DNA from: Gammaproteobacteria bacterium
GTDB taxonomy: Bacteria; Pseudomonadota; Gammaproteobacteria; Pseudomonadales; Azotimanducaceae
NCBI GenBank assembly: GCA_026706385.1
Contig: JAPOYV010000086.1
Coordinates: forward strand, 57,985-115,152
Length of the DNA stretch: 57,168 nucleotides
Direction of reading: 5' to 3'
Position numbers and translations under genes: made by a program. The notes under the pieces were generated by a model that worked only from the letters and a program-made list of their open reading frames with translations, was not told the DNA's origin and ran no database searches. Shown here in pieces: positions 1 to 57,168 of the stretch. How positions within the stretch are numbered: the first letter of the stretch is position 1; each line of letters begins with the position of its first letter.

Positions 1-1492
1 GCGGGAAGTCGAAGGGGCTCGGAATGCGCGCTGACCTGGCGCCCGCGACAACGCCCGCGAGTTGCCTGAACCGGTCGAACGTCCCGACCGCGCACAACGT
101 CGCCGAGGTCGCCACCGCCCCGTAGCAGACATCCCACAATCTCGAACTCAGGATCGCGCCCGGGTCCAACGGCGCGCTGGTCAGTTCGATGTCGTCGCCG
201 CTGTCGGAGGTCCGGCGAGATGCCCACCGCGCAGCAGAGGACTCGCTGTCACCGCCGAAGTCCGTGAACAGGCCGTGGCCGCTCGCGGCCCGTCCGGCAA
301 GCTGGCTGATGGCCGGCAGCCAGGTCTCCGCCTGCTCGGCGTTGTCCCAGTCGAGATCGCCGTCGATCGCCGCCTCGAGGCTCTCGCGCAGTTCCTCGAG
401 GATCGCCGACACGCTGCCGAAGGCCTGGCCCAGCGGTCGCGCCAAGTCCGCAAGCGGCTCGGGCACATCGCCGCGCGGGAAGCGGTAGATCTCGGTCCTC
501 CCCTCGCGCGCCACGAACGGCAGATCGCGCAGCATCCGTTCCACGTCCGCGAGCTGATTGCGCATGTCGCCCGATTCGTCGGCGAGGCGATTCCGAGCCC
601 TTTGCAGTTCCCGCGGGTCGTTGAAGCGTCGCGCCATGGTCTCCACGCTGCCGACGAGTTGCGTGAGCCACTCGTTGGTCGCGCGCAGCCGCGCCGCGAC
701 CGTGAAATGCGACCGGGTCTTGTCCGGGAGGTGGTGCGCCTCGTCGAACACGTAGATGGTCTCGCCGGGATCCGGGAGGACCACGCCTCCCCCAAGCCCG
801 AGATCGGCAAGCACGAGGTCGTGGTTCGCGACGACGACATCCACGTCCGCGGCCTGCTGCCGCGCCTTGAAGAACGGACATTGGTGGTAGTAGCTGCACC
901 GCCCCGCGCCGCAACCCGCCCGGTCGTTGGTGACGCTCGCCCACGCCTCGAGGCTAAGCCCTTCCGGCCAACTGTCGCGGTCGCCGTCCCACGACCCGTC
1001 GGCGAAGGCCCCTTGTAGACGCTGGTACATCGACAAGGCCTCGGCATCGGGCGGCTCGAACAGCGGCGCCTCGCGACTCGCGTCGAAGCCGATCCGGTCG
1101 TCGAGGCGCTTGAGGCAGACGTAGCGACTCCGCCCCTTCGCCAAGGTGGACTTGAAATCGAGCCCGGTGTGACGCTTGAGGTCCGGCAGGTCGCGCAAGG
1201 CCACCTGTTCCTGGAGCGCGACCGTGGCCGTCGCGATCACGACGTGCTTATCGAGGGCGCGCGCGAGCGGAATCGCTGCCAAGCAATACGCGATCGTCTT
1301 GCCCGTGCCGGTTCCGGCTTCCACGACGCAAAGCCGGTCGCTCTCGGCGCTGAGCGCGCGGGCGATCGCGGCGATCATCTCGCGCTGGCCACGACGCGGC
1401 TTGAAACCGCGCTTGGCGAGCCAACTGCGATAGGCCTCCTGGATCTCCGCCTTGACCTCGTCCGTCAGCCCGGCGGGGGACTCGTCAGCCAT
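1..1492 (-). CDS. dinG: DinG/YoaA-type ATP-dependent DNA helicase, 3' end outside window
   Basis: An open frame runs from ATG at 1492 to the window edge without a stop (497 codons seen, family usually 640-720), so the C-terminal helicase domain is cut off. It encodes an XPD-like superfamily 2 5'-3' DNA helicase that resolves damaged or structured DNA. Walker A is EAGTGTGKT at residues 58-66 and the Walker B/DEAH box is VFDEAHH. Four cysteines expected to hold the [4Fe-4S] cluster are seen: C126 in YVCLKR, then the group GCGAGRC...HQC about 55 residues later, followed by the family signature ANHDLVLADL. It lies 30 bp downstream of the hydratase gene on the same strand, probably co-transcribed. 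DinG and YoaA cannot be separated without the missing end. Confidence 0.9.
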   Translation of the reverse strand, partial: MADESPAGLTDEVKAEIQEAYRSWLAKRGFKPRRGQREMIAAIARALSAESDRLCVVEAGTGTGKTIAYCLAAIPLARALDKHVVIATATVALQEQVALRDLPDLKRHTGLDFKSTLAKGRSRYVCLKRLDDRIGFDASREAPLFEPPDAEALSMYQRLQGAFADGSWDGDRDSWPEGLSLEAWASVTNDRAGCGAGRCSYYHQCPFFKARQQAADVDVVVANHDLVLADLGLGGGVVLPDPGETIYVFDEAHHLPDKTRSHFTVAARLRATNEWLTQLVGSVETMARRFNDPRELQRARNRLADESGDMRNQLADVERMLRDLPFVAREGRTEIYRFPRGDVPEPLADLARPLGQAFGSVSAILEELRESLEAAIDGDLDWDNAEQAETWLPAISQLAGRAASGHGLFTDFGGDSESSAARWASRRTSDSGDDIELTSAPLDPGAILSSRLWDVCYGAVATSATLCAVGTFDRFRQLAGVVAGARSARIPSPFDFP

Positions 1493-1522
1493 GGCCGGGC
1501 CGTCCAGCGCTTCACGCGCCGG

Positions 1523-2227
1523 TTAGGTGACGGTGAACTCGATGCTGCCGAGGTCACCGTAGTCGGCCACGTAGTGGCCCGGCTCGGCGGGGTGGATGCC
1601 GCCGCACGCCCCGGTGATCAGGAGCATGTCGTCCTCGATGGCGAGGCCGCGGGTGCGCGCTTCGGCGAGCATCCAGGCCAGAGCCGCCTGCGGGCCGCCC
1701 AGGGCGTCCGAAGCCGGCGCCGAGCAGACCGTCTCGCCGTCACGGGTCAGCGTGATCTGGACGTCGCCGTAGGAGTCGCGCAGCGGTTGCTGGTCGCCGA
1801 CGATGTATCGGTCCGCCGCGATGTTGCAGGCGGTCAGGTTCGCGCCGTTGCGATCCTCGGCATCGGCGAACGCCATGCGCGGCACTTCGATGACGGGGCC
1901 CGCTGTCTTGGGCGCCCCGTGGGCGTCGACCACGATGCCGATCTCGCACTCCAGGCTCACCCCGGGCGCGGCGGCGAAAGTCGCCCCCGACGCCAAGCGG
2001 CCAGCGGCGTACAAGCTGCCGATCAACGGGTGCGTCAAGCCGAACTGCCGCTGTCCCGCAGCGGCCGTCATACCCGCCTTCAGGCCCGCCACGGCACCGT
2101 CTGACACGCCCGCCACGACGTCCTTCTGGATCGCATAGGCCGCCTCGAGATCGAGGCCTGCCGGCATTTTCGGAAGCGACTCGCCGGCGCGGATTGCCGC
2201 CGCCATGTTGTCTGCCAATTCGCTCAT
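1523..2227 (-). CDS. 2-keto-4-pentenoate hydratase / FAH-family protein
   Basis: A 234-residue protein of the fumarylacetoacetase-like hydratase family (MhpD/XylJ/DmpE type), which adds water to 2-hydroxypentadienoate-like products of meta-cleavage or decarboxylates related acids using a divalent metal. The metal-binding pattern SLECEIGIVV (E93, E95), the conserved GLKAGMT near residue 50 and the C-terminal ITGACGGIHPAEPGHYVADYGDLGSIEF are visible; length is slightly short of the usual 260. It starts 5 bp after the acyl-CoA dehydrogenase stop, so the two form an operon. No ring-cleavage dioxygenase is near, so the substrate may be a CoA-pathway-derived keto acid rather than an aromatic; that is inference. 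Confidence 0.8.
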   Translation of the reverse strand: MSELADNMAAAIRAGESLPKMPAGLDLEAAYAIQKDVVAGVSDGAVAGLKAGMTAAAGQRQFGLTHPLIGSLYAAGRLASGATFAAAPGVSLECEIGIVVDAHGAPKTAGPVIEVPRMAFADAEDRNGANLTACNIAADRYIVGDQQPLRDSYGDVQITLTRDGETVCSAPASDALGGPQAALAWMLAEARTRGLAIEDDMLLITGACGGIHPAEPGHYVADYGDLGSIEFTVT

Positions 2228-2232
2228 GCCGA

Positions 2233-3489
2233 TCAGTTCCCGAAGTCCCAGGACTCGCCGGCGTGGTAGCGCCGCAGCACGTTCTTGGCGATCAGGATCT
2301 TATGCACCTCGTCGGGGCCATCAGCGATGCGCAGCGTCCGCGCGCCCTCGTACATGCCCGCGAACGGGTAGTCGCCGGAGACACCGGCCGCGCCGTAGAC
2401 CTGGATCGCCCGGTCGACGACCCGATGGTAGGCGTTGGGCACGAACACCTTGATCGACGAGATGTCGGTGCGCGAGTCGGCACCCTCCTCCATCTTCCAG
2501 GCACAGTCCACGACCATCAATCGCGAGGCTTGGATGTCCATGTAGGAGTCGGCGATGAAGCCCTGCATGAACTGCTTCTCCTCGAGCTTCTCGCCGCCGT
2601 GCACGGTCCGGGTCATGATCCGCTCGACCATCAGGTCGAAACACCGCCACATCGACCCGACGGAGTTCATGCAGTGGTAGATGCGCCCGGCGCCGAGCCG
2701 ATCCTGCGCGGCCTGGTGACCCGTCCCGGTGCTGCCGAGCTGGTTGGTCTTCGGCACGCGGACGTCATCGTAGATGATCTCGCAGTGGCTCGAGGCCTTG
2801 CCCCACACGGGCACGCCGCGGACGATGTTCACCCCGGGCGTGTTCTTGGGAACGATGATCTGGGTCATCTTGTCATTCGTCCCGCCGGGATCGTCCGGGT
2901 CGGCCGTGCGGCACATCACGATGTAGAAGTCGGCCGCGTGGCCGTTGGACGTGAACCACTTGTGGCCATTGATCACCCACTCGTCGCCGTCGAGCACGGC
3001 GCGGGTCTGGATCGACCGGGGATCGGAGCCGGCGTTGTGCGGCTCGGTCATCGAGAAGCCCGACTGCATGCGGCCTTCGGTCAAGGGCTTCAGCCAGTTC
3101 TCGTGCTGCTCCGGCGTGCCGTACTTGACGAGGATCTTCTGGTTGCCGGAGTTCGGCGCGACCACGCCGAACAGCGATGCCGCACCCGGGCTGTAGGCGA
3201 GCACTTCGTTCATGTACGCGTGCTGCAGGAAGGACAGGCCCATGCCGCCGAACTCGGGCGGCAGGTGCGGTGCCCACAGGTTGGCCTTCTTGACCTTGTT
3301 CTGCACGCCGATGCGCAGTTCGTGCGCCTCCTCGGCCTGCTCCTTGCTCGGGCGACCGCCATCGGTGCGGTGTGCCCAGAGCTTGTTCTCGAAAGGCAGG
3401 ATGTCGTCGTTGACGATCTCCGCCGTTGCGAGCCGCACCTCGTTGACTTCATCATCCAACGTCGGCACGGGTTTGACGTTCATGGGCAT
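2233..3489 (-). CDS. acyl-CoA dehydrogenase, ACAD10/11-like
   Basis: A 418-residue FAD flavoenzyme that makes the trans-2-enoyl-CoA from an acyl-CoA. The FAD/substrate segment SGFSMTEPHNAGSDP lies at about 143-157, the second core motif WVINGHKWFTSNG at 171-183, and the C-terminal RIADGPDEVHKI replaces the more common YEGT active-site stretch, which is typical of the ACAD10/ACAD11-like branch that uses long or 4-hydroxylated acyl-CoAs. ATG at 3489 is chosen because AAGGAGAG sits 6 nt upstream; ATG 3483 is a less likely alternative. It is the first gene of an operon with the hydratase and possibly the helicase, diverging from a CoA transferase, which suggests a shared acyl-CoA pathway. Confidence 0.9.
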   Translation of the reverse strand: MPMNVKPVPTLDDEVNEVRLATAEIVNDDILPFENKLWAHRTDGGRPSKEQAEEAHELRIGVQNKVKKANLWAPHLPPEFGGMGLSFLQHAYMNEVLAYSPGAASLFGVVAPNSGNQKILVKYGTPEQHENWLKPLTEGRMQSGFSMTEPHNAGSDPRSIQTRAVLDGDEWVINGHKWFTSNGHAADFYIVMCRTADPDDPGGTNDKMTQIIVPKNTPGVNIVRGVPVWGKASSHCEIIYDDVRVPKTNQLGSTGTGHQAAQDRLGAGRIYHCMNSVGSMWRCFDLMVERIMTRTVHGGEKLEEKQFMQGFIADSYMDIQASRLMVVDCAWKMEEGADSRTDISSIKVFVPNAYHRVVDRAIQVYGAAGVSGDYPFAGMYEGARTLRIADGPDEVHKILIAKNVLRRYHAGESWDFGN

Positions 3490-3519
3490 GGTGCCCTCTC
3501 CTTAAAGAATTGCGTCGTG

Positions 3520-3534
3520 GCCTTCCGCGAAGGC
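3520..3534. promoter_or_regulatory. 15-bp inverted repeat in divergent promoter region
   Basis: GCCTTC-CGC-GAAGGC is a perfect 6-bp-arm inverted repeat centred between the divergent acyl-CoA dehydrogenase and CoA transferase genes (gap 3490-3602). Position and symmetry fit an operator for a dimeric regulator controlling both directions, but no regulator gene is adjacent and no family consensus is matched. Confidence 0.3.
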
Positions 3535-3602
3535 GGTAATGTAATCGAACTTGCCGGGTTCTTGCCACGCCGCGGCGAGCCAGCCAAGAGAAGGAGGCGA
3601 CG

Positions 3603-4808
3603 ATGGGACCATTCCGGGGAATCAAGGTGCTCGACCTCACCACCATGGTGTCGGGACCGGTCGCCGCCATGATGCTCGCGGACCAGGGTGCCAAGGTCAT
3701 CAAGGTGGAGCCGCCGGAAGGCGAGCAGATGCGGCATTTCGGCGGCGCCCACAACGGGGTCAACGCCATGTTCTACTCCTGCAACCGCGGCAAGCGCTCC
3801 ATCGCCGTGGACCTCAAGTCCGAGCGGGGCAAGGCCGTACTGTCCGATCTCATTCGCGGCACCGACGTGCTGCTGCAGAACTTCCGGCCGGGTGCCATGG
3901 AGCGTATGGGCTTCGGCGAGCCGCGCGTGCGGGCGCTGAACGAGAAGATCATCTACGTCTCCATCAGCGGCTTCGGCGAGCACGGACCGTTCGCGCACAA
4001 GCGGGTCTACGATCCCGTCATCCAGGCGCTGTCCGGGGCCACCGACATCCAGGCGAACCGGGAGACCGGTAAGCCCGCGATGTTCCGCATCATCATCGCC
4101 GACAAGGTGACCTCCCTGACGGCGGCCCAGGCGATCGCGGCGGCACTCTTCCACCGCGAGCGCACGAACGAGGGGCAGCACGTCAGGCTGTCGATGCTGG
4201 AGTCCATGCTGGCGTTCTTCTGGCCCGAAGGGATGGGCGGTCTTACGTTCGCCGAACGCGAATTCGACGTGACCCGCGGCCAGGGCACCATGGACCTGGT
4301 GTTCGAGACCCAAGACGGCCACATCACCGCCGGCGCGATCTCCACCAAGGAGTGGGTGGGCATGTGCCGGGCGCTGGACCGGGAAGACCTGATCGATGAT
4401 GAGCGCTTCGCCACTCCGCGCGCCCGCGCCCGGAACGGCGACGAGCGCAAGCGCATCACCGCGGCGGAGATCGCCAAGTGGCCGCGGGACGTGATCCTCG
4501 CTCGCCTGGACGCCAACGACGTACCGAGCGCACCGCTCCTGACGCGCATGGAGTTGATGGACCACGAGCAGATCCGGGTGAACGAGTCCATCGAGCGGCA
4601 CACCGTCCAAGGTTTCGGGGAGGTTCGCCAGGCAACGCCCGCGGCGCGGTTCAGTGCCTCGCCGAGCAGCATCCAAGGGCCGGCGCCTCGCCTCGGCGAG
4701 CACAGCGTCGAGATTCTCGCCGAACTCGGCTACGATGAAGAGCGCACCACGGCCCTCGTCGACGCTGGCGTGGTCGCCCAGTGGGAGCAACCGGGGGAGG
4801 ACCGATGA
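3603..4808 (+). CDS. CaiB/BaiF family (class III) CoA transferase
   Basis: A 401-residue class III CoA transferase, which moves CoA from one acyl-CoA to a free acid through an aspartyl mixed anhydride. The N-terminal motif GIKVLDLTTMVSGPV (6-20), the DQGAKVIKVEPP stretch (27-38), LKSERGKAVL and LQNFRPGAMERMG are family signatures; the likely nucleophile is D167 in IADKVT, matching D169 of formyl-CoA transferase. The start has a strong AAGGAGG 5 nt upstream. The stop overlaps the start of the following dioxygenase gene by four bases, so the two are translationally coupled. The divergent acyl-CoA dehydrogenase suggests it activates the substrate of that pathway. Confidence 0.9.
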   Translation: MGPFRGIKVLDLTTMVSGPVAAMMLADQGAKVIKVEPPEGEQMRHFGGAHNGVNAMFYSCNRGKRSIAVDLKSERGKAVLSDLIRGTDVLLQNFRPGAMERMGFGEPRVRALNEKIIYVSISGFGEHGPFAHKRVYDPVIQALSGATDIQANRETGKPAMFRIIIADKVTSLTAAQAIAAALFHRERTNEGQHVRLSMLESMLAFFWPEGMGGLTFAEREFDVTRGQGTMDLVFETQDGHITAGAISTKEWVGMCRALDREDLIDDERFATPRARARNGDERKRITAAEIAKWPRDVILARLDANDVPSAPLLTRMELMDHEQIRVNESIERHTVQGFGEVRQATPAARFSASPSSIQGPAPRLGEHSVEILAELGYDEERTTALVDAGVVAQWEQPGEDR

Positions 4809-5587
4809 GCGACGGCGCCAGGCGTCCCTCGACCGACGTGCGCATAGACCCGCGGCGGTTCGACGAACTCAAGGTCTGGGGCTTCACGGTCATCCCGGAC
4901 GTCCTCGATCCGGCTACAGCAGCCGCAATGCGCGATTTCGTCGTCGAACGGATCTTCGATATCGGCGTGGAGCACGGCTACCGCGGCACCGCCAGGCACC
5001 TCGCCAATCTGGTGGCGCTCGATCCCATGTTCCTGCCCGTCATCGACCACGCCGCCGTCCTCCCCTACATCGAGGCAGTGATGGGCACGGACCTGATCCT
5101 CGGGTCGTTGAACGCCCGGGTGGTCCGGCCCGGCGAGCCCGAACAGACCCTGCACGGCGACGTGCCGCTGGCGATGCAACGCTACGGGGACGATGCGCCG
5201 CTGATGATGAACACAGTCTGGGCGCTCTCCGACCTCAACCCCGGCAACGGCGGCACCCGGCTGGTGCCGGGCAGCCACCAGAGCCACCTGCGCGAGCCGC
5301 CGCCGGGCTTGCACCTGCCGCACGAGGCACAACCCGACCTACGCGCGGGCTCCGTGGTGATCTTCCATGGCCAGACCTGGCACGCGGGCGGTGCGAACCA
5401 TTCGGACGAACTGCGCACGGCCATGTTCGGGCACTACCGCCACAGCCATTGGCTGCGCTTCCAATGCGACCCCCACGACGGATTCCGCGAAGAGTGGCTT
5501 CAGGACATGACGCCTCGGCAGAAGGAACTTCTGAGGATGACCAACGGGGTGGATCACCGCCACGGCGCGGACTTCTACGAGCGTTGA
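4805..5587 (+). CDS. phytanoyl-CoA dioxygenase (PhyH) family oxygenase
   Basis: A 260-residue Fe(II)/2-oxoglutarate oxygenase. The iron triad is complete: H117-G-D119 in TLHGDVP and distal H193 in QTWHAGGANHSDE, with R204 placed to bind 2-oxoglutarate; GNGGTRLVPGSH (147-158) is the typical core strand. ATG 4805 is chosen over the in-frame ATG 4781 because GGGGGAGG ends 4 nt before it and it makes an ATGA overlap with the CoA transferase stop. Coupling to the CoA transferase suggests hydroxylation of a CoA thioester or of the free acid made from it; the substrate is unknown. Confidence 0.85.
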   Translation: MSDGARRPSTDVRIDPRRFDELKVWGFTVIPDVLDPATAAAMRDFVVERIFDIGVEHGYRGTARHLANLVALDPMFLPVIDHAAVLPYIEAVMGTDLILGSLNARVVRPGEPEQTLHGDVPLAMQRYGDDAPLMMNTVWALSDLNPGNGGTRLVPGSHQSHLREPPPGLHLPHEAQPDLRAGSVVIFHGQTWHAGGANHSDELRTAMFGHYRHSHWLRFQCDPHDGFREEWLQDMTPRQKELLRMTNGVDHRHGADFYER

Positions 5588-5597
5588 CGTCGCCGCT

Positions 5598-9288
<3,691 letters not shown>

Positions 9289-9327
9289 CGGGACTCTCCT
9301 CGACGATTGACCTCGACGACTGCCCGC

Positions 9328-12828
<3,501 letters not shown>

Positions 12829-13130
12829 TGAATAACGACAGAGTCCTTTCGTCGCCTATGCTTCGCCCTTCACTGGGCTCACCCAAAAGGGCCGCGCCGC
12901 CCCCCGAGCGATGAAGCCCGACTAAACCACGCCTCCGAGGTCAAGTCAACGTTGGGCCGGGGCTATTCGGTCGCCGACTCCCGGGCGTCCTCAGCGAGCA
13001 TCACGCTGCCGCGTCAGGTGTTGCTTGAGGCCCGCGCACCTGTGAAGGTCAGCGCGTAGGCAATCCGACGCGATGGTCGTCGAGTTCCTGGCAAAGACGA
13101 TATGCTGGTCCTATGGCAGGAGTTGAAGGG
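12829..13130. other. noncoding gap between divergent smc and nucleotidyltransferase genes
   Basis: About 300 bp without a credible gene. It holds the smc promoter and leader. The leader is C/G-rich and contains AAAAGGGC-type short stems but no recognised riboswitch. On the forward side an ATG at 13113 precedes the preferred start of the next gene at 13131. Confidence 0.6.
12921..12949 (-). promoter_or_regulatory. sigma70-type promoter for the smc operon
   Basis: On the reverse strand TTGACT (12949-12944) and TTTAGT (12926-12921) are separated by exactly 17 bp, matching TTGACA/TATAAT at 5 of 6 and 4 of 6 positions. Transcription would start near 12914, giving a leader of about 85 nt before the smc ATG at 12828. 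Confidence 0.6.
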
Positions 13131-13595
13131 ATGACATCCCTCGAACGAATCTGCGCAGCTTTGCGCGACGCATCCGTCGAGTACGCCATCGTGGGCGGCC
13201 ACGCCGTTGCACTACACGGCGCGGTACGAGGCACGGTCGACATCGACCTCGTCGTGCGCTGGACCGAAGAGACGCTCGTTCGCGCGGAAGCCGCATTGAA
13301 GGAGACCGGTCTCGTGCCACAACTTCCCATTCGCGCCGAGGACGTGTACGCCAATCGCGACGACTACACGCGTAACCGCCACCTCGTCGCATGGAACTTC
13401 TACAATCCGGACGATCCGATGGAGCAGGTGGACATCATCATCACGTATGACTTGGCAACGATGCGCACCCAAGTTAAGGAGCTGCCTGGCGGACCGGTGG
13501 AGGTGTTGTCCATCGACGATCTCATCAACATGAAACGACGCAGCGGTCGACCGCAGGATCTAGCGGACGTGCGCGCCCTCGAGCAGTTGCGATGA
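13131..13595 (+). CDS. AbiEii/MNT-like nucleotidyltransferase
   Basis: A 154-residue minimal nucleotidyltransferase-fold protein. VGGHAVALHG (21-30) followed by RGTVDIDLVV (33-42) gives the GG...D-x-D signature with D37 and D39 as metal-binding residues, as in AbiEii/AbiGii and MNT toxins or antitoxins. ATG 13131 is preferred to ATG 13113 because AGGAG (13118-13122) is 8 nt upstream. It overlaps the following 65-aa gene as ATGA, so the two are made together. The pair is convergent to ccmE and divergent from smc, and its base composition looks less GC-rich than its neighbours, which suggests acquisition. Toxin-antitoxin function is inference from fold and gene order. Confidence 0.7.
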   Translation: MTSLERICAALRDASVEYAIVGGHAVALHGAVRGTVDIDLVVRWTEETLVRAEAALKETGLVPQLPIRAEDVYANRDDYTRNRHLVAWNFYNPDDPMEQVDIIITYDLATMRTQVKELPGGPVEVLSIDDLINMKRRSGRPQDLADVRALEQLR

Positions 13596-13789
13596 AATCC
13601 AAGGTTCGTCCAGTCCAGCTCTTCTCCGCCGAATACCTCGAGCGCTGCCGATCCCTGTCGCCCGCCGACATCGTTCGCTTCCTCGACGAGTTTCGACGCC
13701 TCTACGGTGCCGACTGTCCCCCGCTCGACCCGGGCGCCAGTACCGAGTACGTAACAGTCGAGGGCGAACGACGCGGGGTGCAACCATAG
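13592..13789 (+). CDS. small protein paired with nucleotidyltransferase
   Basis: A 65-residue protein translated from an ATG that overlaps the nucleotidyltransferase stop. It contains the amphipathic stretch EYLERCRSLSPADIVRFLDE followed by FRRLYGAD and a short polar tail. I do not recognise a named domain. The size, overlap and exclusive pairing fit an antitoxin or an accessory subunit of the upstream enzyme, but no DNA-binding motif is evident. Confidence 0.55.
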   Translation: MKSKVRPVQLFSAEYLERCRSLSPADIVRFLDEFRRLYGADCPPLDPGASTEYVTVEGERRGVQP

Positions 13790-14044
13790 CCCCCATACTG
13801 GCGGAGGGGGAGTCTGCGGAGATTGCATCGACGTAGCCGACTTCGCATTGCTGCCAGTCGTCTAGGTCCTGATGAATCTGCACCAAACCACCCCCACCCC
13901 TTAAGGCGGCTTCAAGTTGCTTGCGAACACCTACCGCCAATCGTTAGTTGCTCCCAGGGCCTCCCTTGCCTTTGTTCTTACGATCCTGCTTGCACTGCTG
14001 GTCTCTTTGTCGGCGGGACCGTAGGAACGCCCGTTGCGGGGATG
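13790..14044. other. gap downstream of ccmE with possible gene remnant
   Basis: 255 bp between the convergent small-protein gene and ccmE. On the reverse strand a frame beginning at TTG 13940 gives a protein-like stretch (LAVGVRKQLEAALRGGGGLV, then IHQDLDDWQQCEVGYVDAI) that runs on into the antisense of the small gene; I cannot name it. It may be a fragment left by whatever rearrangement removed ccmF. No terminator with a clear T-run was found. Confidence 0.35.
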
Positions 14045-14482
14045 CTATTCGGTGGCCGACTGGTGGCCCGCGATGCCCTCGAGTTCCGGCGGCATGTAGT
14101 TCTCGTCGTGCTTGGCGAGAACCTCGGCAGCGGCGAAGACGCGGTTGTCGTCCAGCCGTCCGGTGACGAGGATGCCCTGACCTTCCCGGAAGAGACCCGG
14201 CAGGATGCCGTTGTAGACCACGTCGAAGTCGTGCCCGGCATGGTCCGTGAGCGTGAAACGAACGCCCAATCCCGTGTCGTCGTGGGCCACGCTGCCGTCC
14301 ACCACCATGCCGCCGGCGCGGATCACCGTCCCAATCGGCGCTTCGCCGTTGACGACCTTCGCCGGTTCGTAGAACAGGTTGATGTTCTCCTGCATCGCCG
14401 ACATGACCAAGCCGGCGGTGGCCCCCGCGCCGACGAGAACGAACACGACTACCGCCAAGCGCTGTTTGCGAACGGCCTTCAC
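14045..14482 (-). CDS. ccmE: cytochrome c maturation heme chaperone CcmE
   Basis: A 145-residue periplasmic heme chaperone anchored by one N-terminal helix (about 8-28, [20 protein letters not shown]). It binds heme covalently and hands it to the CcmFH ligase. The heme-binding H125 and conserved Y129 are seen in [12 protein letters not shown], and the OB-fold core [11 protein letters not shown]...[20 protein letters not shown] is normal. The GTG start at 14482 is chosen because it aligns with family N-termini and overlaps the ccmD stop as GTGA. It is the last ccm gene here; ccmF, ccmG and ccmH do not follow. Confidence 0.95.
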
Positions 14483-14646
14483 GTGGCCTCGGCCTCGCCG
14501 TGTTCGCGTCGGCGCTTGAGCCCGCGCACCAGCGTGCGCATACCCAGGAGAGGCCAGGCGCCGACCGCAACCAGCGCCACGAGGCTCAACCCGTAAGCCG
14601 TCCACACGTAGACCCCGTGTCCGCCCATGGCCAAGAAATCACTCAC
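14479..14646 (-). CDS. ccmD: heme exporter protein CcmD
   Basis: A 55-residue single-pass membrane protein needed for release of holo-CcmE from the CcmABC complex. The translated start [20 protein letters not shown] matches the family pattern F-AMGG-G-YVW-AYG; a helix spans about 18-38 and a basic tail [12 protein letters not shown] follows. The start is GTG at 14646, 3 bp after the ccmC stop, with GAGCGCGAG upstream as a weak ribosome site; the stop overlaps ccmE. ATG 14628 would drop the conserved first residues and is less likely. Confidence 0.9.
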
Positions 14647-14649
14647 CGT

Positions 14650-15417
14650 TTACTCGCGCTCCCTATGCCCCGCTAGCCAGTCCGCCACCCACGAGGTGCC
14701 GGACTCGCGCTCGATGATCTTCATCCGCAACGCGGCGATGACGATCCCCGCCGCCAGGCAATAGTAGCCGAGCGCATTCAACGCCAGCGGCACCAGGAAT
14801 ACCGGCGCAATCGCCGGGCGTTCGCCGAGCGTGAGGCTCGCCGGCTGGTGCAGCGTCGTGAACCACTCGACGGAGTACTTGATGATCGGCAGGTTGACCA
14901 CGCCAACCACGGCCAACAGGGATACCGCCATCGCGGCACGGTCCGGGCGCGGGATCGCCTGGCGCAGCGCCAGCAGCCCGAAGAAGAGCAGCAGGAGTAC
15001 CAGCGTCGAAATGATGCGGGCGTCCCATACCCAGCCCGTTCCCCACGTCGGCATGCCCCAGACAACGCCGGTCGCGAGGCCGGCCGCCGTCACCGCCATG
15101 CCGACGGGGGCCGCCGCCGCGATGACCAGATCGGCCATTTTCATCCGCCAAACCAAGTAGACCAGGCCCGCGATCGCGACCGCGACGTAGATCGCCTGGG
15201 CGAGATGCACGGCCGGGACATGCACGAACAGGATGCGGAAGCTGTCGCCCTGGAACCGCTCCGGCGGGACGAACCCCAAACCGATGGTCGACCCCACGAC
15301 GATCAGCGCAATGCCCGCCGCGTACAGGCCGACCATCCACCGCCGAGACCCCAAGAAGAACCACCGGGGCGAGCCGGTCTTGTGGAAAGCCCGTTGCGCC
15401 CAAGCCACCAAGCCCAC
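14650..15417 (-). CDS. ccmC: heme ABC transporter permease CcmC
   Basis: A 255-residue, six-helix membrane protein of the heme handling family that presents periplasmic heme to CcmE. The tryptophan-rich signature is TWGTGWVWDARI (about 124-135), and the two heme-ligand histidines are H66 in ILFVHVPA and H190 in FTTLHQPASL. Length matches the family. It stands in the standard ccmABCDE order, 93 bp after ccmB. Confidence 0.96.
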   Translation of the reverse strand: MGLVAWAQRAFHKTGSPRWFFLGSRRWMVGLYAAGIALIVVGSTIGLGFVPPERFQGDSFRILFVHVPAVHLAQAIYVAVAIAGLVYLVWRMKMADLVIAAAAPVGMAVTAAGLATGVVWGMPTWGTGWVWDARIISTLVLLLLFFGLLALRQAIPRPDRAAMAVSLLAVVGVVNLPIIKYSVEWFTTLHQPASLTLGERPAIAPVFLVPLALNALGYYCLAAGIVIAALRMKIIERESGTSWVADWLAGHRERE

Positions 15418-15510
15418 GGTAAAGCGTCCTGTTCCCTAAAGGGGTCCGGTCGTCAAGTTTGCACAGCAGTGAGCGCGGACGCCAGCAAAAGGCCGCGCCG
15501 TGCCGGCGCT

Positions 15511-16179
15511 TCAATACTCCTGGCTGATCGCCAAGGCCTTGCCCACCGCGAACGGCGCGGCCGTAATCGAACCGGTCAAGAGGGCTCCCAGGACCAGCAG
15601 TTCGAACGCGGCGTCCCCCCCTGCGACAGCGGTCGTGCTCGCGCCGGCACCAAAGATCAGCACCGGCAGGTAGAACGGCATGACAAGGACCGCCAACAAC
15701 AGGCCACCCCGACCGGTACCGGCGGTCAGCGCCGCGCCGATGGCGCCCAGCAGTGTTAGCGTCGGCGTGCCGAGCAACAAGGTGAGCATGACCATGCCGG
15801 CACCGGCGGTCGAGTGGCCCAGTACATACAGGGCCAGCGGGCTCAGCACGAGCACGGGCAAACCCGCGCACGACCAGTTGGCGGCCAGCTTGCCGAGTAC
15901 GGCCGCAAACCGCGGCCGGGCGTGAATCAGCAGTTGCTCCAGCGTGCCGTCCTCCACGTCGCGGCGGAAAACGCCTTCGACGGCCAGCAGGTTGGCGAAC
16001 AAGGCGAGCACCCACACGGCGCCCGCAGCGCTGCCGCCGAGTCCCTGCTCCGCGCTAGCGGCTCCGACGCCGAGCAGCAGCACCGCGAGCACGAAGAACA
16101 CCAATGGGTTTGCGGCGTCCGTGGGGCGGCGCAAAGCGAGGCGCAGATCGCGCTGGAACAACGCCGTGAAAGGCCTCAC
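15511..16179 (-). CDS. ccmB: heme exporter protein CcmB
   Basis: A 222-residue membrane subunit of the CcmAB ABC complex, which uses ATP to release heme-loaded CcmE. It opens with RPFTALFQRDLRLALRRP, then has about six helices (for example PLVFFVLAVLLLGVGAA and GLPVLVLSPLALYVLG). The GTG start 16179 overlaps the ccmA stop as GTGA and gives the E. coli length of about 220; an upstream in-frame ATG would add a 50-residue antisense-like tail and is rejected. Confidence 0.93.
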   Translation of the reverse strand: MRPFTALFQRDLRLALRRPTDAANPLVFFVLAVLLLGVGAASAEQGLGGSAAGAVWVLALFANLLAVEGVFRRDVEDGTLEQLLIHARPRFAAVLGKLAANWSCAGLPVLVLSPLALYVLGHSTAGAGMVMLTLLLGTPTLTLLGAIGAALTAGTGRGGLLLAVLVMPFYLPVLIFGAGASTTAVAGGDAAFELLVLGALLTGSITAAPFAVGKALAISQEY

Positions 16180-16802
16180 GACCCCAGCGCCACGACACGC
16201 GTCTGGGGCAATCGGACGTCCCGACCGCTGGCCTGCGCCGAACGCGGCAGGGCCAGCGACCGGTGCGTAGCGCAAACAGCCGAACCGCCGCGGGCGCGAT
16301 GTTCGTCGATGAAGCCACGCGTCAAGGCGCACCCCGCATCGTCGAGCGCGGTCAAGGGTTCATCGAGGAGCCAGACGGACGCTTGGCTCACCAGCAACCT
16401 TGCCAACGCCGCGCGCCGTTGCTGGCCAGCCGAGAGCATGCCGCAGCGGTCAAAACGTGCCGCGCCGAGCCCCACCCGGTCCATGGCGTCGTCGAGCGTC
16501 GCCGGCTCGACACGCCCGGCATCGATGCCGGCGAACCAGCGCAGGTTCTCGAGCGGCGTCATGTCGGCGCTCAAGCCCGCGCGGTGCCCCAGGTAGGTGA
16601 ACGGTGCGCTACGCTCAACCTGACCGTCTTCGAGGTGGTAGAGACCGGCGAGGCAGCGCAGCAGCGTGCTCTTGCCGCAACCGTTGGGCCCCCGGACCTC
16701 GACCAGGTCGCCGGGAAGAACAGCAAGGTCGAGCGCAGTGAATAGTCGTTCCCCCGCGACGACGCAGGTCAGCCCGCGGGCGTTGAGCAGTGGCCGGCTC
16801 AC
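16176..16802 (-). CDS. ccmA: cytochrome c biogenesis ABC ATPase CcmA
   Basis: A 208-residue ABC ATPase. Walker A is GPNGCGKST (38-46), the signature LSAGQQRRAALARLL matches CcmA proteins exactly in style, and Walker B is VWLLDEPLTALDD. It powers CcmB/CcmC in release of CcmE. It follows an unknown protein gene by 16 bp and overlaps ccmB. Confidence 0.95.
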   Translation of the reverse strand: MSRPLLNARGLTCVVAGERLFTALDLAVLPGDLVEVRGPNGCGKSTLLRCLAGLYHLEDGQVERSAPFTYLGHRAGLSADMTPLENLRWFAGIDAGRVEPATLDDAMDRVGLGAARFDRCGMLSAGQQRRAALARLLVSQASVWLLDEPLTALDDAGCALTRGFIDEHRARGGSAVCATHRSLALPRSAQASGRDVRLPQTRVVALGS

Positions 16803-16818
16803 TCCGATCGGCGGTCTT

Positions 16819-17517
16819 CTAGGCCCTGCGCAGCTTCGCCACGATGTCCAGCGGCAAGGACACCCGCTTCTGGTCGTCGGCGTCCAGGGCCGCGAGGAGC
16901 CGGCCTAGCAGGTCGTCCGACGATGACCGTGCGCCGCTCGGCTTGTTCGCGGCGAGGAACGGGATGGCTTCAAGGCCGTTCGCCTCGAGCCAGTCGTCGA
17001 CGTTCTGCTGAACCTCCGACGGCTCCACGTCCGAGTCGATGTACTCCCACTCGATCTCCGCGTAGCTGTCGCCCTCGGGTCGATCCTCCGGGTAGGCGTC
17101 GACGAATCGCAGCGGTGGAACCAGGCTCATGTAGCGACGCTTGTTTTCATCCAAGGGAACTCGGAAGGCTGCCCAGAACGCCGGATGGAACCGCGGCGGC
17201 ATCCCCACGGACTGGCCGTGGGTGCGCTCGAGCCACGCGTCGAAATCCCCCGGCTCGCCATCGACGTCCGCCGGCACCGCGCCGACCACGACCGGCTTCG
17301 AACTGTGCTGGATGACGCGGACGTCGTCGGCCAGTCGGTCGCGGAGATAGCCCGCCAGACTGAACGATTCCTGCTTGGCGAGACGGGCGATCTCACCACC
17401 GTCCTGGGCACCGAGCCGACTTAAGAGCAGCGGCACTTGGTGCTCCTCCCAGGACTGCTGCACAAGGCTGATGATGCGTTGATCGAGTTCCTGAAGCGGT
17501 GATGACGAGTAGTTCAT
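16819..17517 (-). CDS. uncharacterised 232-aa protein, possible winged-helix N-terminus
   Basis: I do not recognise a named family. Residues 29-84 run helix-helix-helix then two strands (PLLLSRLGAQDGGEIARLAK, SLAGYLRDRLADDVRVIQHS, PVVVGAVPAD), which resembles the OST-HTH/LOTUS RNA-binding winged-helix layout. The middle has an aromatic, proline-rich stretch MPPRFHPAFWAAFRVPLDEN (106-125), and the end is acidic and helical. No signal peptide or membrane helix is seen, so it is cytosolic. It sits 16 bp before ccmA and 120 bp after ttcA, so it may lead the ccm operon, though a function in cytochrome assembly is not implied by the sequence. Confidence 0.6.
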   Translation of the reverse strand: MNYSSSPLQELDQRIISLVQQSWEEHQVPLLLSRLGAQDGGEIARLAKQESFSLAGYLRDRLADDVRVIQHSSKPVVVGAVPADVDGEPGDFDAWLERTHGQSVGMPPRFHPAFWAAFRVPLDENKRRYMSLVPPLRFVDAYPEDRPEGDSYAEIEWEYIDSDVEPSEVQQNVDDWLEANGLEAIPFLAANKPSGARSSSDDLLGRLLAALDADDQKRVSLPLDIVAKLRRA

Positions 17518-17637
17518 ACCCCCTCCCTACTGCGTGGATACGCGCCACAGTCTGCCAGCGTCCCCGGCAACGCGCCACATTGGGCGCGCCACACACTCGG
17601 CGCCGCTAGTTGCGGGGTAAGAGGTTGGTCGCCCTCG

Positions 17638-18453
17638 CTACGCGGCGGTCAGGTCCTTGACCGGCATCAGCGCAGCGGTGCGGGAGAGCCCTGCGAAATC
17701 CGTCAACGCCCGATCCGCCAGATGGGTCGGGGTCACGTGCCGCAGGGCCCGGGCGATGTTGTCGACGCGGCCGGGTTGCTCGGCATCCCATTGGGCGAGC
17801 ATGGCCTTGATGCGCTTACGCTCGAGGTTCTCCTGGGAGCCGCACAGGTCGCAGGGGATGATCGGGTGCGCGCGGGCGCGCGAGAAACGGGCGATGTCGC
17901 GTTCGCGCACGTAGTACAGGGGTCGAATGACCACGTGTGCGCCGTCGTCGGACAAGAGCTTCGGCGGCATGGATTTCAGCCGTCCGCCGTGGAACATGTT
18001 GAGGAACAAGGTCTCAACGGCGTCGTCGGCATGATGGCCGAGCGCGATCTTGGTGGCGCCGATGCGCGTCGCAAAGCTGTAGAGCACGCCGCGGCGCAGC
18101 CGCGAGCAGACCGGGCAGTACGTCTTGCCCTCCGGTGTGAGCGCCTTCACAACCGCATAGGTGTCCTCCTCGACGACGTGGTATTCGATCCCCAAGCCGT
18201 CGAGGTAGCCCGGCAGCACGTCGGCGGGGAAGTTCGGCTGCTTCTGATCCAGGTTCACCGCGACGACGTCAAAGCGGACCGGCGCACTGCGCTTCAGCGA
18301 CAGCAGCATGTCGAGCAACGTGTACGAGTCCTTGCCGCCCGACAGGCAAGCCATGATGCGATCGCCCTCCTCGATCATGGCGTAATCCGCAACAGCCTGG
18401 CCGGTCAGCCGACGCAGTTTCTTGGCCAGCTTGTTGTGCTGCGTGCTGGCCAT
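17638..18453 (-). CDS. ttcA: tRNA 2-thiocytidine(32) synthetase TtcA
   Basis: A 271-residue PP-loop ATPase that thiolates C32 of certain tRNAs using an Fe-S cluster. The PP-loop is SGGKDS at 38-43 ([16 protein letters not shown]), the cluster cysteines C112 and C115 are in [12 protein letters not shown] and the third is in [29 protein letters not shown] is another family block. ATG 18453 overlaps the stop of the upstream permease by one base (TGATG); the longer frame upstream is antisense-like and rejected. Confidence 0.95.
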
Positions 18454-21011
18454 CACACCTCGCGCAAAACGGTCGCAGGCGGGGAGTGTACGAGCTTGCG
18501 GGTGCCCAGGTAGCCGACGGCGGCGATCACGAGCATGCCGAACAGCGGTCCGGCGACCCACAGCTGCGGGTGCAGATCGGTGCCCAACTCGAAGACGCGG
18601 CTGTTGAGGGCGTACACGGTGATCTCCGCACCCACCACCGCGACGATGCCGGCGAACGCGCCGAGGATCGCGAATTCGCTCACCAGGGCACCGCTGATGA
18701 GCCGGCGCGTGCCGCCCAGCGCGCGCAGGAGTGCATGTTCCTTGAGCCGTAGGTCGCGGCTGGACTGGATCGACGCGATCAAGACTAGGATGCCGGCCCC
18801 GAGCACGAGGAACAGCACCAGCTCCACCGCCTGGCTCACCCGGTCGATGATGCTCCTGACCTGGAGGATGATGTTGTCGACCTCGATGACCGTGATGGTC
18901 GGGTAGTTCGAGAGTAGCTCGTTGAGGAACGGCTTCTGTTCCGGGGTCAGGTAGAAGCTCGTCATGTAGGTCGCCGGAAAGCCCTCGAGCGCGCCCGGCG
19001 ACAGGATGATGAAGAAGTTCGGCTGCAGGCTGTCCCACTCCACGCGGCGCAAGTTGCTCACAGTCGCCGTGAACGGCACGCCGCCTACGTCGAACGTGAG
19101 CACATCGCCGACGGACAGACCGCGCGATGCGGCGTAGTCGTCCTCGACCGAGACCAGCGGCTCCGTGGCGTCGTCGGTCCACCACTCTCCGTCGACGACC
19201 ACGTTGTTGTCGGGCAGGTCGGCCGAGAACGTCAGGTTGCGCTCGCCCCCGCCCGGACCACCGCCACCGCCGCCTCGACCGCCGTCGTCGTCATTGTCAT
19301 CGTCGTCGTCGTCGTCATCGTCGTCGCGGTAGTACTGGCGCCAGTGCTGCCGGCGCCACTCCCGGGCATCGACATCGTTCACGAGGGTGACGCGGCCGCG
19401 GATCATCGGGAACAGTTGGTCGTCGTAGGCGGTGCGGCTGGTCAACAGGTCCTGCACGCCGCGCGCATCGTCCGGCGAGACGTTCATCAGGAAGTGATTC
19501 GGCGTCCGCTCCGGGATCTGCGCTCGCCATTCGTCGATCAGCGCTGTCCGTACCAGCAACATGATCAGAAGCAGCATGATGGCGATGCCGAAGATCATGA
19601 TCTGGGCGACGTTCTCGCGGTAGCGGCGCTGCAGGCCCGCCAACGCCAGCCGCCAGGTGCTCCCGGCCTGCATCCCGAGCACACGGCCACCGCGCAGGAG
19701 CAGGAGCGCGAGCGTCGCGAAGACGCCGCCCGCGACAACGGCGCCGAGCAGCGCCCAGACGGTCAGGAAGAAGCTGCCGCTGTACCAGATCAGCAGCCCC
19801 AGACTCCCAGCGGCCGCGAAGGAATAGGTCACAGCCGGGCCGACCCCGGCCCCGAGGTCGCGCCGGATCACCCGCATCGGCGAGATGCCGCGCAAGCCCA
19901 GGAGCGGGGGCAGGGCGAACGCCAAGAGACAGATGAAGCCGGTGATCAAGCCCACGAACACCGGTCGCGGGCCGGGCATCGGCAACTCGATGGGTAGATA
20001 GCTTCCGATCGCTGCGATGATCCCGAGGTGCACAAGCACCCCCAGCACGAGCCCCAGCAATGCCCCGACCACGCCCACCACCAGGAGTACCCCGGTGTAG
20101 CCCCACTGGATTTCCTTCGGCGTCGCACCCAGGGTCTTCAGAACCGCGACGTGGTCGAAGTGCCGGCGCGCGTAGCGGTTGGCGCCCAGGGCCACGGCGA
20201 TGCCCGCCAGCAGCACGGCCAGCAGGCCCCCGAGCAGCAGGAAGCTCTCCGCGCGCTCCAACGCCCGGCCGATCCGCGCGTTAGCGTCGCGAATGTTGCG
20301 CCAGCGATAGTTGGGGCGGAGTTCGTCCTCGATCGACCGGTAGAGCGACCCGAGCGCTGCATCGTCGCCGGCGAGCTGCAACCGGTAACTGATCCGACTG
20401 CCCGGCTGGATGACGCGCGTCGCCGGCACGTCCTCGGCCCGCATTAGAAGCCGCGGCGCGAAGTCGAAGAAGCTGCCGCCGCGATCCGGCTCGGACGCCA
20501 ACACGCCACCGACGGTGAACTCGGCGTAACCCACCGAGACCCGATCGCCCACGGCGAGCCCGAGCGCCGGGAACAGCCGCGAGTCCATCCACACCTCGCC
20601 AAGCCCCGGCAGGGCGTCGGTGAACTGGCTATCGCCGAACGGCTCGTCCGCCGTGCGCAGGACGCCGCGCAAGGGGTAGCCCTCCTGCACGGCCTTGACA
20701 CTGGCCAACTGGCTTTTCTCCGCGCTTGCGGCCGCCACCATGGACGGGAAGCTGATGATGTCGACGGTCGCGAGCCCCTCGGCCGCCGCCAACTCGCGGA
20801 ATCGGTCCGGGATCGCACGCGAGGAGTCGATTGTGCGGTCGGCGCCGAGGAAGGTGGTCGACTCGGCGATGAGCGCGCGTTGCAGGCGGTCCACGAACAG
20901 GCTGATCGCCGACACCGCGCCCACGGCCAACAGCAACGCGGCGAGCAACAGGCGCAACTCCCCGGCGCGCCAGTCCCGCGCGGCGAAACGGAGGACGAGC
21001 GAGGCGGTCAT
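18453..21011 (-). CDS. ybbP: ABC transporter permease, YbbP/FtsX-like
   Basis: An 852-residue inner-membrane permease of the MacB/FtsX type with two FtsX modules. Helix 1 (about 20-40) precedes a large periplasmic domain (about 45-250), then helices near 260-290, 310-340, 350-385, 400-445 and 475-500, a second periplasmic domain, and C-terminal helices from about 735. With its ATPase partner it probably extracts or moves lipids or lipoproteins, as proposed for YbbAP with TesA. An Asp/Gly low-complexity insert lies at about 562-590 inside the second periplasmic domain (see separate entry). Start overlaps the ATPase stop by ATGA. Confidence 0.9.
19252..19326. repeat. Asp/Gly-coding trinucleotide tract in YbbP-like permease
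   Basis: The forward strand shows runs of GTC/ATC and GCC/ACC triplets; read on the reverse strand they encode ten aspartates, Asn, three aspartates and then a glycine-rich run ([15 protein letters not shown]). The frame is kept on both sides. It is a microsatellite-like expansion in a periplasmic loop. Confidence 0.85.
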
Positions 21012-21709
21012 GTGGCGGCCACGCGGCGCTCGGGCGGCGGCACCTGCATGCGACCCGCCTCCAGCGTGATGACATCGCCGCAGCGGCTAGCCAGGGCGGC
21101 GTCATGGGTGACCAGCACCAGCGTCGTGCCCGCCTCACGGTTGAGGTTGAACAGCAAGTCGGCCACCCGGCCACCCGTTGCCGTGTCTAGATTCCCGGTC
21201 GGTTCGTCGGCGAACAGCACCCGGGGACGCGAGGCGAATGCGCGGGCGATCGCCACGCGCTGCTGCTCGCCACCGGAAAGCTGGCGTGGATAGTGGGTGG
21301 TCCGCTCGGCAAGCCCGACGCGGTCCAGGTAGTCGAGCGCGTCGTCCTTCGCCTGCCCATCGCCGCGCAACTCCAACGGCAGCATGACGTTCTCAAGGGC
21401 CGTCAAGCTGTCGATGAGCTGAAACGACTGGAACACGAACCCGACGCTTCGCGCGCGCACTCGCGCCCGTTGCTCTTCATCCATGGTGGTGATCTGGTCG
21501 CCATCCAGCCAGACGTCGCCGCTGCTCGGCAGATCCAAGCCCGCGAGGATCCCCAGCAACGTCGTCTTGCCGGAGCCGGATTCGCCCACCACGGCGATCT
21601 GCGCGCCGCTTTCGATGCTGAGATTGATGCCGTCGAGGATGGTCAGTTCGCCCTCCGCCGTGGGTACGCGCTTGACCAGTGCGCTTGCGCGCAGTATGGA
21701 TGCCGACAT
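21008..21709 (-). CDS. ybbA: ABC transporter ATP-binding protein, YbbA-like
   Basis: A 233-residue ATPase of the LolD/MacB subfamily. Walker A GESGSGKTTLLG, Q-loop FVFQSFQLIDSL, signature LSGGEQQRVAIARAFA and Walker B VLFADEPTGNLD are all present. It energises the YbbP-like permease whose start overlaps its stop. Its own ATG (21709-21707) overlaps the ATG of the divergent esterase gene (21708-21710), the same ybbA-tesA divergent order known in E. coli but with no spacer. Confidence 0.93.
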   Translation of the reverse strand: MSASILRASALVKRVPTAEGELTILDGINLSIESGAQIAVVGESGSGKTTLLGILAGLDLPSSGDVWLDGDQITTMDEEQRARVRARSVGFVFQSFQLIDSLTALENVMLPLELRGDGQAKDDALDYLDRVGLAERTTHYPRQLSGGEQQRVAIARAFASRPRVLFADEPTGNLDTATGGRVADLLFNLNREAGTTLVLVTHDAALASRCGDVITLEAGRMQVPPPERRVAAT

Positions 21710-22406
21710 GAAACGCTACTCGAAGGGTTTGTTTTCGACCAATACGGCCTGGTTACGCCAATCCGTCGCAAGGCGTGTGTTGCTCGGCCTGCTGCTCGCA
21801 ACGGCCATCGCGCCGCACGGCGACGAGCCGGCCCCGGTCAACGGCAAGACCGTTTTGGTAGTCGGCGACAGTATCAGCGCGGCCTACGGACTGCAAACCG
21901 AGGACGGCGAACCGGGGTGGGTCCAACTCCTCCAGGAACGCCTCGGCCCCACGCACCGCGTGATCAACGCCAGCATCAGCGGCGACACCACCGGCGGCGG
22001 CCTCGCCCGACTGCCGAAGACGCTCGAAGTGCACAACCCGGACATCGTCATCATCGAACTCGGCGGCAACGACGGTTTGCGGGGCTACCCGATCGAGGCC
22101 ATCCGCGACAACCTGCTCGCCATGACCGACGCCGTTCTCGCCATCGGCGCCGCGCCGGTGATCGCGGGGATGCAGATGACACCCAATCTCGGCCCGCGCT
22201 ACACGGAGGCATTCGCCACCCTCTTCGCCGAGGTCGCTGCCGACACCGGCGCCGCACTGGTGCCGTTCCTGCTCGAAGGCGTGGCGACACCGGAACGCTT
22301 CGATGAGCTGATGCAGCGCGACGGCATCCACCCGAACGCCGAGGCCCAGCCGCTGCTGCTGGACAATGTTTGGTCGGTGTTGGAGCCCTTGCTCGGGGCG
22401 AATTGA
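21708..22406 (+). CDS. tesA: TesA-like multifunctional esterase/thioesterase (SGNH hydrolase)
   Basis: A 232-residue GDSL/SGNH hydrolase, periplasmic. Block I is VVGDSISAAYG with catalytic S55, block III is VIIELGGNDGLRG and the catalytic Asp-His pair is in DGIHPNAEAQ. It hydrolyses acyl esters and long acyl-CoA thioesters. A hydrophobic N-terminal segment VLLGLLLATAIAP (24-36) acts as signal peptide. ATG 21708 leaves no space from the divergent ATPase gene; TTG 21729 or a GTG near 21774 are possible later starts that would still keep the hydrophobic segment. Confidence 0.9.
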   Translation: MKRYSKGLFSTNTAWLRQSVARRVLLGLLLATAIAPHGDEPAPVNGKTVLVVGDSISAAYGLQTEDGEPGWVQLLQERLGPTHRVINASISGDTTGGGLARLPKTLEVHNPDIVIIELGGNDGLRGYPIEAIRDNLLAMTDAVLAIGAAPVIAGMQMTPNLGPRYTEAFATLFAEVAADTGAALVPFLLEGVATPERFDELMQRDGIHPNAEAQPLLLDNVWSVLEPLLGAN

Positions 22407-22486
22407 CGCCAACGGGGCACATACAGCCAAACGCCCTGCACGCCAACGCTCCAGTGAGCGCTGACACAGCTGCCCCAAAGGCTCGG

Positions 22487-22515
22487 TTGGGGTTGTAGGT
22501 AGTTCCCCTTAGAAT
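22487..22515 (+). promoter_or_regulatory. candidate sigma70 promoter for the peptide/M48 pair
   Basis: TTGGGG (22487-22492) and TAGAAT (22510-22515) are separated by 17 bp; the -10 matches 5 of 6 and the -35 matches 3 of 6 consensus bases. Transcription from about 22522 would leave a leader of about 160 nt before the peptide start. Confidence 0.45.
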
Positions 22516-22666
22516 AACCAGATTCTCAGATATGCGGAGTCCGCCCGTGGCCCAGGGGTCACAAAGCGTCAATGTCCTACACGCCGTCGGGGAGGTTGGC
22601 CATTTTCGGCCCGAAATCGCCTCCGTAGAGTGCCACCTGCAACTTGGATTTTCGTCAACTTGGAAC

Positions 22667-22674
22667 AAAGGAGG
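22667..22674 (+). promoter_or_regulatory. perfect ribosome binding site AAAGGAGG
   Basis: AAAGGAGG lies 6 nt before ATG 22681. It is nearly full-length anti-16S sequence, stronger than most sites in the window, and fixes the start of the secreted peptide while predicting high translation. Confidence 0.85.
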
Positions 22675-22680
22675 AATGAC

Positions 22681-22989
22681 ATGAAAATCAAGAAGCATCT
22701 GGTGGCGGCTACGTTGGCAGTGGGACTCGTGGGATCGGCGACGGCGATCGGCACGACGGATGGCCCGGCGAACGCGCTGATTGGCTACGACGTTGCCAAG
22801 GCCGCTTTCAACAACCACCCGGCCGCACAGGCGGGGAGCCAAGGCGGCGGAGCGGCGGTTGGTGGTCTGCTGGGGGGCCTGATCGGCACCAAGATCGGTG
22901 TGGCCGTGGGTGCCAAGTACGGAGCAGCCATCGGCGCCGCCTGCGGACCGATAGGCGTTGTAGTCGGCGCCGTTGCCGGTGCCGTTTAG
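22681..22989 (+). CDS. secreted glycine-zipper micropeptide, bacteriocin-like
   Basis: A 102-residue protein with a clean Sec signal peptide (MKIKKHLVAATLAVGLVGSA, cleavage expected after ATA near residue 23). The mature part begins with a polar stretch of about 30 residues, then a glycine-zipper region from about 55: small residues every third or fourth position (GGLLGGLIGTKIGVAVGAK, YGAAIGAACGPIGVVVGAVA), able to form a helical hairpin in membranes. One cysteine (in AACGP). This pattern is seen in class II bacteriocin-like peptides and in outer-membrane glycine-zipper proteins. The strong AAAGGAGG decides the start. It is followed after 18 bp by a membrane M48 protease gene. I know no named family for it. 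Confidence 0.7.
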   Translation: MKIKKHLVAATLAVGLVGSATAIGTTDGPANALIGYDVAKAAFNNHPAAQAGSQGGGAAVGGLLGGLIGTKIGVAVGAKYGAAIGAACGPIGVVVGAVAGAV

Positions 22990-23007
22990 GCGCTGACCGG
23001 TCCATCA

Positions 23008-24129
23008 ATGAGCCTCCTTGCCGCTGCAACAGCAATCGGGTTCGCGGCAGCCGCGAGCCTAGCCTGCGTCCGATGGTCGCCCAGGGGCAGGGAGGCTTCG
23101 ACCCAGTTGCGTGTGAGCGCATTGGTCGCATCAGGCGCTGTCAGCGTGGCCATTCTGGTCTCAGCCGGGGCGGTCGCTGCGGCCGAATGGCCCGACGGCG
23201 TGTTCAAAGCAACATATGCCGGAATGGCAGCGGCCGGTGCATTCGCGGGCGCGGTCCTTTTCGTAGCCGTGCAACTGCTCATATTCGAACTCACGGCAAC
23301 GCTCTTCCACTGGTCTTGCCGGTTGCCTAAGGACGTAGAGCGGACCTGGGGGGAGTTTCTGACGACCGCCTCTTCGTCGCTCGCCGTCTATGCGGCGGTC
23401 GGGGCGCTCGTTTTTGCCATTTGCCATGCGGTCGCGCCGGCACCGTATGGCCTTGTCATCTGCCTAGTTCCCTTTTTCGTTTCGCTGTTGCCCCTCTACC
23501 AGACCTGTGTTTTGCCTTGGCTTCAATATGCGCGTGCCCCGACGCTCCCCGAAAACCTGTCGGAGCTAGACGCGTGGATCGACGAGATCCGTATCGAGCA
23601 AGACTTGCCACGAGTTCAGATCCGCGTCCAAAGAGGATCGGCGCCCACCGCGTTCGCCATGGGCGGGCTGGGAACGCACTTGGTCGTCATCGGAAAGGGA
23701 CTTCTCGACGGCCTGACGACACCTCATCTGCAAGCGATCATCGCTCACGAAATCGCCCATGTGGCGCGCCGTGACGTTTTACGGCGGCTACTCCCGTTGA
23801 CCATCGTTGGCGGCACTCTGCACGCCGGTTCCGTCGTGGCGGTATCTCATCCACTCTTCGCAACGAACGAAGTCTGGGGGGTCACAGGCGGCGCGTTGGC
23901 GGCCGGGCTGTTCGCGGCAATATTCATGGCTTTTCTCCCAGGGTTCTTCATGCGGCGGATGGAGTTCCAAGCCGACCGACTCGCAGCCAAGTTGCTCGGC
24001 AACGGAGAACCATTGGCACAAGCTCTCGAAAGGCTTTGCGAGATCTCGGGCCAGCGGTTGGACCAGTGGACCTGGAGTCACCCGCCCCTACAGGCGCGGA
24101 TCACCGCGCTCCGTTCGGCTTCCGTCTGA
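23008..24129 (+). CDS. membrane-embedded M48 family metallopeptidase
   Basis: A 373-residue integral membrane zinc protease of the HtpX/M48 class. About five helices (near 3-20, 37-58, 68-98, 122-142, 147-170) precede the peptidase domain; the zinc motif is HEIAH at 247-251 and the third ligand is expected at E319 in EFQAD (319-323), followed by HPPLQARI near the C-terminus, as in HtpX and Ste24. Two more hydrophobic segments flank 262-312. It is longer at the N-terminus than HtpX (about 290). Only 18 bp separate it from the secreted peptide gene, so they form a two-gene operon; processing or quality control of the peptide is a plausible role. Base composition seems less GC-rich than neighbours. 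Confidence 0.85.
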   Translation: MSLLAAATAIGFAAAASLACVRWSPRGREASTQLRVSALVASGAVSVAILVSAGAVAAAEWPDGVFKATYAGMAAAGAFAGAVLFVAVQLLIFELTATLFHWSCRLPKDVERTWGEFLTTASSSLAVYAAVGALVFAICHAVAPAPYGLVICLVPFFVSLLPLYQTCVLPWLQYARAPTLPENLSELDAWIDEIRIEQDLPRVQIRVQRGSAPTAFAMGGLGTHLVVIGKGLLDGLTTPHLQAIIAHEIAHVARRDVLRRLLPLTIVGGTLHAGSVVAVSHPLFATNEVWGVTGGALAAGLFAAIFMAFLPGFFMRRMEFQADRLAAKLLGNGEPLAQALERLCEISGQRLDQWTWSHPPLQARITALRSASV

Positions 24130-24210
24130 GTTAGCAGAAGGCCGGAATGCGGACGTCGAGTTCGGCGCACCGTCAGCCCCGCCGCTTCCGGGTTGGCGAC
24201 TTCGTTCAGC

Positions 24211-24912
24211 TTAACGCCCCCGGGTCAAGCGACCTGTCACACTAACCCGCTGGTCGAACACGAAACACTCCCCCTCGAACGCGCCGTCGGTGCCATTTTC
24301 AGCTAGGTAACCGAGAATCCCGCCGTCCAACAGACAGACATCCTCGAAACCTCGCTCGATCAAGTACGCGGATGCCTTTTCGCAGCGGATCCCGCCCGTA
24401 CAGAACAGGGCCAGCCGGCGGTCCCGGCCCGTGTCGAGTTCACGGGCAACGAAGTCCCTGAATTCGCCGAACGTCCCGGTGTTCGCGCACTTGGCACCCC
24501 GGAACGTGCCGATGTCCGACTCGTAGCCGTTGCGGACGTCGAGCACGGTCACGGTCGGGTCACAAAGCAGACGGTCCCACGTCGCCGCGTCCACATGCGC
24601 ACCCACGGGCGTGATCGGCGAGAGCTCGAGTCCGAAGGTGACGATTTCGGGCTTCAGCCGCACCTTGAGCCGGTCGAACACCGGACTGTCCGCGTCCGCG
24701 GTACTCCACTTGACGTCCGCCTCCGGGAAATGCGCAGCCGCCACGCGTTCGATGCCCGGCCGCGCGCCGGCCAGCGCTGCATTCACCCCCTCGGCGGCGA
24801 GCAGCACCGTGCCTTTGAGCCCCTCGGCAGCACAGGCCTCGTCGAGGCTGTCACGTAGGGCGTCGAGGTCGTTCAGGGGGCGGAAGACGTAGAACGAAGC
24901 GACCGCTGTCAT
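24211..24912 (-). CDS. trhO: tRNA uridine(34) hydroxylase TrhO (rhodanese family, YceA)
   Basis: A 233-residue protein that uses oxygen to make 5-hydroxyuridine at tRNA position 34. The N-terminal acylphosphatase-like domain (about 5-90) includes LKGTVLLAAEGVNAALAG, and the rhodanese domain (about 105-225) has LDVRNGYESDIGTFRGA and the active-site loop FCTGGIRCEKASAYL with catalytic C171. ATG 24912 is used because it matches family N-termini (ASFYVFRPL) and overlaps the bolA stop region; the longer frame adds an unrelated 27 residues. Confidence 0.93.
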   Translation of the reverse strand: MTAVASFYVFRPLNDLDALRDSLDEACAAEGLKGTVLLAAEGVNAALAGARPGIERVAAAHFPEADVKWSTADADSPVFDRLKVRLKPEIVTFGLELSPITPVGAHVDAATWDRLLCDPTVTVLDVRNGYESDIGTFRGAKCANTGTFGEFRDFVARELDTGRDRRLALFCTGGIRCEKASAYLIERGFEDVCLLDGGILGYLAENGTDGAFEGECFVFDQRVSVTGRLTRGR

Positions 24913-25241
24913 CAGTCCGACCGCGCCGGGAGGCTCCCGTCCCCGCCGAGGCAAGGCGGCGACATCGGTGCGGAACCAAACCGTTCGCGCCACTCCGACG
25001 CCGTGTAGGTGTGCATCGCGAGCGCATGCACGCCGCCCGCGAGTTCCTCGGCCAGGGTGCTGTTGATGCGGCGATGCCGCTTGAGCAGGCGCTCGCCTTC
25101 GAAGGCTTGGGCCACTACCACTACCTTGAAGTGGGTTTCCGAGCCATGGGCCACGTTGTGGTTGCCGCTCTCGTTGACGACCTCGAGGTGCTCGGGGTCC
25201 AAGGCTTCGGCGAGCTTGCGTTCGATGCGTTCCTGCAACAT
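24912..25241 (-). CDS. bolA: BolA family protein
   Basis: A 109-residue BolA-type protein, partner of monothiol glutaredoxins in iron-sulfur and iron handling. The core is ERIERKLAEALDPEHLEVVN, then SETHFKVVVVAQAFEGERLL and the class II KH-like HRRINSTLAEELAGGVHALAMHTYTASEW, with the conserved histidine in GGVHAL. The tail after residue 90 is a non-conserved proline/glycine extension. Its stop overlaps the trhO start (TGATGA), so both are co-translated. Confidence 0.93.
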   Translation of the reverse strand: MLQERIERKLAEALDPEHLEVVNESGNHNVAHGSETHFKVVVVAQAFEGERLLKRHRRINSTLAEELAGGVHALAMHTYTASEWRERFGSAPMSPPCLGGDGSLPARSD

Positions 25242-25260
25242 GGCTGTCCTCTTGCTCGGG

Positions 25261-25974
25261 CTAGCAGCGAATCAGCACGACCGTCACGTTGTCGGTACCG
25301 CCCGCCTGGTTTGCGGCCTTGACCAGCGTCGCCGCAGCGTCAGCCAGATCGGCAGTGTCGGCGAGGGCCGAGGCGATCTCGTCGTCGGCGAGCATACCCG
25401 TGAGACCGTCGCTGCACATCAGCAGCGTATCGTTGCCCGTGACGTCGATCTCCGTAACGTCCGCCTGTACCGAGGGCTTGGCGCCGATGGCGCGCGTGAT
25501 GACGTTCCGATTGGGCGCGGTTCTCGCCTCGTCGGCGGAGATCACGCCCGCATCCACCCATTCCTGGACGAGGCTGTGGTCCTTGGTGACCTGGTGCAGG
25601 GCGCGTCCCCGCATTCGGTAGGCCCGTGAGTCGCCGACGTGGGCGATATAGCCCTTCGGCCCGTTGATGGCCGTCGCGACCAAGGTCGTGCCCATCCCCC
25701 GGTACGCGGAGACGGCGTTGGACATGCCCACGACGCGGGAGTTCGCCGCCTTCACGGCGGCGCCGAGGTGGTCGCCGGTCAGCGGTCCGCGCTTCAATGC
25801 CCCGGTCAGGTGCTCGAGAGCGGCGTCCACTGCGATCTCGGCGGCGACCCCGCCTGCACGGGTGCCCCCCATGCCGTCGGCCAGCAGCGCGAGCCCCAGG
25901 TCAGGCCGGGCTACGAAGATGTCCTGATTGTGCTCGCGCACCCGTCCAGGGTCGCTTTTGCCTTCAATCAGCAT
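25261..25974 (-). CDS. PP2C-type serine/threonine phosphatase
   Basis: A 237-residue soluble metal-dependent phosphatase (Stp1/PppA type) that removes phosphate from Ser/Thr. Motifs: REHNQD (13-18), LADGMGGTRAG (31-41) with metal-binding D33, AHVGDSRAYRM, CSDGLTGM and the last metal aspartate in GGTDNVTVVLI. ATG 25974 matches family N-termini (MLIEGKSDPGRVREHNQD). No Hanks-type kinase or FHA gene is adjacent, so the partner kinase is elsewhere. It ends 19 bp before the bolA start and may share its transcript. Confidence 0.92.
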   Translation of the reverse strand: MLIEGKSDPGRVREHNQDIFVARPDLGLALLADGMGGTRAGGVAAEIAVDAALEHLTGALKRGPLTGDHLGAAVKAANSRVVGMSNAVSAYRGMGTTLVATAINGPKGYIAHVGDSRAYRMRGRALHQVTKDHSLVQEWVDAGVISADEARTAPNRNVITRAIGAKPSVQADVTEIDVTGNDTLLMCSDGLTGMLADDEIASALADTADLADAAATLVKAANQAGGTDNVTVVLIRC

Positions 25975-26075
25975 GGCCGAAGTGTAGCTCGCGACTACCC
26001 CCGCGCAAGCGAGCGCATGAGGCGCGACGCGACGGCGTATGATTCTCATCAACGGGCCAGTTGTAGGGAACGGAC

Positions 26076-26939
26076 ATGTACAAGCAGATCGTCGGCGGCG
26101 TGATCGGCGTCGTGGTTTTAGGGCTACTGTGGAGCAGTTGGGTCATCGTGGAAAGCGGGCACGTCGGCGTGGTCCGCTTCCTCGGAGCCGTCGAGCCGGT
26201 TGCGCTCGAGGAGGGCTTCCATATGAAGATCCCGTTCGCGGAGGATGTCGTGCAACTCGACGTGCGCCTGCGCAAGGCGGAGAACGACGCGACGGCGGCC
26301 TCTAAGGACCTGCAGGTGGTTAGCACGCAGGTCGCCGTGCAGTACTCGCTGACCGGCCACGTGATGCCGCTCACCTTTCAACGCATCGGTGCGCGAGCCG
26401 GCACCGTGGAGGCGAACGTCATCTATCCCGCCATCATGGAATCCGTCAAGTCCATCACCGCGCAGTACACCGCGGAGGAACTCGTGACCCGGCGCGCCGA
26501 GGTGAAGGTACAGATCCAGGACGCCATCGCCGCCAACATCGAGACGACGCTGTCGCAGAAGGGCGCTGCCGGAGCCGTCGAACTGGCCAACGTCGCCATC
26601 ACCGACTTCGAGTTCTCCGCGGAGTTCAACCGCGCCATCGAAGAGAAGGTGCGCGCCGAGCAGGAGGCGCTGAAGGCCGAGAACGAGAAGCTGCGACGGG
26701 TCACCCAAGCGGAAGCCGCAGCCGCCGAGCGGACCCTGGCCGCCGATGCGGAGGCCTACCAGATCGAGGTCGCGTCAGTCGCCAAGGCCGAGGCCATTCG
26801 CCGCGAAGCGGAGGCGTTGCGCGACAATCCGGACCTGATCCAGCTCCGGCTGGCGGAGAAGTGGGACGGCCAACTACCCCAGTTCACCGGCGGCGACGCC
26901 ATTCCGCTGCTGAACGTCGACGCGCTCAGGGGCAACTGA
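26076..26939 (+). CDS. SPFH/Band 7 (prohibitin-like) membrane protein
   Basis: A 287-residue protein with an N-terminal membrane anchor (5-21, IVGGVIGVVVLGLLWSSWVI), an SPFH domain (about 22-190; SGHVGVVRFLGAVEPVALEEG, RKAENDATAASKDLQVVSTQ) and an alanine/glutamate-rich coiled coil (about 195-255) ending near FTGGDAIPLLNVDALRGN. It fits prohibitin/HflC-like scaffolds that ring membrane proteases or organise lipid domains. It is a single copy without an HflK partner or NfeD gene. Its stop overlaps the start of the downstream oxygenase gene by one base. Confidence 0.85.
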   Translation: MYKQIVGGVIGVVVLGLLWSSWVIVESGHVGVVRFLGAVEPVALEEGFHMKIPFAEDVVQLDVRLRKAENDATAASKDLQVVSTQVAVQYSLTGHVMPLTFQRIGARAGTVEANVIYPAIMESVKSITAQYTAEELVTRRAEVKVQIQDAIAANIETTLSQKGAAGAVELANVAITDFEFSAEFNRAIEEKVRAEQEALKAENEKLRRVTQAEAAAAERTLAADAEAYQIEVASVAKAEAIRREAEALRDNPDLIQLRLAEKWDGQLPQFTGGDAIPLLNVDALRGN

Positions 26940-27844
26940 TGGACGCGGGGGTAACGGTCACGCCCACGACGGCAACGTTGGGCGCCACCGTCACAGGTCC
27001 GCGCCTTGGGCGTTTGACGGCAGACCAGTGGCGCGCCATCGAAGCCGCCTTCCACGAGTACGCCGTGCTGATCTTCCCCGGCCAGCACCTGTCGGACGAG
27101 CAGCAGATGGCTTTCGGCGTACGTTTCGGTGAACTGTCCATCGAGTCCCTGTCGTTCGGCAATCAGCGCGACGATGGCACCTTGCGTGACGCCGACGACC
27201 CCCTCATGCGGCTGTTCCGCGGCAACGAGGGCTGGCACACGGACAGCTCGTTCCAGCCGATCTCCGCCAAGGCATCGATCCTGTCGGCGCGCACCGTACC
27301 GACCAAGGGAGGCGAGACCGAGTGGGCCGACATGCGTGCGGCGTTTGAGGCCCTCGACGTAGCGACGCGCGACCGGATCGCCGGGCTTGCCGCCTACCAC
27401 TCCCTCTATCACTCGCAGTCCGCCATAGGCGAAGGCGAAGACACGACGGCCAAAGGACTTGCGGTATTGCACGCCGGCGACCGAACCCGACCACCGGACT
27501 CGAGCGCAGGCTATCGCCAGGCCAACTCACCGCCGCTGCGACCGCTCGTCAAGGCCCATCCCGTGACCGGGAGGCCTGCCTTGTACATCGGCCGGCATGC
27601 CTACGGAATCCCCGGCCTGGACCCCGAGGCGTCACGCCGCCTGCTTGCCGACCTCGTCGACTTCGCATGTCGGCCACCACGGGTCCACACGCACCGCTGG
27701 CAGCCGGGGGATGTCGTGATCTGGGACAACCGCTGCGTGCTGCACCGCGCCCGACCGTGGAGCCTCGACGAGCCGCGCGTGATGCATCACACGCGCGTCA
27801 ACGGGGATCCGGCCACCGAGAGCGCCCTAGCCGAAGCGGCGTAG
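26939..27844 (+). CDS. TauD/TfdA family Fe(II)/2-oxoglutarate dioxygenase
   Basis: A 301-residue TauD-family oxygenase. Iron ligands are H100 and D102 in EGWHTDSSF and the distal H269 in VLHRARPWSLDEPRV, with R271 or R280 positioned for 2-oxoglutarate; the strand GDVVIWDNRCVLH is typical. Members hydroxylate taurine, aryloxyacetates, carnitine precursors and other small acids; nothing here shows the substrate. Start ATG 26939 shares a base with the stop of the SPFH gene (TGATG), which is unusual coupling for an oxygenase. It ends convergent with dgkA. Confidence 0.88.
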   Translation: MDAGVTVTPTTATLGATVTGPRLGRLTADQWRAIEAAFHEYAVLIFPGQHLSDEQQMAFGVRFGELSIESLSFGNQRDDGTLRDADDPLMRLFRGNEGWHTDSSFQPISAKASILSARTVPTKGGETEWADMRAAFEALDVATRDRIAGLAAYHSLYHSQSAIGEGEDTTAKGLAVLHAGDRTRPPDSSAGYRQANSPPLRPLVKAHPVTGRPALYIGRHAYGIPGLDPEASRRLLADLVDFACRPPRVHTHRWQPGDVVIWDNRCVLHRARPWSLDEPRVMHHTRVNGDPATESALAEAA

Positions 27845-27859
27845 GGCACGGCCGAGCTT

Positions 27860-28234
27860 TCAGGCCAGGAAACGGTCGATCGCCACCAAGGACCACGTCA
27901 CGACTACGATCACGAGACTCACGAACACGGCCGCGGAGCCCATGTCCTTGGCTCGCCCTGCGAGTTGATGGTGCTCTTCGCCGATCCGGTCCACGACCGC
28001 CTCGACCGCTGAGTTCAAAAGCTCGGCCACCAAGACAAGGCCGGTTGCCGCGATCAGTAGCGCGGCCTGCGTATACGTCTCGGCGAGCAGGAAGGCGCAA
28101 GGCACGAGGATGATCGCCAGCAGGCACTCCTGTCGGAATGCGGACTCGTACCGCCAGGCGGAGCGAAAGCCTAGCACGGAGAAGCGGAACGCCTTGACGA
28201 TCCGCGCCAACCCGGTGTGGCCCGGCTTAGGCAT
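27860..28234 (-). CDS. dgkA: diacylglycerol kinase DgkA
   Basis: A 124-residue three-helix inner-membrane kinase that recycles diacylglycerol to phosphatidate during membrane-derived glycan synthesis. The diagnostic motif ELLNSAVEAVVDRIGEEHH (70-88) and the N-terminal amphipathic FRSAWRYESAFRQE are present. Its ATG lies inside the last codons of the CDF transporter gene (8-nt overlap), so expression is coupled. Confidence 0.96.
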   Translation of the reverse strand: MPKPGHTGLARIVKAFRFSVLGFRSAWRYESAFRQECLLAIILVPCAFLLAETYTQAALLIAATGLVLVAELLNSAVEAVVDRIGEEHHQLAGRAKDMGSAAVFVSLVIVVVTWSLVAIDRFLA

Positions 28235-29114
28235 GCTGGTCTTCGTCCGGACAGTCGCCGTGCTCCACCTGCACGGTGGAGTGATGAATGTCGAAGGCCG
28301 CCTTGAGGACCGCCTTGATGCGCTCGATGGTCGACTGCGTATCCGCGGTCGCCTCCACGGTGGCGTGCAACGTGAGCACCGGGCGTTCGTTGGTCAACGC
28401 CCAGGCATGCACCTGATGGACTGCCACCACGCCTGGCACCTCGGCTGTCAGCGCCGTCTGGACCTCGGCGATGTCGAATCCCCTGGGCGACGCCTCGAGC
28501 AGGATATGGCCTGCGTCCCGCAGCACGCGCCAGGCACTGCGGCCAATGATCGCGGCCACAGCCAACGCGAGCACCGGGTCCGCCCAACGCCAGCCGAACG
28601 CAAGGACGGCTAGAGCCGAGGTGATCGCCGCGACCGAGCCGAGCAGGTCGCCGAGCACGTGCAGCGCGGCACTGCGCACATTCAGGTTGTCGGTTCCATG
28701 GAGCATGCGATAGGCGACGACGTTGACCACGAGGCCGACCAGCGCCACACCGAGAACCGGCAGCGGCAGGATGGCTTCCGGGGCACGTAGCCGGCCCAGC
28801 GCTTCATAGGCAATCCACGCGCACAAGGCGATCAATGCCAACCCGTTGACGAAGGCCGCGAGCACCTGAAACCGGTGGTAGCCGTAGGTCAAGGTGTCCG
28901 TCGCGGCGCGACGCGATAGCCGCATGGCGAACCACGACAGGGCAAGTGCCGACGCGTCGAGGAACATGTGCCCCGCGTCGGCCGCCAGGGTGAGCGAATT
29001 GCCGATCACCGCACCGACGATCTCCACGCCCGCGAACCCCGCGATCAGCCAGAACGCGCGCCCGAGCATCCGCTCGTAACGGCGATCGCGATCACGGTTT
29101 TGGCGGGCGTCCAC
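28227..29114 (-). CDS. cation diffusion facilitator, Zn-type (ZitB/CzcD-like)
   Basis: A 295-residue six-helix metal/proton antiporter. Helix II has H49-x3-D53 (DAGHMFLDAS) and helix V has HVLGD, the HxxxD pair typical of zinc-selective members rather than the DxxxD of FieF. The C-terminal cytoplasmic domain ends with HHSTVQVEHGDCPDEDQH, a metal-binding tail. The start is GTG at 29114; the longer frame upstream would have no ribosome site and reads antisense to the alcohol dehydrogenase promoter. Divergent from the alcohol dehydrogenase gene, 87 bp away. Confidence 0.9.
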   Translation of the reverse strand: MDARQNRDRDRRYERMLGRAFWLIAGFAGVEIVGAVIGNSLTLAADAGHMFLDASALALSWFAMRLSRRAATDTLTYGYHRFQVLAAFVNGLALIALCAWIAYEALGRLRAPEAILPLPVLGVALVGLVVNVVAYRMLHGTDNLNVRSAALHVLGDLLGSVAAITSALAVLAFGWRWADPVLALAVAAIIGRSAWRVLRDAGHILLEASPRGFDIAEVQTALTAEVPGVVAVHQVHAWALTNERPVLTLHATVEATADTQSTIERIKAVLKAAFDIHHSTVQVEHGDCPDEDQHA

Positions 29115-29201
29115 GTTGCACAACCTCGACTTGCCCAGCGCGACCGTGCATTGTACGCGCAGCCGCCGTGGACGGACGTTGGTCGCTTGGGGGGAGCAGC
29201 G

Positions 29202-30221
29202 ATGAAGGCAGCCGCTTGGAACACGACCGGGTCGTTGGACGTCATCGACGGCCCAGCACCCGAGCCACCACCGGGATGGGCGCGTCTCGCCGTCGCGGCT
29301 TGCGGCATCTGCGGATCCGATCTGCACGGCTTTCGCCACCGCGGCGGCGGACAGGCGGGGCATCAACCCGGCCACGAAGTCGCCGGCTTCGTCGACAAGG
29401 TGAACGCCGACGTCCCTCTCACCGAAGGCACGCTCTACGCGCTAGAACCGATCGACTCGTGCGGTCACTGCGGCCACTGCAGCACGGGGCATTACAACGT
29501 CTGTCGGAACCGCCGCTTGATCGGTGCCGGCGCCCCCGGCGGACTGGCCGAGCAGGTGCTGGTCCCCGCGCACCGGCTGCACCCCCTACCGGACGGTTTC
29601 GACGGCCACTTGGCGGCGTTGTCGGAGCCGCTCGGCGTCTGCGTGCGCGGTGCGCGACTCGGGCGGATCGGGTTCGCCGGCCGCGTCGCCATCATCGGCG
29701 CCGGCACCATCGGCCTGCTGTCCATTCCGGCCGCCCTGGCCGCGGGCGCTGGCGAAGTGCTGATCACGGCCCGTCATCCGCAACAGCGCGAACTGGCACG
29801 GCACCTCGGCGCGCACCAGGTCTTCGCCGACACGCAATCGCTCGTCGATGCCGTCGGCAACGGCTACGCCGAGACGGTGATCGAGACGGTCGGCGGCAAG
29901 GCGGACACGTTGATCGACGCCGCGACGCTTGCCGCGCCCGGCGGCACCATCGTCAAGCTCGGCATCTTCATGGGCACGACGCCCATCCCGAGTCTCGTGT
30001 TCTTCGACAAGGAACTCACCCTCGTCGCGTCGAACTGCTACGCCTTCGACGGTGCGGTGAGCGATTTCGCGATGACGACCGCGCTACTTCAAGACCTCGC
30101 CGACAAGCTCGAGCCGGTGATCACGCACCGATTCGGCCTTGGCGACGTCAATCGCGCCTTCGAAACGGCACTCGACAAGGGTACGGGGTCCATCAAGGTT
30201 CAGATCTCGCCCCTCTTGTGA
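29202..30221 (+). CDS. zinc-dependent alcohol dehydrogenase (MDR family)
   Basis: A 339-residue medium-chain dehydrogenase. Catalytic zinc ligands are C37 in CGICGSDLH and H58-E59 in GHEVAG; structural zinc is held by C87, C90, C93 and C101 (CGHCGHCSTGHYNVC). The NAD(P) fold has VAIIGAGTIGLLS. It resembles threonine/sorbitol dehydrogenase-like members; the substrate is not predictable. GGGGGGAG lies 5 nt before ATG 29202. Stop and the next gene's GTG overlap (GTGA). Confidence 0.9.
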   Translation: MKAAAWNTTGSLDVIDGPAPEPPPGWARLAVAACGICGSDLHGFRHRGGGQAGHQPGHEVAGFVDKVNADVPLTEGTLYALEPIDSCGHCGHCSTGHYNVCRNRRLIGAGAPGGLAEQVLVPAHRLHPLPDGFDGHLAALSEPLGVCVRGARLGRIGFAGRVAIIGAGTIGLLSIPAALAAGAGEVLITARHPQQRELARHLGAHQVFADTQSLVDAVGNGYAETVIETVGGKADTLIDAATLAAPGGTIVKLGIFMGTTPIPSLVFFDKELTLVASNCYAFDGAVSDFAMTTALLQDLADKLEPVITHRFGLGDVNRAFETALDKGTGSIKVQISPLL

Positions 30222-30784
30222 AGGAACCTTTCGATCGGACCTTCTACGAGCGCGATCCGCGCGAAGTTGCCCCCGCCCTGCTCGGCGCCGTGCTCGTGCA
30301 CGGACCCACCTCGGGGATGATCGTCGAGACGGAGGCATATCTCGCCGAGCGGGATCCGGCAGCCCACGCCTTCCGTGGCAAGACGCCGCGCACGGCCGTG
30401 CTGTTCGGACCCCCTGGCCATGCCTACGTCTACCGGACGCGGGCGCACCACTGCCTGAACGTCGCCGTTCAGGAGGAAGGCGTCCCGGGTTGCGTACTGA
30501 TCCGGGCCGTTGCGCCCGTCACCGGCATCGCCACCATGCGCCGCCGTCGCGGCGACGTGCCCGAGCGGCGACTGACCGACGGCCCCGCCAAGCTGTGCCA
30601 GGCGTTCGCCATCGACATCAGGCACTACGGCGTCGACCTCACTACTCGCGACGGACTGGCGATCCTCGACGACGGCGCACGCCACGCCACGGTACAGACC
30701 GGTCCGCGCGTCGGCATCTCGGTGGCGACGACGTGGCCGTTGCGGTACTGGCTGCCGGCCGAGCGCCACGTTGCCCACCTTTGA
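30218..30784 (+). CDS. mpg: 3-methyladenine DNA glycosylase (AAG/Mpg family)
   Basis: A 188-residue alkyladenine glycosylase that removes alkylated purines. The active-site segment is GMIVETEAYL with E39 as general base, followed by DPAAHAFRGKTPRTAVLFGP and PGHAYVYRTRAHHCLNVAV; near the end DLTTRDGLAILDD and GPRVGIS are typical. GTG 30218 is the start because it overlaps the dehydrogenase stop and gives the usual length. The YG of the common YLIYGMH motif is TR here, a mild departure. Confidence 0.9.
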   Translation: MKEPFDRTFYERDPREVAPALLGAVLVHGPTSGMIVETEAYLAERDPAAHAFRGKTPRTAVLFGPPGHAYVYRTRAHHCLNVAVQEEGVPGCVLIRAVAPVTGIATMRRRRGDVPERRLTDGPAKLCQAFAIDIRHYGVDLTTRDGLAILDDGARHATVQTGPRVGISVATTWPLRYWLPAERHVAHL

Positions 30785-30844
30785 CCGGGCCGCTACAAAG
30801 CCTATGATGCGCAGATTAGTCGAAGGCCAGACCGGAGAATCCTA

Positions 30845-31072
30845 ATGTTCGGGCCCAGGGAACTCGTCGTCGTCCTCATCGTGCTGGTGATCGTGCTCGT
30901 GGTGTTCGGGCCGAAGCGCATCAAGAGCCTCGGCTCGGAACTGGGGAACGCGATCAAGGGCTTCCGCAGCGCCGTGCGCGAAAAGGACGCCGAGGAAGAC
31001 GCCGCCGGCACGGAGGCGCTCGCGAAGGAGACCGCGGACGCAGACGCCAAGGCGGAAACCAAAGTCAAGTAG
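30845..31072 (+). CDS. tatA: twin-arginine translocase subunit TatA
   Basis: A 75-residue TatA: one N-terminal helix (ELVVVLIVLVIVLVVF, 6-21), the hinge FGPKRI, then the amphipathic helix LGSELGNAIKGFRSAV and an acidic/alanine tail. It forms the pore-like assembly for folded proteins. GGAG 8 nt upstream supports the ATG. First gene of tatABC. Confidence 0.93.
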   Translation: MFGPRELVVVLIVLVIVLVVFGPKRIKSLGSELGNAIKGFRSAVREKDAEEDAAGTEALAKETADADAKAETKVK

Positions 31073-31081
31073 AAACGGCTG

Positions 31082-31432
31082 ATGTTCGACATCAGCCTCT
31101 TCGAGTTCTTCATCGCGGCCGTGGTCGCGCTGCTGATACTCGGGCCTGAGCGTCTGCCGGTCGCCATGCGAACCATGGGGCTCTGGATCGGGCGCTTGCG
31201 ACGCAGCTACTTCCAGGTCAAGAACGAGATCGAACGCGAGATCGGCATGGACGAGGTCCGCCGCCAACTGCACAACGAACAGGTCATGGAGGATGTCCGT
31301 CGCGTCGAGCGCGAGGTCCGTGGAATCGGCGACGACCTCAACGGAACCGAACCCAAGACCGCTTCACAGCCGCCGCCCGATGCGCCCCCGGTGACACCGC
31401 AGCATGCTGAACGTGGCGAAGAAAAGCCCTGA
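31082..31432 (+). CDS. tatB: twin-arginine translocase subunit TatB
   Basis: A 116-residue TatB: N-terminal helix FDISLFEFFIAAVVALLILG with the conserved early glutamate (E8), GPERLPVAMRTMG, then a long amphipathic helix and a proline-rich tail. With TatC it forms the receptor for twin-arginine signals. The last 29 nt overlap tatC. Confidence 0.94.
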   Translation: MFDISLFEFFIAAVVALLILGPERLPVAMRTMGLWIGRLRRSYFQVKNEIEREIGMDEVRRQLHNEQVMEDVRRVEREVRGIGDDLNGTEPKTASQPPPDAPPVTPQHAERGEEKP

Positions 31433-32186
31433 CGAAAACAAGGAGCGGCAGCACGACGAGAAGGTCGACGCGAACGAGCAGCCCTTTCTCAGTCACCTGA
31501 TCGAACTGCGCCAGCGCATCCTGCGCAGCCTGCTTTTCCTCGTCGGCGTGTTCGTACCGGTCTTCTACTTCGTCAGAGATATCTTCGACTTCGTATCCGA
31601 ACCCCTGCGGGCCCAACTCCCGGGCGAAATGATCGCGACACAGGTGGCCTCGCCATTCCTGACGCCGTTCAAGCTCGCGGTGTACACCACGATCTTCATT
31701 ACCATCCCGTTCCTGCTGCACCAGGCCTGGGGTTTCGTGTCCCCGGGCCTCTATCTGCGCGAGAAGCGTTTCGCGGTCCCGCTTCTCGTGTCGAGCACGG
31801 TCCTGTTCTACCTCGGCATGGCGTTCGCCTACTACGCCGTGTTTCCCCTCGTGTTCCAGTTCTTCGCAAGCGTCACGCCGACCGACGTCGCGATGATGAC
31901 CGACATCAACCACTACCTGGACTTCGTACTGAAGCTGTTCTTCGCCTTCGGCCTCGCCTTCGAGATCCCGGTGGCGACCGTCTTGCTGGCCCTCACGGGG
32001 CTCACGTCCTCGCGCAGCATGGCGCGGAAACGTCCCTACGTGATCGTGGGTTGCTTCGTCGTCGGCATGCTCATCACGCCGCCGGACGTGATCAGCCAGA
32101 TCCTGCTCGCGGTGCCCGCATGGCTCTTGTTCGAGATCGGCATCCTGCTCGCCCGCATGGTGGAGAAGCCCGACATCAACGATTGA
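31404..32186 (+). CDS. tatC: twin-arginine translocase subunit TatC
   Basis: A 260-residue six-helix membrane protein. Family landmarks are FLSHLIELRQRILRS (29-43), FKLAVYTTIFITIPFLLHQA with the periplasmic SPGLYLREKR and the C-terminal half DVISQILLAVPAWLLFEIGI. It recognises the twin-arginine signal peptide. ATG 31404 lies inside tatB; GTG 31413 is an alternative. There is no tatD after it; dtd follows on the other strand. Confidence 0.96.
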   Translation: MLNVAKKSPDENKERQHDEKVDANEQPFLSHLIELRQRILRSLLFLVGVFVPVFYFVRDIFDFVSEPLRAQLPGEMIATQVASPFLTPFKLAVYTTIFITIPFLLHQAWGFVSPGLYLREKRFAVPLLVSSTVLFYLGMAFAYYAVFPLVFQFFASVTPTDVAMMTDINHYLDFVLKLFFAFGLAFEIPVATVLLALTGLTSSRSMARKRPYVIVGCFVVGMLITPPDVISQILLAVPAWLLFEIGILLARMVEKPDIND

Positions 32187-32205
32187 GCGCGCCAGCCACC
32201 TCGCC

Positions 32206-32682
32206 TCAGTTCGCTTCCAGCAATACGGTCACCGGCCCATCGTTGACCAGGGCGACGCGCATCTCTGCGCCGAACGCGCCCGTTTCCACCTGCTCGCAGC
32301 CGGTGCGCAAGCCCGCCACGTAGGACTCGTAAAGCGGCAGGGCGACTTCGGGCGGAGCCGCATCACCGAAGCTCGGCCGGTTGCCGCGCCCGGTGTCGGC
32401 GGCGAGGGTGAACTGCGACACCGCGAGGACGCCGCCGCCGACATCGAGCACCGACCGATTCATCGGTTTGGACGCACGGCTGCGCGTTGTATCAGCGTAG
32501 CCGTGCGCATCATCAGCGAAGATGCGCGCCGCCAAGGTCCGCTCGGCCAAGCGCGTTGCGAGCCGTTCGTGATCGTCGCGGAATACCCCGAGGAGGACCA
32601 GCAGCCCGTGGTCGATCGCGGCGATCTCGCGCCCGTCGACGGAAACCGCCGCACGGCTGACGCGTTGCAGTAAGGCGCGCAT
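32206..32682 (-). CDS. dtd: D-aminoacyl-tRNA deacylase Dtd with inserted loop
   Basis: A 158-residue Dtd that clears D-amino acids and glycine from mischarged tRNA. Family motifs MRALLQRVSRAAVSVDG at the start, SQFTLAADT in the middle and VNDGPVTVLLE at the end (the Gly-cisPro type GPVT) are intact. Between ARIFADD and MNRSVLDVGGG, where homologues have only EEGK or similar, there are about 12 additional residues (HGYADTTRSRASKP); the DNA of this insert is an inverted repeat. ATG 32682 gives the normal N-terminus. Confidence 0.95.
   Translation of the reverse strand: MRALLQRVSRAAVSVDGREIAAIDHGLLVLLGVFRDDHERLATRLAERTLAARIFADDAHGYADTTRSRASKPMNRSVLDVGGGVLAVSQFTLAADTGRGNRPSFGDAAPPEVALPLYESYVAGLRTGCEQVETGAFGAEMRVALVNDGPVTVLLEAN
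32473..32507. repeat. 35-bp palindromic insert in dtd
   Basis: Perfect 9-bp arms CGCACGGCT (32473-32481) and AGCCGTGCG (32499-32507) enclose a 17-nt loop. They coincide with the extra residues of Dtd, so a palindromic element seems to have inserted in frame. Confidence 0.65.
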
Positions 32683-32725
32683 GGGGAGCCCCGTCGTTGG
32701 CCGGTAGGGGCGTAAAATACCGGCT

Positions 32726-33796
32726 ATGGCGGGATACAGGAATGGTCGCCGCCCCCGGGCGGCCGCACTCATCTCCGGCGGGCTCGACTCCATGCTCGCC
32801 GCCAAGGTCGTGCTCGACCAGGGCGTCGACGTGGAAGGTGTCAACTTCTTCACCGGCTTCTGCGTGGAGGGGCACACTCACGCCATCCGCAAGCGCGAGC
32901 GCTCGAAGGTCAAGCGCAACAACGCCTTGTGGAGTGCCGAACAGCTCGGCATCAAGCTGCACATCGTGGATGTGATCGACGACTACAAGGACGTGGTGCT
33001 CAACCCGAAGCACGGCTACGGCGCCAATCTCAACCCGTGCCTCGACTGCAAGACGTTCATGGTCAAGAACGCCCTCACCGAGGACCTTGTGACCGATGGC
33101 GAATTCGACTTCGTCATCACCGGCGAAGTCGTCGGCCAACGGCCCATGTCGCAGCGCAGCGATACCATGCCCGTCATCGCGCGGGAGTCGGGCGCCGGTG
33201 ATCGCCTGCTGCGCCCTTTGTCGGCGCGCAACCTACCGCCGACGCTGCCTGAACGCCAAGGCTGGGTCGACCGCAACAAGCTCTACGGCTTCCACGGCCG
33301 CGACCGCAAACCGCAGATCGCCCTCGCCGAACGCTATGGCTTCACCGACTACGCCCAGCCGGCCGGGGGCTGCTGCTTCCTCACCGATCCGCGCTATTCG
33401 CGCAAGCTCAAAGACCTGTGGGACGCCAAGGGCGAGCGCGACTACGAACTCGACGACATCATGCTGCTCAAGGTGGGCCGCCACCTTCGGCCCGCCCCCA
33501 ACTACAAGCTGATCGTGGGCCGCGAAGAGGGCGAGAACAACTTCCTGGCCGGGTATCGGCACCGGTTCCTGCACTTGCGCATGGTCAGCCACGACGGACC
33601 GTTGACGCTCATCGACGGCCGTCCGAACGCCGACCACCTCACGCTGGCCGCGCGCATCGCCGCACGCTATTCGCAAGGCCGCGATGCCGAGGCGGTGCGC
33701 GTCGACGCATGCCACGTCGATGGCGTCACCGAGCAGTTCGTCGTGGCTCCCCTTGCCCCCTGGGAAATCGACCCTCGCTGGCATATCGGCACGTGA
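32726..33796 (+). CDS. PP-loop (ThiI/MnmA-like) thiouridylase with NFACT-R-like C-terminus
   Basis: A 356-residue protein of the MnmA/ThiI-like ATPase group. The PP-loop is SGGLDS (17-22). A CxxC pair, C105 and C108 in NLNPCLDCKTF, and a second pair C216-C217 in PAGGCCFLTD are in places used for sulfur carriage. Residues about 238-320 (KVGRHLRPAPNYKLIVGREE, GPLTLIDGRPNADHLTLAA, RYSQGRDAE) resemble the NFACT-R/DUF814 module found fused to such enzymes. It probably thiolates tRNA. The stop overlaps the GTG start of a TusA-like gene, a possible dedicated sulfur donor. No clear ribosome site precedes the ATG. Confidence 0.82.
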   Translation: MAGYRNGRRPRAAALISGGLDSMLAAKVVLDQGVDVEGVNFFTGFCVEGHTHAIRKRERSKVKRNNALWSAEQLGIKLHIVDVIDDYKDVVLNPKHGYGANLNPCLDCKTFMVKNALTEDLVTDGEFDFVITGEVVGQRPMSQRSDTMPVIARESGAGDRLLRPLSARNLPPTLPERQGWVDRNKLYGFHGRDRKPQIALAERYGFTDYAQPAGGCCFLTDPRYSRKLKDLWDAKGERDYELDDIMLLKVGRHLRPAPNYKLIVGREEGENNFLAGYRHRFLHLRMVSHDGPLTLIDGRPNADHLTLAARIAARYSQGRDAEAVRVDACHVDGVTEQFVVAPLAPWEIDPRWHIGT

Positions 33797-34020
33797 GCGC
33801 CCACCATCTCGACACCTTGGGCTTGCTCTGCCCACTCCCCGTGATCCGAACCCAGGACCGGATCAAGACCTTGGCGTGCGGCGATACGTTGGAGGTCGTC
33901 GCGAGCGACCCCGGCACGCTGCATGACATCCCCGCCTGGTGTCGCGTGCACGGACATGTGCTCCTCGAGTCCGCGCAGCAGGACGACAGGTTCCGGTTCC
34001 TGATCGAGGCAAGACACTAG
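33793..34020 (+). CDS. TusA-like sulfur carrier protein
   Basis: A 75-residue TusA/SirA-family protein: LDTLGLLCPLPVIRTQ carries the CPxP motif with C13, then IKTLACGDTLEVVASDPGTL and a closing strand RFRFLIEARH. Such proteins accept persulfide and pass it to tRNA thiolation or other enzymes. GTG 33793 overlaps the upstream PP-loop gene's stop (GTGA), implying the two act together. A second cysteine is in AWCRVHGH. Confidence 0.9.
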   Translation: MSAHHLDTLGLLCPLPVIRTQDRIKTLACGDTLEVVASDPGTLHDIPAWCRVHGHVLLESAQQDDRFRFLIEARH

Positions 34021-34035
34021 GCCGCTTGTGTGGAG

Positions 34036-34098
34036 AGGTGCACGGGCACCTATGCACCAGATTTGACCACTTCGCCTCCTGTGCACTAATTTAGTGCA
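34036..34098 (+). promoter_or_regulatory. NtrC-like operator upstream of ntrB
   Basis: TGCACTAATTTAGTGCA (34082-34098) is a perfect 17-bp palindrome close to the NtrC consensus TGCACYN5RGTGCA. A half-site TGCACCAGATTTG (34053-34065) and an inverted repeat AGGTGC-ACGG-GCACCT (34036-34051) lie upstream. This matches the autoregulated glnL promoter arrangement in enterics. No sigma54 -24/-12 element was found here. Confidence 0.6.
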
Positions 34099-34179
34099 AT
34101 GTTGGCCGGCTTCCGATGGCTGCGCACCCGCAATGCCCGCCCGGGGCGGCGTGGAACGTTTTTTGCTGGCAAGCCTGCG

Positions 34180-35280
34180 ATGGCCACGTACCGGGACATC
34201 CTGGATCAACTCAACACAGCCGTCGCCGTGGTGGACGCGGCAACCGATGCGTCGTTCCGAATCACCTACCTCAACCAGTCGGGCCAGTCCCTTTTCGGGC
34301 GTAGCGACGCCCGCGTGGTCGGCTTGCCCCTGGTCAAGCTGATTCGCGACGACCACGCCACGCCCGCGGTGTTGAGCAACGTCCTGGCCACCGGACAGCC
34401 GTTCACCAAGCGCGAGGTGCCCCTCTACCTCCCCGACGGGCTGGTGCGCGTCAACTACTCCATCGCGCCGCTGTCGGCGACCGAGTTGCTCGTCGAGTTC
34501 GAGCGCCTCGACCGCTTCATCCGAATCGACCGGGACGAACGCCACGTCACCCTGCAGGACACCATGCGCAAGCTCGCCCGCGGCCTAGCCCACGAAGTCA
34601 AGAATCCCCTCGGGGGGATCCGTGGCGCGGCGCAACTGCTCGCCCGGGAACTCACCCGCAGCGACCAGCGCGAGTACACGTCCGTCATCATGGCGGAGGC
34701 TGACCGGCTCCGGAACCTCGTCGATCGCATACTCGGCCCCAACGGCCGGCTGGCCTTCAAGCCGGTGAACATCCACCATGTCATCGAGCGGGTCATCAAG
34801 GTCCTCGATGCCGAGGCACCGTCGCGGGTCCGGTTCGAACGCGCCTACGATCCGAGCCTGCCGGAAATCGAAGGCGATTTCGAAACCCTCGTGCAGGCGA
34901 CCCTCAACGTGCTGCGCAACGCCGCGTTGGCCCTCGAGAAGGTGGATGACCCGGTCATCCATCTCCACACCCGCGTCCTGCGCCAGTTCACCATAGGCAC
35001 GTTCCGCCACCGACTGGTCGCGAACGTGGAGTTCCGCGACAACGGCCCGGGGGTGCCGGACGACATCGCCGAGGACATCTTCTACCCCATGATCAGCGGT
35101 CGGCCCGGCGGGTCGGGGCTGGGCCTTGCCATCACCCAGACCATCCTTGCCCAGCACAACGGGCTCGTCGAGTGCGAAAGCGAGCCGGGCCGCACCGTGT
35201 TCTCGTTCTACCTACCGATCCGCCAACCCGACGCATGCGCAAAACCGGTCATGGCCTCACTGGAAGCGACCCGTGGCTAA
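34180..35280 (+). CDS. ntrB: nitrogen regulation sensor kinase NtrB (GlnL)
   Basis: A 366-residue soluble histidine kinase/phosphatase that sets the phosphorylation of NtrC under control of PII. An N-terminal PAS domain (about 5-110) includes ITYLNQSGQSLFGRS; the phosphorylated H138 is in RGLAHEVKNPLGG, the N box is NVLRNAALAL and the G box DNGPGVPDD...GGSGLGLAI. ATG 34180 is preferred to ATG 34099 because the earlier one directly abuts a regulatory palindrome with no room for a ribosome site, and 34180 gives the family N-terminus. glnA is not adjacent. Confidence 0.92.
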   Translation: MATYRDILDQLNTAVAVVDAATDASFRITYLNQSGQSLFGRSDARVVGLPLVKLIRDDHATPAVLSNVLATGQPFTKREVPLYLPDGLVRVNYSIAPLSATELLVEFERLDRFIRIDRDERHVTLQDTMRKLARGLAHEVKNPLGGIRGAAQLLARELTRSDQREYTSVIMAEADRLRNLVDRILGPNGRLAFKPVNIHHVIERVIKVLDAEAPSRVRFERAYDPSLPEIEGDFETLVQATLNVLRNAALALEKVDDPVIHLHTRVLRQFTIGTFRHRLVANVEFRDNGPGVPDDIAEDIFYPMISGRPGGSGLGLAITQTILAQHNGLVECESEPGRTVFSFYLPIRQPDACAKPVMASLEATRG

Positions 35281-36673
35281 CGAAAACGTCTGGATCATCG
35301 ACGACGACAGCTCCATCCGTTGGGTGCTGGAACGCGCCCTGTCGCAGGCAGGGTACGACACCGAGTCCTTCGGCGACGCCGAGGACGTGCTCGAGCGCGC
35401 CGACTACGAAGCGCCTGACGCGGTCGTATCCGACATCCGGATGCCGGGCCGCGACGGACTCGAACTGCTGTCGATCCTCTCCGACCGGCACCCCGATCTG
35501 CCGGTAATCATCATGACCGCGCACTCCGATTTGGACAGCGCCGTGGCGGCCTACCAATCCGGGGCCTTCGAGTACCTCCCCAAACCGTTCGACATCGACG
35601 ACGCAGTCGCCACCGTGCAGCGCGCCGTTCTGCGCCGACGCGAGCAGCAGCCCGAGGTGGACACGCCGGCACCGGCGACCGATACCGAGATCATCGGTCA
35701 GGCACCCGCGATGCAGGAGGTTTTCCGCGCCATCGGCCGGCTGGCCCGATCCAACATCACCGTGATGATCGAGGGGGCGTCGGGCACGGGCAAGGAACTC
35801 GTCGCTCGCGCTCTGCACCGCCACAGCCAACGCGCAGGCAATGCCCTCGTGGCGTTGAACATGGCGGCGATCCCGAGCGAACTGATCGAGTCCGAGCTCT
35901 TCGGTCACGAACGGGGCGCATTCACGGGCGCCAAGGACCAACGGGTCGGGCGTTTCGAACAGGCCAACGGCGGTACCCTGTTCTTGGACGAGATCGGCGA
36001 CATGCCGGCCGACGCACAGACGCGGCTTTTGCGCGTGCTCGCCGAGGGGGAGTTCTTCCGCGTCGGCGGCCGCAACAGCGTGCAGGTGGATGTTCGCATC
36101 ATCACCGCTACGCACCGCGACTTGCGCGCGCTGGTTGCCGAAGGGCGATTCCGCGAAGACCTCTACCACCGCTTGAACGTGATCCGCGTGCATGTGCCTA
36201 CTCTCGCGGAACGCCGGTCCGACATCCCGCTCTTGGCCGAATACTTTCTCAAGCAGGCCGCGACCGAACTCGGCGGCGAACGTAAGGTGCTTTTGGCGGA
36301 TACGCTGTCCTATCTGCAGGCGCTCGACTGGCCGGGCAACGTCCGCCAACTGGAGAACACCTGCAACTGGCTGACCGTCATGGCTCCCGGGCGGGAGGTG
36401 CACATTGCCGATCTGCCGGCGGAGCTGCGCGCCGCCGGTTCCCCGGCCGAAGGGGAACGCGATTGGCAGGCGACGCTGGCCGAGTGGGCGCGGCGCGAAC
36501 TGGACGGTGGCCGGGACGCCATTCTCAGCGACGCGCTGCCCGCCTTCGAGACGACGATGATCCGGGTGGCGCTGGAGAAGACCGGTGGCCGTAAGCGCGA
36601 TGCCGCCAACCTGCTAGGCTGGGGACGCAATACGTTGACGCGCAAGCTCGCCGACCTCGGCATCAATGCATGA
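35273..36673 (+). CDS. ntrC: nitrogen regulation response regulator NtrC (GlnG)
   Basis: A 466-residue sigma54 activator. The receiver domain has phospho-acceptor D54 ([12 protein letters not shown]). The AAA+ domain has Walker A GASGTGKE (168-175), the sigma54-contacting GAFTGA (215-220), Walker [14 protein letters not shown] (233-245) and [19 protein letters not shown]. The C-terminal Fis-type helix-turn-helix is [23 protein letters not shown] 35273 overlaps the ntrB stop by 8 nt. It would activate nitrogen-assimilation genes and act on the palindrome before ntrB. Confidence 0.96.
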
Positions 36674-37169
36674 CCTCGTCATCGGGCTTTTCGAGCCCGA
36701 AATCCCCCCGAACACCGGCAGCATCATGCGCATCGCGGCCAACACGGGAGCCCGCCTCGCGCTCATCGAGCCGCTCAACTTCGAAATGACCGACACCCGG
36801 TTGCGACGCGCCGGCTTGGACTACCGGGATCTCGCGACCACCACCGTCTACCCGGACTTCGACACCTTTCAGCGGGCCGTCGAAGGGCGCCGGTTGCTAG
36901 CGTTCTCAACTCGAGGCACGCGCCGCTACGACCAGGTCGATTTCCTTCCCGACGACGCCCTTCTGTTCGGGCCGGAAAGCCGTGGTCTGCCCGACGACCT
37001 CCTCGGCACCTTCCCGGCAGCGCATCGCCTGCGCATTCCGATGCGCGCCGAGTCGCGGAGCCTGAACCTCGCCAACGCGGTTTCCGTGGTCGTCTACGAG
37101 GCCTGGCGACAACTCGGCTTCGACGGTGCCGCGAGCCGAGACGGAGCCCAGCCGGCGCGGGGGGACTAG
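36666..37169 (+). CDS. trmL: tRNA (cytidine/uridine-2'-O)-methyltransferase TrmL
   Basis: A 167-residue SPOUT methyltransferase that methylates the wobble ribose of leucine tRNAs. Motif 1 [20 protein letters not shown] (8-27), motif 2 [15 protein letters not shown] and motif 3 [20 protein letters not shown] form the trefoil knot with bound S-adenosylmethionine. ATG 36666 overlaps ntrC by 8 nt. Its stop overlaps the convergent secB stop (CTAG shared). Confidence 0.95.
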
Positions 37170-37660
37170 TTGACGAAGCTGTCGGGGGAGCGTTCCTCGC
37201 GCTCGGCCGCGCGACGCTTCGCCTCGGCATAGAGCGCGTCGAAGTTCATCGGCGCGAGCATGAGTGGCGGGAACGTGCCTTTCGTCACAAGGGCATCGAC
37301 CGTCTCGCGGGCGTACGGGAACAGGGCGGTTGGGCAGGCGGTGGCGAGGACCTGCTCGGTGAGCACGGCGTCCATGTTCTCGAGTCGGAAGATCCCGGCC
37401 TGCTGCAATTCGACGATCATGGCCGCTTCCCCGTCAATGCGCGCCTCGATCGTCAGCGTGAGAACGACCTCGTGGCGCTGGGCATCGAGCGCATTGCTGC
37501 GCGTATTGATGTCCATGTGGACCTCGGGTTTCCACTCGGTCCCGAAGATCCCCGGCGACTTCGGCGACTCGAACGACACGTCCCTGACGTAGACGCGCTC
37601 GATGGCCAGTTGCGGGGCGCGAGGCGCCGCGCCTGGGTCCGGGAAGCTCTCCTCGGCCAT
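37166..37660 (-). CDS. secB: protein-export chaperone SecB
   Basis: A 164-residue tetrameric chaperone delivering preproteins to SecA. Core motifs are [53 protein letters not shown] and [20 protein letters not shown] with [20 protein letters not shown] 37660 gives the family length. A rhodanese gene lies 7 bp upstream; the glutaredoxin gene often between them is absent. Confidence 0.97.
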
Positions 37661-37667
37661 GCTTAGG

Positions 37668-38099
37668 TCAGCCCTTTGCCCGCCGGCCCTTGACCACCGG
37701 CATGTTCTGGTTGCGCCACTCCGTGACCCCACCTTTCAAGCGCGACACGTTCTCGAAGCCGGCCTTGCGCAGGACCGTGCCGGCCGCACCGGCGTGCTGA
37801 CCCATCTTGCAGGCCAGCACGACGGGCTTGTCCTTGTACTTGGTGAGTTCCGCGACCCGGCCGGCGATGGACCCGTGGGGGACGTTGATGGCGTCGACGA
37901 TGTGGCCTTGCGAGTATTCGGCCGGATCACGCACGTCGATTACGACCGCTTTGTCGTTGTTGACCATGTTGACCAGTTCCTGTGGCGTGACCGAACGGCC
38001 GCCGCGCGCCACCTCGTTGCGCACGAACAACGCGAACACCAGCACGAATGCGCCAACCAGGATCGGGTGGTTCCCGACGAACTCGAACAGCTGCTCCAT
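37668..38099 (-). CDS. membrane-anchored rhodanese-like protein (YibN-like)
   Basis: A 143-residue protein with an N-terminal membrane helix (about 11-28, HPILVGAFVLVFALFVRNEV) and a rhodanese domain (about 38-138). The active-site loop is LACKMGQHAG with C97, and VVIDVRDPAEYSQGHIVDAIN is the CDC25/rhodanese signature. It is the first gene before secB, as in other gammaproteobacteria, where YibN has been linked to the Sec machinery. Confidence 0.93.
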   Translation of the reverse strand: MEQLFEFVGNHPILVGAFVLVFALFVRNEVARGGRSVTPQELVNMVNNDKAVVIDVRDPAEYSQGHIVDAINVPHGSIAGRVAELTKYKDKPVVLACKMGQHAGAAGTVLRKAGFENVSRLKGGVTEWRNQNMPVVKGRRAKG

Positions 38100-38491
38100 G
38101 GCGGGCGGGATTATAGGCTAGGCGAGTCGCCTTACGGCGACTCGTGGCGTCACAGTACTCGACTCAAGTGTCAAGATGCGCCGCGCTCAAGGCATCTAAC
38201 GGTACGCTGTAAGCGCGGCGGGAGCCGGGCCGTTGCAAGACGCACATGGGTCATGTGAGTTCCGCGCCTATTTGCCAGAACGCGGGGAGCGACCCCGCGC
38301 CCCTGTGGTGGCTGTTTTATTCAGCGGGCGACCCGGCAACGCGACGCCGCACTTGCACGCTGTTGCACAACGCTCAAGCCAATCCTGACGCATAGCCCGC
38401 CAACGCGCAAGTGGGCAGTGGGTGCGTCTGCCCATGTTGGCGGGCACAATAGCCGCTGCTTGAGGCGATCCCGGACCACAACCTGTAACCC
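38100..38491. other. 392-bp noncoding divergent region with two hairpins
   Basis: Between the rhodanese and gpmI genes, read in opposite directions. A 9-bp stem CGAGTCGCC-TTAC-GGCGACTCG (38123-38144) lies in the expected leader of the rhodanese/secB transcript, and CGCGGGG-AGCGA-CCCCGCG (38281-38299) lies mid-way, followed 15-20 nt later by TGTTTTATT. No convincing -35/-10 pair or open frame was seen. A small RNA cannot be excluded. Confidence 0.5.
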
Positions 38492-40066
38492 ATGCGTAAA
38501 CGCCCGACCCTGCTGGTGATCCTCGACGGTTGGGGCTTGCGCGACGAGGTCGCGTACAACGCCATCGCGCAAGCCCGAACCCCGGTGTGGGATGCGCTGT
38601 GGTCCGGGGCACCCGCCACGAAGCTGTCCGCATCCGGGTTGGACGTCGGGCTGCCAGCCGGACAGATGGGCAACTCCGAGGTCGGCCACATGAGCATCGG
38701 GGCGGGACGCGCGGTTCCACAAGACCTCACGAGGATTGACCAGGCGATCGCCAGCGGCACCTTGGCGAGCAATCCGGGGCTGCGCGAGATCATCGACTCA
38801 GGCGCCGCCACGCTGCATGTACTCGGGCTGCTCTCGCCCGGGGGCGTACACAGCCACGAAGAGCACATCGCACAGGTGCTCGCGACGTTGAGTGAACGGT
38901 CATCGATGCGGATCAGGCTGCACGCCTTTCTCGATGGCCGCGACATGCCGCCGAAGAGCGCCATCGCCTCCCTCCGTCGTTTCGAAGAGGGTTTCCCCGG
39001 GGTTCTCGCATCCATTGCCGGCCGCTACTTCGCCATGGATCGCGACCAACGCTGGGACCGGACGGAACGGGCGTACAACCTGCTCGTGCACGGCCAGGCT
39101 CCGTACCACTACGACACCGCGGTGGCTGCGCTCGAGGCCGCCTACGAGCGCGGCGAGTCCGACGAATTCGTGCAACCGAGCGCCGTGCACGCGGCATCGC
39201 AACAGCCCGCGACGCTCGCGCCCGGCGATGCCGGGCTCTTCATGAATTTCCGCGCCGACCGCGCCCGCCAGTTGACGCGGGCCCTGCTCGCGGACGACTT
39301 CGACGACTTTCCGCGCCGCAAGCGCGTACCGCTGGCCGCTTTCGCCACCCTCACCAGGTATGCCGACGACATCGACGCGCCGGCCCTGTTCGGCCCGCTG
39401 GATCTCAAGGACACGCTCGGCGAAATCCTCGCCCGACGCGGCAAGAGCCAGTTACGCCTCGCCGAGACGGAGAAATACGCCCACGTCACGTATTTCTTCT
39501 CCGGTGGTCGAGAGCAGCCCTTCGTTGGCGAGGATCGCATCCTGGTGCCGTCGCCCAAGGTCGCCACATACGACCTCGCGCCCGCCATGAGCGCCCACGC
39601 CGTAACGGACCGACTGTCCGACGCGCTGCATGCCGGGCGCCACGACTTCATCGTCTGCAACTACGCCAACGGCGACATGGTCGGCCACAGCGGGGACTTC
39701 GATGCTGCCGTCAAGGCCGTGGAAGTCGTCGACGCTTGCCTCGGCCGGATCACGGCCGGCGTTGCGGCGGTCGGCGCGCAGTGCTTGATCACGGCCGACC
39801 ACGGCAACGTCGAGCGCATGCGCGAGCCCTTGAGCGGCGACCCGCACACGGCGCACACGACCGACGCGGTGCCGTTGGTCTACGTCGGTCCAGCAGCGTT
39901 GGATCTGCACCCCGGAACGCTCGCGGACGTTGCCCCGACACTGCTCGAACTGATGGGGATCTCTCCGCCTGCGGCCATGACCGGGCGGTCGTTGGTCGTC
40001 GCCGACCGCACCGAAGACAGCCGACAGAAAGACAGGGCTGCCGTAGCCGCAAGCCACGAGCCGTGA
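38492..40066 (+). CDS. gpmI: 2,3-bisphosphoglycerate-independent phosphoglycerate mutase
   Basis: A 524-residue Mn-dependent mutase converting 3- to 2-phosphoglycerate in glycolysis. The alkaline-phosphatase-like metal site begins LLVILDGWGLR; catalytic S62 is in GQMGNSEVGHMSIGAGR. Further landmarks: HAFLDGRDMPPKSA, GRYFAMDRDQRWDRTE, NFRADRARQL, EKYAHVTYFFSGG and CNYANGDMVGHSGD, ITADHGNVERM. Length and order are normal. envC follows 10 bp downstream, the usual gammaproteobacterial order. Confidence 0.98.
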   Translation: MRKRPTLLVILDGWGLRDEVAYNAIAQARTPVWDALWSGAPATKLSASGLDVGLPAGQMGNSEVGHMSIGAGRAVPQDLTRIDQAIASGTLASNPGLREIIDSGAATLHVLGLLSPGGVHSHEEHIAQVLATLSERSSMRIRLHAFLDGRDMPPKSAIASLRRFEEGFPGVLASIAGRYFAMDRDQRWDRTERAYNLLVHGQAPYHYDTAVAALEAAYERGESDEFVQPSAVHAASQQPATLAPGDAGLFMNFRADRARQLTRALLADDFDDFPRRKRVPLAAFATLTRYADDIDAPALFGPLDLKDTLGEILARRGKSQLRLAETEKYAHVTYFFSGGREQPFVGEDRILVPSPKVATYDLAPAMSAHAVTDRLSDALHAGRHDFIVCNYANGDMVGHSGDFDAAVKAVEVVDACLGRITAGVAAVGAQCLITADHGNVERMREPLSGDPHTAHTTDAVPLVYVGPAALDLHPGTLADVAPTLLELMGISPPAAMTGRSLVVADRTEDSRQKDRAAVAASHEP

Positions 40067-40076
40067 CCGGGTCCGG

Positions 40077-41258
40077 ATGATCGTGACCACGGCTGATCGG
40101 ACCAGGCGGCGGGCGCGCTTGGCTGTAGCCGCGGGCATCACGGCGGCCGCTGTGCTCGGGCTCGCCGCCGAGGACGGTCGCGACACCCGGACGGGCCAGG
40201 GCGAACTCGAAGCCGTTGTCGAGCGCTTGAACGCCATGGATCAGTGGCTGGCCCAGGCCGATGAGCATCTGGCCAGCCAGCAGCGCGCGTTGGATGCTAC
40301 CGACCTTCGGATCGCCGATCACGCCCGTCGCGTTCGGACCTTGCGATCCGAGGTCGCCGACCTCGAGGCGGTGCAGCAGCGGAACGTCGCCGAACGCGAT
40401 CGCTTGGCGGCCGAAAGCGTCCGGCTTGCTACTCGCCTCGCCGGGCACTTGCGCATGGCTTGGCGCCTGTCCGGGCGGGACGTGGTCAAACAGGTTTTGA
40501 ACCAGGAGAGACCGGCCGATGCCGAACGTCTGATGCGCTACCACGGATTGCTGGCCGAGGCCCGCTCGACCGATCTGGCGGCGCTGAAGGATTCCCAGGT
40601 CGCGCTCACCGACAGCGACGCGCGGCTCGCCGATGAACGCGAAGCGCTCACCGTTGCCCAAGCCGCCCTGGACGAAGGCCGCGGGACACTGCTTGACGAG
40701 AGGCGCGAGCAGCGACGACTCCTCGCCGGTTTCAAGTCCGAGGTACTCGTCAAGCGGCGCGAGCGCGATACGCTTGCGGCCGACCGGAAACGGCTCGAGG
40801 CGCTGCTCCGGGAGGTCGCCCGCCAAACGGCGCTCCCAGCCGGCGCACGACACGACCAGGGCATCCTGCTGTGGCCGGTACCCGGACGCCTCGTTCATCG
40901 CTTCGACGATTCCCGGGCGGGCGGCCGGATGCGCTGGCAAGGCGTCTATCTCAGCGCGCCACTCGGCACGAACGTCGTCGCCGTCGCCTCGGGTACGGTG
41001 GCCTTTGCCGACTGGCTGCGTGGCTTCGGCATGCTGGCCATCATCGACCACGGCAATGCTACGATGTCGCTGTACGGCCACGCCGACACGCTCTACAAGA
41101 AGGCTGGCGATCGCGTGGAAGGCGGCGAACCGATCGCCTCGGTCGGCCAGAGCGGCAGCGTCAACGAGGTCGGCGTTTACTTCGAGATCCGCCGAGACGG
41201 CGTGCCGGTCGATCCCCAAGCGTGGCTGCAGACACGGCCTGGGGAGGCGACGCCGTAG
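40077..41258 (+). CDS. envC: murein hydrolase activator EnvC-like protein
   Basis: A 393-residue periplasmic protein: N-terminal signal segment (about 12-32), a long coiled coil (about 40-260) and a degenerate M23/LytM domain (about 268-388, WPVPGRLVHRFDD...MSLYGHADTLYKK...GVYFEIRRDGVPVDPQAWL). The catalytic HxH becomes VYFE, as in E. coli EnvC, so it should activate amidases at the septum rather than cut peptidoglycan itself. FtsEX is not in the window. Confidence 0.9.
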   Translation: MIVTTADRTRRRARLAVAAGITAAAVLGLAAEDGRDTRTGQGELEAVVERLNAMDQWLAQADEHLASQQRALDATDLRIADHARRVRTLRSEVADLEAVQQRNVAERDRLAAESVRLATRLAGHLRMAWRLSGRDVVKQVLNQERPADAERLMRYHGLLAEARSTDLAALKDSQVALTDSDARLADEREALTVAQAALDEGRGTLLDERREQRRLLAGFKSEVLVKRRERDTLAADRKRLEALLREVARQTALPAGARHDQGILLWPVPGRLVHRFDDSRAGGRMRWQGVYLSAPLGTNVVAVASGTVAFADWLRGFGMLAIIDHGNATMSLYGHADTLYKKAGDRVEGGEPIASVGQSGSVNEVGVYFEIRRDGVPVDPQAWLQTRPGEATP

Positions 41259-41291
41259 GCGAGCCGCGTCGGCAAAGCGAGGCGAGGGCCA

Positions 41292-41972
41292 ATGCTGAGC
41301 AACCTGTTCCCAGGCATTTGCGTGCTGTGCCGACGGCGGTCCCGGCGCACGATCGATCTGTGCTCGTCGTGCGAACAGGCCTTCGAGCGCAACGAACAGG
41401 TCTGCCATGTGTGCGCTGCGCCTCTCCCGGGAGGCGAGCGGGTATGCGGTCGATGCATCGCAATACCGCCGCCGTGGACCCACACCCTCGCCCCGTTCAC
41501 CTATGCCCAGCCGTTGACCGGCGTCATCGAAGGGCTGAAGTCCGGCAACGGCCTGCGACAAGCGCGGATTCTCGGTGCGCTGCTTTCGGCGTCCGCCGAA
41601 GCGGCGTACGCGCCGGATGAGTTGCCGGATGCGCTCGTCCCCGTGCCGCTGACCCGTCGGCGTCTCCGCCAGCGCGGCTTCAACCAGGCCGCGCTGCTCG
41701 CCCGGTCGACCGCGCGCCGGCTCGGACTGCCGAGTCTGTCCCGTCATTTGGCGCGCATCCGCAACACGCCGCCGCAACGGTCCTTGCCGCGCAGCGCGCG
41801 GCTGACCAACGTCCGGGCGGCTTTCGCGGTCAAGCGCCCCATCGCCTACCGGCGCGTGGCTTTGGTGGACGACGTGTCCACGACCGGCGCAACGGCGCAC
41901 GCGGCGAGCACGGCGCTGCTCGCCGGCGGCGCCGAGGAGGTCCACGTCTGGGTGGCCGCGAAGGCCGTGTGA
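41292..41972 (+). CDS. comF: ComF-family phosphoribosyltransferase-like protein
   Basis: A 226-residue ComF/GntX-type protein tied to DNA uptake or use of external DNA. The N-terminus has paired zinc cysteines (CVLC, CSSC, CHVC, CGRC); the phosphoribosyltransferase-like part has LVPVPLTRRRLRQRGFNQA and the PRPP loop VALVDDVSTTGATAHA. It overlaps modA by one base, an operon link without obvious functional meaning. Confidence 0.9.
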   Translation: MLSNLFPGICVLCRRRSRRTIDLCSSCEQAFERNEQVCHVCAAPLPGGERVCGRCIAIPPPWTHTLAPFTYAQPLTGVIEGLKSGNGLRQARILGALLSASAEAAYAPDELPDALVPVPLTRRRLRQRGFNQAALLARSTARRLGLPSLSRHLARIRNTPPQRSLPRSARLTNVRAAFAVKRPIAYRRVALVDDVSTTGATAHAASTALLAGGAEEVHVWVAAKAV

Positions 41973-42712
41973 TGCGGCTCGCGCCAACGCACCAGGTCAT
42001 CGCAGTCGTCGCCCTTGCCTGTGGCGCGGCCAGCAGCGCCGCGCCACTGCGGATCGCCGTCGCGTCGAACTTCCAAGCGGCTTTCGAGACGGTGCGAACG
42101 AGCCTCGATGCGTCGGCGAACCCCACCTACGGCTCGACCGGCCTGCTCTACGCGCAGATCATGCAAGGCCGGTCGTTCGACGCGTTCCTGTCGGCGGACC
42201 GGGAACGTCCCCTCAAGCTCGTGGCGCAGGGCCGGGCTTTCGGTCCGCAGGTCTACGCACGCGGCAGCCTGGTGTTGCTGGTGAACGAGGGTTCGCCGGG
42301 TCCGCATTGGCTGACCACCGACAAGCGCGTGGCCCTGGCCAATCCCCAAACCGCGCCTTACGGCCGTGCTGCCCGTCAGGCGCTCGATGCCCTCGGCGCA
42401 AGTCCTCGACTGATCAACGCACTCAACGTGGCCCAGGCGTTTCATTTCGCCGCCAGCGGTGCCGCCAACGGAGCGTTCGTAGCCCTCGCACAGGTCACGG
42501 CCCAAGGCATCGCCGAGAAGCGCTACTGGCTGCTTCCCGACCGGCTCCATGCACCCATCGAGCAAGTGGCCGTCGTCATGCATGGCGAGCGCGAGGCCGA
42601 GACACAAGCGTGGCTTGATCGGTTGCTCGGCCGCGACGCCCAATCGCTGATCCGTTCGGCGGGCTACCGCGTTCCAGGTGATGTCGCCAACGCTCGCGGC
42701 ACCCAGGATTGA
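41972..42712 (+). CDS. modA: molybdate ABC transporter substrate-binding protein ModA
   Basis: A 246-residue periplasmic molybdate/tungstate-binding protein. A short signal peptide (IAVVALACGAASSA) precedes PLRIAVASNFQAAFE; binding-site stretches are STGLLYAQIMQGRSFDAFLSAD and NPQTAPYGRAARQALD. ATG 41972 (sharing a base with the comF stop) is preferred to the adjacent GTG 41969. First of modABC. Confidence 0.92.
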   Translation: MRLAPTHQVIAVVALACGAASSAAPLRIAVASNFQAAFETVRTSLDASANPTYGSTGLLYAQIMQGRSFDAFLSADRERPLKLVAQGRAFGPQVYARGSLVLLVNEGSPGPHWLTTDKRVALANPQTAPYGRAARQALDALGASPRLINALNVAQAFHFAASGAANGAFVALAQVTAQGIAEKRYWLLPDRLHAPIEQVAVVMHGEREAETQAWLDRLLGRDAQSLIRSAGYRVPGDVANARGTQD

Positions 42713-43379
42713 CGTGTCGGTCGCCGAGGACATTGCGCTTTCCGCCTGGGTGACGGGCCTGTTGGCGCTGACGACCACTGCGGTCCTGCTCGTGGTGTCG
42801 CCACCTCTGGCCTGGTGGATCGCACGGACCCAGTCCCGTTGGCGGCCGCTGGTGGAGGCGTTCGTCGCCCTGCCGCTGGTCCTGCCGCCAACCGTCCTCG
42901 GGTTCTACCTGTTGCTCGCGCTGGCACCGGGAGGACCGCTCGGCGCCATCGTGCACACTCTCGGCGGTGCGCCGCTCGCGTTCACGTTCGCCGGCCTCGT
43001 GATCGGCTCCATCATCTACTCGCTACCGTTCGTGACGGGGCCGCTGTCGGCGGCCTATCGGACCACGGACGGGCAACTCCTGGAAGCAGCCGCCAGCCTC
43101 GGGGCGTCGCCGACGACGCGCTTCGTGCGACTGGTGCTGCCCTTGCACAAGAAGGCGCTTGTCGCGGCCGGCGTCCTAGGGTTCGCGCACACCGTCGGCG
43201 AGTTCGGCATCGTGCTTATGATCGGCGGCAACATCCCGGGCGAGACGCGCGTCCTCTCCATCGCCCTGTTCGACCGCGTCGAGATGCTCGACTACGCGGG
43301 CGCGCACGCCATCGCCGCGCTGCTTCTCGCGTTCGCGGTCATCGTGCTCACCTTCACCTACCGCTGGCTGCGCACCTGA
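42681..43379 (+). CDS. modB: molybdate ABC transporter permease ModB
   Basis: A 232-residue, five-helix permease. The ATPase-contact (EAA) loop is EAAASLGASPTTRFVRLVLP and the pore region FAHTVGEFGIVLMIGGNIPGETR. The ATG at 42681 lies inside modA; GTG 42714, two bases after the modA stop with AGGA in front, is an equally good start and aligns better with E. coli ModB. modC overlaps its end. Confidence 0.93.
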   Translation: MSPTLAAPRIDVSVAEDIALSAWVTGLLALTTTAVLLVVSPPLAWWIARTQSRWRPLVEAFVALPLVLPPTVLGFYLLLALAPGGPLGAIVHTLGGAPLAFTFAGLVIGSIIYSLPFVTGPLSAAYRTTDGQLLEAAASLGASPTTRFVRLVLPLHKKALVAAGVLGFAHTVGEFGIVLMIGGNIPGETRVLSIALFDRVEMLDYAGAHAIAALLLAFAVIVLTFTYRWLRT

Positions 43380-44476
43380 TGCGGCTGAAGGCGCAAGGCG
43401 AGCTAGCGCGCGGTGCGGACTTTCGTCTGCGGGCCGACCTCGACGTCGACGTCGAGGGGGTCGCTGCGCTGGTCGGCGCGTCCGGCGCCGGGAAGTCCAC
43501 CTTGCTGCGTCTGATCAGCGGCTTCGAGCCACGCGCCGCGATCACAGTGGAGGTCGACGGCGAGCGCTGGCAGGACTCCGCCCGGCCGGGGCGCGGGGTA
43601 CCGGCACATCGGCGCGCGGTGGGCACGGTGTTCCAGGAGTCGCGACTGTTTCCGCACGCCACGGCCCGCGGCAACCTGGAATTCGCCGGCCGGAGCCGAC
43701 GACCCGGCGTCAAGCTTGCGTTCGACGAAGTCGTGCACGTCCTCGACCTCGAACCCCTCCTCGGGCAATACCCGCACGAACTGTCGGGCGGGCAGCGGCA
43801 GCGAGTCGCACTCGGCCGCACGCTGCTCGCGCCCGCGAAACTGTGGCTCTTCGACGAGCCGATGTCCGCCCTGGATCCGGCCTCGCGGCGCGAAATCGCG
43901 CCCTACCTGTACGACCTTTGCCGGCGCCACGCCGTCCCCATCGTGTACGTCTCGCACTCGCTTCCGGAAGTGCTGGCGATCGCGGACCAAGTGTGGATCG
44001 CGAGCGCCGGCGCGGTCTCAGCCGTGGATTCCCTGCCTGCGTTCTCCACGACGCTCGATCATCCGCTCATGAGCGACGACCAGGCCGGTGCGGTGATCGC
44101 CTGCCGGTTCAAGTCGTTCGATGCGCGCTACGGCCTGTCCGAGCTCGTCTTCGCCGACGCGCCGCTGTTCGTGCCCGGCGACCTCTCGGCCGTCCCCGAG
44201 CCCATCCTGCTGCATATTCCCGCGCGGGATGTCAGCCTTTCGACAGCCGCGATCGACCACGTCAGCATCCTGAACCGCGTCGCCGGCACCATCGACGCCA
44301 TCGTCCAGGACGGCGAGGCGGCGCTGGTCCGCGTCGGCTGCGAGGAACAAAGCCTGCTCGCACGCGTGACCAGGCGCTCGGTGGACGAACTTCGCCTCGA
44401 GCCCGGCACCCGCGTTCTCGCGCTGATCAAGTCCGTCGCGGTGCGGACCACCGCCGAGCTTGGGCCGCAGCCGTGA
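43379..44476 (+). CDS. modC: molybdate ABC transporter ATP-binding protein ModC
   Basis: A 365-residue ATPase: Walker A GASGAGKST (33-41), Q-loop VFQESRLFPH, signature LSGGQRQRVALGR, Walker B LWLFDEPMSALDP, and a C-terminal TOBE/MOP molybdate-sensing domain (about 290-360, SILNRVAGTIDAIVQDGEAA). ATG 43379 shares a base with the modB stop (TGATG). No ModE gene is present nearby. Confidence 0.96.
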   Translation: MRLKAQGELARGADFRLRADLDVDVEGVAALVGASGAGKSTLLRLISGFEPRAAITVEVDGERWQDSARPGRGVPAHRRAVGTVFQESRLFPHATARGNLEFAGRSRRPGVKLAFDEVVHVLDLEPLLGQYPHELSGGQRQRVALGRTLLAPAKLWLFDEPMSALDPASRREIAPYLYDLCRRHAVPIVYVSHSLPEVLAIADQVWIASAGAVSAVDSLPAFSTTLDHPLMSDDQAGAVIACRFKSFDARYGLSELVFADAPLFVPGDLSAVPEPILLHIPARDVSLSTAAIDHVSILNRVAGTIDAIVQDGEAALVRVGCEEQSLLARVTRRSVDELRLEPGTRVLALIKSVAVRTTAELGPQP

Positions 44477-45462
44477 GCGACACGCCTTACGCCGACCTGT
44501 CGCCGGCCACGCTACTCGACGCCATCGACGCCATCGGCTTGCGCGCCGACGGCAGCGTCACTCCGCTCAACAGCTTCGAGAACCGAGTCTACCAGTTCGG
44601 CATTGACGATGGCGAACCGGTGGTCGCGAAGTTCTACCGTCCCGGGCGTTGGAGCGACGCGGCGATCGAGGAGGAGCATGCCTTCATGGACGAACTTGAC
44701 AGCGCCGAAGTGCCCTGCGTTGCACCCTTCCGCCACGATGGCCGGACCTTGTTTCGCCACGACGGCTTCCGCTACGCCGTTTTCCCGCGCGAGGCCGGCC
44801 GGGCCCCGAACGTCGAGGATCCGGCGGTGCTGCGCGTGCTCGGCCACGCGCTGGGTCGCTTGCACGCGGTAGGCGCGAGCCGCCAGTACAAGCACCGGGC
44901 CCGTTTGAGCGTTGAGACCCTCGGTCGGCAGTCGGTGGACTTCCTCGTCGCCAGCGGCTTCGTCGATCTCGAACTGCTCGCGGCGTACGAAGCAGTGGCC
45001 CGTCAACTCGTCGAACGGATAGAACCGACCATGATGGATGTTCCCGGCATCCGCATCCACGGCGACTGCCACCTCGGCAACCTGCTCATGCGCGACGACG
45101 CCGACGCCCCGCTCGGCCAACGGCCAAATTTCGTAGACTTCGACGACACCGTGACCGGCCCTCCCATCCAGGACCTGTGGATGCTCCTGGCGGGCGACGC
45201 CGTCGAACGATCCCGCCAATTGCGGGAACTCGTGTCGGCCTACGAGGCCTTCCACGATTTCGACACCCGGGCGACCCGCCTGATCGAGCCACTGCGCGCA
45301 CTGCGCATGCTGTACCACGCCGCGTGGATCGGGCGGCGCTGGGCCGATCCCGCGTTTCCCGTTGCGTTTCCAGCCTTCGGGGAGACACGGTATTGGAGCG
45401 AGCACATCCTCGCCCTCAAGGAACAGCTAGCCGCCTTGGACGAGCCGCCACTCGAAATCTAA
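44473..45462 (+). CDS. srkA: stress response Ser/Thr kinase SrkA (RdoA/YihE)
   Basis: A 329-residue eukaryotic-like small-molecule/protein kinase (APH fold) of the Cpx stress response. It has the nucleotide-binding region LNSFENRVYQF with K53 in VVAKFYRPGRW, the catalytic loop IHGDCHLGNLL with D198 and N203, and the metal site NFVDFDDTVTGPP. The GTG start 44473 overlaps the modC stop. dsbA, its usual neighbour in enterics, is absent. Confidence 0.94.
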   Translation: MSDTPYADLSPATLLDAIDAIGLRADGSVTPLNSFENRVYQFGIDDGEPVVAKFYRPGRWSDAAIEEEHAFMDELDSAEVPCVAPFRHDGRTLFRHDGFRYAVFPREAGRAPNVEDPAVLRVLGHALGRLHAVGASRQYKHRARLSVETLGRQSVDFLVASGFVDLELLAAYEAVARQLVERIEPTMMDVPGIRIHGDCHLGNLLMRDDADAPLGQRPNFVDFDDTVTGPPIQDLWMLLAGDAVERSRQLRELVSAYEAFHDFDTRATRLIEPLRALRMLYHAAWIGRRWADPAFPVAFPAFGETRYWSEHILALKEQLAALDEPPLEI

Positions 45463-45481
45463 TGCAGCACAGTCTCGCCCA

Positions 45482-45982
45482 ATGACCAGCCAAGCCGACC
45501 ACGAACTCTACGCCGCCGCCGTTGGCCGCAAGGCGGGCTTCTACCTTCCCTACTTCCGTCGCGCGGCGGATCGCGGTTACACGCCGGTGTCATGGAACTG
45601 GGCGACGTTCTTTTTCGGCGTATTCTGGTTCCTCTACCGTCGCCAATACCGCTGGGCCGCCGGACTCACGCTCGCGGCGTTGCTCGTGGGCATTCTGGCC
45701 GGACAGGTGGCCTTGGCGGGCTACCCGGGCTTGGGGACGACGCTGCAAGTGATATTCCTAGTCGCCGTGCTTGGCGTCTATGCGCCGCTCAATGCCAACG
45801 GCCTCTACTACCGGTCCGTGACAGCTCGCGTCGAACAGGCGAAGGCCGAATTCGCCTTCGACCACAAACGCCAACTGGACGTCCTGACGCTACGTGGCGG
45901 TCCCAACCTCGCCGCGCCTCTTCTACTGTTCGTGGCCATCGTGCTGGTGACCTTTGTGCGCCCGGCTGGTATGTTGCAGTAG
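45482..45982 (+). CDS. DUF2628 family membrane protein
   Basis: A 166-residue protein with the DUF2628 feature SWNWATFFFGVFWFLYRRQY (37-56), two or three membrane helices (about 60-80, 85-102 and near 145-162) and a charged loop FAFDHKRQLD. Function is unknown for the family. It follows srkA by 19 bp and is probably co-transcribed. Confidence 0.75.
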   Translation: MTSQADHELYAAAVGRKAGFYLPYFRRAADRGYTPVSWNWATFFFGVFWFLYRRQYRWAAGLTLAALLVGILAGQVALAGYPGLGTTLQVIFLVAVLGVYAPLNANGLYYRSVTARVEQAKAEFAFDHKRQLDVLTLRGGPNLAAPLLLFVAIVLVTFVRPAGMLQ

Positions 45983-46008
45983 GGTTCATCGACTCTAAGG
46001 AGGCGTCA

Positions 46009-46773
46009 ATGCGCTGGCTTGTGGGGACCAGCGGATACAGCTACAAGGCGTGGAAAGGCAGTTTCTATCCCGAGGACATCGCGGCCGACCGCATGCTGAG
46101 CTACTACGCATCGAAGCTGCCTGCGGTTGAGATCAACAACACGTTCTACCGGATGCCGCGCGTCGAAGTGCTCGATGTCTGGCGCCAGGCCGTACCGGAC
46201 GATTTCCGCTTCGTCATCAAGGCACCGCGACAGATCACCCATCAAGCCCGCCTAGCCAACTGCGAAGGCCCGGTGGACTACTTGGCGTCCCGGCTCGAGA
46301 CTCTTGGCGACAAGCTCGGCTGCGTGCTGTTCCAATTGCCGCCCTACGTGCGCAAGAACCTCGAACGACTCGAGGCATTCCTGGACCTCTGGCCCAAGGC
46401 GTTCCCGGCCGCGGTCGAGTTCCGGCACGCCTCGTGGTTCGACATTGAGACCAATGAGTCGCTCCGTGGGCACGGGACGTGCCTTTGCGTCTCCGAGGAC
46501 GGCAAGCTCGAGCTGCCGGATCACCTCACCACGACCGATTGGGCGTACCTACGACTGCGCAAGCCCGGCTACGACAACGCCGCCCTAAAGAGTTGGGCAG
46601 AACGCGTCGCCGCCACCGGCGCAAAGCAGGGTTTCGCCTTTTTCAAGCACGAGGACAGCGGGGCCGGACCGACGCTCGCGCGACGTTTCCTTGACCTGAC
46701 CACGACGGGTGCCCAGCACGGCCCGCAGGCGGCGATCCGGCATGGCCCCTCGCCAGCCCAGGACATCGCTTGA
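46009..46773 (+). CDS. DUF72 (YecE-like) TIM-barrel protein
   Basis: A 254-residue DUF72 protein: GTSGYSYKAWKGSFYPEDI at the start, YYASKLPAVEINNTFYRMP, FVIKAPRQITH, CVLFQLPPYVRKNLERLEAF, AVEFRHASWF and DWAYLRLRKPGYDNAAL. It has a TIM-barrel fold; activity is unproven. TAAGGAGG lies 5 nt before ATG 46009, which settles the start. Its stop overlaps the TTG start of the next gene. Confidence 0.9.
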   Translation: MRWLVGTSGYSYKAWKGSFYPEDIAADRMLSYYASKLPAVEINNTFYRMPRVEVLDVWRQAVPDDFRFVIKAPRQITHQARLANCEGPVDYLASRLETLGDKLGCVLFQLPPYVRKNLERLEAFLDLWPKAFPAAVEFRHASWFDIETNESLRGHGTCLCVSEDGKLELPDHLTTTDWAYLRLRKPGYDNAALKSWAERVAATGAKQGFAFFKHEDSGAGPTLARRFLDLTTTGAQHGPQAAIRHGPSPAQDIA

Positions 46774-47567
46774 CCGGATCATTGGCGAGGGCCCTGACGG
46801 CGCACGAGCGGGCGACATTCCGCGACGCGGGCTACCTGCTGCGCCCGGGCTTCATCGATGCCGAAGCCTGCGCGCGCTACGATGCGCGCTTCGTCGAACT
46901 TGCCAACGGCAGCGCGCCGCGACCCGAAGGGATGATCGCCATGCGCGATGTGATGGTCGTCAAGGGCGCGGTCGAGCCCCCGACCGCGTTGCATGGGATC
47001 AACAAGATCCTCAATTTCGAAACGGATCCTGTGCTGTTCGACTACGCCAAGGATGCCGCCGTCCTCGATGTCGCGCGGCAACTCGTCGACGCCTCGCCGG
47101 GCGCGCCCGTCTACGTCATCACGACCAACGTGTTCAACAAGCCGCCCGGCGTGGACGGCCGCCACCCCTTGCACCAGGACCTGCGCTACTTCCGGCTGCG
47201 TCCCCCCGAGGGCATCGTCGCGTCATGGACCGCGCTCGCGCCGTGCACGCGACAAACCGGCTGCCTGGCCGTCGTGCCGGGATCGCACCTAGGTGGACTG
47301 CGGCCCCACGGCGACCCGGATTGGGACTACGTCAACCATGCGTTCTATGGCGTCGACGGCGTCGACCGGGCGCGCCGGGTGCACGTCGAGATGCAGCCGG
47401 GGGATACGCTGTTCTTCCATCCGCTCCTGATCCACGGCTCCGGACGCAACCGCAGCGAGGGCTTCAGGCGCGCGATCTCCGCCCACTTCGCGTCCCCACG
47501 CTGCACCACGGATGGCCGAGATTGGAAAACCGGGCCGCACATTCGCGCCGTAGGCGGCGCGCCCTGA
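46770..47567 (+). CDS. phytanoyl-CoA dioxygenase, canonical PAHX-like
   Basis: A 265-residue Fe(II)/2-oxoglutarate oxygenase. HPLHQDLRYFRLRPP carries H135 and D137, the same HQDLHYFPFRP context as human phytanoyl-CoA hydroxylase; distal H222 is in PLLIHGSGRNRSEGFRRAI, with R234 placed for 2-oxoglutarate. The TTG start at 46770 overlaps the DUF72 stop. It likely 2-hydroxylates a branched acyl-CoA or a related compound; substrate is inference. Confidence 0.88.
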   Translation: MTGSLARALTAHERATFRDAGYLLRPGFIDAEACARYDARFVELANGSAPRPEGMIAMRDVMVVKGAVEPPTALHGINKILNFETDPVLFDYAKDAAVLDVARQLVDASPGAPVYVITTNVFNKPPGVDGRHPLHQDLRYFRLRPPEGIVASWTALAPCTRQTGCLAVVPGSHLGGLRPHGDPDWDYVNHAFYGVDGVDRARRVHVEMQPGDTLFFHPLLIHGSGRNRSEGFRRAISAHFASPRCTTDGRDWKTGPHIRAVGGAP

Positions 47568-47570
47568 GAA

Positions 47571-47659
47571 CGGCCGCGAAGCGGTCGCGTCAACGATACG
47601 CCCTACGAACGAACGGGAGAATTCGCGCCGCGAATTCGGGGCGACCGCGAAGCGGTCGC
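47571..47659. repeat. hairpin cluster between convergent genes
   Basis: Three inverted repeats: CGGCCGC-GAA-GCGGTCG (47571-47587), GAATTCGCG-C-CGCGAATTC (47619-47637) and GCGACCGC-GAA-GCGGTCGC (47641-47659). The first and third are copies of one element, both followed by GTCARCGA. They sit between the stops of the dioxygenase and the D-2-hydroxyacid dehydrogenase and may end transcription from both sides, but no T-run follows. Confidence 0.6.
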
Positions 47660-47677
47660 GTCAGCGACGCGGCGCGT

Positions 47678-48679
47678 CTAGCGACGCGTCGTCAAGTACT
47701 GCTCGTTGACGCAATTCTTGAGGCGACCGCCGCGCAGGTAGACCGCAGCCGTACGGGCCGAAAAGGCTCGAATGTCGCGGACGCTTTCCGGCGTGTAGAA
47801 CGCAGAATGCGGCGTTACGACGAGGCGGTGCTTGATCCAATCCTCGTTGCGGTGCCACGCCGCGATCAGCGGCGCGTTCATATTCGCCGGCTCGTCCGGT
47901 AGCACGTCCAAGCCCGCGGCGAGAACGGTGCCATCGCGCATGGCATCGTGGAGGGCATCGATGTCGATGATCGGCCCGCGCGCCGTGTTGATGACGATGA
48001 GTCCCTTCTTCGCGGCTGCAAACGCCTGCGCGCCGATCAGGTTGCGGGTCTCATCGTTCAACGGCGTGTGGATGCTCACGATGTCGCACTCACCCATGAG
48101 GTCCTCAAGCGTGTCGACGCGACGCACGCCAAGGGCCAGTTCCAAGCCGCTTGGCTGGTACGGGTCGTAGAAGACGCAGTCCATGTCGAAGGCCTGGGCG
48201 CGGCGCATGGCCGTGGTGCCAATGCGTCCCATGCCGACCACCCCGAACGTGCACGCAGACAAGCGTCGGCCGTAGGGATTGAGGGCCGGGCGCCAGTTGC
48301 CGATCGGATCCGCGCGCAGCTCCTCGTCATGGAAGGCGATGCTCTTGGTCAGCGTCATCATGAGCGCGATGGCATGGTCGGCGACCTCGCGCGTGCCGTA
48401 GTCCGGGCAGTTGCAAACGGGGATGCCGGCCTTCCCGTAGGCTTCGATGTCGGTATCGTCGAAACCAACCGCGGTCTTGACGACGATGCGGCACCTGTCG
48501 AGCTTCGGCAGGTACTCGACCGGTGGCGCCACACCGACGATGCCGTCGCAGTTGCGCCACTGCTCCTCGGTGACCGTTTGGAATCCGCGCCCGAACTCCG
48601 TCACGATGCCCTCGCCGACGGCCTCTTCCTCCACCGAGTGATCGCGGCCGGCACGCGGCCACAGGATTCGAATGCTCAT
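47678..48679 (-). CDS. D-isomer-specific 2-hydroxyacid dehydrogenase (CtBP-like)
   Basis: A 333-residue NAD-dependent dehydrogenase. The Rossmann motif is GVVGMGRIG (146-154); catalytic residues are R234 (INTARGPIID), E263 (DVLPDEP) and H291 (VVTPHSAFYT). It interconverts a 2-keto acid and a D-2-hydroxyacid; the C-terminal binding protein branch is suggested by CDIVSIHTPLNDETRNLIG and CPDYGTREVADHAIAL. GGAGGGG lies 3 nt before the ATG. First of a reverse-strand stretch that diverges from nothing upstream except the GST gene 107 bp away. Confidence 0.9.
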   Translation of the reverse strand: MSIRILWPRAGRDHSVEEEAVGEGIVTEFGRGFQTVTEEQWRNCDGIVGVAPPVEYLPKLDRCRIVVKTAVGFDDTDIEAYGKAGIPVCNCPDYGTREVADHAIALMMTLTKSIAFHDEELRADPIGNWRPALNPYGRRLSACTFGVVGMGRIGTTAMRRAQAFDMDCVFYDPYQPSGLELALGVRRVDTLEDLMGECDIVSIHTPLNDETRNLIGAQAFAAAKKGLIVINTARGPIIDIDALHDAMRDGTVLAAGLDVLPDEPANMNAPLIAAWHRNEDWIKHRLVVTPHSAFYTPESVRDIRAFSARTAAVYLRGGRLKNCVNEQYLTTRR

Positions 48680-48786
48680 GTCCCCTCCAAGCACGACGCC
48701 GCGCAACCTTGCTGCCCGGCCGGGCAAAAGCCGCGAAGTATCGGTAGGCGATGGGGTGTGGTCAAGCGACCAGCGTTGGCTTCCCG

Positions 48787-49377
48787 CTAGTCGTCCAAGG
48801 CCATCGCCGCTGCGTACGCTGGCCGCGTCGCGCAACGTGCCGCATAGGCCTTCAAGCGGTCGGAGTCCGGGATTACATTGAACTCCTGCATGAAGAGCAC
48901 GCTCGAGCCGACCATCACGTCGGCGGCGCTGAACTTTGGGCCAAGCAACCACGGTCCCTCGCTCAAGGCCTCATGCAATGTCTCGACCATGGCGTCGAAG
49001 TCGCCCCAGCCGCTCGAGAAGCGGTTCGGCTCGGCGCCACGGAACCGCTCCGACAGCGCCGGTTCCATGACCGCAGGCGTGAAGAGCATCCACCACAGGT
49101 ACGCTCCCCGAGCCGGGTCGTCGACGGGGGGCGCCAGACCACAAGCCGGGTAGCGGTCGGCCAGGTAGATGCAGATGGCCGCGGAATCCGCCATCCTGAC
49201 ATCGGCGTCCGCCAGGGCCGGCACCTTGCCCATCGGGCTTGCCGCTGCGAACTCCGGATCCCGCGCTGCGTCCGGTTCGCGGATATCCACCAGCACGCGG
49301 TCGTAGGCCACACCCGCTTCCTCGAGCATCCACACGACGCGGGACGCCCGCGTATTCGGACACCAGAAGAGTTTCAT
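48787..49377 (-). CDS. glutathione S-transferase family protein
   Basis: A 196-residue GST: thioredoxin-like N-domain MKLFWCPNTRASRVVWMLEEAG with the glutathione-contact MGKVPALADAD and ADSAAICIYLADRYP, and an all-helical C-domain (about 85-190, LSEGPWLLGPKFSAADVMVGS). The active-site position near C6/S12 leaves the class open. Divergent from the aldo/keto reductase gene. Confidence 0.9.
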   Translation of the reverse strand: MKLFWCPNTRASRVVWMLEEAGVAYDRVLVDIREPDAARDPEFAAASPMGKVPALADADVRMADSAAICIYLADRYPACGLAPPVDDPARGAYLWWMLFTPAVMEPALSERFRGAEPNRFSSGWGDFDAMVETLHEALSEGPWLLGPKFSAADVMVGSSVLFMQEFNVIPDSDRLKAYAARCATRPAYAAAMALDD

Positions 49378-49416
49378 CCGTACACCCTCGATCCATCGGT
49401 TTCCACAACGCGCGCT

Positions 49417-49445
49417 TTGACCAAGCGCCAACGTTCGCAGATAGT
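49417..49445 (+). promoter_or_regulatory. sigma70-type promoter for aldo/keto reductase
   Basis: TTGACC (49417-49422) and GATAGT (49440-49445) with a 17-bp spacer match consensus at 5 of 6 and 4 of 6 positions. The start would be near 49452, 32 nt before ATG 49484. Confidence 0.55.
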
Positions 49446-49483
49446 ACGCGGTTTCGTGTCGCTCACACTCGTCAGGAGCCCCC

Positions 49484-50515
49484 ATGCTCGAACCCGTGCA
49501 ACTCGGCCGCTTGAGCGGTCTTCGCGTCTCGCCGCTGTGTCTCGGCACGATGAACTTCGGGGAGCCCGGACGCGGCCACCAAGGGGACTGGACCTTAGGG
49601 CCTGACGTGGCACGACCGATCTTCAAGGCGGCGCTCGACCACGGGCTCTTCTACTTCGACTGCGCGGACGTGTACGGCATCGGTGCCTGCGAGCGGGTCG
49701 TCGGCGCGCTTTTGAAGGAACTCGTCCGGCGCGACGAATACGTGCTGGCAACCAAGGTCACGATGCCGATGGGCCGCGGCGCGAACCAGGGCGGGCTGTC
49801 GCGCAAGCACATCCTGGAGGGCGTGGACGCGAGCCTCAAGCGCCTAGGCCACGACTACATCGACCAACTCGTGATCCACCGCCACCCTCACGGCGTGCCC
49901 GGCCAAGTCCAAGCCCCGATCGAGGAGTCGATGGAGGCGCTCAACGACGTCGTCAAGGCGGGCAAGGTCCTCTACCTCGGCGCCTCGTCGATGTTCGCCT
50001 GGCAATTCGCCGAGCTGCAGATGCTCGCGCGGATGAACGGCTGGACCCGCTTCGTGTCCATGCAGAACCACTACAACCTCGTCTACCGCGAAGAGGAACG
50101 GGAAATGAACCCGTACTGCGCCAGCACGGGCGTCGCCCTGACCCCCTGGTCGCCGCTGGCGCGCGGCATCCTGGCCGGGTCGTACCGGGGTGGCTTCGGC
50201 GGCGGCTCGACGGATCGCTCGCAAGGCAGGGACCGCGTGCGCACCGAGGGGCTGTATCGGGGCGACGCGACATTCGACATCGCCGAGCGCGTGGTGGAGG
50301 TGGCGGAGAAGTACGGGAGGAAACCGGCCCAGATCTCCCTGGCGTGGCTCCTCGGCAAGCCCGAAGTGCACGCGCCCGTGGTGGGGGTCTCGCGGGTGGA
50401 GCAGCTCGACCAACTCGTCGAAGCGTGCGACATCTCGCTCGACGAGGCGGACATCGCCTACCTCGAGGAACTCTATCGGCCGGTGGACAACCTGCTGTCG
50501 ATCGGGACGTCGTGA
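49484..50515 (+). CDS. aldo/keto reductase
   Basis: A 343-residue NADPH-dependent TIM-barrel reductase. The catalytic tetrad is D59 (FDCADVYG), Y64, K91 (ATKVTMPMG) and H132 (VIHRHPHG). YREEEREMNPYCASTGVALT and the C-terminal ISLAWLLGKPEVHAPVVGVS are typical of the YghZ/Tas-like group, which acts on aldehydes and sugar-derived carbonyls. CAGGAG precedes the ATG by 5 nt. Confidence 0.92.
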   Translation: MLEPVQLGRLSGLRVSPLCLGTMNFGEPGRGHQGDWTLGPDVARPIFKAALDHGLFYFDCADVYGIGACERVVGALLKELVRRDEYVLATKVTMPMGRGANQGGLSRKHILEGVDASLKRLGHDYIDQLVIHRHPHGVPGQVQAPIEESMEALNDVVKAGKVLYLGASSMFAWQFAELQMLARMNGWTRFVSMQNHYNLVYREEEREMNPYCASTGVALTPWSPLARGILAGSYRGGFGGGSTDRSQGRDRVRTEGLYRGDATFDIAERVVEVAEKYGRKPAQISLAWLLGKPEVHAPVVGVSRVEQLDQLVEACDISLDEADIAYLEELYRPVDNLLSIGTS

Positions 50516-50528
50516 AGGCCCACGCCGA

Positions 50529-51275
50529 TCAATAGTCCACCGCGTCGTTCTCGAAACTGAATCCGTCCTCCGGCATCACCAAGCGGTGACGCGGCCCGTC
50601 GAGATCGGCGTCCCAGTCCTCGTAGCCCGCATCCCCAGCCCAAAGCGCAACCCGCACGCCGTCGCTGCGCTTCACTGCGCGGGTCTCGTAGAAGCGGGCG
50701 TCGCGGGAGCCCAAGCGAGCCAGCAGAGCGTCCACCGGCTGGTAGCGGGACAGGTGGTAGAGGGTCACCCAGGTCGGCGGCACGAGGTCGATCTCGCCGT
50801 TCGTGTGCTTGGCCAACGCCCCGGCCGGCGTAATCCACTGGTGGTCCTTGATCTCGCCGTCGTCGATGGTGATGGCCTGATCGTTGGCCCGTGCCGCGAA
50901 GAACCATGTCGCGAACCGAACGGGCGTGGTCGGCGGGGGCGTCCAGTGCGCGAACCAGACGAAATCCGTCGGATCGACCTCGATGCCGGCTTCTTCCGCG
51001 GCCTCCCGGGCCGCCGCATTGCGCGCCGTCGCCTCGGGGCTGCCGTCTGCGTCGGCATCTTCCGGGTCGATCCGCCCGCCCGGAAAGACCCACATGCCGC
51101 CGAAGTCGATCTTGGCGTTCTTGCGCAACATCAGCACTTCGGGCCCGGCTTCGCTGTCGCGCAGCAGCACTACGGTCGCCGCCGGCGTGGCGGGTTTGGC
51201 CTTCGCGGCGCGGGGATTGTCGACATCGCCGTAGATGTCGTTCTTGTGCTTGCTCTCGGCATCGGCGGAGGCCAT
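50529..51275 (-). CDS. NUDIX hydrolase
   Basis: A 248-residue NUDIX protein (CoA/ADP-ribose pyrophosphatase-like). The NUDIX box is partly expanded: FPGGRIDPEDADADGSPEAT precedes AREAAEEAGIE, so Gly and the REUXEEXGU part are separated by extra residues. A large C-terminal part contains PPTWVTLYHLSRY and GDAGYEDWDADL. It cleaves nucleoside-diphosphate compounds; peroxisomal-type CoA pyrophosphatase is one possible role next to acyl-CoA genes. Ends convergent with the reductase gene. Confidence 0.85.
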   Translation of the reverse strand: MASADAESKHKNDIYGDVDNPRAAKAKPATPAATVVLLRDSEAGPEVLMLRKNAKIDFGGMWVFPGGRIDPEDADADGSPEATARNAAAREAAEEAGIEVDPTDFVWFAHWTPPPTTPVRFATWFFAARANDQAITIDDGEIKDHQWITPAGALAKHTNGEIDLVPPTWVTLYHLSRYQPVDALLARLGSRDARFYETRAVKRSDGVRVALWAGDAGYEDWDADLDGPRHRLVMPEDGFSFENDAVDY

Positions 51276-51349
51276 GTCGCGTCCTTAGTCGGGGCAAACG
51301 CGCATGATCTTACTTTCGTCGTCGTCGGTTCAACCGCCAGGCGGCGCGC

Positions 51350-52504
51350 CTAGATGCGCGGCGACCGGGCAAGCACGCTGATGGCGTTCTTGAAATGCAG
51401 CGCCGCCTCCAGGTCGTCGGCGGCAATGGCCTCGGCCTTTCGCGCCTCGAGCTCGCGCCGCTTCTCCTCGAAGGCCGCCTCGTCGACGGGCGCATAGGTG
51501 GGTCCGTCGATGCCGGGGTCCATCTCATGGCCGTGGGCGCCCGGCACGAGCACGTCGAAATCTCCCTTGAGCACGGAATCGGCCGGCGCCTGGCACTCCG
51601 CAACGTAGTTCAGCGCGCCAGCGGGCTGCCGGTAGCCGATGAGCCGCTGCATGGCGGGGTCGAGCTTGCGCGCCAAGTGCGGCGGACAGGCGAGCAGTTG
51701 ATTCTCCTCCTGGGCAAGGAACGCCAGCGCATAGTTGATGTTCATGCCGATCCGGCGCTCGTCGGAGGTATTCGTACCGGCCCCGTGCACGGACCAGCCC
51801 GTCCAGATCAAGACGCTGCCCTTGGGCATGGCCGCCTGAATTGTCGGTTCGGCGTGGCTCACCTGTCCGCCACGAGGCTGTTCCCGATGGCTGCCGAGCA
51901 CGATGTGAGTGGCACCGTTGTCGAGCGTGAAATCGGACAGTGCCCACATGCATTCCACCTGCGGGTCCACGCCGGCGTCCTGGAAGTCATAGACCCACAT
52001 GCCGTTGGCGCGGTGCATTTTGAGGTGGTGCGGAAGCGCGTCGGTGCCGCCGCCGGGACCGACATCGATGATCTGGGTGAGGTGCAGTTGCCATGGGTAG
52101 CGGAAGCCCTTTTCGCCCTTGCCGGACTTGCCGCCGATGCGCACGGCATCGCCGGAGAGGCGCTGTTCGGCGAGAACGGACTGCGCCAAACGCAGGATCG
52201 CCGGGTGCGCAATCATCTTGTGGCTGGCCCGGGAGCGTGCCACCAAGGCGCCGACGCGACGCGTCCCCCCTAGGCCATGCAGCCCGTGCGGCGTGGCGTC
52301 TATGAACGGGGCCATCTCGGCCACGAGTCGGTCGCAATCGCTCGCCGCGACCGCGTTTTCGATGACCACGAACCCGTGCCGGTCCAGACTCCGAAGCACG
52401 TCTTGGTCGAGCCGCGCCAACGCATCCGCACCAGCTTCGGTCGCGACGCGATAGTCGAACCGCTTCAGTTCGTGCGTGCCGAATGCGTTGGTGACGGTTG
52501 GCAT
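51350..52504 (-). CDS. PhyH-family protein with HxA iron motif and UVR-like tail
   Basis: A 384-residue PhyH-family jelly-roll protein. The segments QIIDVGPGGGTD, MWALSDFTLDNGATHIVLGS, KGSVLIWTGWSVHGAGTNTS and NINYALAFLAQEENQ match ordinary PhyH oxygenases, but where these have LHRDQW the sequence reads MHRANGMW, so the iron-ligand aspartate is A166 while H164 and distal H240 are kept. HxA/HxG in place of HxD is the hallmark of 2-oxoglutarate halogenases such as SyrB2. The last 45 residues (FEEKRRELEARKAEAIAADD, LEAALHFKNAISVL) resemble a UVR motif. Loss of activity is the alternative. ATG 52504 is preferred; divergent from the SDR gene. Confidence 0.8.
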   Translation of the reverse strand: MPTVTNAFGTHELKRFDYRVATEAGADALARLDQDVLRSLDRHGFVVIENAVAASDCDRLVAEMAPFIDATPHGLHGLGGTRRVGALVARSRASHKMIAHPAILRLAQSVLAEQRLSGDAVRIGGKSGKGEKGFRYPWQLHLTQIIDVGPGGGTDALPHHLKMHRANGMWVYDFQDAGVDPQVECMWALSDFTLDNGATHIVLGSHREQPRGGQVSHAEPTIQAAMPKGSVLIWTGWSVHGAGTNTSDERRIGMNINYALAFLAQEENQLLACPPHLARKLDPAMQRLIGYRQPAGALNYVAECQAPADSVLKGDFDVLVPGAHGHEMDPGIDGPTYAPVDEAAFEEKRRELEARKAEAIAADDLEAALHFKNAISVLARSPRI

Positions 52505-52617
52505 GGATTCCTTGACGTCCGCAGGTGAGCGGGGACTATCCTGCCACAACGGTGTCGCGCCACCAGCCGGATAGTCTGCGCGTATCCTGTCTGGATTCAA
52601 AGCCTCGGAGAGAGCCC

Positions 52618-53550
52618 ATGAACGATACCGCTCGCAACGCCCACGCGGACTTGCGCGCGCTCGCCGGCGGCGTGGCAGTTATCACCGGCGGCGCATCCGG
52701 CATCGGTTTCGCCCTAGCAGAGAAGTCGATCGGCTTGGGCCTCCACCCGGTCCTGGCCGACATCGAGGCCCCGGCGATCCGACAGGCCGAGGCGCGCTTG
52801 GCAACGGCGGCCCGGACGGCAGACGTCGAGGTGTTCGGCTTCCCGGTCGACGTGTCCCGGGAGGCGGACGTGAACGCCCTGGCCGCGGCCGTTGCCGAGC
52901 GTTTCCCGGACCGGCCGGTTCAGCTCCTGTGCTGCAACGCCGGTGTCGGCGGCGGCGGGCCCGTGCTGCGGGCGAGCGACATCGACTGGGATTTCGTCCT
53001 CGGCGTCAACGTCAAGGGGGTTGCCAACTGCATCCGCGCCTTCGTCCCTGAGATGCTGGAGCGCCGCGTCGCCGGTTCCGTCGTGACGACATCCTCGCAG
53101 GACGGCCTGTGCGCAGCCCAGGGTGTCTACGGCGTCTCGAAACACGCCTGTGTAGCCTTGACAGAGGCTTTGTACCAAGAGCTCCAAGGCCGCCTCACCG
53201 CGCACGTGCTGTGCCCGAATGCGGTGGCGACCAACATCATCACGTCCGAACGCAACCGCCCGGAGCGCTACGGCGGACCGCGCGGCGGTGGGCCGAACCC
53301 CATCGCCGAGCGCTTCAAGGCGTTCGGCATGCCACCGTCGCGCTGCGCCGAGTTCGTATTCGACGCCATCCGGACGGGGACGTTCTACATCATGGCGGAA
53401 GCCGAAGAAGATCCCGGCTACGTCTACTCGGAAGCCGAGACGCGGATGCAGGCGATCTTGGGCGGCGGACTCCCGTACCGGCCGCGCAGCGCGTTCCTCA
53501 GCAAGGTATTCGATCCCAACACGCCGCTGCCCACACGGGAGGAAGACTGA
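52618..53550 (+). CDS. short-chain dehydrogenase/reductase
   Basis: A 310-residue SDR. Cofactor motif GGASGIG (24-30), CCNAGVG (105-111), N131 in GVNVKG, S160 in TTSSQDG and Y171-x3-K175 (YGVSK) make a complete classical catalytic tetrad. The tail beyond 220 is longer than in classical members and ends SKVFDPNTPLPTREED. GGAGAGAG precedes the ATG. It oxidises or reduces a hydroxyl/carbonyl; divergent from the PhyH-like gene, so possibly of one pathway. Confidence 0.9.
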   Translation: MNDTARNAHADLRALAGGVAVITGGASGIGFALAEKSIGLGLHPVLADIEAPAIRQAEARLATAARTADVEVFGFPVDVSREADVNALAAAVAERFPDRPVQLLCCNAGVGGGGPVLRASDIDWDFVLGVNVKGVANCIRAFVPEMLERRVAGSVVTTSSQDGLCAAQGVYGVSKHACVALTEALYQELQGRLTAHVLCPNAVATNIITSERNRPERYGGPRGGGPNPIAERFKAFGMPPSRCAEFVFDAIRTGTFYIMAEAEEDPGYVYSEAETRMQAILGGGLPYRPRSAFLSKVFDPNTPLPTREED

Positions 53551-53559
53551 CGACACGCG

Positions 53560-55323
53560 TCAATCCGCAATCGCGTCCTCCGACCTGCCGAACCGCGGCG
53601 GGAAACCAAACAGGGCCTCGCCGATCCGGAAGTCGTCATAACGCGGCGCAAGGCGTTCGATAGGGGCGTCGCGGAGGATCTCGGCCAAGGATTCGGCATC
53701 CGCCGGAAGCTGGCCGCTGCTCCTCGACAAACCGACAAGCTCCCAGCCCTGACCCTCGTCGACGATGGCGTACGCGGTGGGACTGTAGTGCATGCGAGCC
53801 GGCCGATCCTGGATCGCCGGCACGTCGAACCGGCGCACGGCAAGCAGCAGGTACTCGGGAAGCGTCGAGTCGCCGTCGAGTTCGACCCGCGCAAGCGTCG
53901 GATGCTCGATGCGGTCCGACGGGTGGAGGACGCCGTCGATCGCGTTGCGAACCCCGTCGGGAACCGCGAACGGACCGTCCCGGTAATACACCTCGGCCCA
54001 GAACTCGTCCCGCAAGGCGGCCATGCCCGCGTCGACGGCGTCGTCGGCGCGGCGCATCACGAGCCCCTTGGGCGCGCCGTCCGCCAGCGGGTCGAATCCC
54101 AACTGTTCGATCAGCCGTTGTGCGGCGAAGTATCCCGGCCGGGCGAGCATCGCCCCGGCGTAGCGAAAATCGAACTCGATCGGTTGGATCTCCCCCGACT
54201 CCACGCGCGCGATCTGACTGCGCGTCGAGATCGCCCGGAAGTCCAAGACGGGCGTGTTGATCAACAACAGGATTGCGAGCATCACCCAGCCCATCGCGAC
54301 GTTGACGCGCGCCATCCCGTCCGGCCAGTTGCGGCGGTGGCGAACGATCGACCAGGTGTAGCCGAGCGAAAACAGCGCCAACACCGCCGCCCCCGTGAAC
54401 GCCCAGGCGCGGGCCACCGTCCAGCCGTACTGGTCGACGCGAATCCCGATGCCGAGCAGGGCGAGCGCGGAGACGATCGGCAGAAAGGCAATGGCCAGGG
54501 TGACCGGCGCCTGGACCAGCGCTGGATACGGCTGTTCGGCCTCCGGTCGGTGCGCGACGATGGCAAGCACGACGGCGATGGCGTTCAAGGCGATCAGGAT
54601 CAGGCTGCCGTTGCCGGTATCCCACAAGGCCTGGAGGCTGACGAACGGCAGCGTCAGCAGGAACACGACGATGATCGCCAGGACCATCGGCAGGAGATAG
54701 CGAGCCAGGTTCTCGAGCAACCCCACGATGCTGTCGATCAACCTCTGCCGGGGACGGAACACGAGCACACCGGTCCCAAAGGCCACCGCCGCGGCGGGCA
54801 ATACGAACCACGGCTTCTGGAAGGTCTCGGCGAGCACGTCGACGCCGAGCGTTGCGAACAGCGCCGCCCAAAGGACGAGCAGGATCGCGCTGCCACCGAG
54901 GAGCGCCGCGGCCAGCGCGGCGACGAGAAGATTGCGCCAAGCGTGGGCGAAGAGCGCCGGATAGCGGATCGGTTCGCCGGCAACGATGAGCTTGAGGTAG
55001 GCGAGCGCAATGAACCCGGTGACCAAGAGCGTGATCACGTACACGGCCTGCAAAGCCTCGACATCGAATTGGCCCACGGGCATCGCCTGCCAGCCGACAT
55101 AGCTCGCCAGCCCCGCCAAGACGACGGCGGACGCGCCGCCAAAGGCGATTCCGCGCCGCACAATGCCGGGTTCACTTGTGAACAGGGACACTGTCGGCCA
55201 GGCATAGGCCACGGTCAGCGTCGGCAGAAGGACGGCCGGCGAGCCGCTTGGCCAAAGGTCGAGATCGAGCAGCACGCCGATGCCGGCGAGAACGAGCGCC
55301 TGGATCGCGATCAGCACCCACAT
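53560..55323 (-). CDS. DUF4153-like multi-pass membrane protein
   Basis: A 587-residue protein with about twelve N-terminal membrane helices (up to residue 365) and a soluble C-terminal part (about 385-587) with FDFRYAGAMLARPGYFAAQR, RPARMHYSPTAYAIVDEGQG and a basic-aromatic end. It matches the general layout of DUF4153 proteins of unknown function. Ends 13 bp after the SDR stop, convergent; starts 13 bp after the RND pump gene on the same strand. Confidence 0.75.
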   Translation of the reverse strand: MWVLIAIQALVLAGIGVLLDLDLWPSGSPAVLLPTLTVAYAWPTVSLFTSEPGIVRRGIAFGGASAVVLAGLASYVGWQAMPVGQFDVEALQAVYVITLLVTGFIALAYLKLIVAGEPIRYPALFAHAWRNLLVAALAAALLGGSAILLVLWAALFATLGVDVLAETFQKPWFVLPAAAVAFGTGVLVFRPRQRLIDSIVGLLENLARYLLPMVLAIIVVFLLTLPFVSLQALWDTGNGSLILIALNAIAVVLAIVAHRPEAEQPYPALVQAPVTLAIAFLPIVSALALLGIGIRVDQYGWTVARAWAFTGAAVLALFSLGYTWSIVRHRRNWPDGMARVNVAMGWVMLAILLLINTPVLDFRAISTRSQIARVESGEIQPIEFDFRYAGAMLARPGYFAAQRLIEQLGFDPLADGAPKGLVMRRADDAVDAGMAALRDEFWAEVYYRDGPFAVPDGVRNAIDGVLHPSDRIEHPTLARVELDGDSTLPEYLLLAVRRFDVPAIQDRPARMHYSPTAYAIVDEGQGWELVGLSRSSGQLPADAESLAEILRDAPIERLAPRYDDFRIGEALFGFPPRFGRSEDAIAD

Positions 55324-55336
55324 GGGTTGCGTCCCG

Positions 55337-57168
55337 CTAGCGGACTTCCGCCACGTCGCCCACGCCCGGCTCCCGCGGACCGCCCATCAGCCGCTCCAGA
55401 GCCTTCGCGACGGCTTGCGGCGAGCCCGTGCGGCGGGCGAGAAGCGCATAGAAGGACGGCACCACGAAGAGCGTCAGGAAGGTCGCCAGCGTGACGCCGG
55501 AGAACACCACGATGCCGAGCACCGTGCGGCTTTCCGACCCGGCGCCGGTCGCCAGGATCAGGGGGATCGAGCCCATCACCGTCGAAATCGTGGTCATGAC
55601 GACCGGACGCAGGCGGATGCCGGAGGCGTCGATGATGGCGTCCTCGAAGTCGAGGCCCGCGTCGCGCCGCTGGTTGATGAACTCGACGATCAAGACGCCG
55701 TTCTTCGCCGCGATGCCGATCAGCATGACGACGCCGATCTGGCTGTAGATGTTGATGGTGGACCCCGTGGCATAGAGGCCGATCAGCGCTCCCGTGATCG
55801 CGAGCGGCACGGTGACGAGGATCACGAACGGGTGCACGAAGCTCTCGAACTGCGCCGCGAGGACCAGGAATACGATCAGGAGTGCTAAGCCGAACATGAA
55901 CGCCAGGCTCCCGCTCGACTCGCGGTACTCCAGCGACTCGCCCTGGTAGTCGATCTGCGCCTGGTCGGGGAACGACTCGCGGACGACCTGTTCGAGGAAG
56001 TCGAGGGCATCGCCGAGGGCCGCGCTCGGGGCCAGGCTCGCCGACAGGGTCACCGAGCGCAGCCGGTTGTAGCGGTTGAGCGTGCCCGGCCCGGCACGTT
56101 CCTCGACCCGGATCAGGTTCGCCAGTGGCACCAGTTCGCCGGTCCCTTCCGATCGCACGTAGATGTTGGTCAGATCCTGCGCCGACGCGCGCTGGTCGTC
56201 CTTCGCGAGCAGGATCACGTCGTACTCCTCTCCGTCCTTCACGTACGTCGTGATGCGCTGTTCGCTCATCATCGTGGACAGCGTCCGACCGATGTTCTGC
56301 ACGGACACGCCCAGTGCCGCGGCGCGGTTCTTGTCGATGCGCACGATCGCCTGGGGCTGCGTCTCCTTGAGATCGCTGTCCAGGCGAACGAGCCCCGGAA
56401 ACTCGGCGGCCCGGTCGAGGATCACGTCCCGCCATTCAGCGAGCGTGTCGTAGTCGGGGCCGCCGAGCACGAACTGCACCGGCTGGCCGCCGCCGCGCCG
56501 GGACAGGCCGGAACGCACGAAGGCGAAGGCGCGCACGCTGGGGATGGTCTGCCAGGCGCCCGTCGCCCGGGCTGCCGCTTCGGCCGTGGTGACGTCGCGC
56601 TCCTGCCACGGTCGCATGGTCACCATGATGACCCCGCTGTTGGAGGCGTTGCCGCCCCAGCCGGGCACGGCCATGACGACGACGTCGGCGATGCCCTCGT
56701 TGACCATCTGCATCGCCGGCATTTCGAGCTTCAGCGCCTCGCCCTTCATGCGCTCGATGCCCATGCCTTCGGCACCGGAGAACATGGCCATGAACGAACC
56801 TTGATCCTCCTGCGGCGCGTATTCCTGGGGTACCCGCTGAAGCAGCAGGTAGGCCGCGCCAAGTGTCAACAAGGCGACCACCACCGAGATCCAGCGGTGG
56901 TGGATGAGAACACGCAGTACGCGCCCATAGCCGTTGCGCAGTGCCGCGAATCCCGCGTCGATCCACCGCGTCAGGCGGTTCTCCTTCGAAGACGCCCGCA
57001 GCAGCTTGGAGCACATCACGGGCGTCAGCGACAGCGCCAGCACGCTCGAGAACACGACCGCCGCCGCAATCGTCACCGCCAGTTCGCTGAAGATGACGCC
57101 GATGTTGTCGGTCAGGAACATGATCGGCGTGAACACCGCCACCAGCACCGCCGTGGTCGCGATCACGG
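55337..57168 (-). CDS. RND multidrug efflux permease (AcrB/MexB type), 5' end outside window
   Basis: The C-terminal 610 residues of an RND (HAE1) transporter; the first 400 or so lie beyond the window. Seen are TM segments including VFSSVLALSLTPVMCSKLL, the second periplasmic porter domain (RGGGQPVQFVLGGPDYDTLA, LDSDLKETQPQAIVRIDKNR) and the last helix bundle (SLAFMFGLALLIVFLVLAAQ, VMLIGIAAKNGVLIVEFINQ, LRPVVMTTISTVMGSIPLIL). It expels drugs or lipids with a membrane-fusion partner expected upstream. The C-terminus has a PREPGVGDVAEVR tail. Confidence 0.95.
   Translation of the reverse strand, partial: VIATTAVLVAVFTPIMFLTDNIGVIFSELAVTIAAAVVFSSVLALSLTPVMCSKLLRASSKENRLTRWIDAGFAALRNGYGRVLRVLIHHRWISVVVALLTLGAAYLLLQRVPQEYAPQEDQGSFMAMFSGAEGMGIERMKGEALKLEMPAMQMVNEGIADVVVMAVPGWGGNASNSGVIMVTMRPWQERDVTTAEAAARATGAWQTIPSVRAFAFVRSGLSRRGGGQPVQFVLGGPDYDTLAEWRDVILDRAAEFPGLVRLDSDLKETQPQAIVRIDKNRAAALGVSVQNIGRTLSTMMSEQRITTYVKDGEEYDVILLAKDDQRASAQDLTNIYVRSEGTGELVPLANLIRVEERAGPGTLNRYNRLRSVTLSASLAPSAALGDALDFLEQVVRESFPDQAQIDYQGESLEYRESSGSLAFMFGLALLIVFLVLAAQFESFVHPFVILVTVPLAITGALIGLYATGSTINIYSQIGVVMLIGIAAKNGVLIVEFINQRRDAGLDFEDAIIDASGIRLRPVVMTTISTVMGSIPLILATGAGSESRTVLGIVVFSGVTLATFLTLFVVPSFYALLARRTGSPQAVAKALERLMGGPREPGVGDVAEVR

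Follow-up and report, generated by a model that had tools for sequence, protein, structure and literature searches.

A conserved clade of PhyH-family proteins without the canonical iron carboxylate in Gammaproteobacteria, candidates for a further lineage of halogenases

To our knowledge, natural 2-oxoglutarate (2OG) enzymes without the carboxylate ligand of the iron are few, and most of those characterised with an HxA or HxG motif are halogenases. In the known 2OG halogenases, the aspartate or glutamate is replaced by glycine or alanine and the halide takes the site (PMC12346261). SyrB2, CytC3, WelO5, BesD, AdeV, DAH and SecA are reported to combine HxA or HxG with a distal histidine and an open third iron site, a motif like that of the clade described here (PMC12346261, PMC12766721, PMC13244439, PMC6817910, PMC12171316), and independent origins of halogenases are described for DAH in plants (PMC12346261) and for SecA, a Pseudomonas HXG chlorinase with a structure closest to that of AtsK (PMC12171316). 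Human aspartate/asparagine beta-hydroxylase (AspH) is a further 2OG enzyme whose iron site, as in the clade, naturally has two histidines, with an HxG motif (PMC8252765, PMC6817910); it is, however, a proven hydroxylase, for which no halogenase activity was seen in the presence of chloride (PMC6817910). Substitutions in other 2OG enzymes are similarly instructive: FIH keeps some hydroxylase activity when its aspartate is changed to glycine, the residue found in AspH, but not when it is changed to alanine (PMC8252765), and the D414A and D414G variants of P4H are described as not being halogenases (PMC2767507). A published mining pipeline warns of false positives from the HxA/G motif (PMC12871659).

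In the 57,168-nucleotide stretch of DNA analysed here (the window), an ATG-initiated open reading frame on the reverse strand (51350–52504), with AAGGA just 5' of its start codon, encodes a 384-residue protein of the PhyH family of Fe(II)/2OG enzymes, which matches the Pfam profile PF05721 over residues 41–252 with a score of 74.2 bits (cut-off 22). The first iron histidine and the site of the missing aspartate are encoded by the codons CAC CGC GCC (52015–52007, reverse strand), which read His164-Arg165-Ala166 as the initial annotation had claimed, and the translation equally bears out the strand GSVLIWTGWSVHGAG with His240, as well as Arg250 and Arg251, described there. Profile alignment sets this HRA on the HRD of PrhA, and the triplet likewise aligns with the HRD, HRE or HRG of relatives. 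The distal iron histidine, His240 (51785–51787, reverse strand), and Arg251 (51752–51754, reverse strand), which we take from knowledge of the family to be the 2OG-binding arginine, are invariant both in the clade to which the protein belongs (33/33 sequences) and in its 13 nearest HxD relatives, whereas Arg250 is replaced by histidine in one sequence (L078). Membership in the PhyH family is given by the profile and by kinship; the HxD/E…H triad itself is absent throughout the clade, which carries HxA in 24/24 and HxG in 10/10 sequences, and what is present, in alignment with HRD relatives, is the halogenase-type HxA/G…H arrangement formed by His164-x-Ala166 and His240.

The register of the motif could be verified from the sister sequences. 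Six additional residues, PHHLKMHRANGMW, directly precede HRA in the window protein, but the sister clade, which is devoid of this insert, has VHRGNGLW or LHRGNGLW at this point, aligned with IHRDRWAW or LHRDRLAW of remoter relatives; thus, Ala166, or Gly166 in the sister clade, occupies the position of the iron aspartate. Within the insert, Pro158-His159-x-Leu161 (52022–52033, reverse strand) is a signature of the HxA branch, each of the three residues being conserved in 24/24 HxA sequences, with a gap in 10/10 HxG sequences. The same branch is distinguished by a C-terminal extension (residues 330–384; 51353–51517, reverse strand), partly predicted, in the first of two structure models, to form a helical hairpin (helices 342–361 and 365–380); alignment columns 340–380 are empty in 10/10 HxG sequences, and only 0–7 of these 41 columns are filled in the 13 nearest HxD sequences. 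The hairpin shows a pattern reminiscent of UVR, but a UVR-like nature of this C-terminus was rejected, the Pfam UVR profile matching one of six fragments with 14 bits (cut-off 21.5; E 0.043).

We gathered 64 distinct PhyH sequences, comprising 24 HxA, 10 HxG, 26 HxD and 4 HxE proteins. HxA is found in 24/24 near orthologues (63–100% identity), once as HKA (L077), and HxG in 10/10 sister sequences (50–53% identity), whereas 30/30 sequences outside the HxA/HxG clade have HxD or HxE. Close homologues with HRD, which according to the initial annotation would have pointed to a recent loss, are thus absent from the near orthologues. A glutamate in place of the aspartate (HRE, as HREE or HREM) was observed in four proteins from relatives and the own genome (L057, L058, L002 and L050), and in one HxA orthologue (L025/L043) the assembled reading frame is interrupted by a frameshift or stop, through either error or decay. 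A search of 200 genomes of the bacterial family at E 1e-40 yielded 44 matches, 25 of them HxA-type, 10 HxG-type and 9 HxD-type, as assigned by score and identity, the motif itself being read in the fetched sequences, to which the partial G451 does not belong. Of 369 class-level genomes sampled evenly, with none from the window's family besides the own genome, only the own genome gave a match at E 1e-35. A DNA pattern had matches in 11 of these 369 genomes, but the resulting class-wide family was attributed to chance after translation: of the ten matches in other genomes, five lack an open frame of 60 amino acids with the motif and five match the query at E of at least 0.026 or not at all. Scans of viral collections for deeper alignments yielded few sequences. 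The genomes from which 21 related loci were retrieved are metagenome-assembled genomes labelled Gammaproteobacteria, Pseudomonadales and OM182, and the isolate names of several relatives look, presumably, like sponge series; the enzyme is apparently carried by a marine, often sponge-associated bacterial group. No paper on the HxA/HxG clade was found by title or abstract, in literature mostly outside subscription journals.

For phylogenetic analysis, the columns of residues 152–171, which span the motif, were removed, and 57 of the 64 sequences were retained, a frameshifted fragment and six distant relatives being left out. The 23 HxA and 10 HxG proteins form one clade (support 100/100) on a stem of 1.54 changes per column, within which HxA sequences constitute one clade (100/98) and HxG sequences another (92/93). 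Several outgroup sequences are long-branched, and the exact sister group of the HxA/HxG clade is therefore unsure. The simplest account of this topology is a single loss of the carboxylate, after which alanine was kept in one branch and glycine in the other.

Counts of invariant and switched sites and pN/pS ratios were based on 33 of the 34 clade sequences, without the L043 fragment, and, for the sites, on the 13 nearest of the 26 HxD sequences as comparison. His164, His240, Arg251, Arg83, Asn167, Gly168 and Trp170 are invariant in 33/33 clade sequences. The pN/pS of the window gene is 0.086 against a relative with 95% identity, 0.20–0.29 against the other 21 HxA sequences and 0.36–0.45 against the 10 HxG sequences, silent sites being near saturation in the latter two comparisons. 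Codon 166 varies silently across the 33 unbroken sequences (GCC 17, GCG 4, GCA 1 and GCT 1; GGC 4, GGA 3 and GGT 3), indicating that the residue, rather than the codon, is kept. Judging by these ratios, the gene is under purifying selection, and the argument of the initial annotation against a dead gene, which rested on the intact second histidine and arginine, is sustained by their conservation in all 33 sequences and by pN/pS values well below 1. Decay could in principle be entertained, given that PhyH genes are numerous (95 in the genome) and some may decay, and that the L043/L025 orthologue is broken; nevertheless, alanine or glycine in 34/34 clade sequences from many assemblies, specified in the 33 unbroken ones by four alanine and three glycine codons, rules out a recent or sequencing-level loss of the aspartate.

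The loss of the aspartate was accompanied by a coordinated change of other positions. Besides D166A/G, eleven further sites are each fixed for one residue in the 33 clade sequences and for another in the 13 nearest HxD sequences, namely D76H, F78L, R95H, R167N, N184E, Y234W, S237W, G242A, W262F, G299N and P304C. His76 (52277–52279, reverse strand) replaces an invariant aspartate (33/33 versus 13/13) and is a candidate second-sphere residue or third ligand; Asn167 (52004–52006, reverse strand), adjacent to the motif, replaces an invariant arginine (33/33 versus 13/13); and Glu184 (51953–51955, reverse strand), in a predicted strand (residues 182–188), replaces an invariant asparagine (33/33 versus 13/13) and is a candidate displaced carboxylate. 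Positions 76, 166 and 167 read DDR in 14/26 HxD sequences and HAN or HGN in 33/33 clade sequences. Furthermore, His73 is present in 33/33 clade sequences, where Met, Phe, Tyr or Leu prevail in the 13 nearest HxD sequences, and Asp147 in 33/33, as opposed to Tyr, Arg and others in the latter; the new invariant histidines are thus His73 and His76, joined by His159 in the HxA branch alone. Two acids and one base are lost near the motif, which would favour an anion there. The initial annotation had considered that another aspartate or glutamate might serve as ligand: none is found in the ligand column, and Asp173 varies to asparagine, but the gain of Glu184 and the newly invariant Asp147 imply that the carboxylate may have been relocated and not lost altogether.

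The closest relatives outside the clade are 13 PhyH proteins with HRD, also from this bacterial family (L045–L048, L056, L084–L090 and L092), with 35–40% identity. They share the GAL-ARS and QEENQ blocks with the clade but have Asp76, Asp166, Arg167 and Asn184 where the clade has His, Ala/Gly, Asn and Glu, possess no insert before the motif and fill at most 7 of the 41 columns of the C-terminal extension. By sequence, the nearest solved relatives include the PhyH-type dioxygenases PrhA, AusE, SwnH1/SwnH2, AsqJ, AndA, SptF and DhiD, and in the alignments PrhA, AusE, SwnH1, DhiD and AsqJ have HRD in contrast to the HRA of the window protein. Of the two structure models obtained, the first had a pLDDT of 61, with residues 156–173 below 50, and the second, built from 27 aligned sequences, a pLDDT of 75.6 and a pTM of 0.83. 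In a Foldseek comparison with solved structures, SptF (7eyw, E 1.8e-17), AndA, AsqJ, PrhA and TlxIJ lead the best 50 of 1682 matches, with SptF, AndA, AsqJ and PrhA sharing 18–23% identity with the window protein.

No match named as a halogenase occurs in those best 50 Foldseek matches, nor among the solved-structure sequence matches listed (44; 50; 60 of 62), some of which are named only Oxidoreductase, which suggests that the carboxylate was lost independently. AspH, likewise, is not named among the sequence matches listed for the window protein. The model of SyrB2-type chlorinating enzymes, TIGR01762 (cut-off 226.3), matched one of 21 members at all, with E 0.1, and its 12 weak matches elsewhere in the own genome, none of them above the cut-off, do not include the window gene. 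SyrB2 is reported to require a carrier-bound substrate (PMC13244439); by contrast, a carrier protein was not found on the window's contig.

The genomic neighbourhood provides few clues to the function. SyrB2-type chlorinating enzymes act on carrier-bound substrates and usually have assembly-line genes nearby; such a context is missing here, the three PP-binding matches of the genome all lying outside the window's contig, so that a carrier-bound substrate is not suggested. The initial annotation had proposed that the divergent SDR gene and the nearby NUDIX, reductase and hydroxyacid dehydrogenase genes could form the pathway of the enzyme. Of these, the SDR oxidoreductase (52618–53550, forward strand; PF00106, 2.3e-35), separated from the PhyH gene by a divergent intergenic region of 113 bp (52505–52617, between the starts at 52504 on the reverse and 52618 on the forward strand), does recur: it is the sole recurrent neighbour among the window genes, being found near the HxA gene in 11/28 loci and adjoining it in 8. 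The other three loci (L012, L018 and L019) have a single large gene between the two, which is penicillin-amidase-like in L012 and belongs to the same cluster in L018 and L019. The 11 SDR-bearing loci belong, by matching sequences, to genomes of the window's genus, although the SDR gene is absent from the stretch examined at L102, L103 and L025, which are also of that genus. The remaining candidate operon partners were dismissed: among the 28 loci, several of them short-flanked, L009, the nearest relative, is the only one where the NUDIX, aldo-keto reductase, GST, hydroxyacid dehydrogenase, DUF4153 and membrane genes again accompany the HxA gene. Clusters with enoyl-CoA hydratase and CoA-transferase genes were observed near HxA genes (L020–L022, L027 and L100) and one HxG gene (L028), the domains having been checked in L028 and L100 only; these genes are common, and the clusters may hint at acyl-CoA substrates or reflect chance. 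Neither a conserved biosynthetic cluster nor a gene context of halogenation was found in the loci examined, and the PhyH gene is best regarded as working on its own.

The own genome, 5.1 Mb in size, contains an extensive complement of PhyH proteins, with 95 PF05721 matches above the cut-off; an expansion of this family in sponge symbionts has been published for Poribacteria (PMC3909097). Two of these genes lie elsewhere in the window (46770–47567, forward strand, HQD, 134 bits; and 4808–5557, forward strand, HGD). Among the 94 other proteins (97 sequences, with the query and two fragments set aside), the ligand column holds HxD in 85, HxE in 1, HxG in 5 and HxH in 1, with 2 misaligned, and HxA occurs in the window gene alone among the 95. 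Odd motifs in this column include PHNGNG in L193 (contig C80) and WHQH in L149 (contig C84). Four of the five HxG proteins (L188, L198, L161 and L196, on contigs C46, C77, C5 and C62) represent a second carboxylate-less PhyH class, with LHGG(G) for HxD, whose relatives include L205–L210 and L212–L215. With one member as query, relatives at E 1e-60 are present in 18/100 genomes of the family, the own genome included, and LHGG is read in 13 of the 15 sequences among the matches listed, the other two being a single neighbouring HAD gene that appears twice; in 299 genomes of the phylum, at E 1e-30, the class was found in the own genome only. An HxD relative from the own genome (L204), with 33% identity to this class, reads LHADYG. 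The five further HxG proteins raise the possibility that carboxylate loss is a wider, non-halogenating habit of the PhyH expansion.

Taken together, these observations establish that a PhyH clade lacking the canonical iron carboxylate has been conserved, and its members very probably are 2OG enzymes maintained by selection without the canonical aspartate. As to their chemistry, halogenation is the reading that we tentatively favour from sequence comparison, the best single guess for what is still an unproven candidate. Iron would be held by His164 and His240 in the PhyH fold, and Ala166, or glycine in the sister clade, would leave the usual third protein site open, to be filled by chloride or bromide from sea water in preference to water, substrate or another side chain. 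Oxygen and 2OG would then yield a halo-ferryl species and the C–H bond of a small, freestanding, presumably untethered substrate would be halogenated, with the switched positions placed near the iron. In its fuller form, which we put forward with yet more reserve, the clade could represent aliphatic halogenases that work alone and arose independently within PhyH, so far known from one marine family of Gammaproteobacteria, with many members apparently from sponges, and unrelated to the SyrB2, WelO5 and BesD lineages; the loss of Asp166 together with the D76H, R167N and N184E switches would make an anion pocket at the iron.

Several other readings deserve consideration. One is an AspH-type 2OG hydroxylase or oxidase with two iron histidines, in which water or a substrate carboxylate would occupy the open site and ordinary oxygen rebound would follow; we regard this as somewhat unlikely. 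Such chemistry has a precedent in AspH itself, which hydroxylates with a two-histidine metal site that a substrate carboxylate can approach (PMC6817910, PMC8252765), and it would be compatible with the HxG motif of the sister clade, with the separate LHGG class of the own genome, likewise devoid of the carboxylate, and with the lack, at the loci examined, of a gene context of halogenation. However, the window clade has alanine, not glycine, and, because FIH remains active with glycine but not with alanine (PMC8252765), a natural alanine fits a water-filled hydroxylase less well. Alternatively, a displaced protein ligand, either a new histidine (His76 or His73, or His159 in the HxA branch) or a new acid (Glu184 or Asp147), would complete the iron site, whose chemistry may then be ordinary. 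In favour of this, the D76H and N184E switches, both invariant (33/33 versus 13/13), coincide with the loss of Asp166, and His73 and Asp147 are constant in 33/33 clade sequences and His159 in 24/24 HxA sequences. We consider this reading unlikely; His159 is absent from the HxG clade, and a three-histidine site is reported to be non-functional in P4H (PMC2767507).

Less probable still is a PhyH protein devoid of catalysis, which would bind 2OG or another ligand in a sensing or scaffolding role. The carboxylate-less PhyH proteins of the same genome and the length of the stem (1.54 changes per column), which signifies a large change of constraint, would agree with such a role, but invariance of both histidines and of the presumed 2OG arginine under purifying selection would be odd for a dead site. 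As for an alanine recently acquired in a decaying gene, the conservation described above makes it exceedingly improbable. Against the AspH-type hydroxylase, finally, stands the prevalence of halogenases among the characterised natural HxA/HxG 2OG enzymes, and halogenation remains our preferred, if tentative, reading.

Regardless of which chemistry applies, the clade, with its alanine and glycine branches and its HxD relatives, amounts to a natural experiment on the loss of the iron carboxylate. If the favoured reading holds, it is possibly a new source of C–H halogenation; if, instead, its members are hydroxylases, they would constitute a bacterial parallel to AspH, and the HxA/G motif alone would not predict halogenation.
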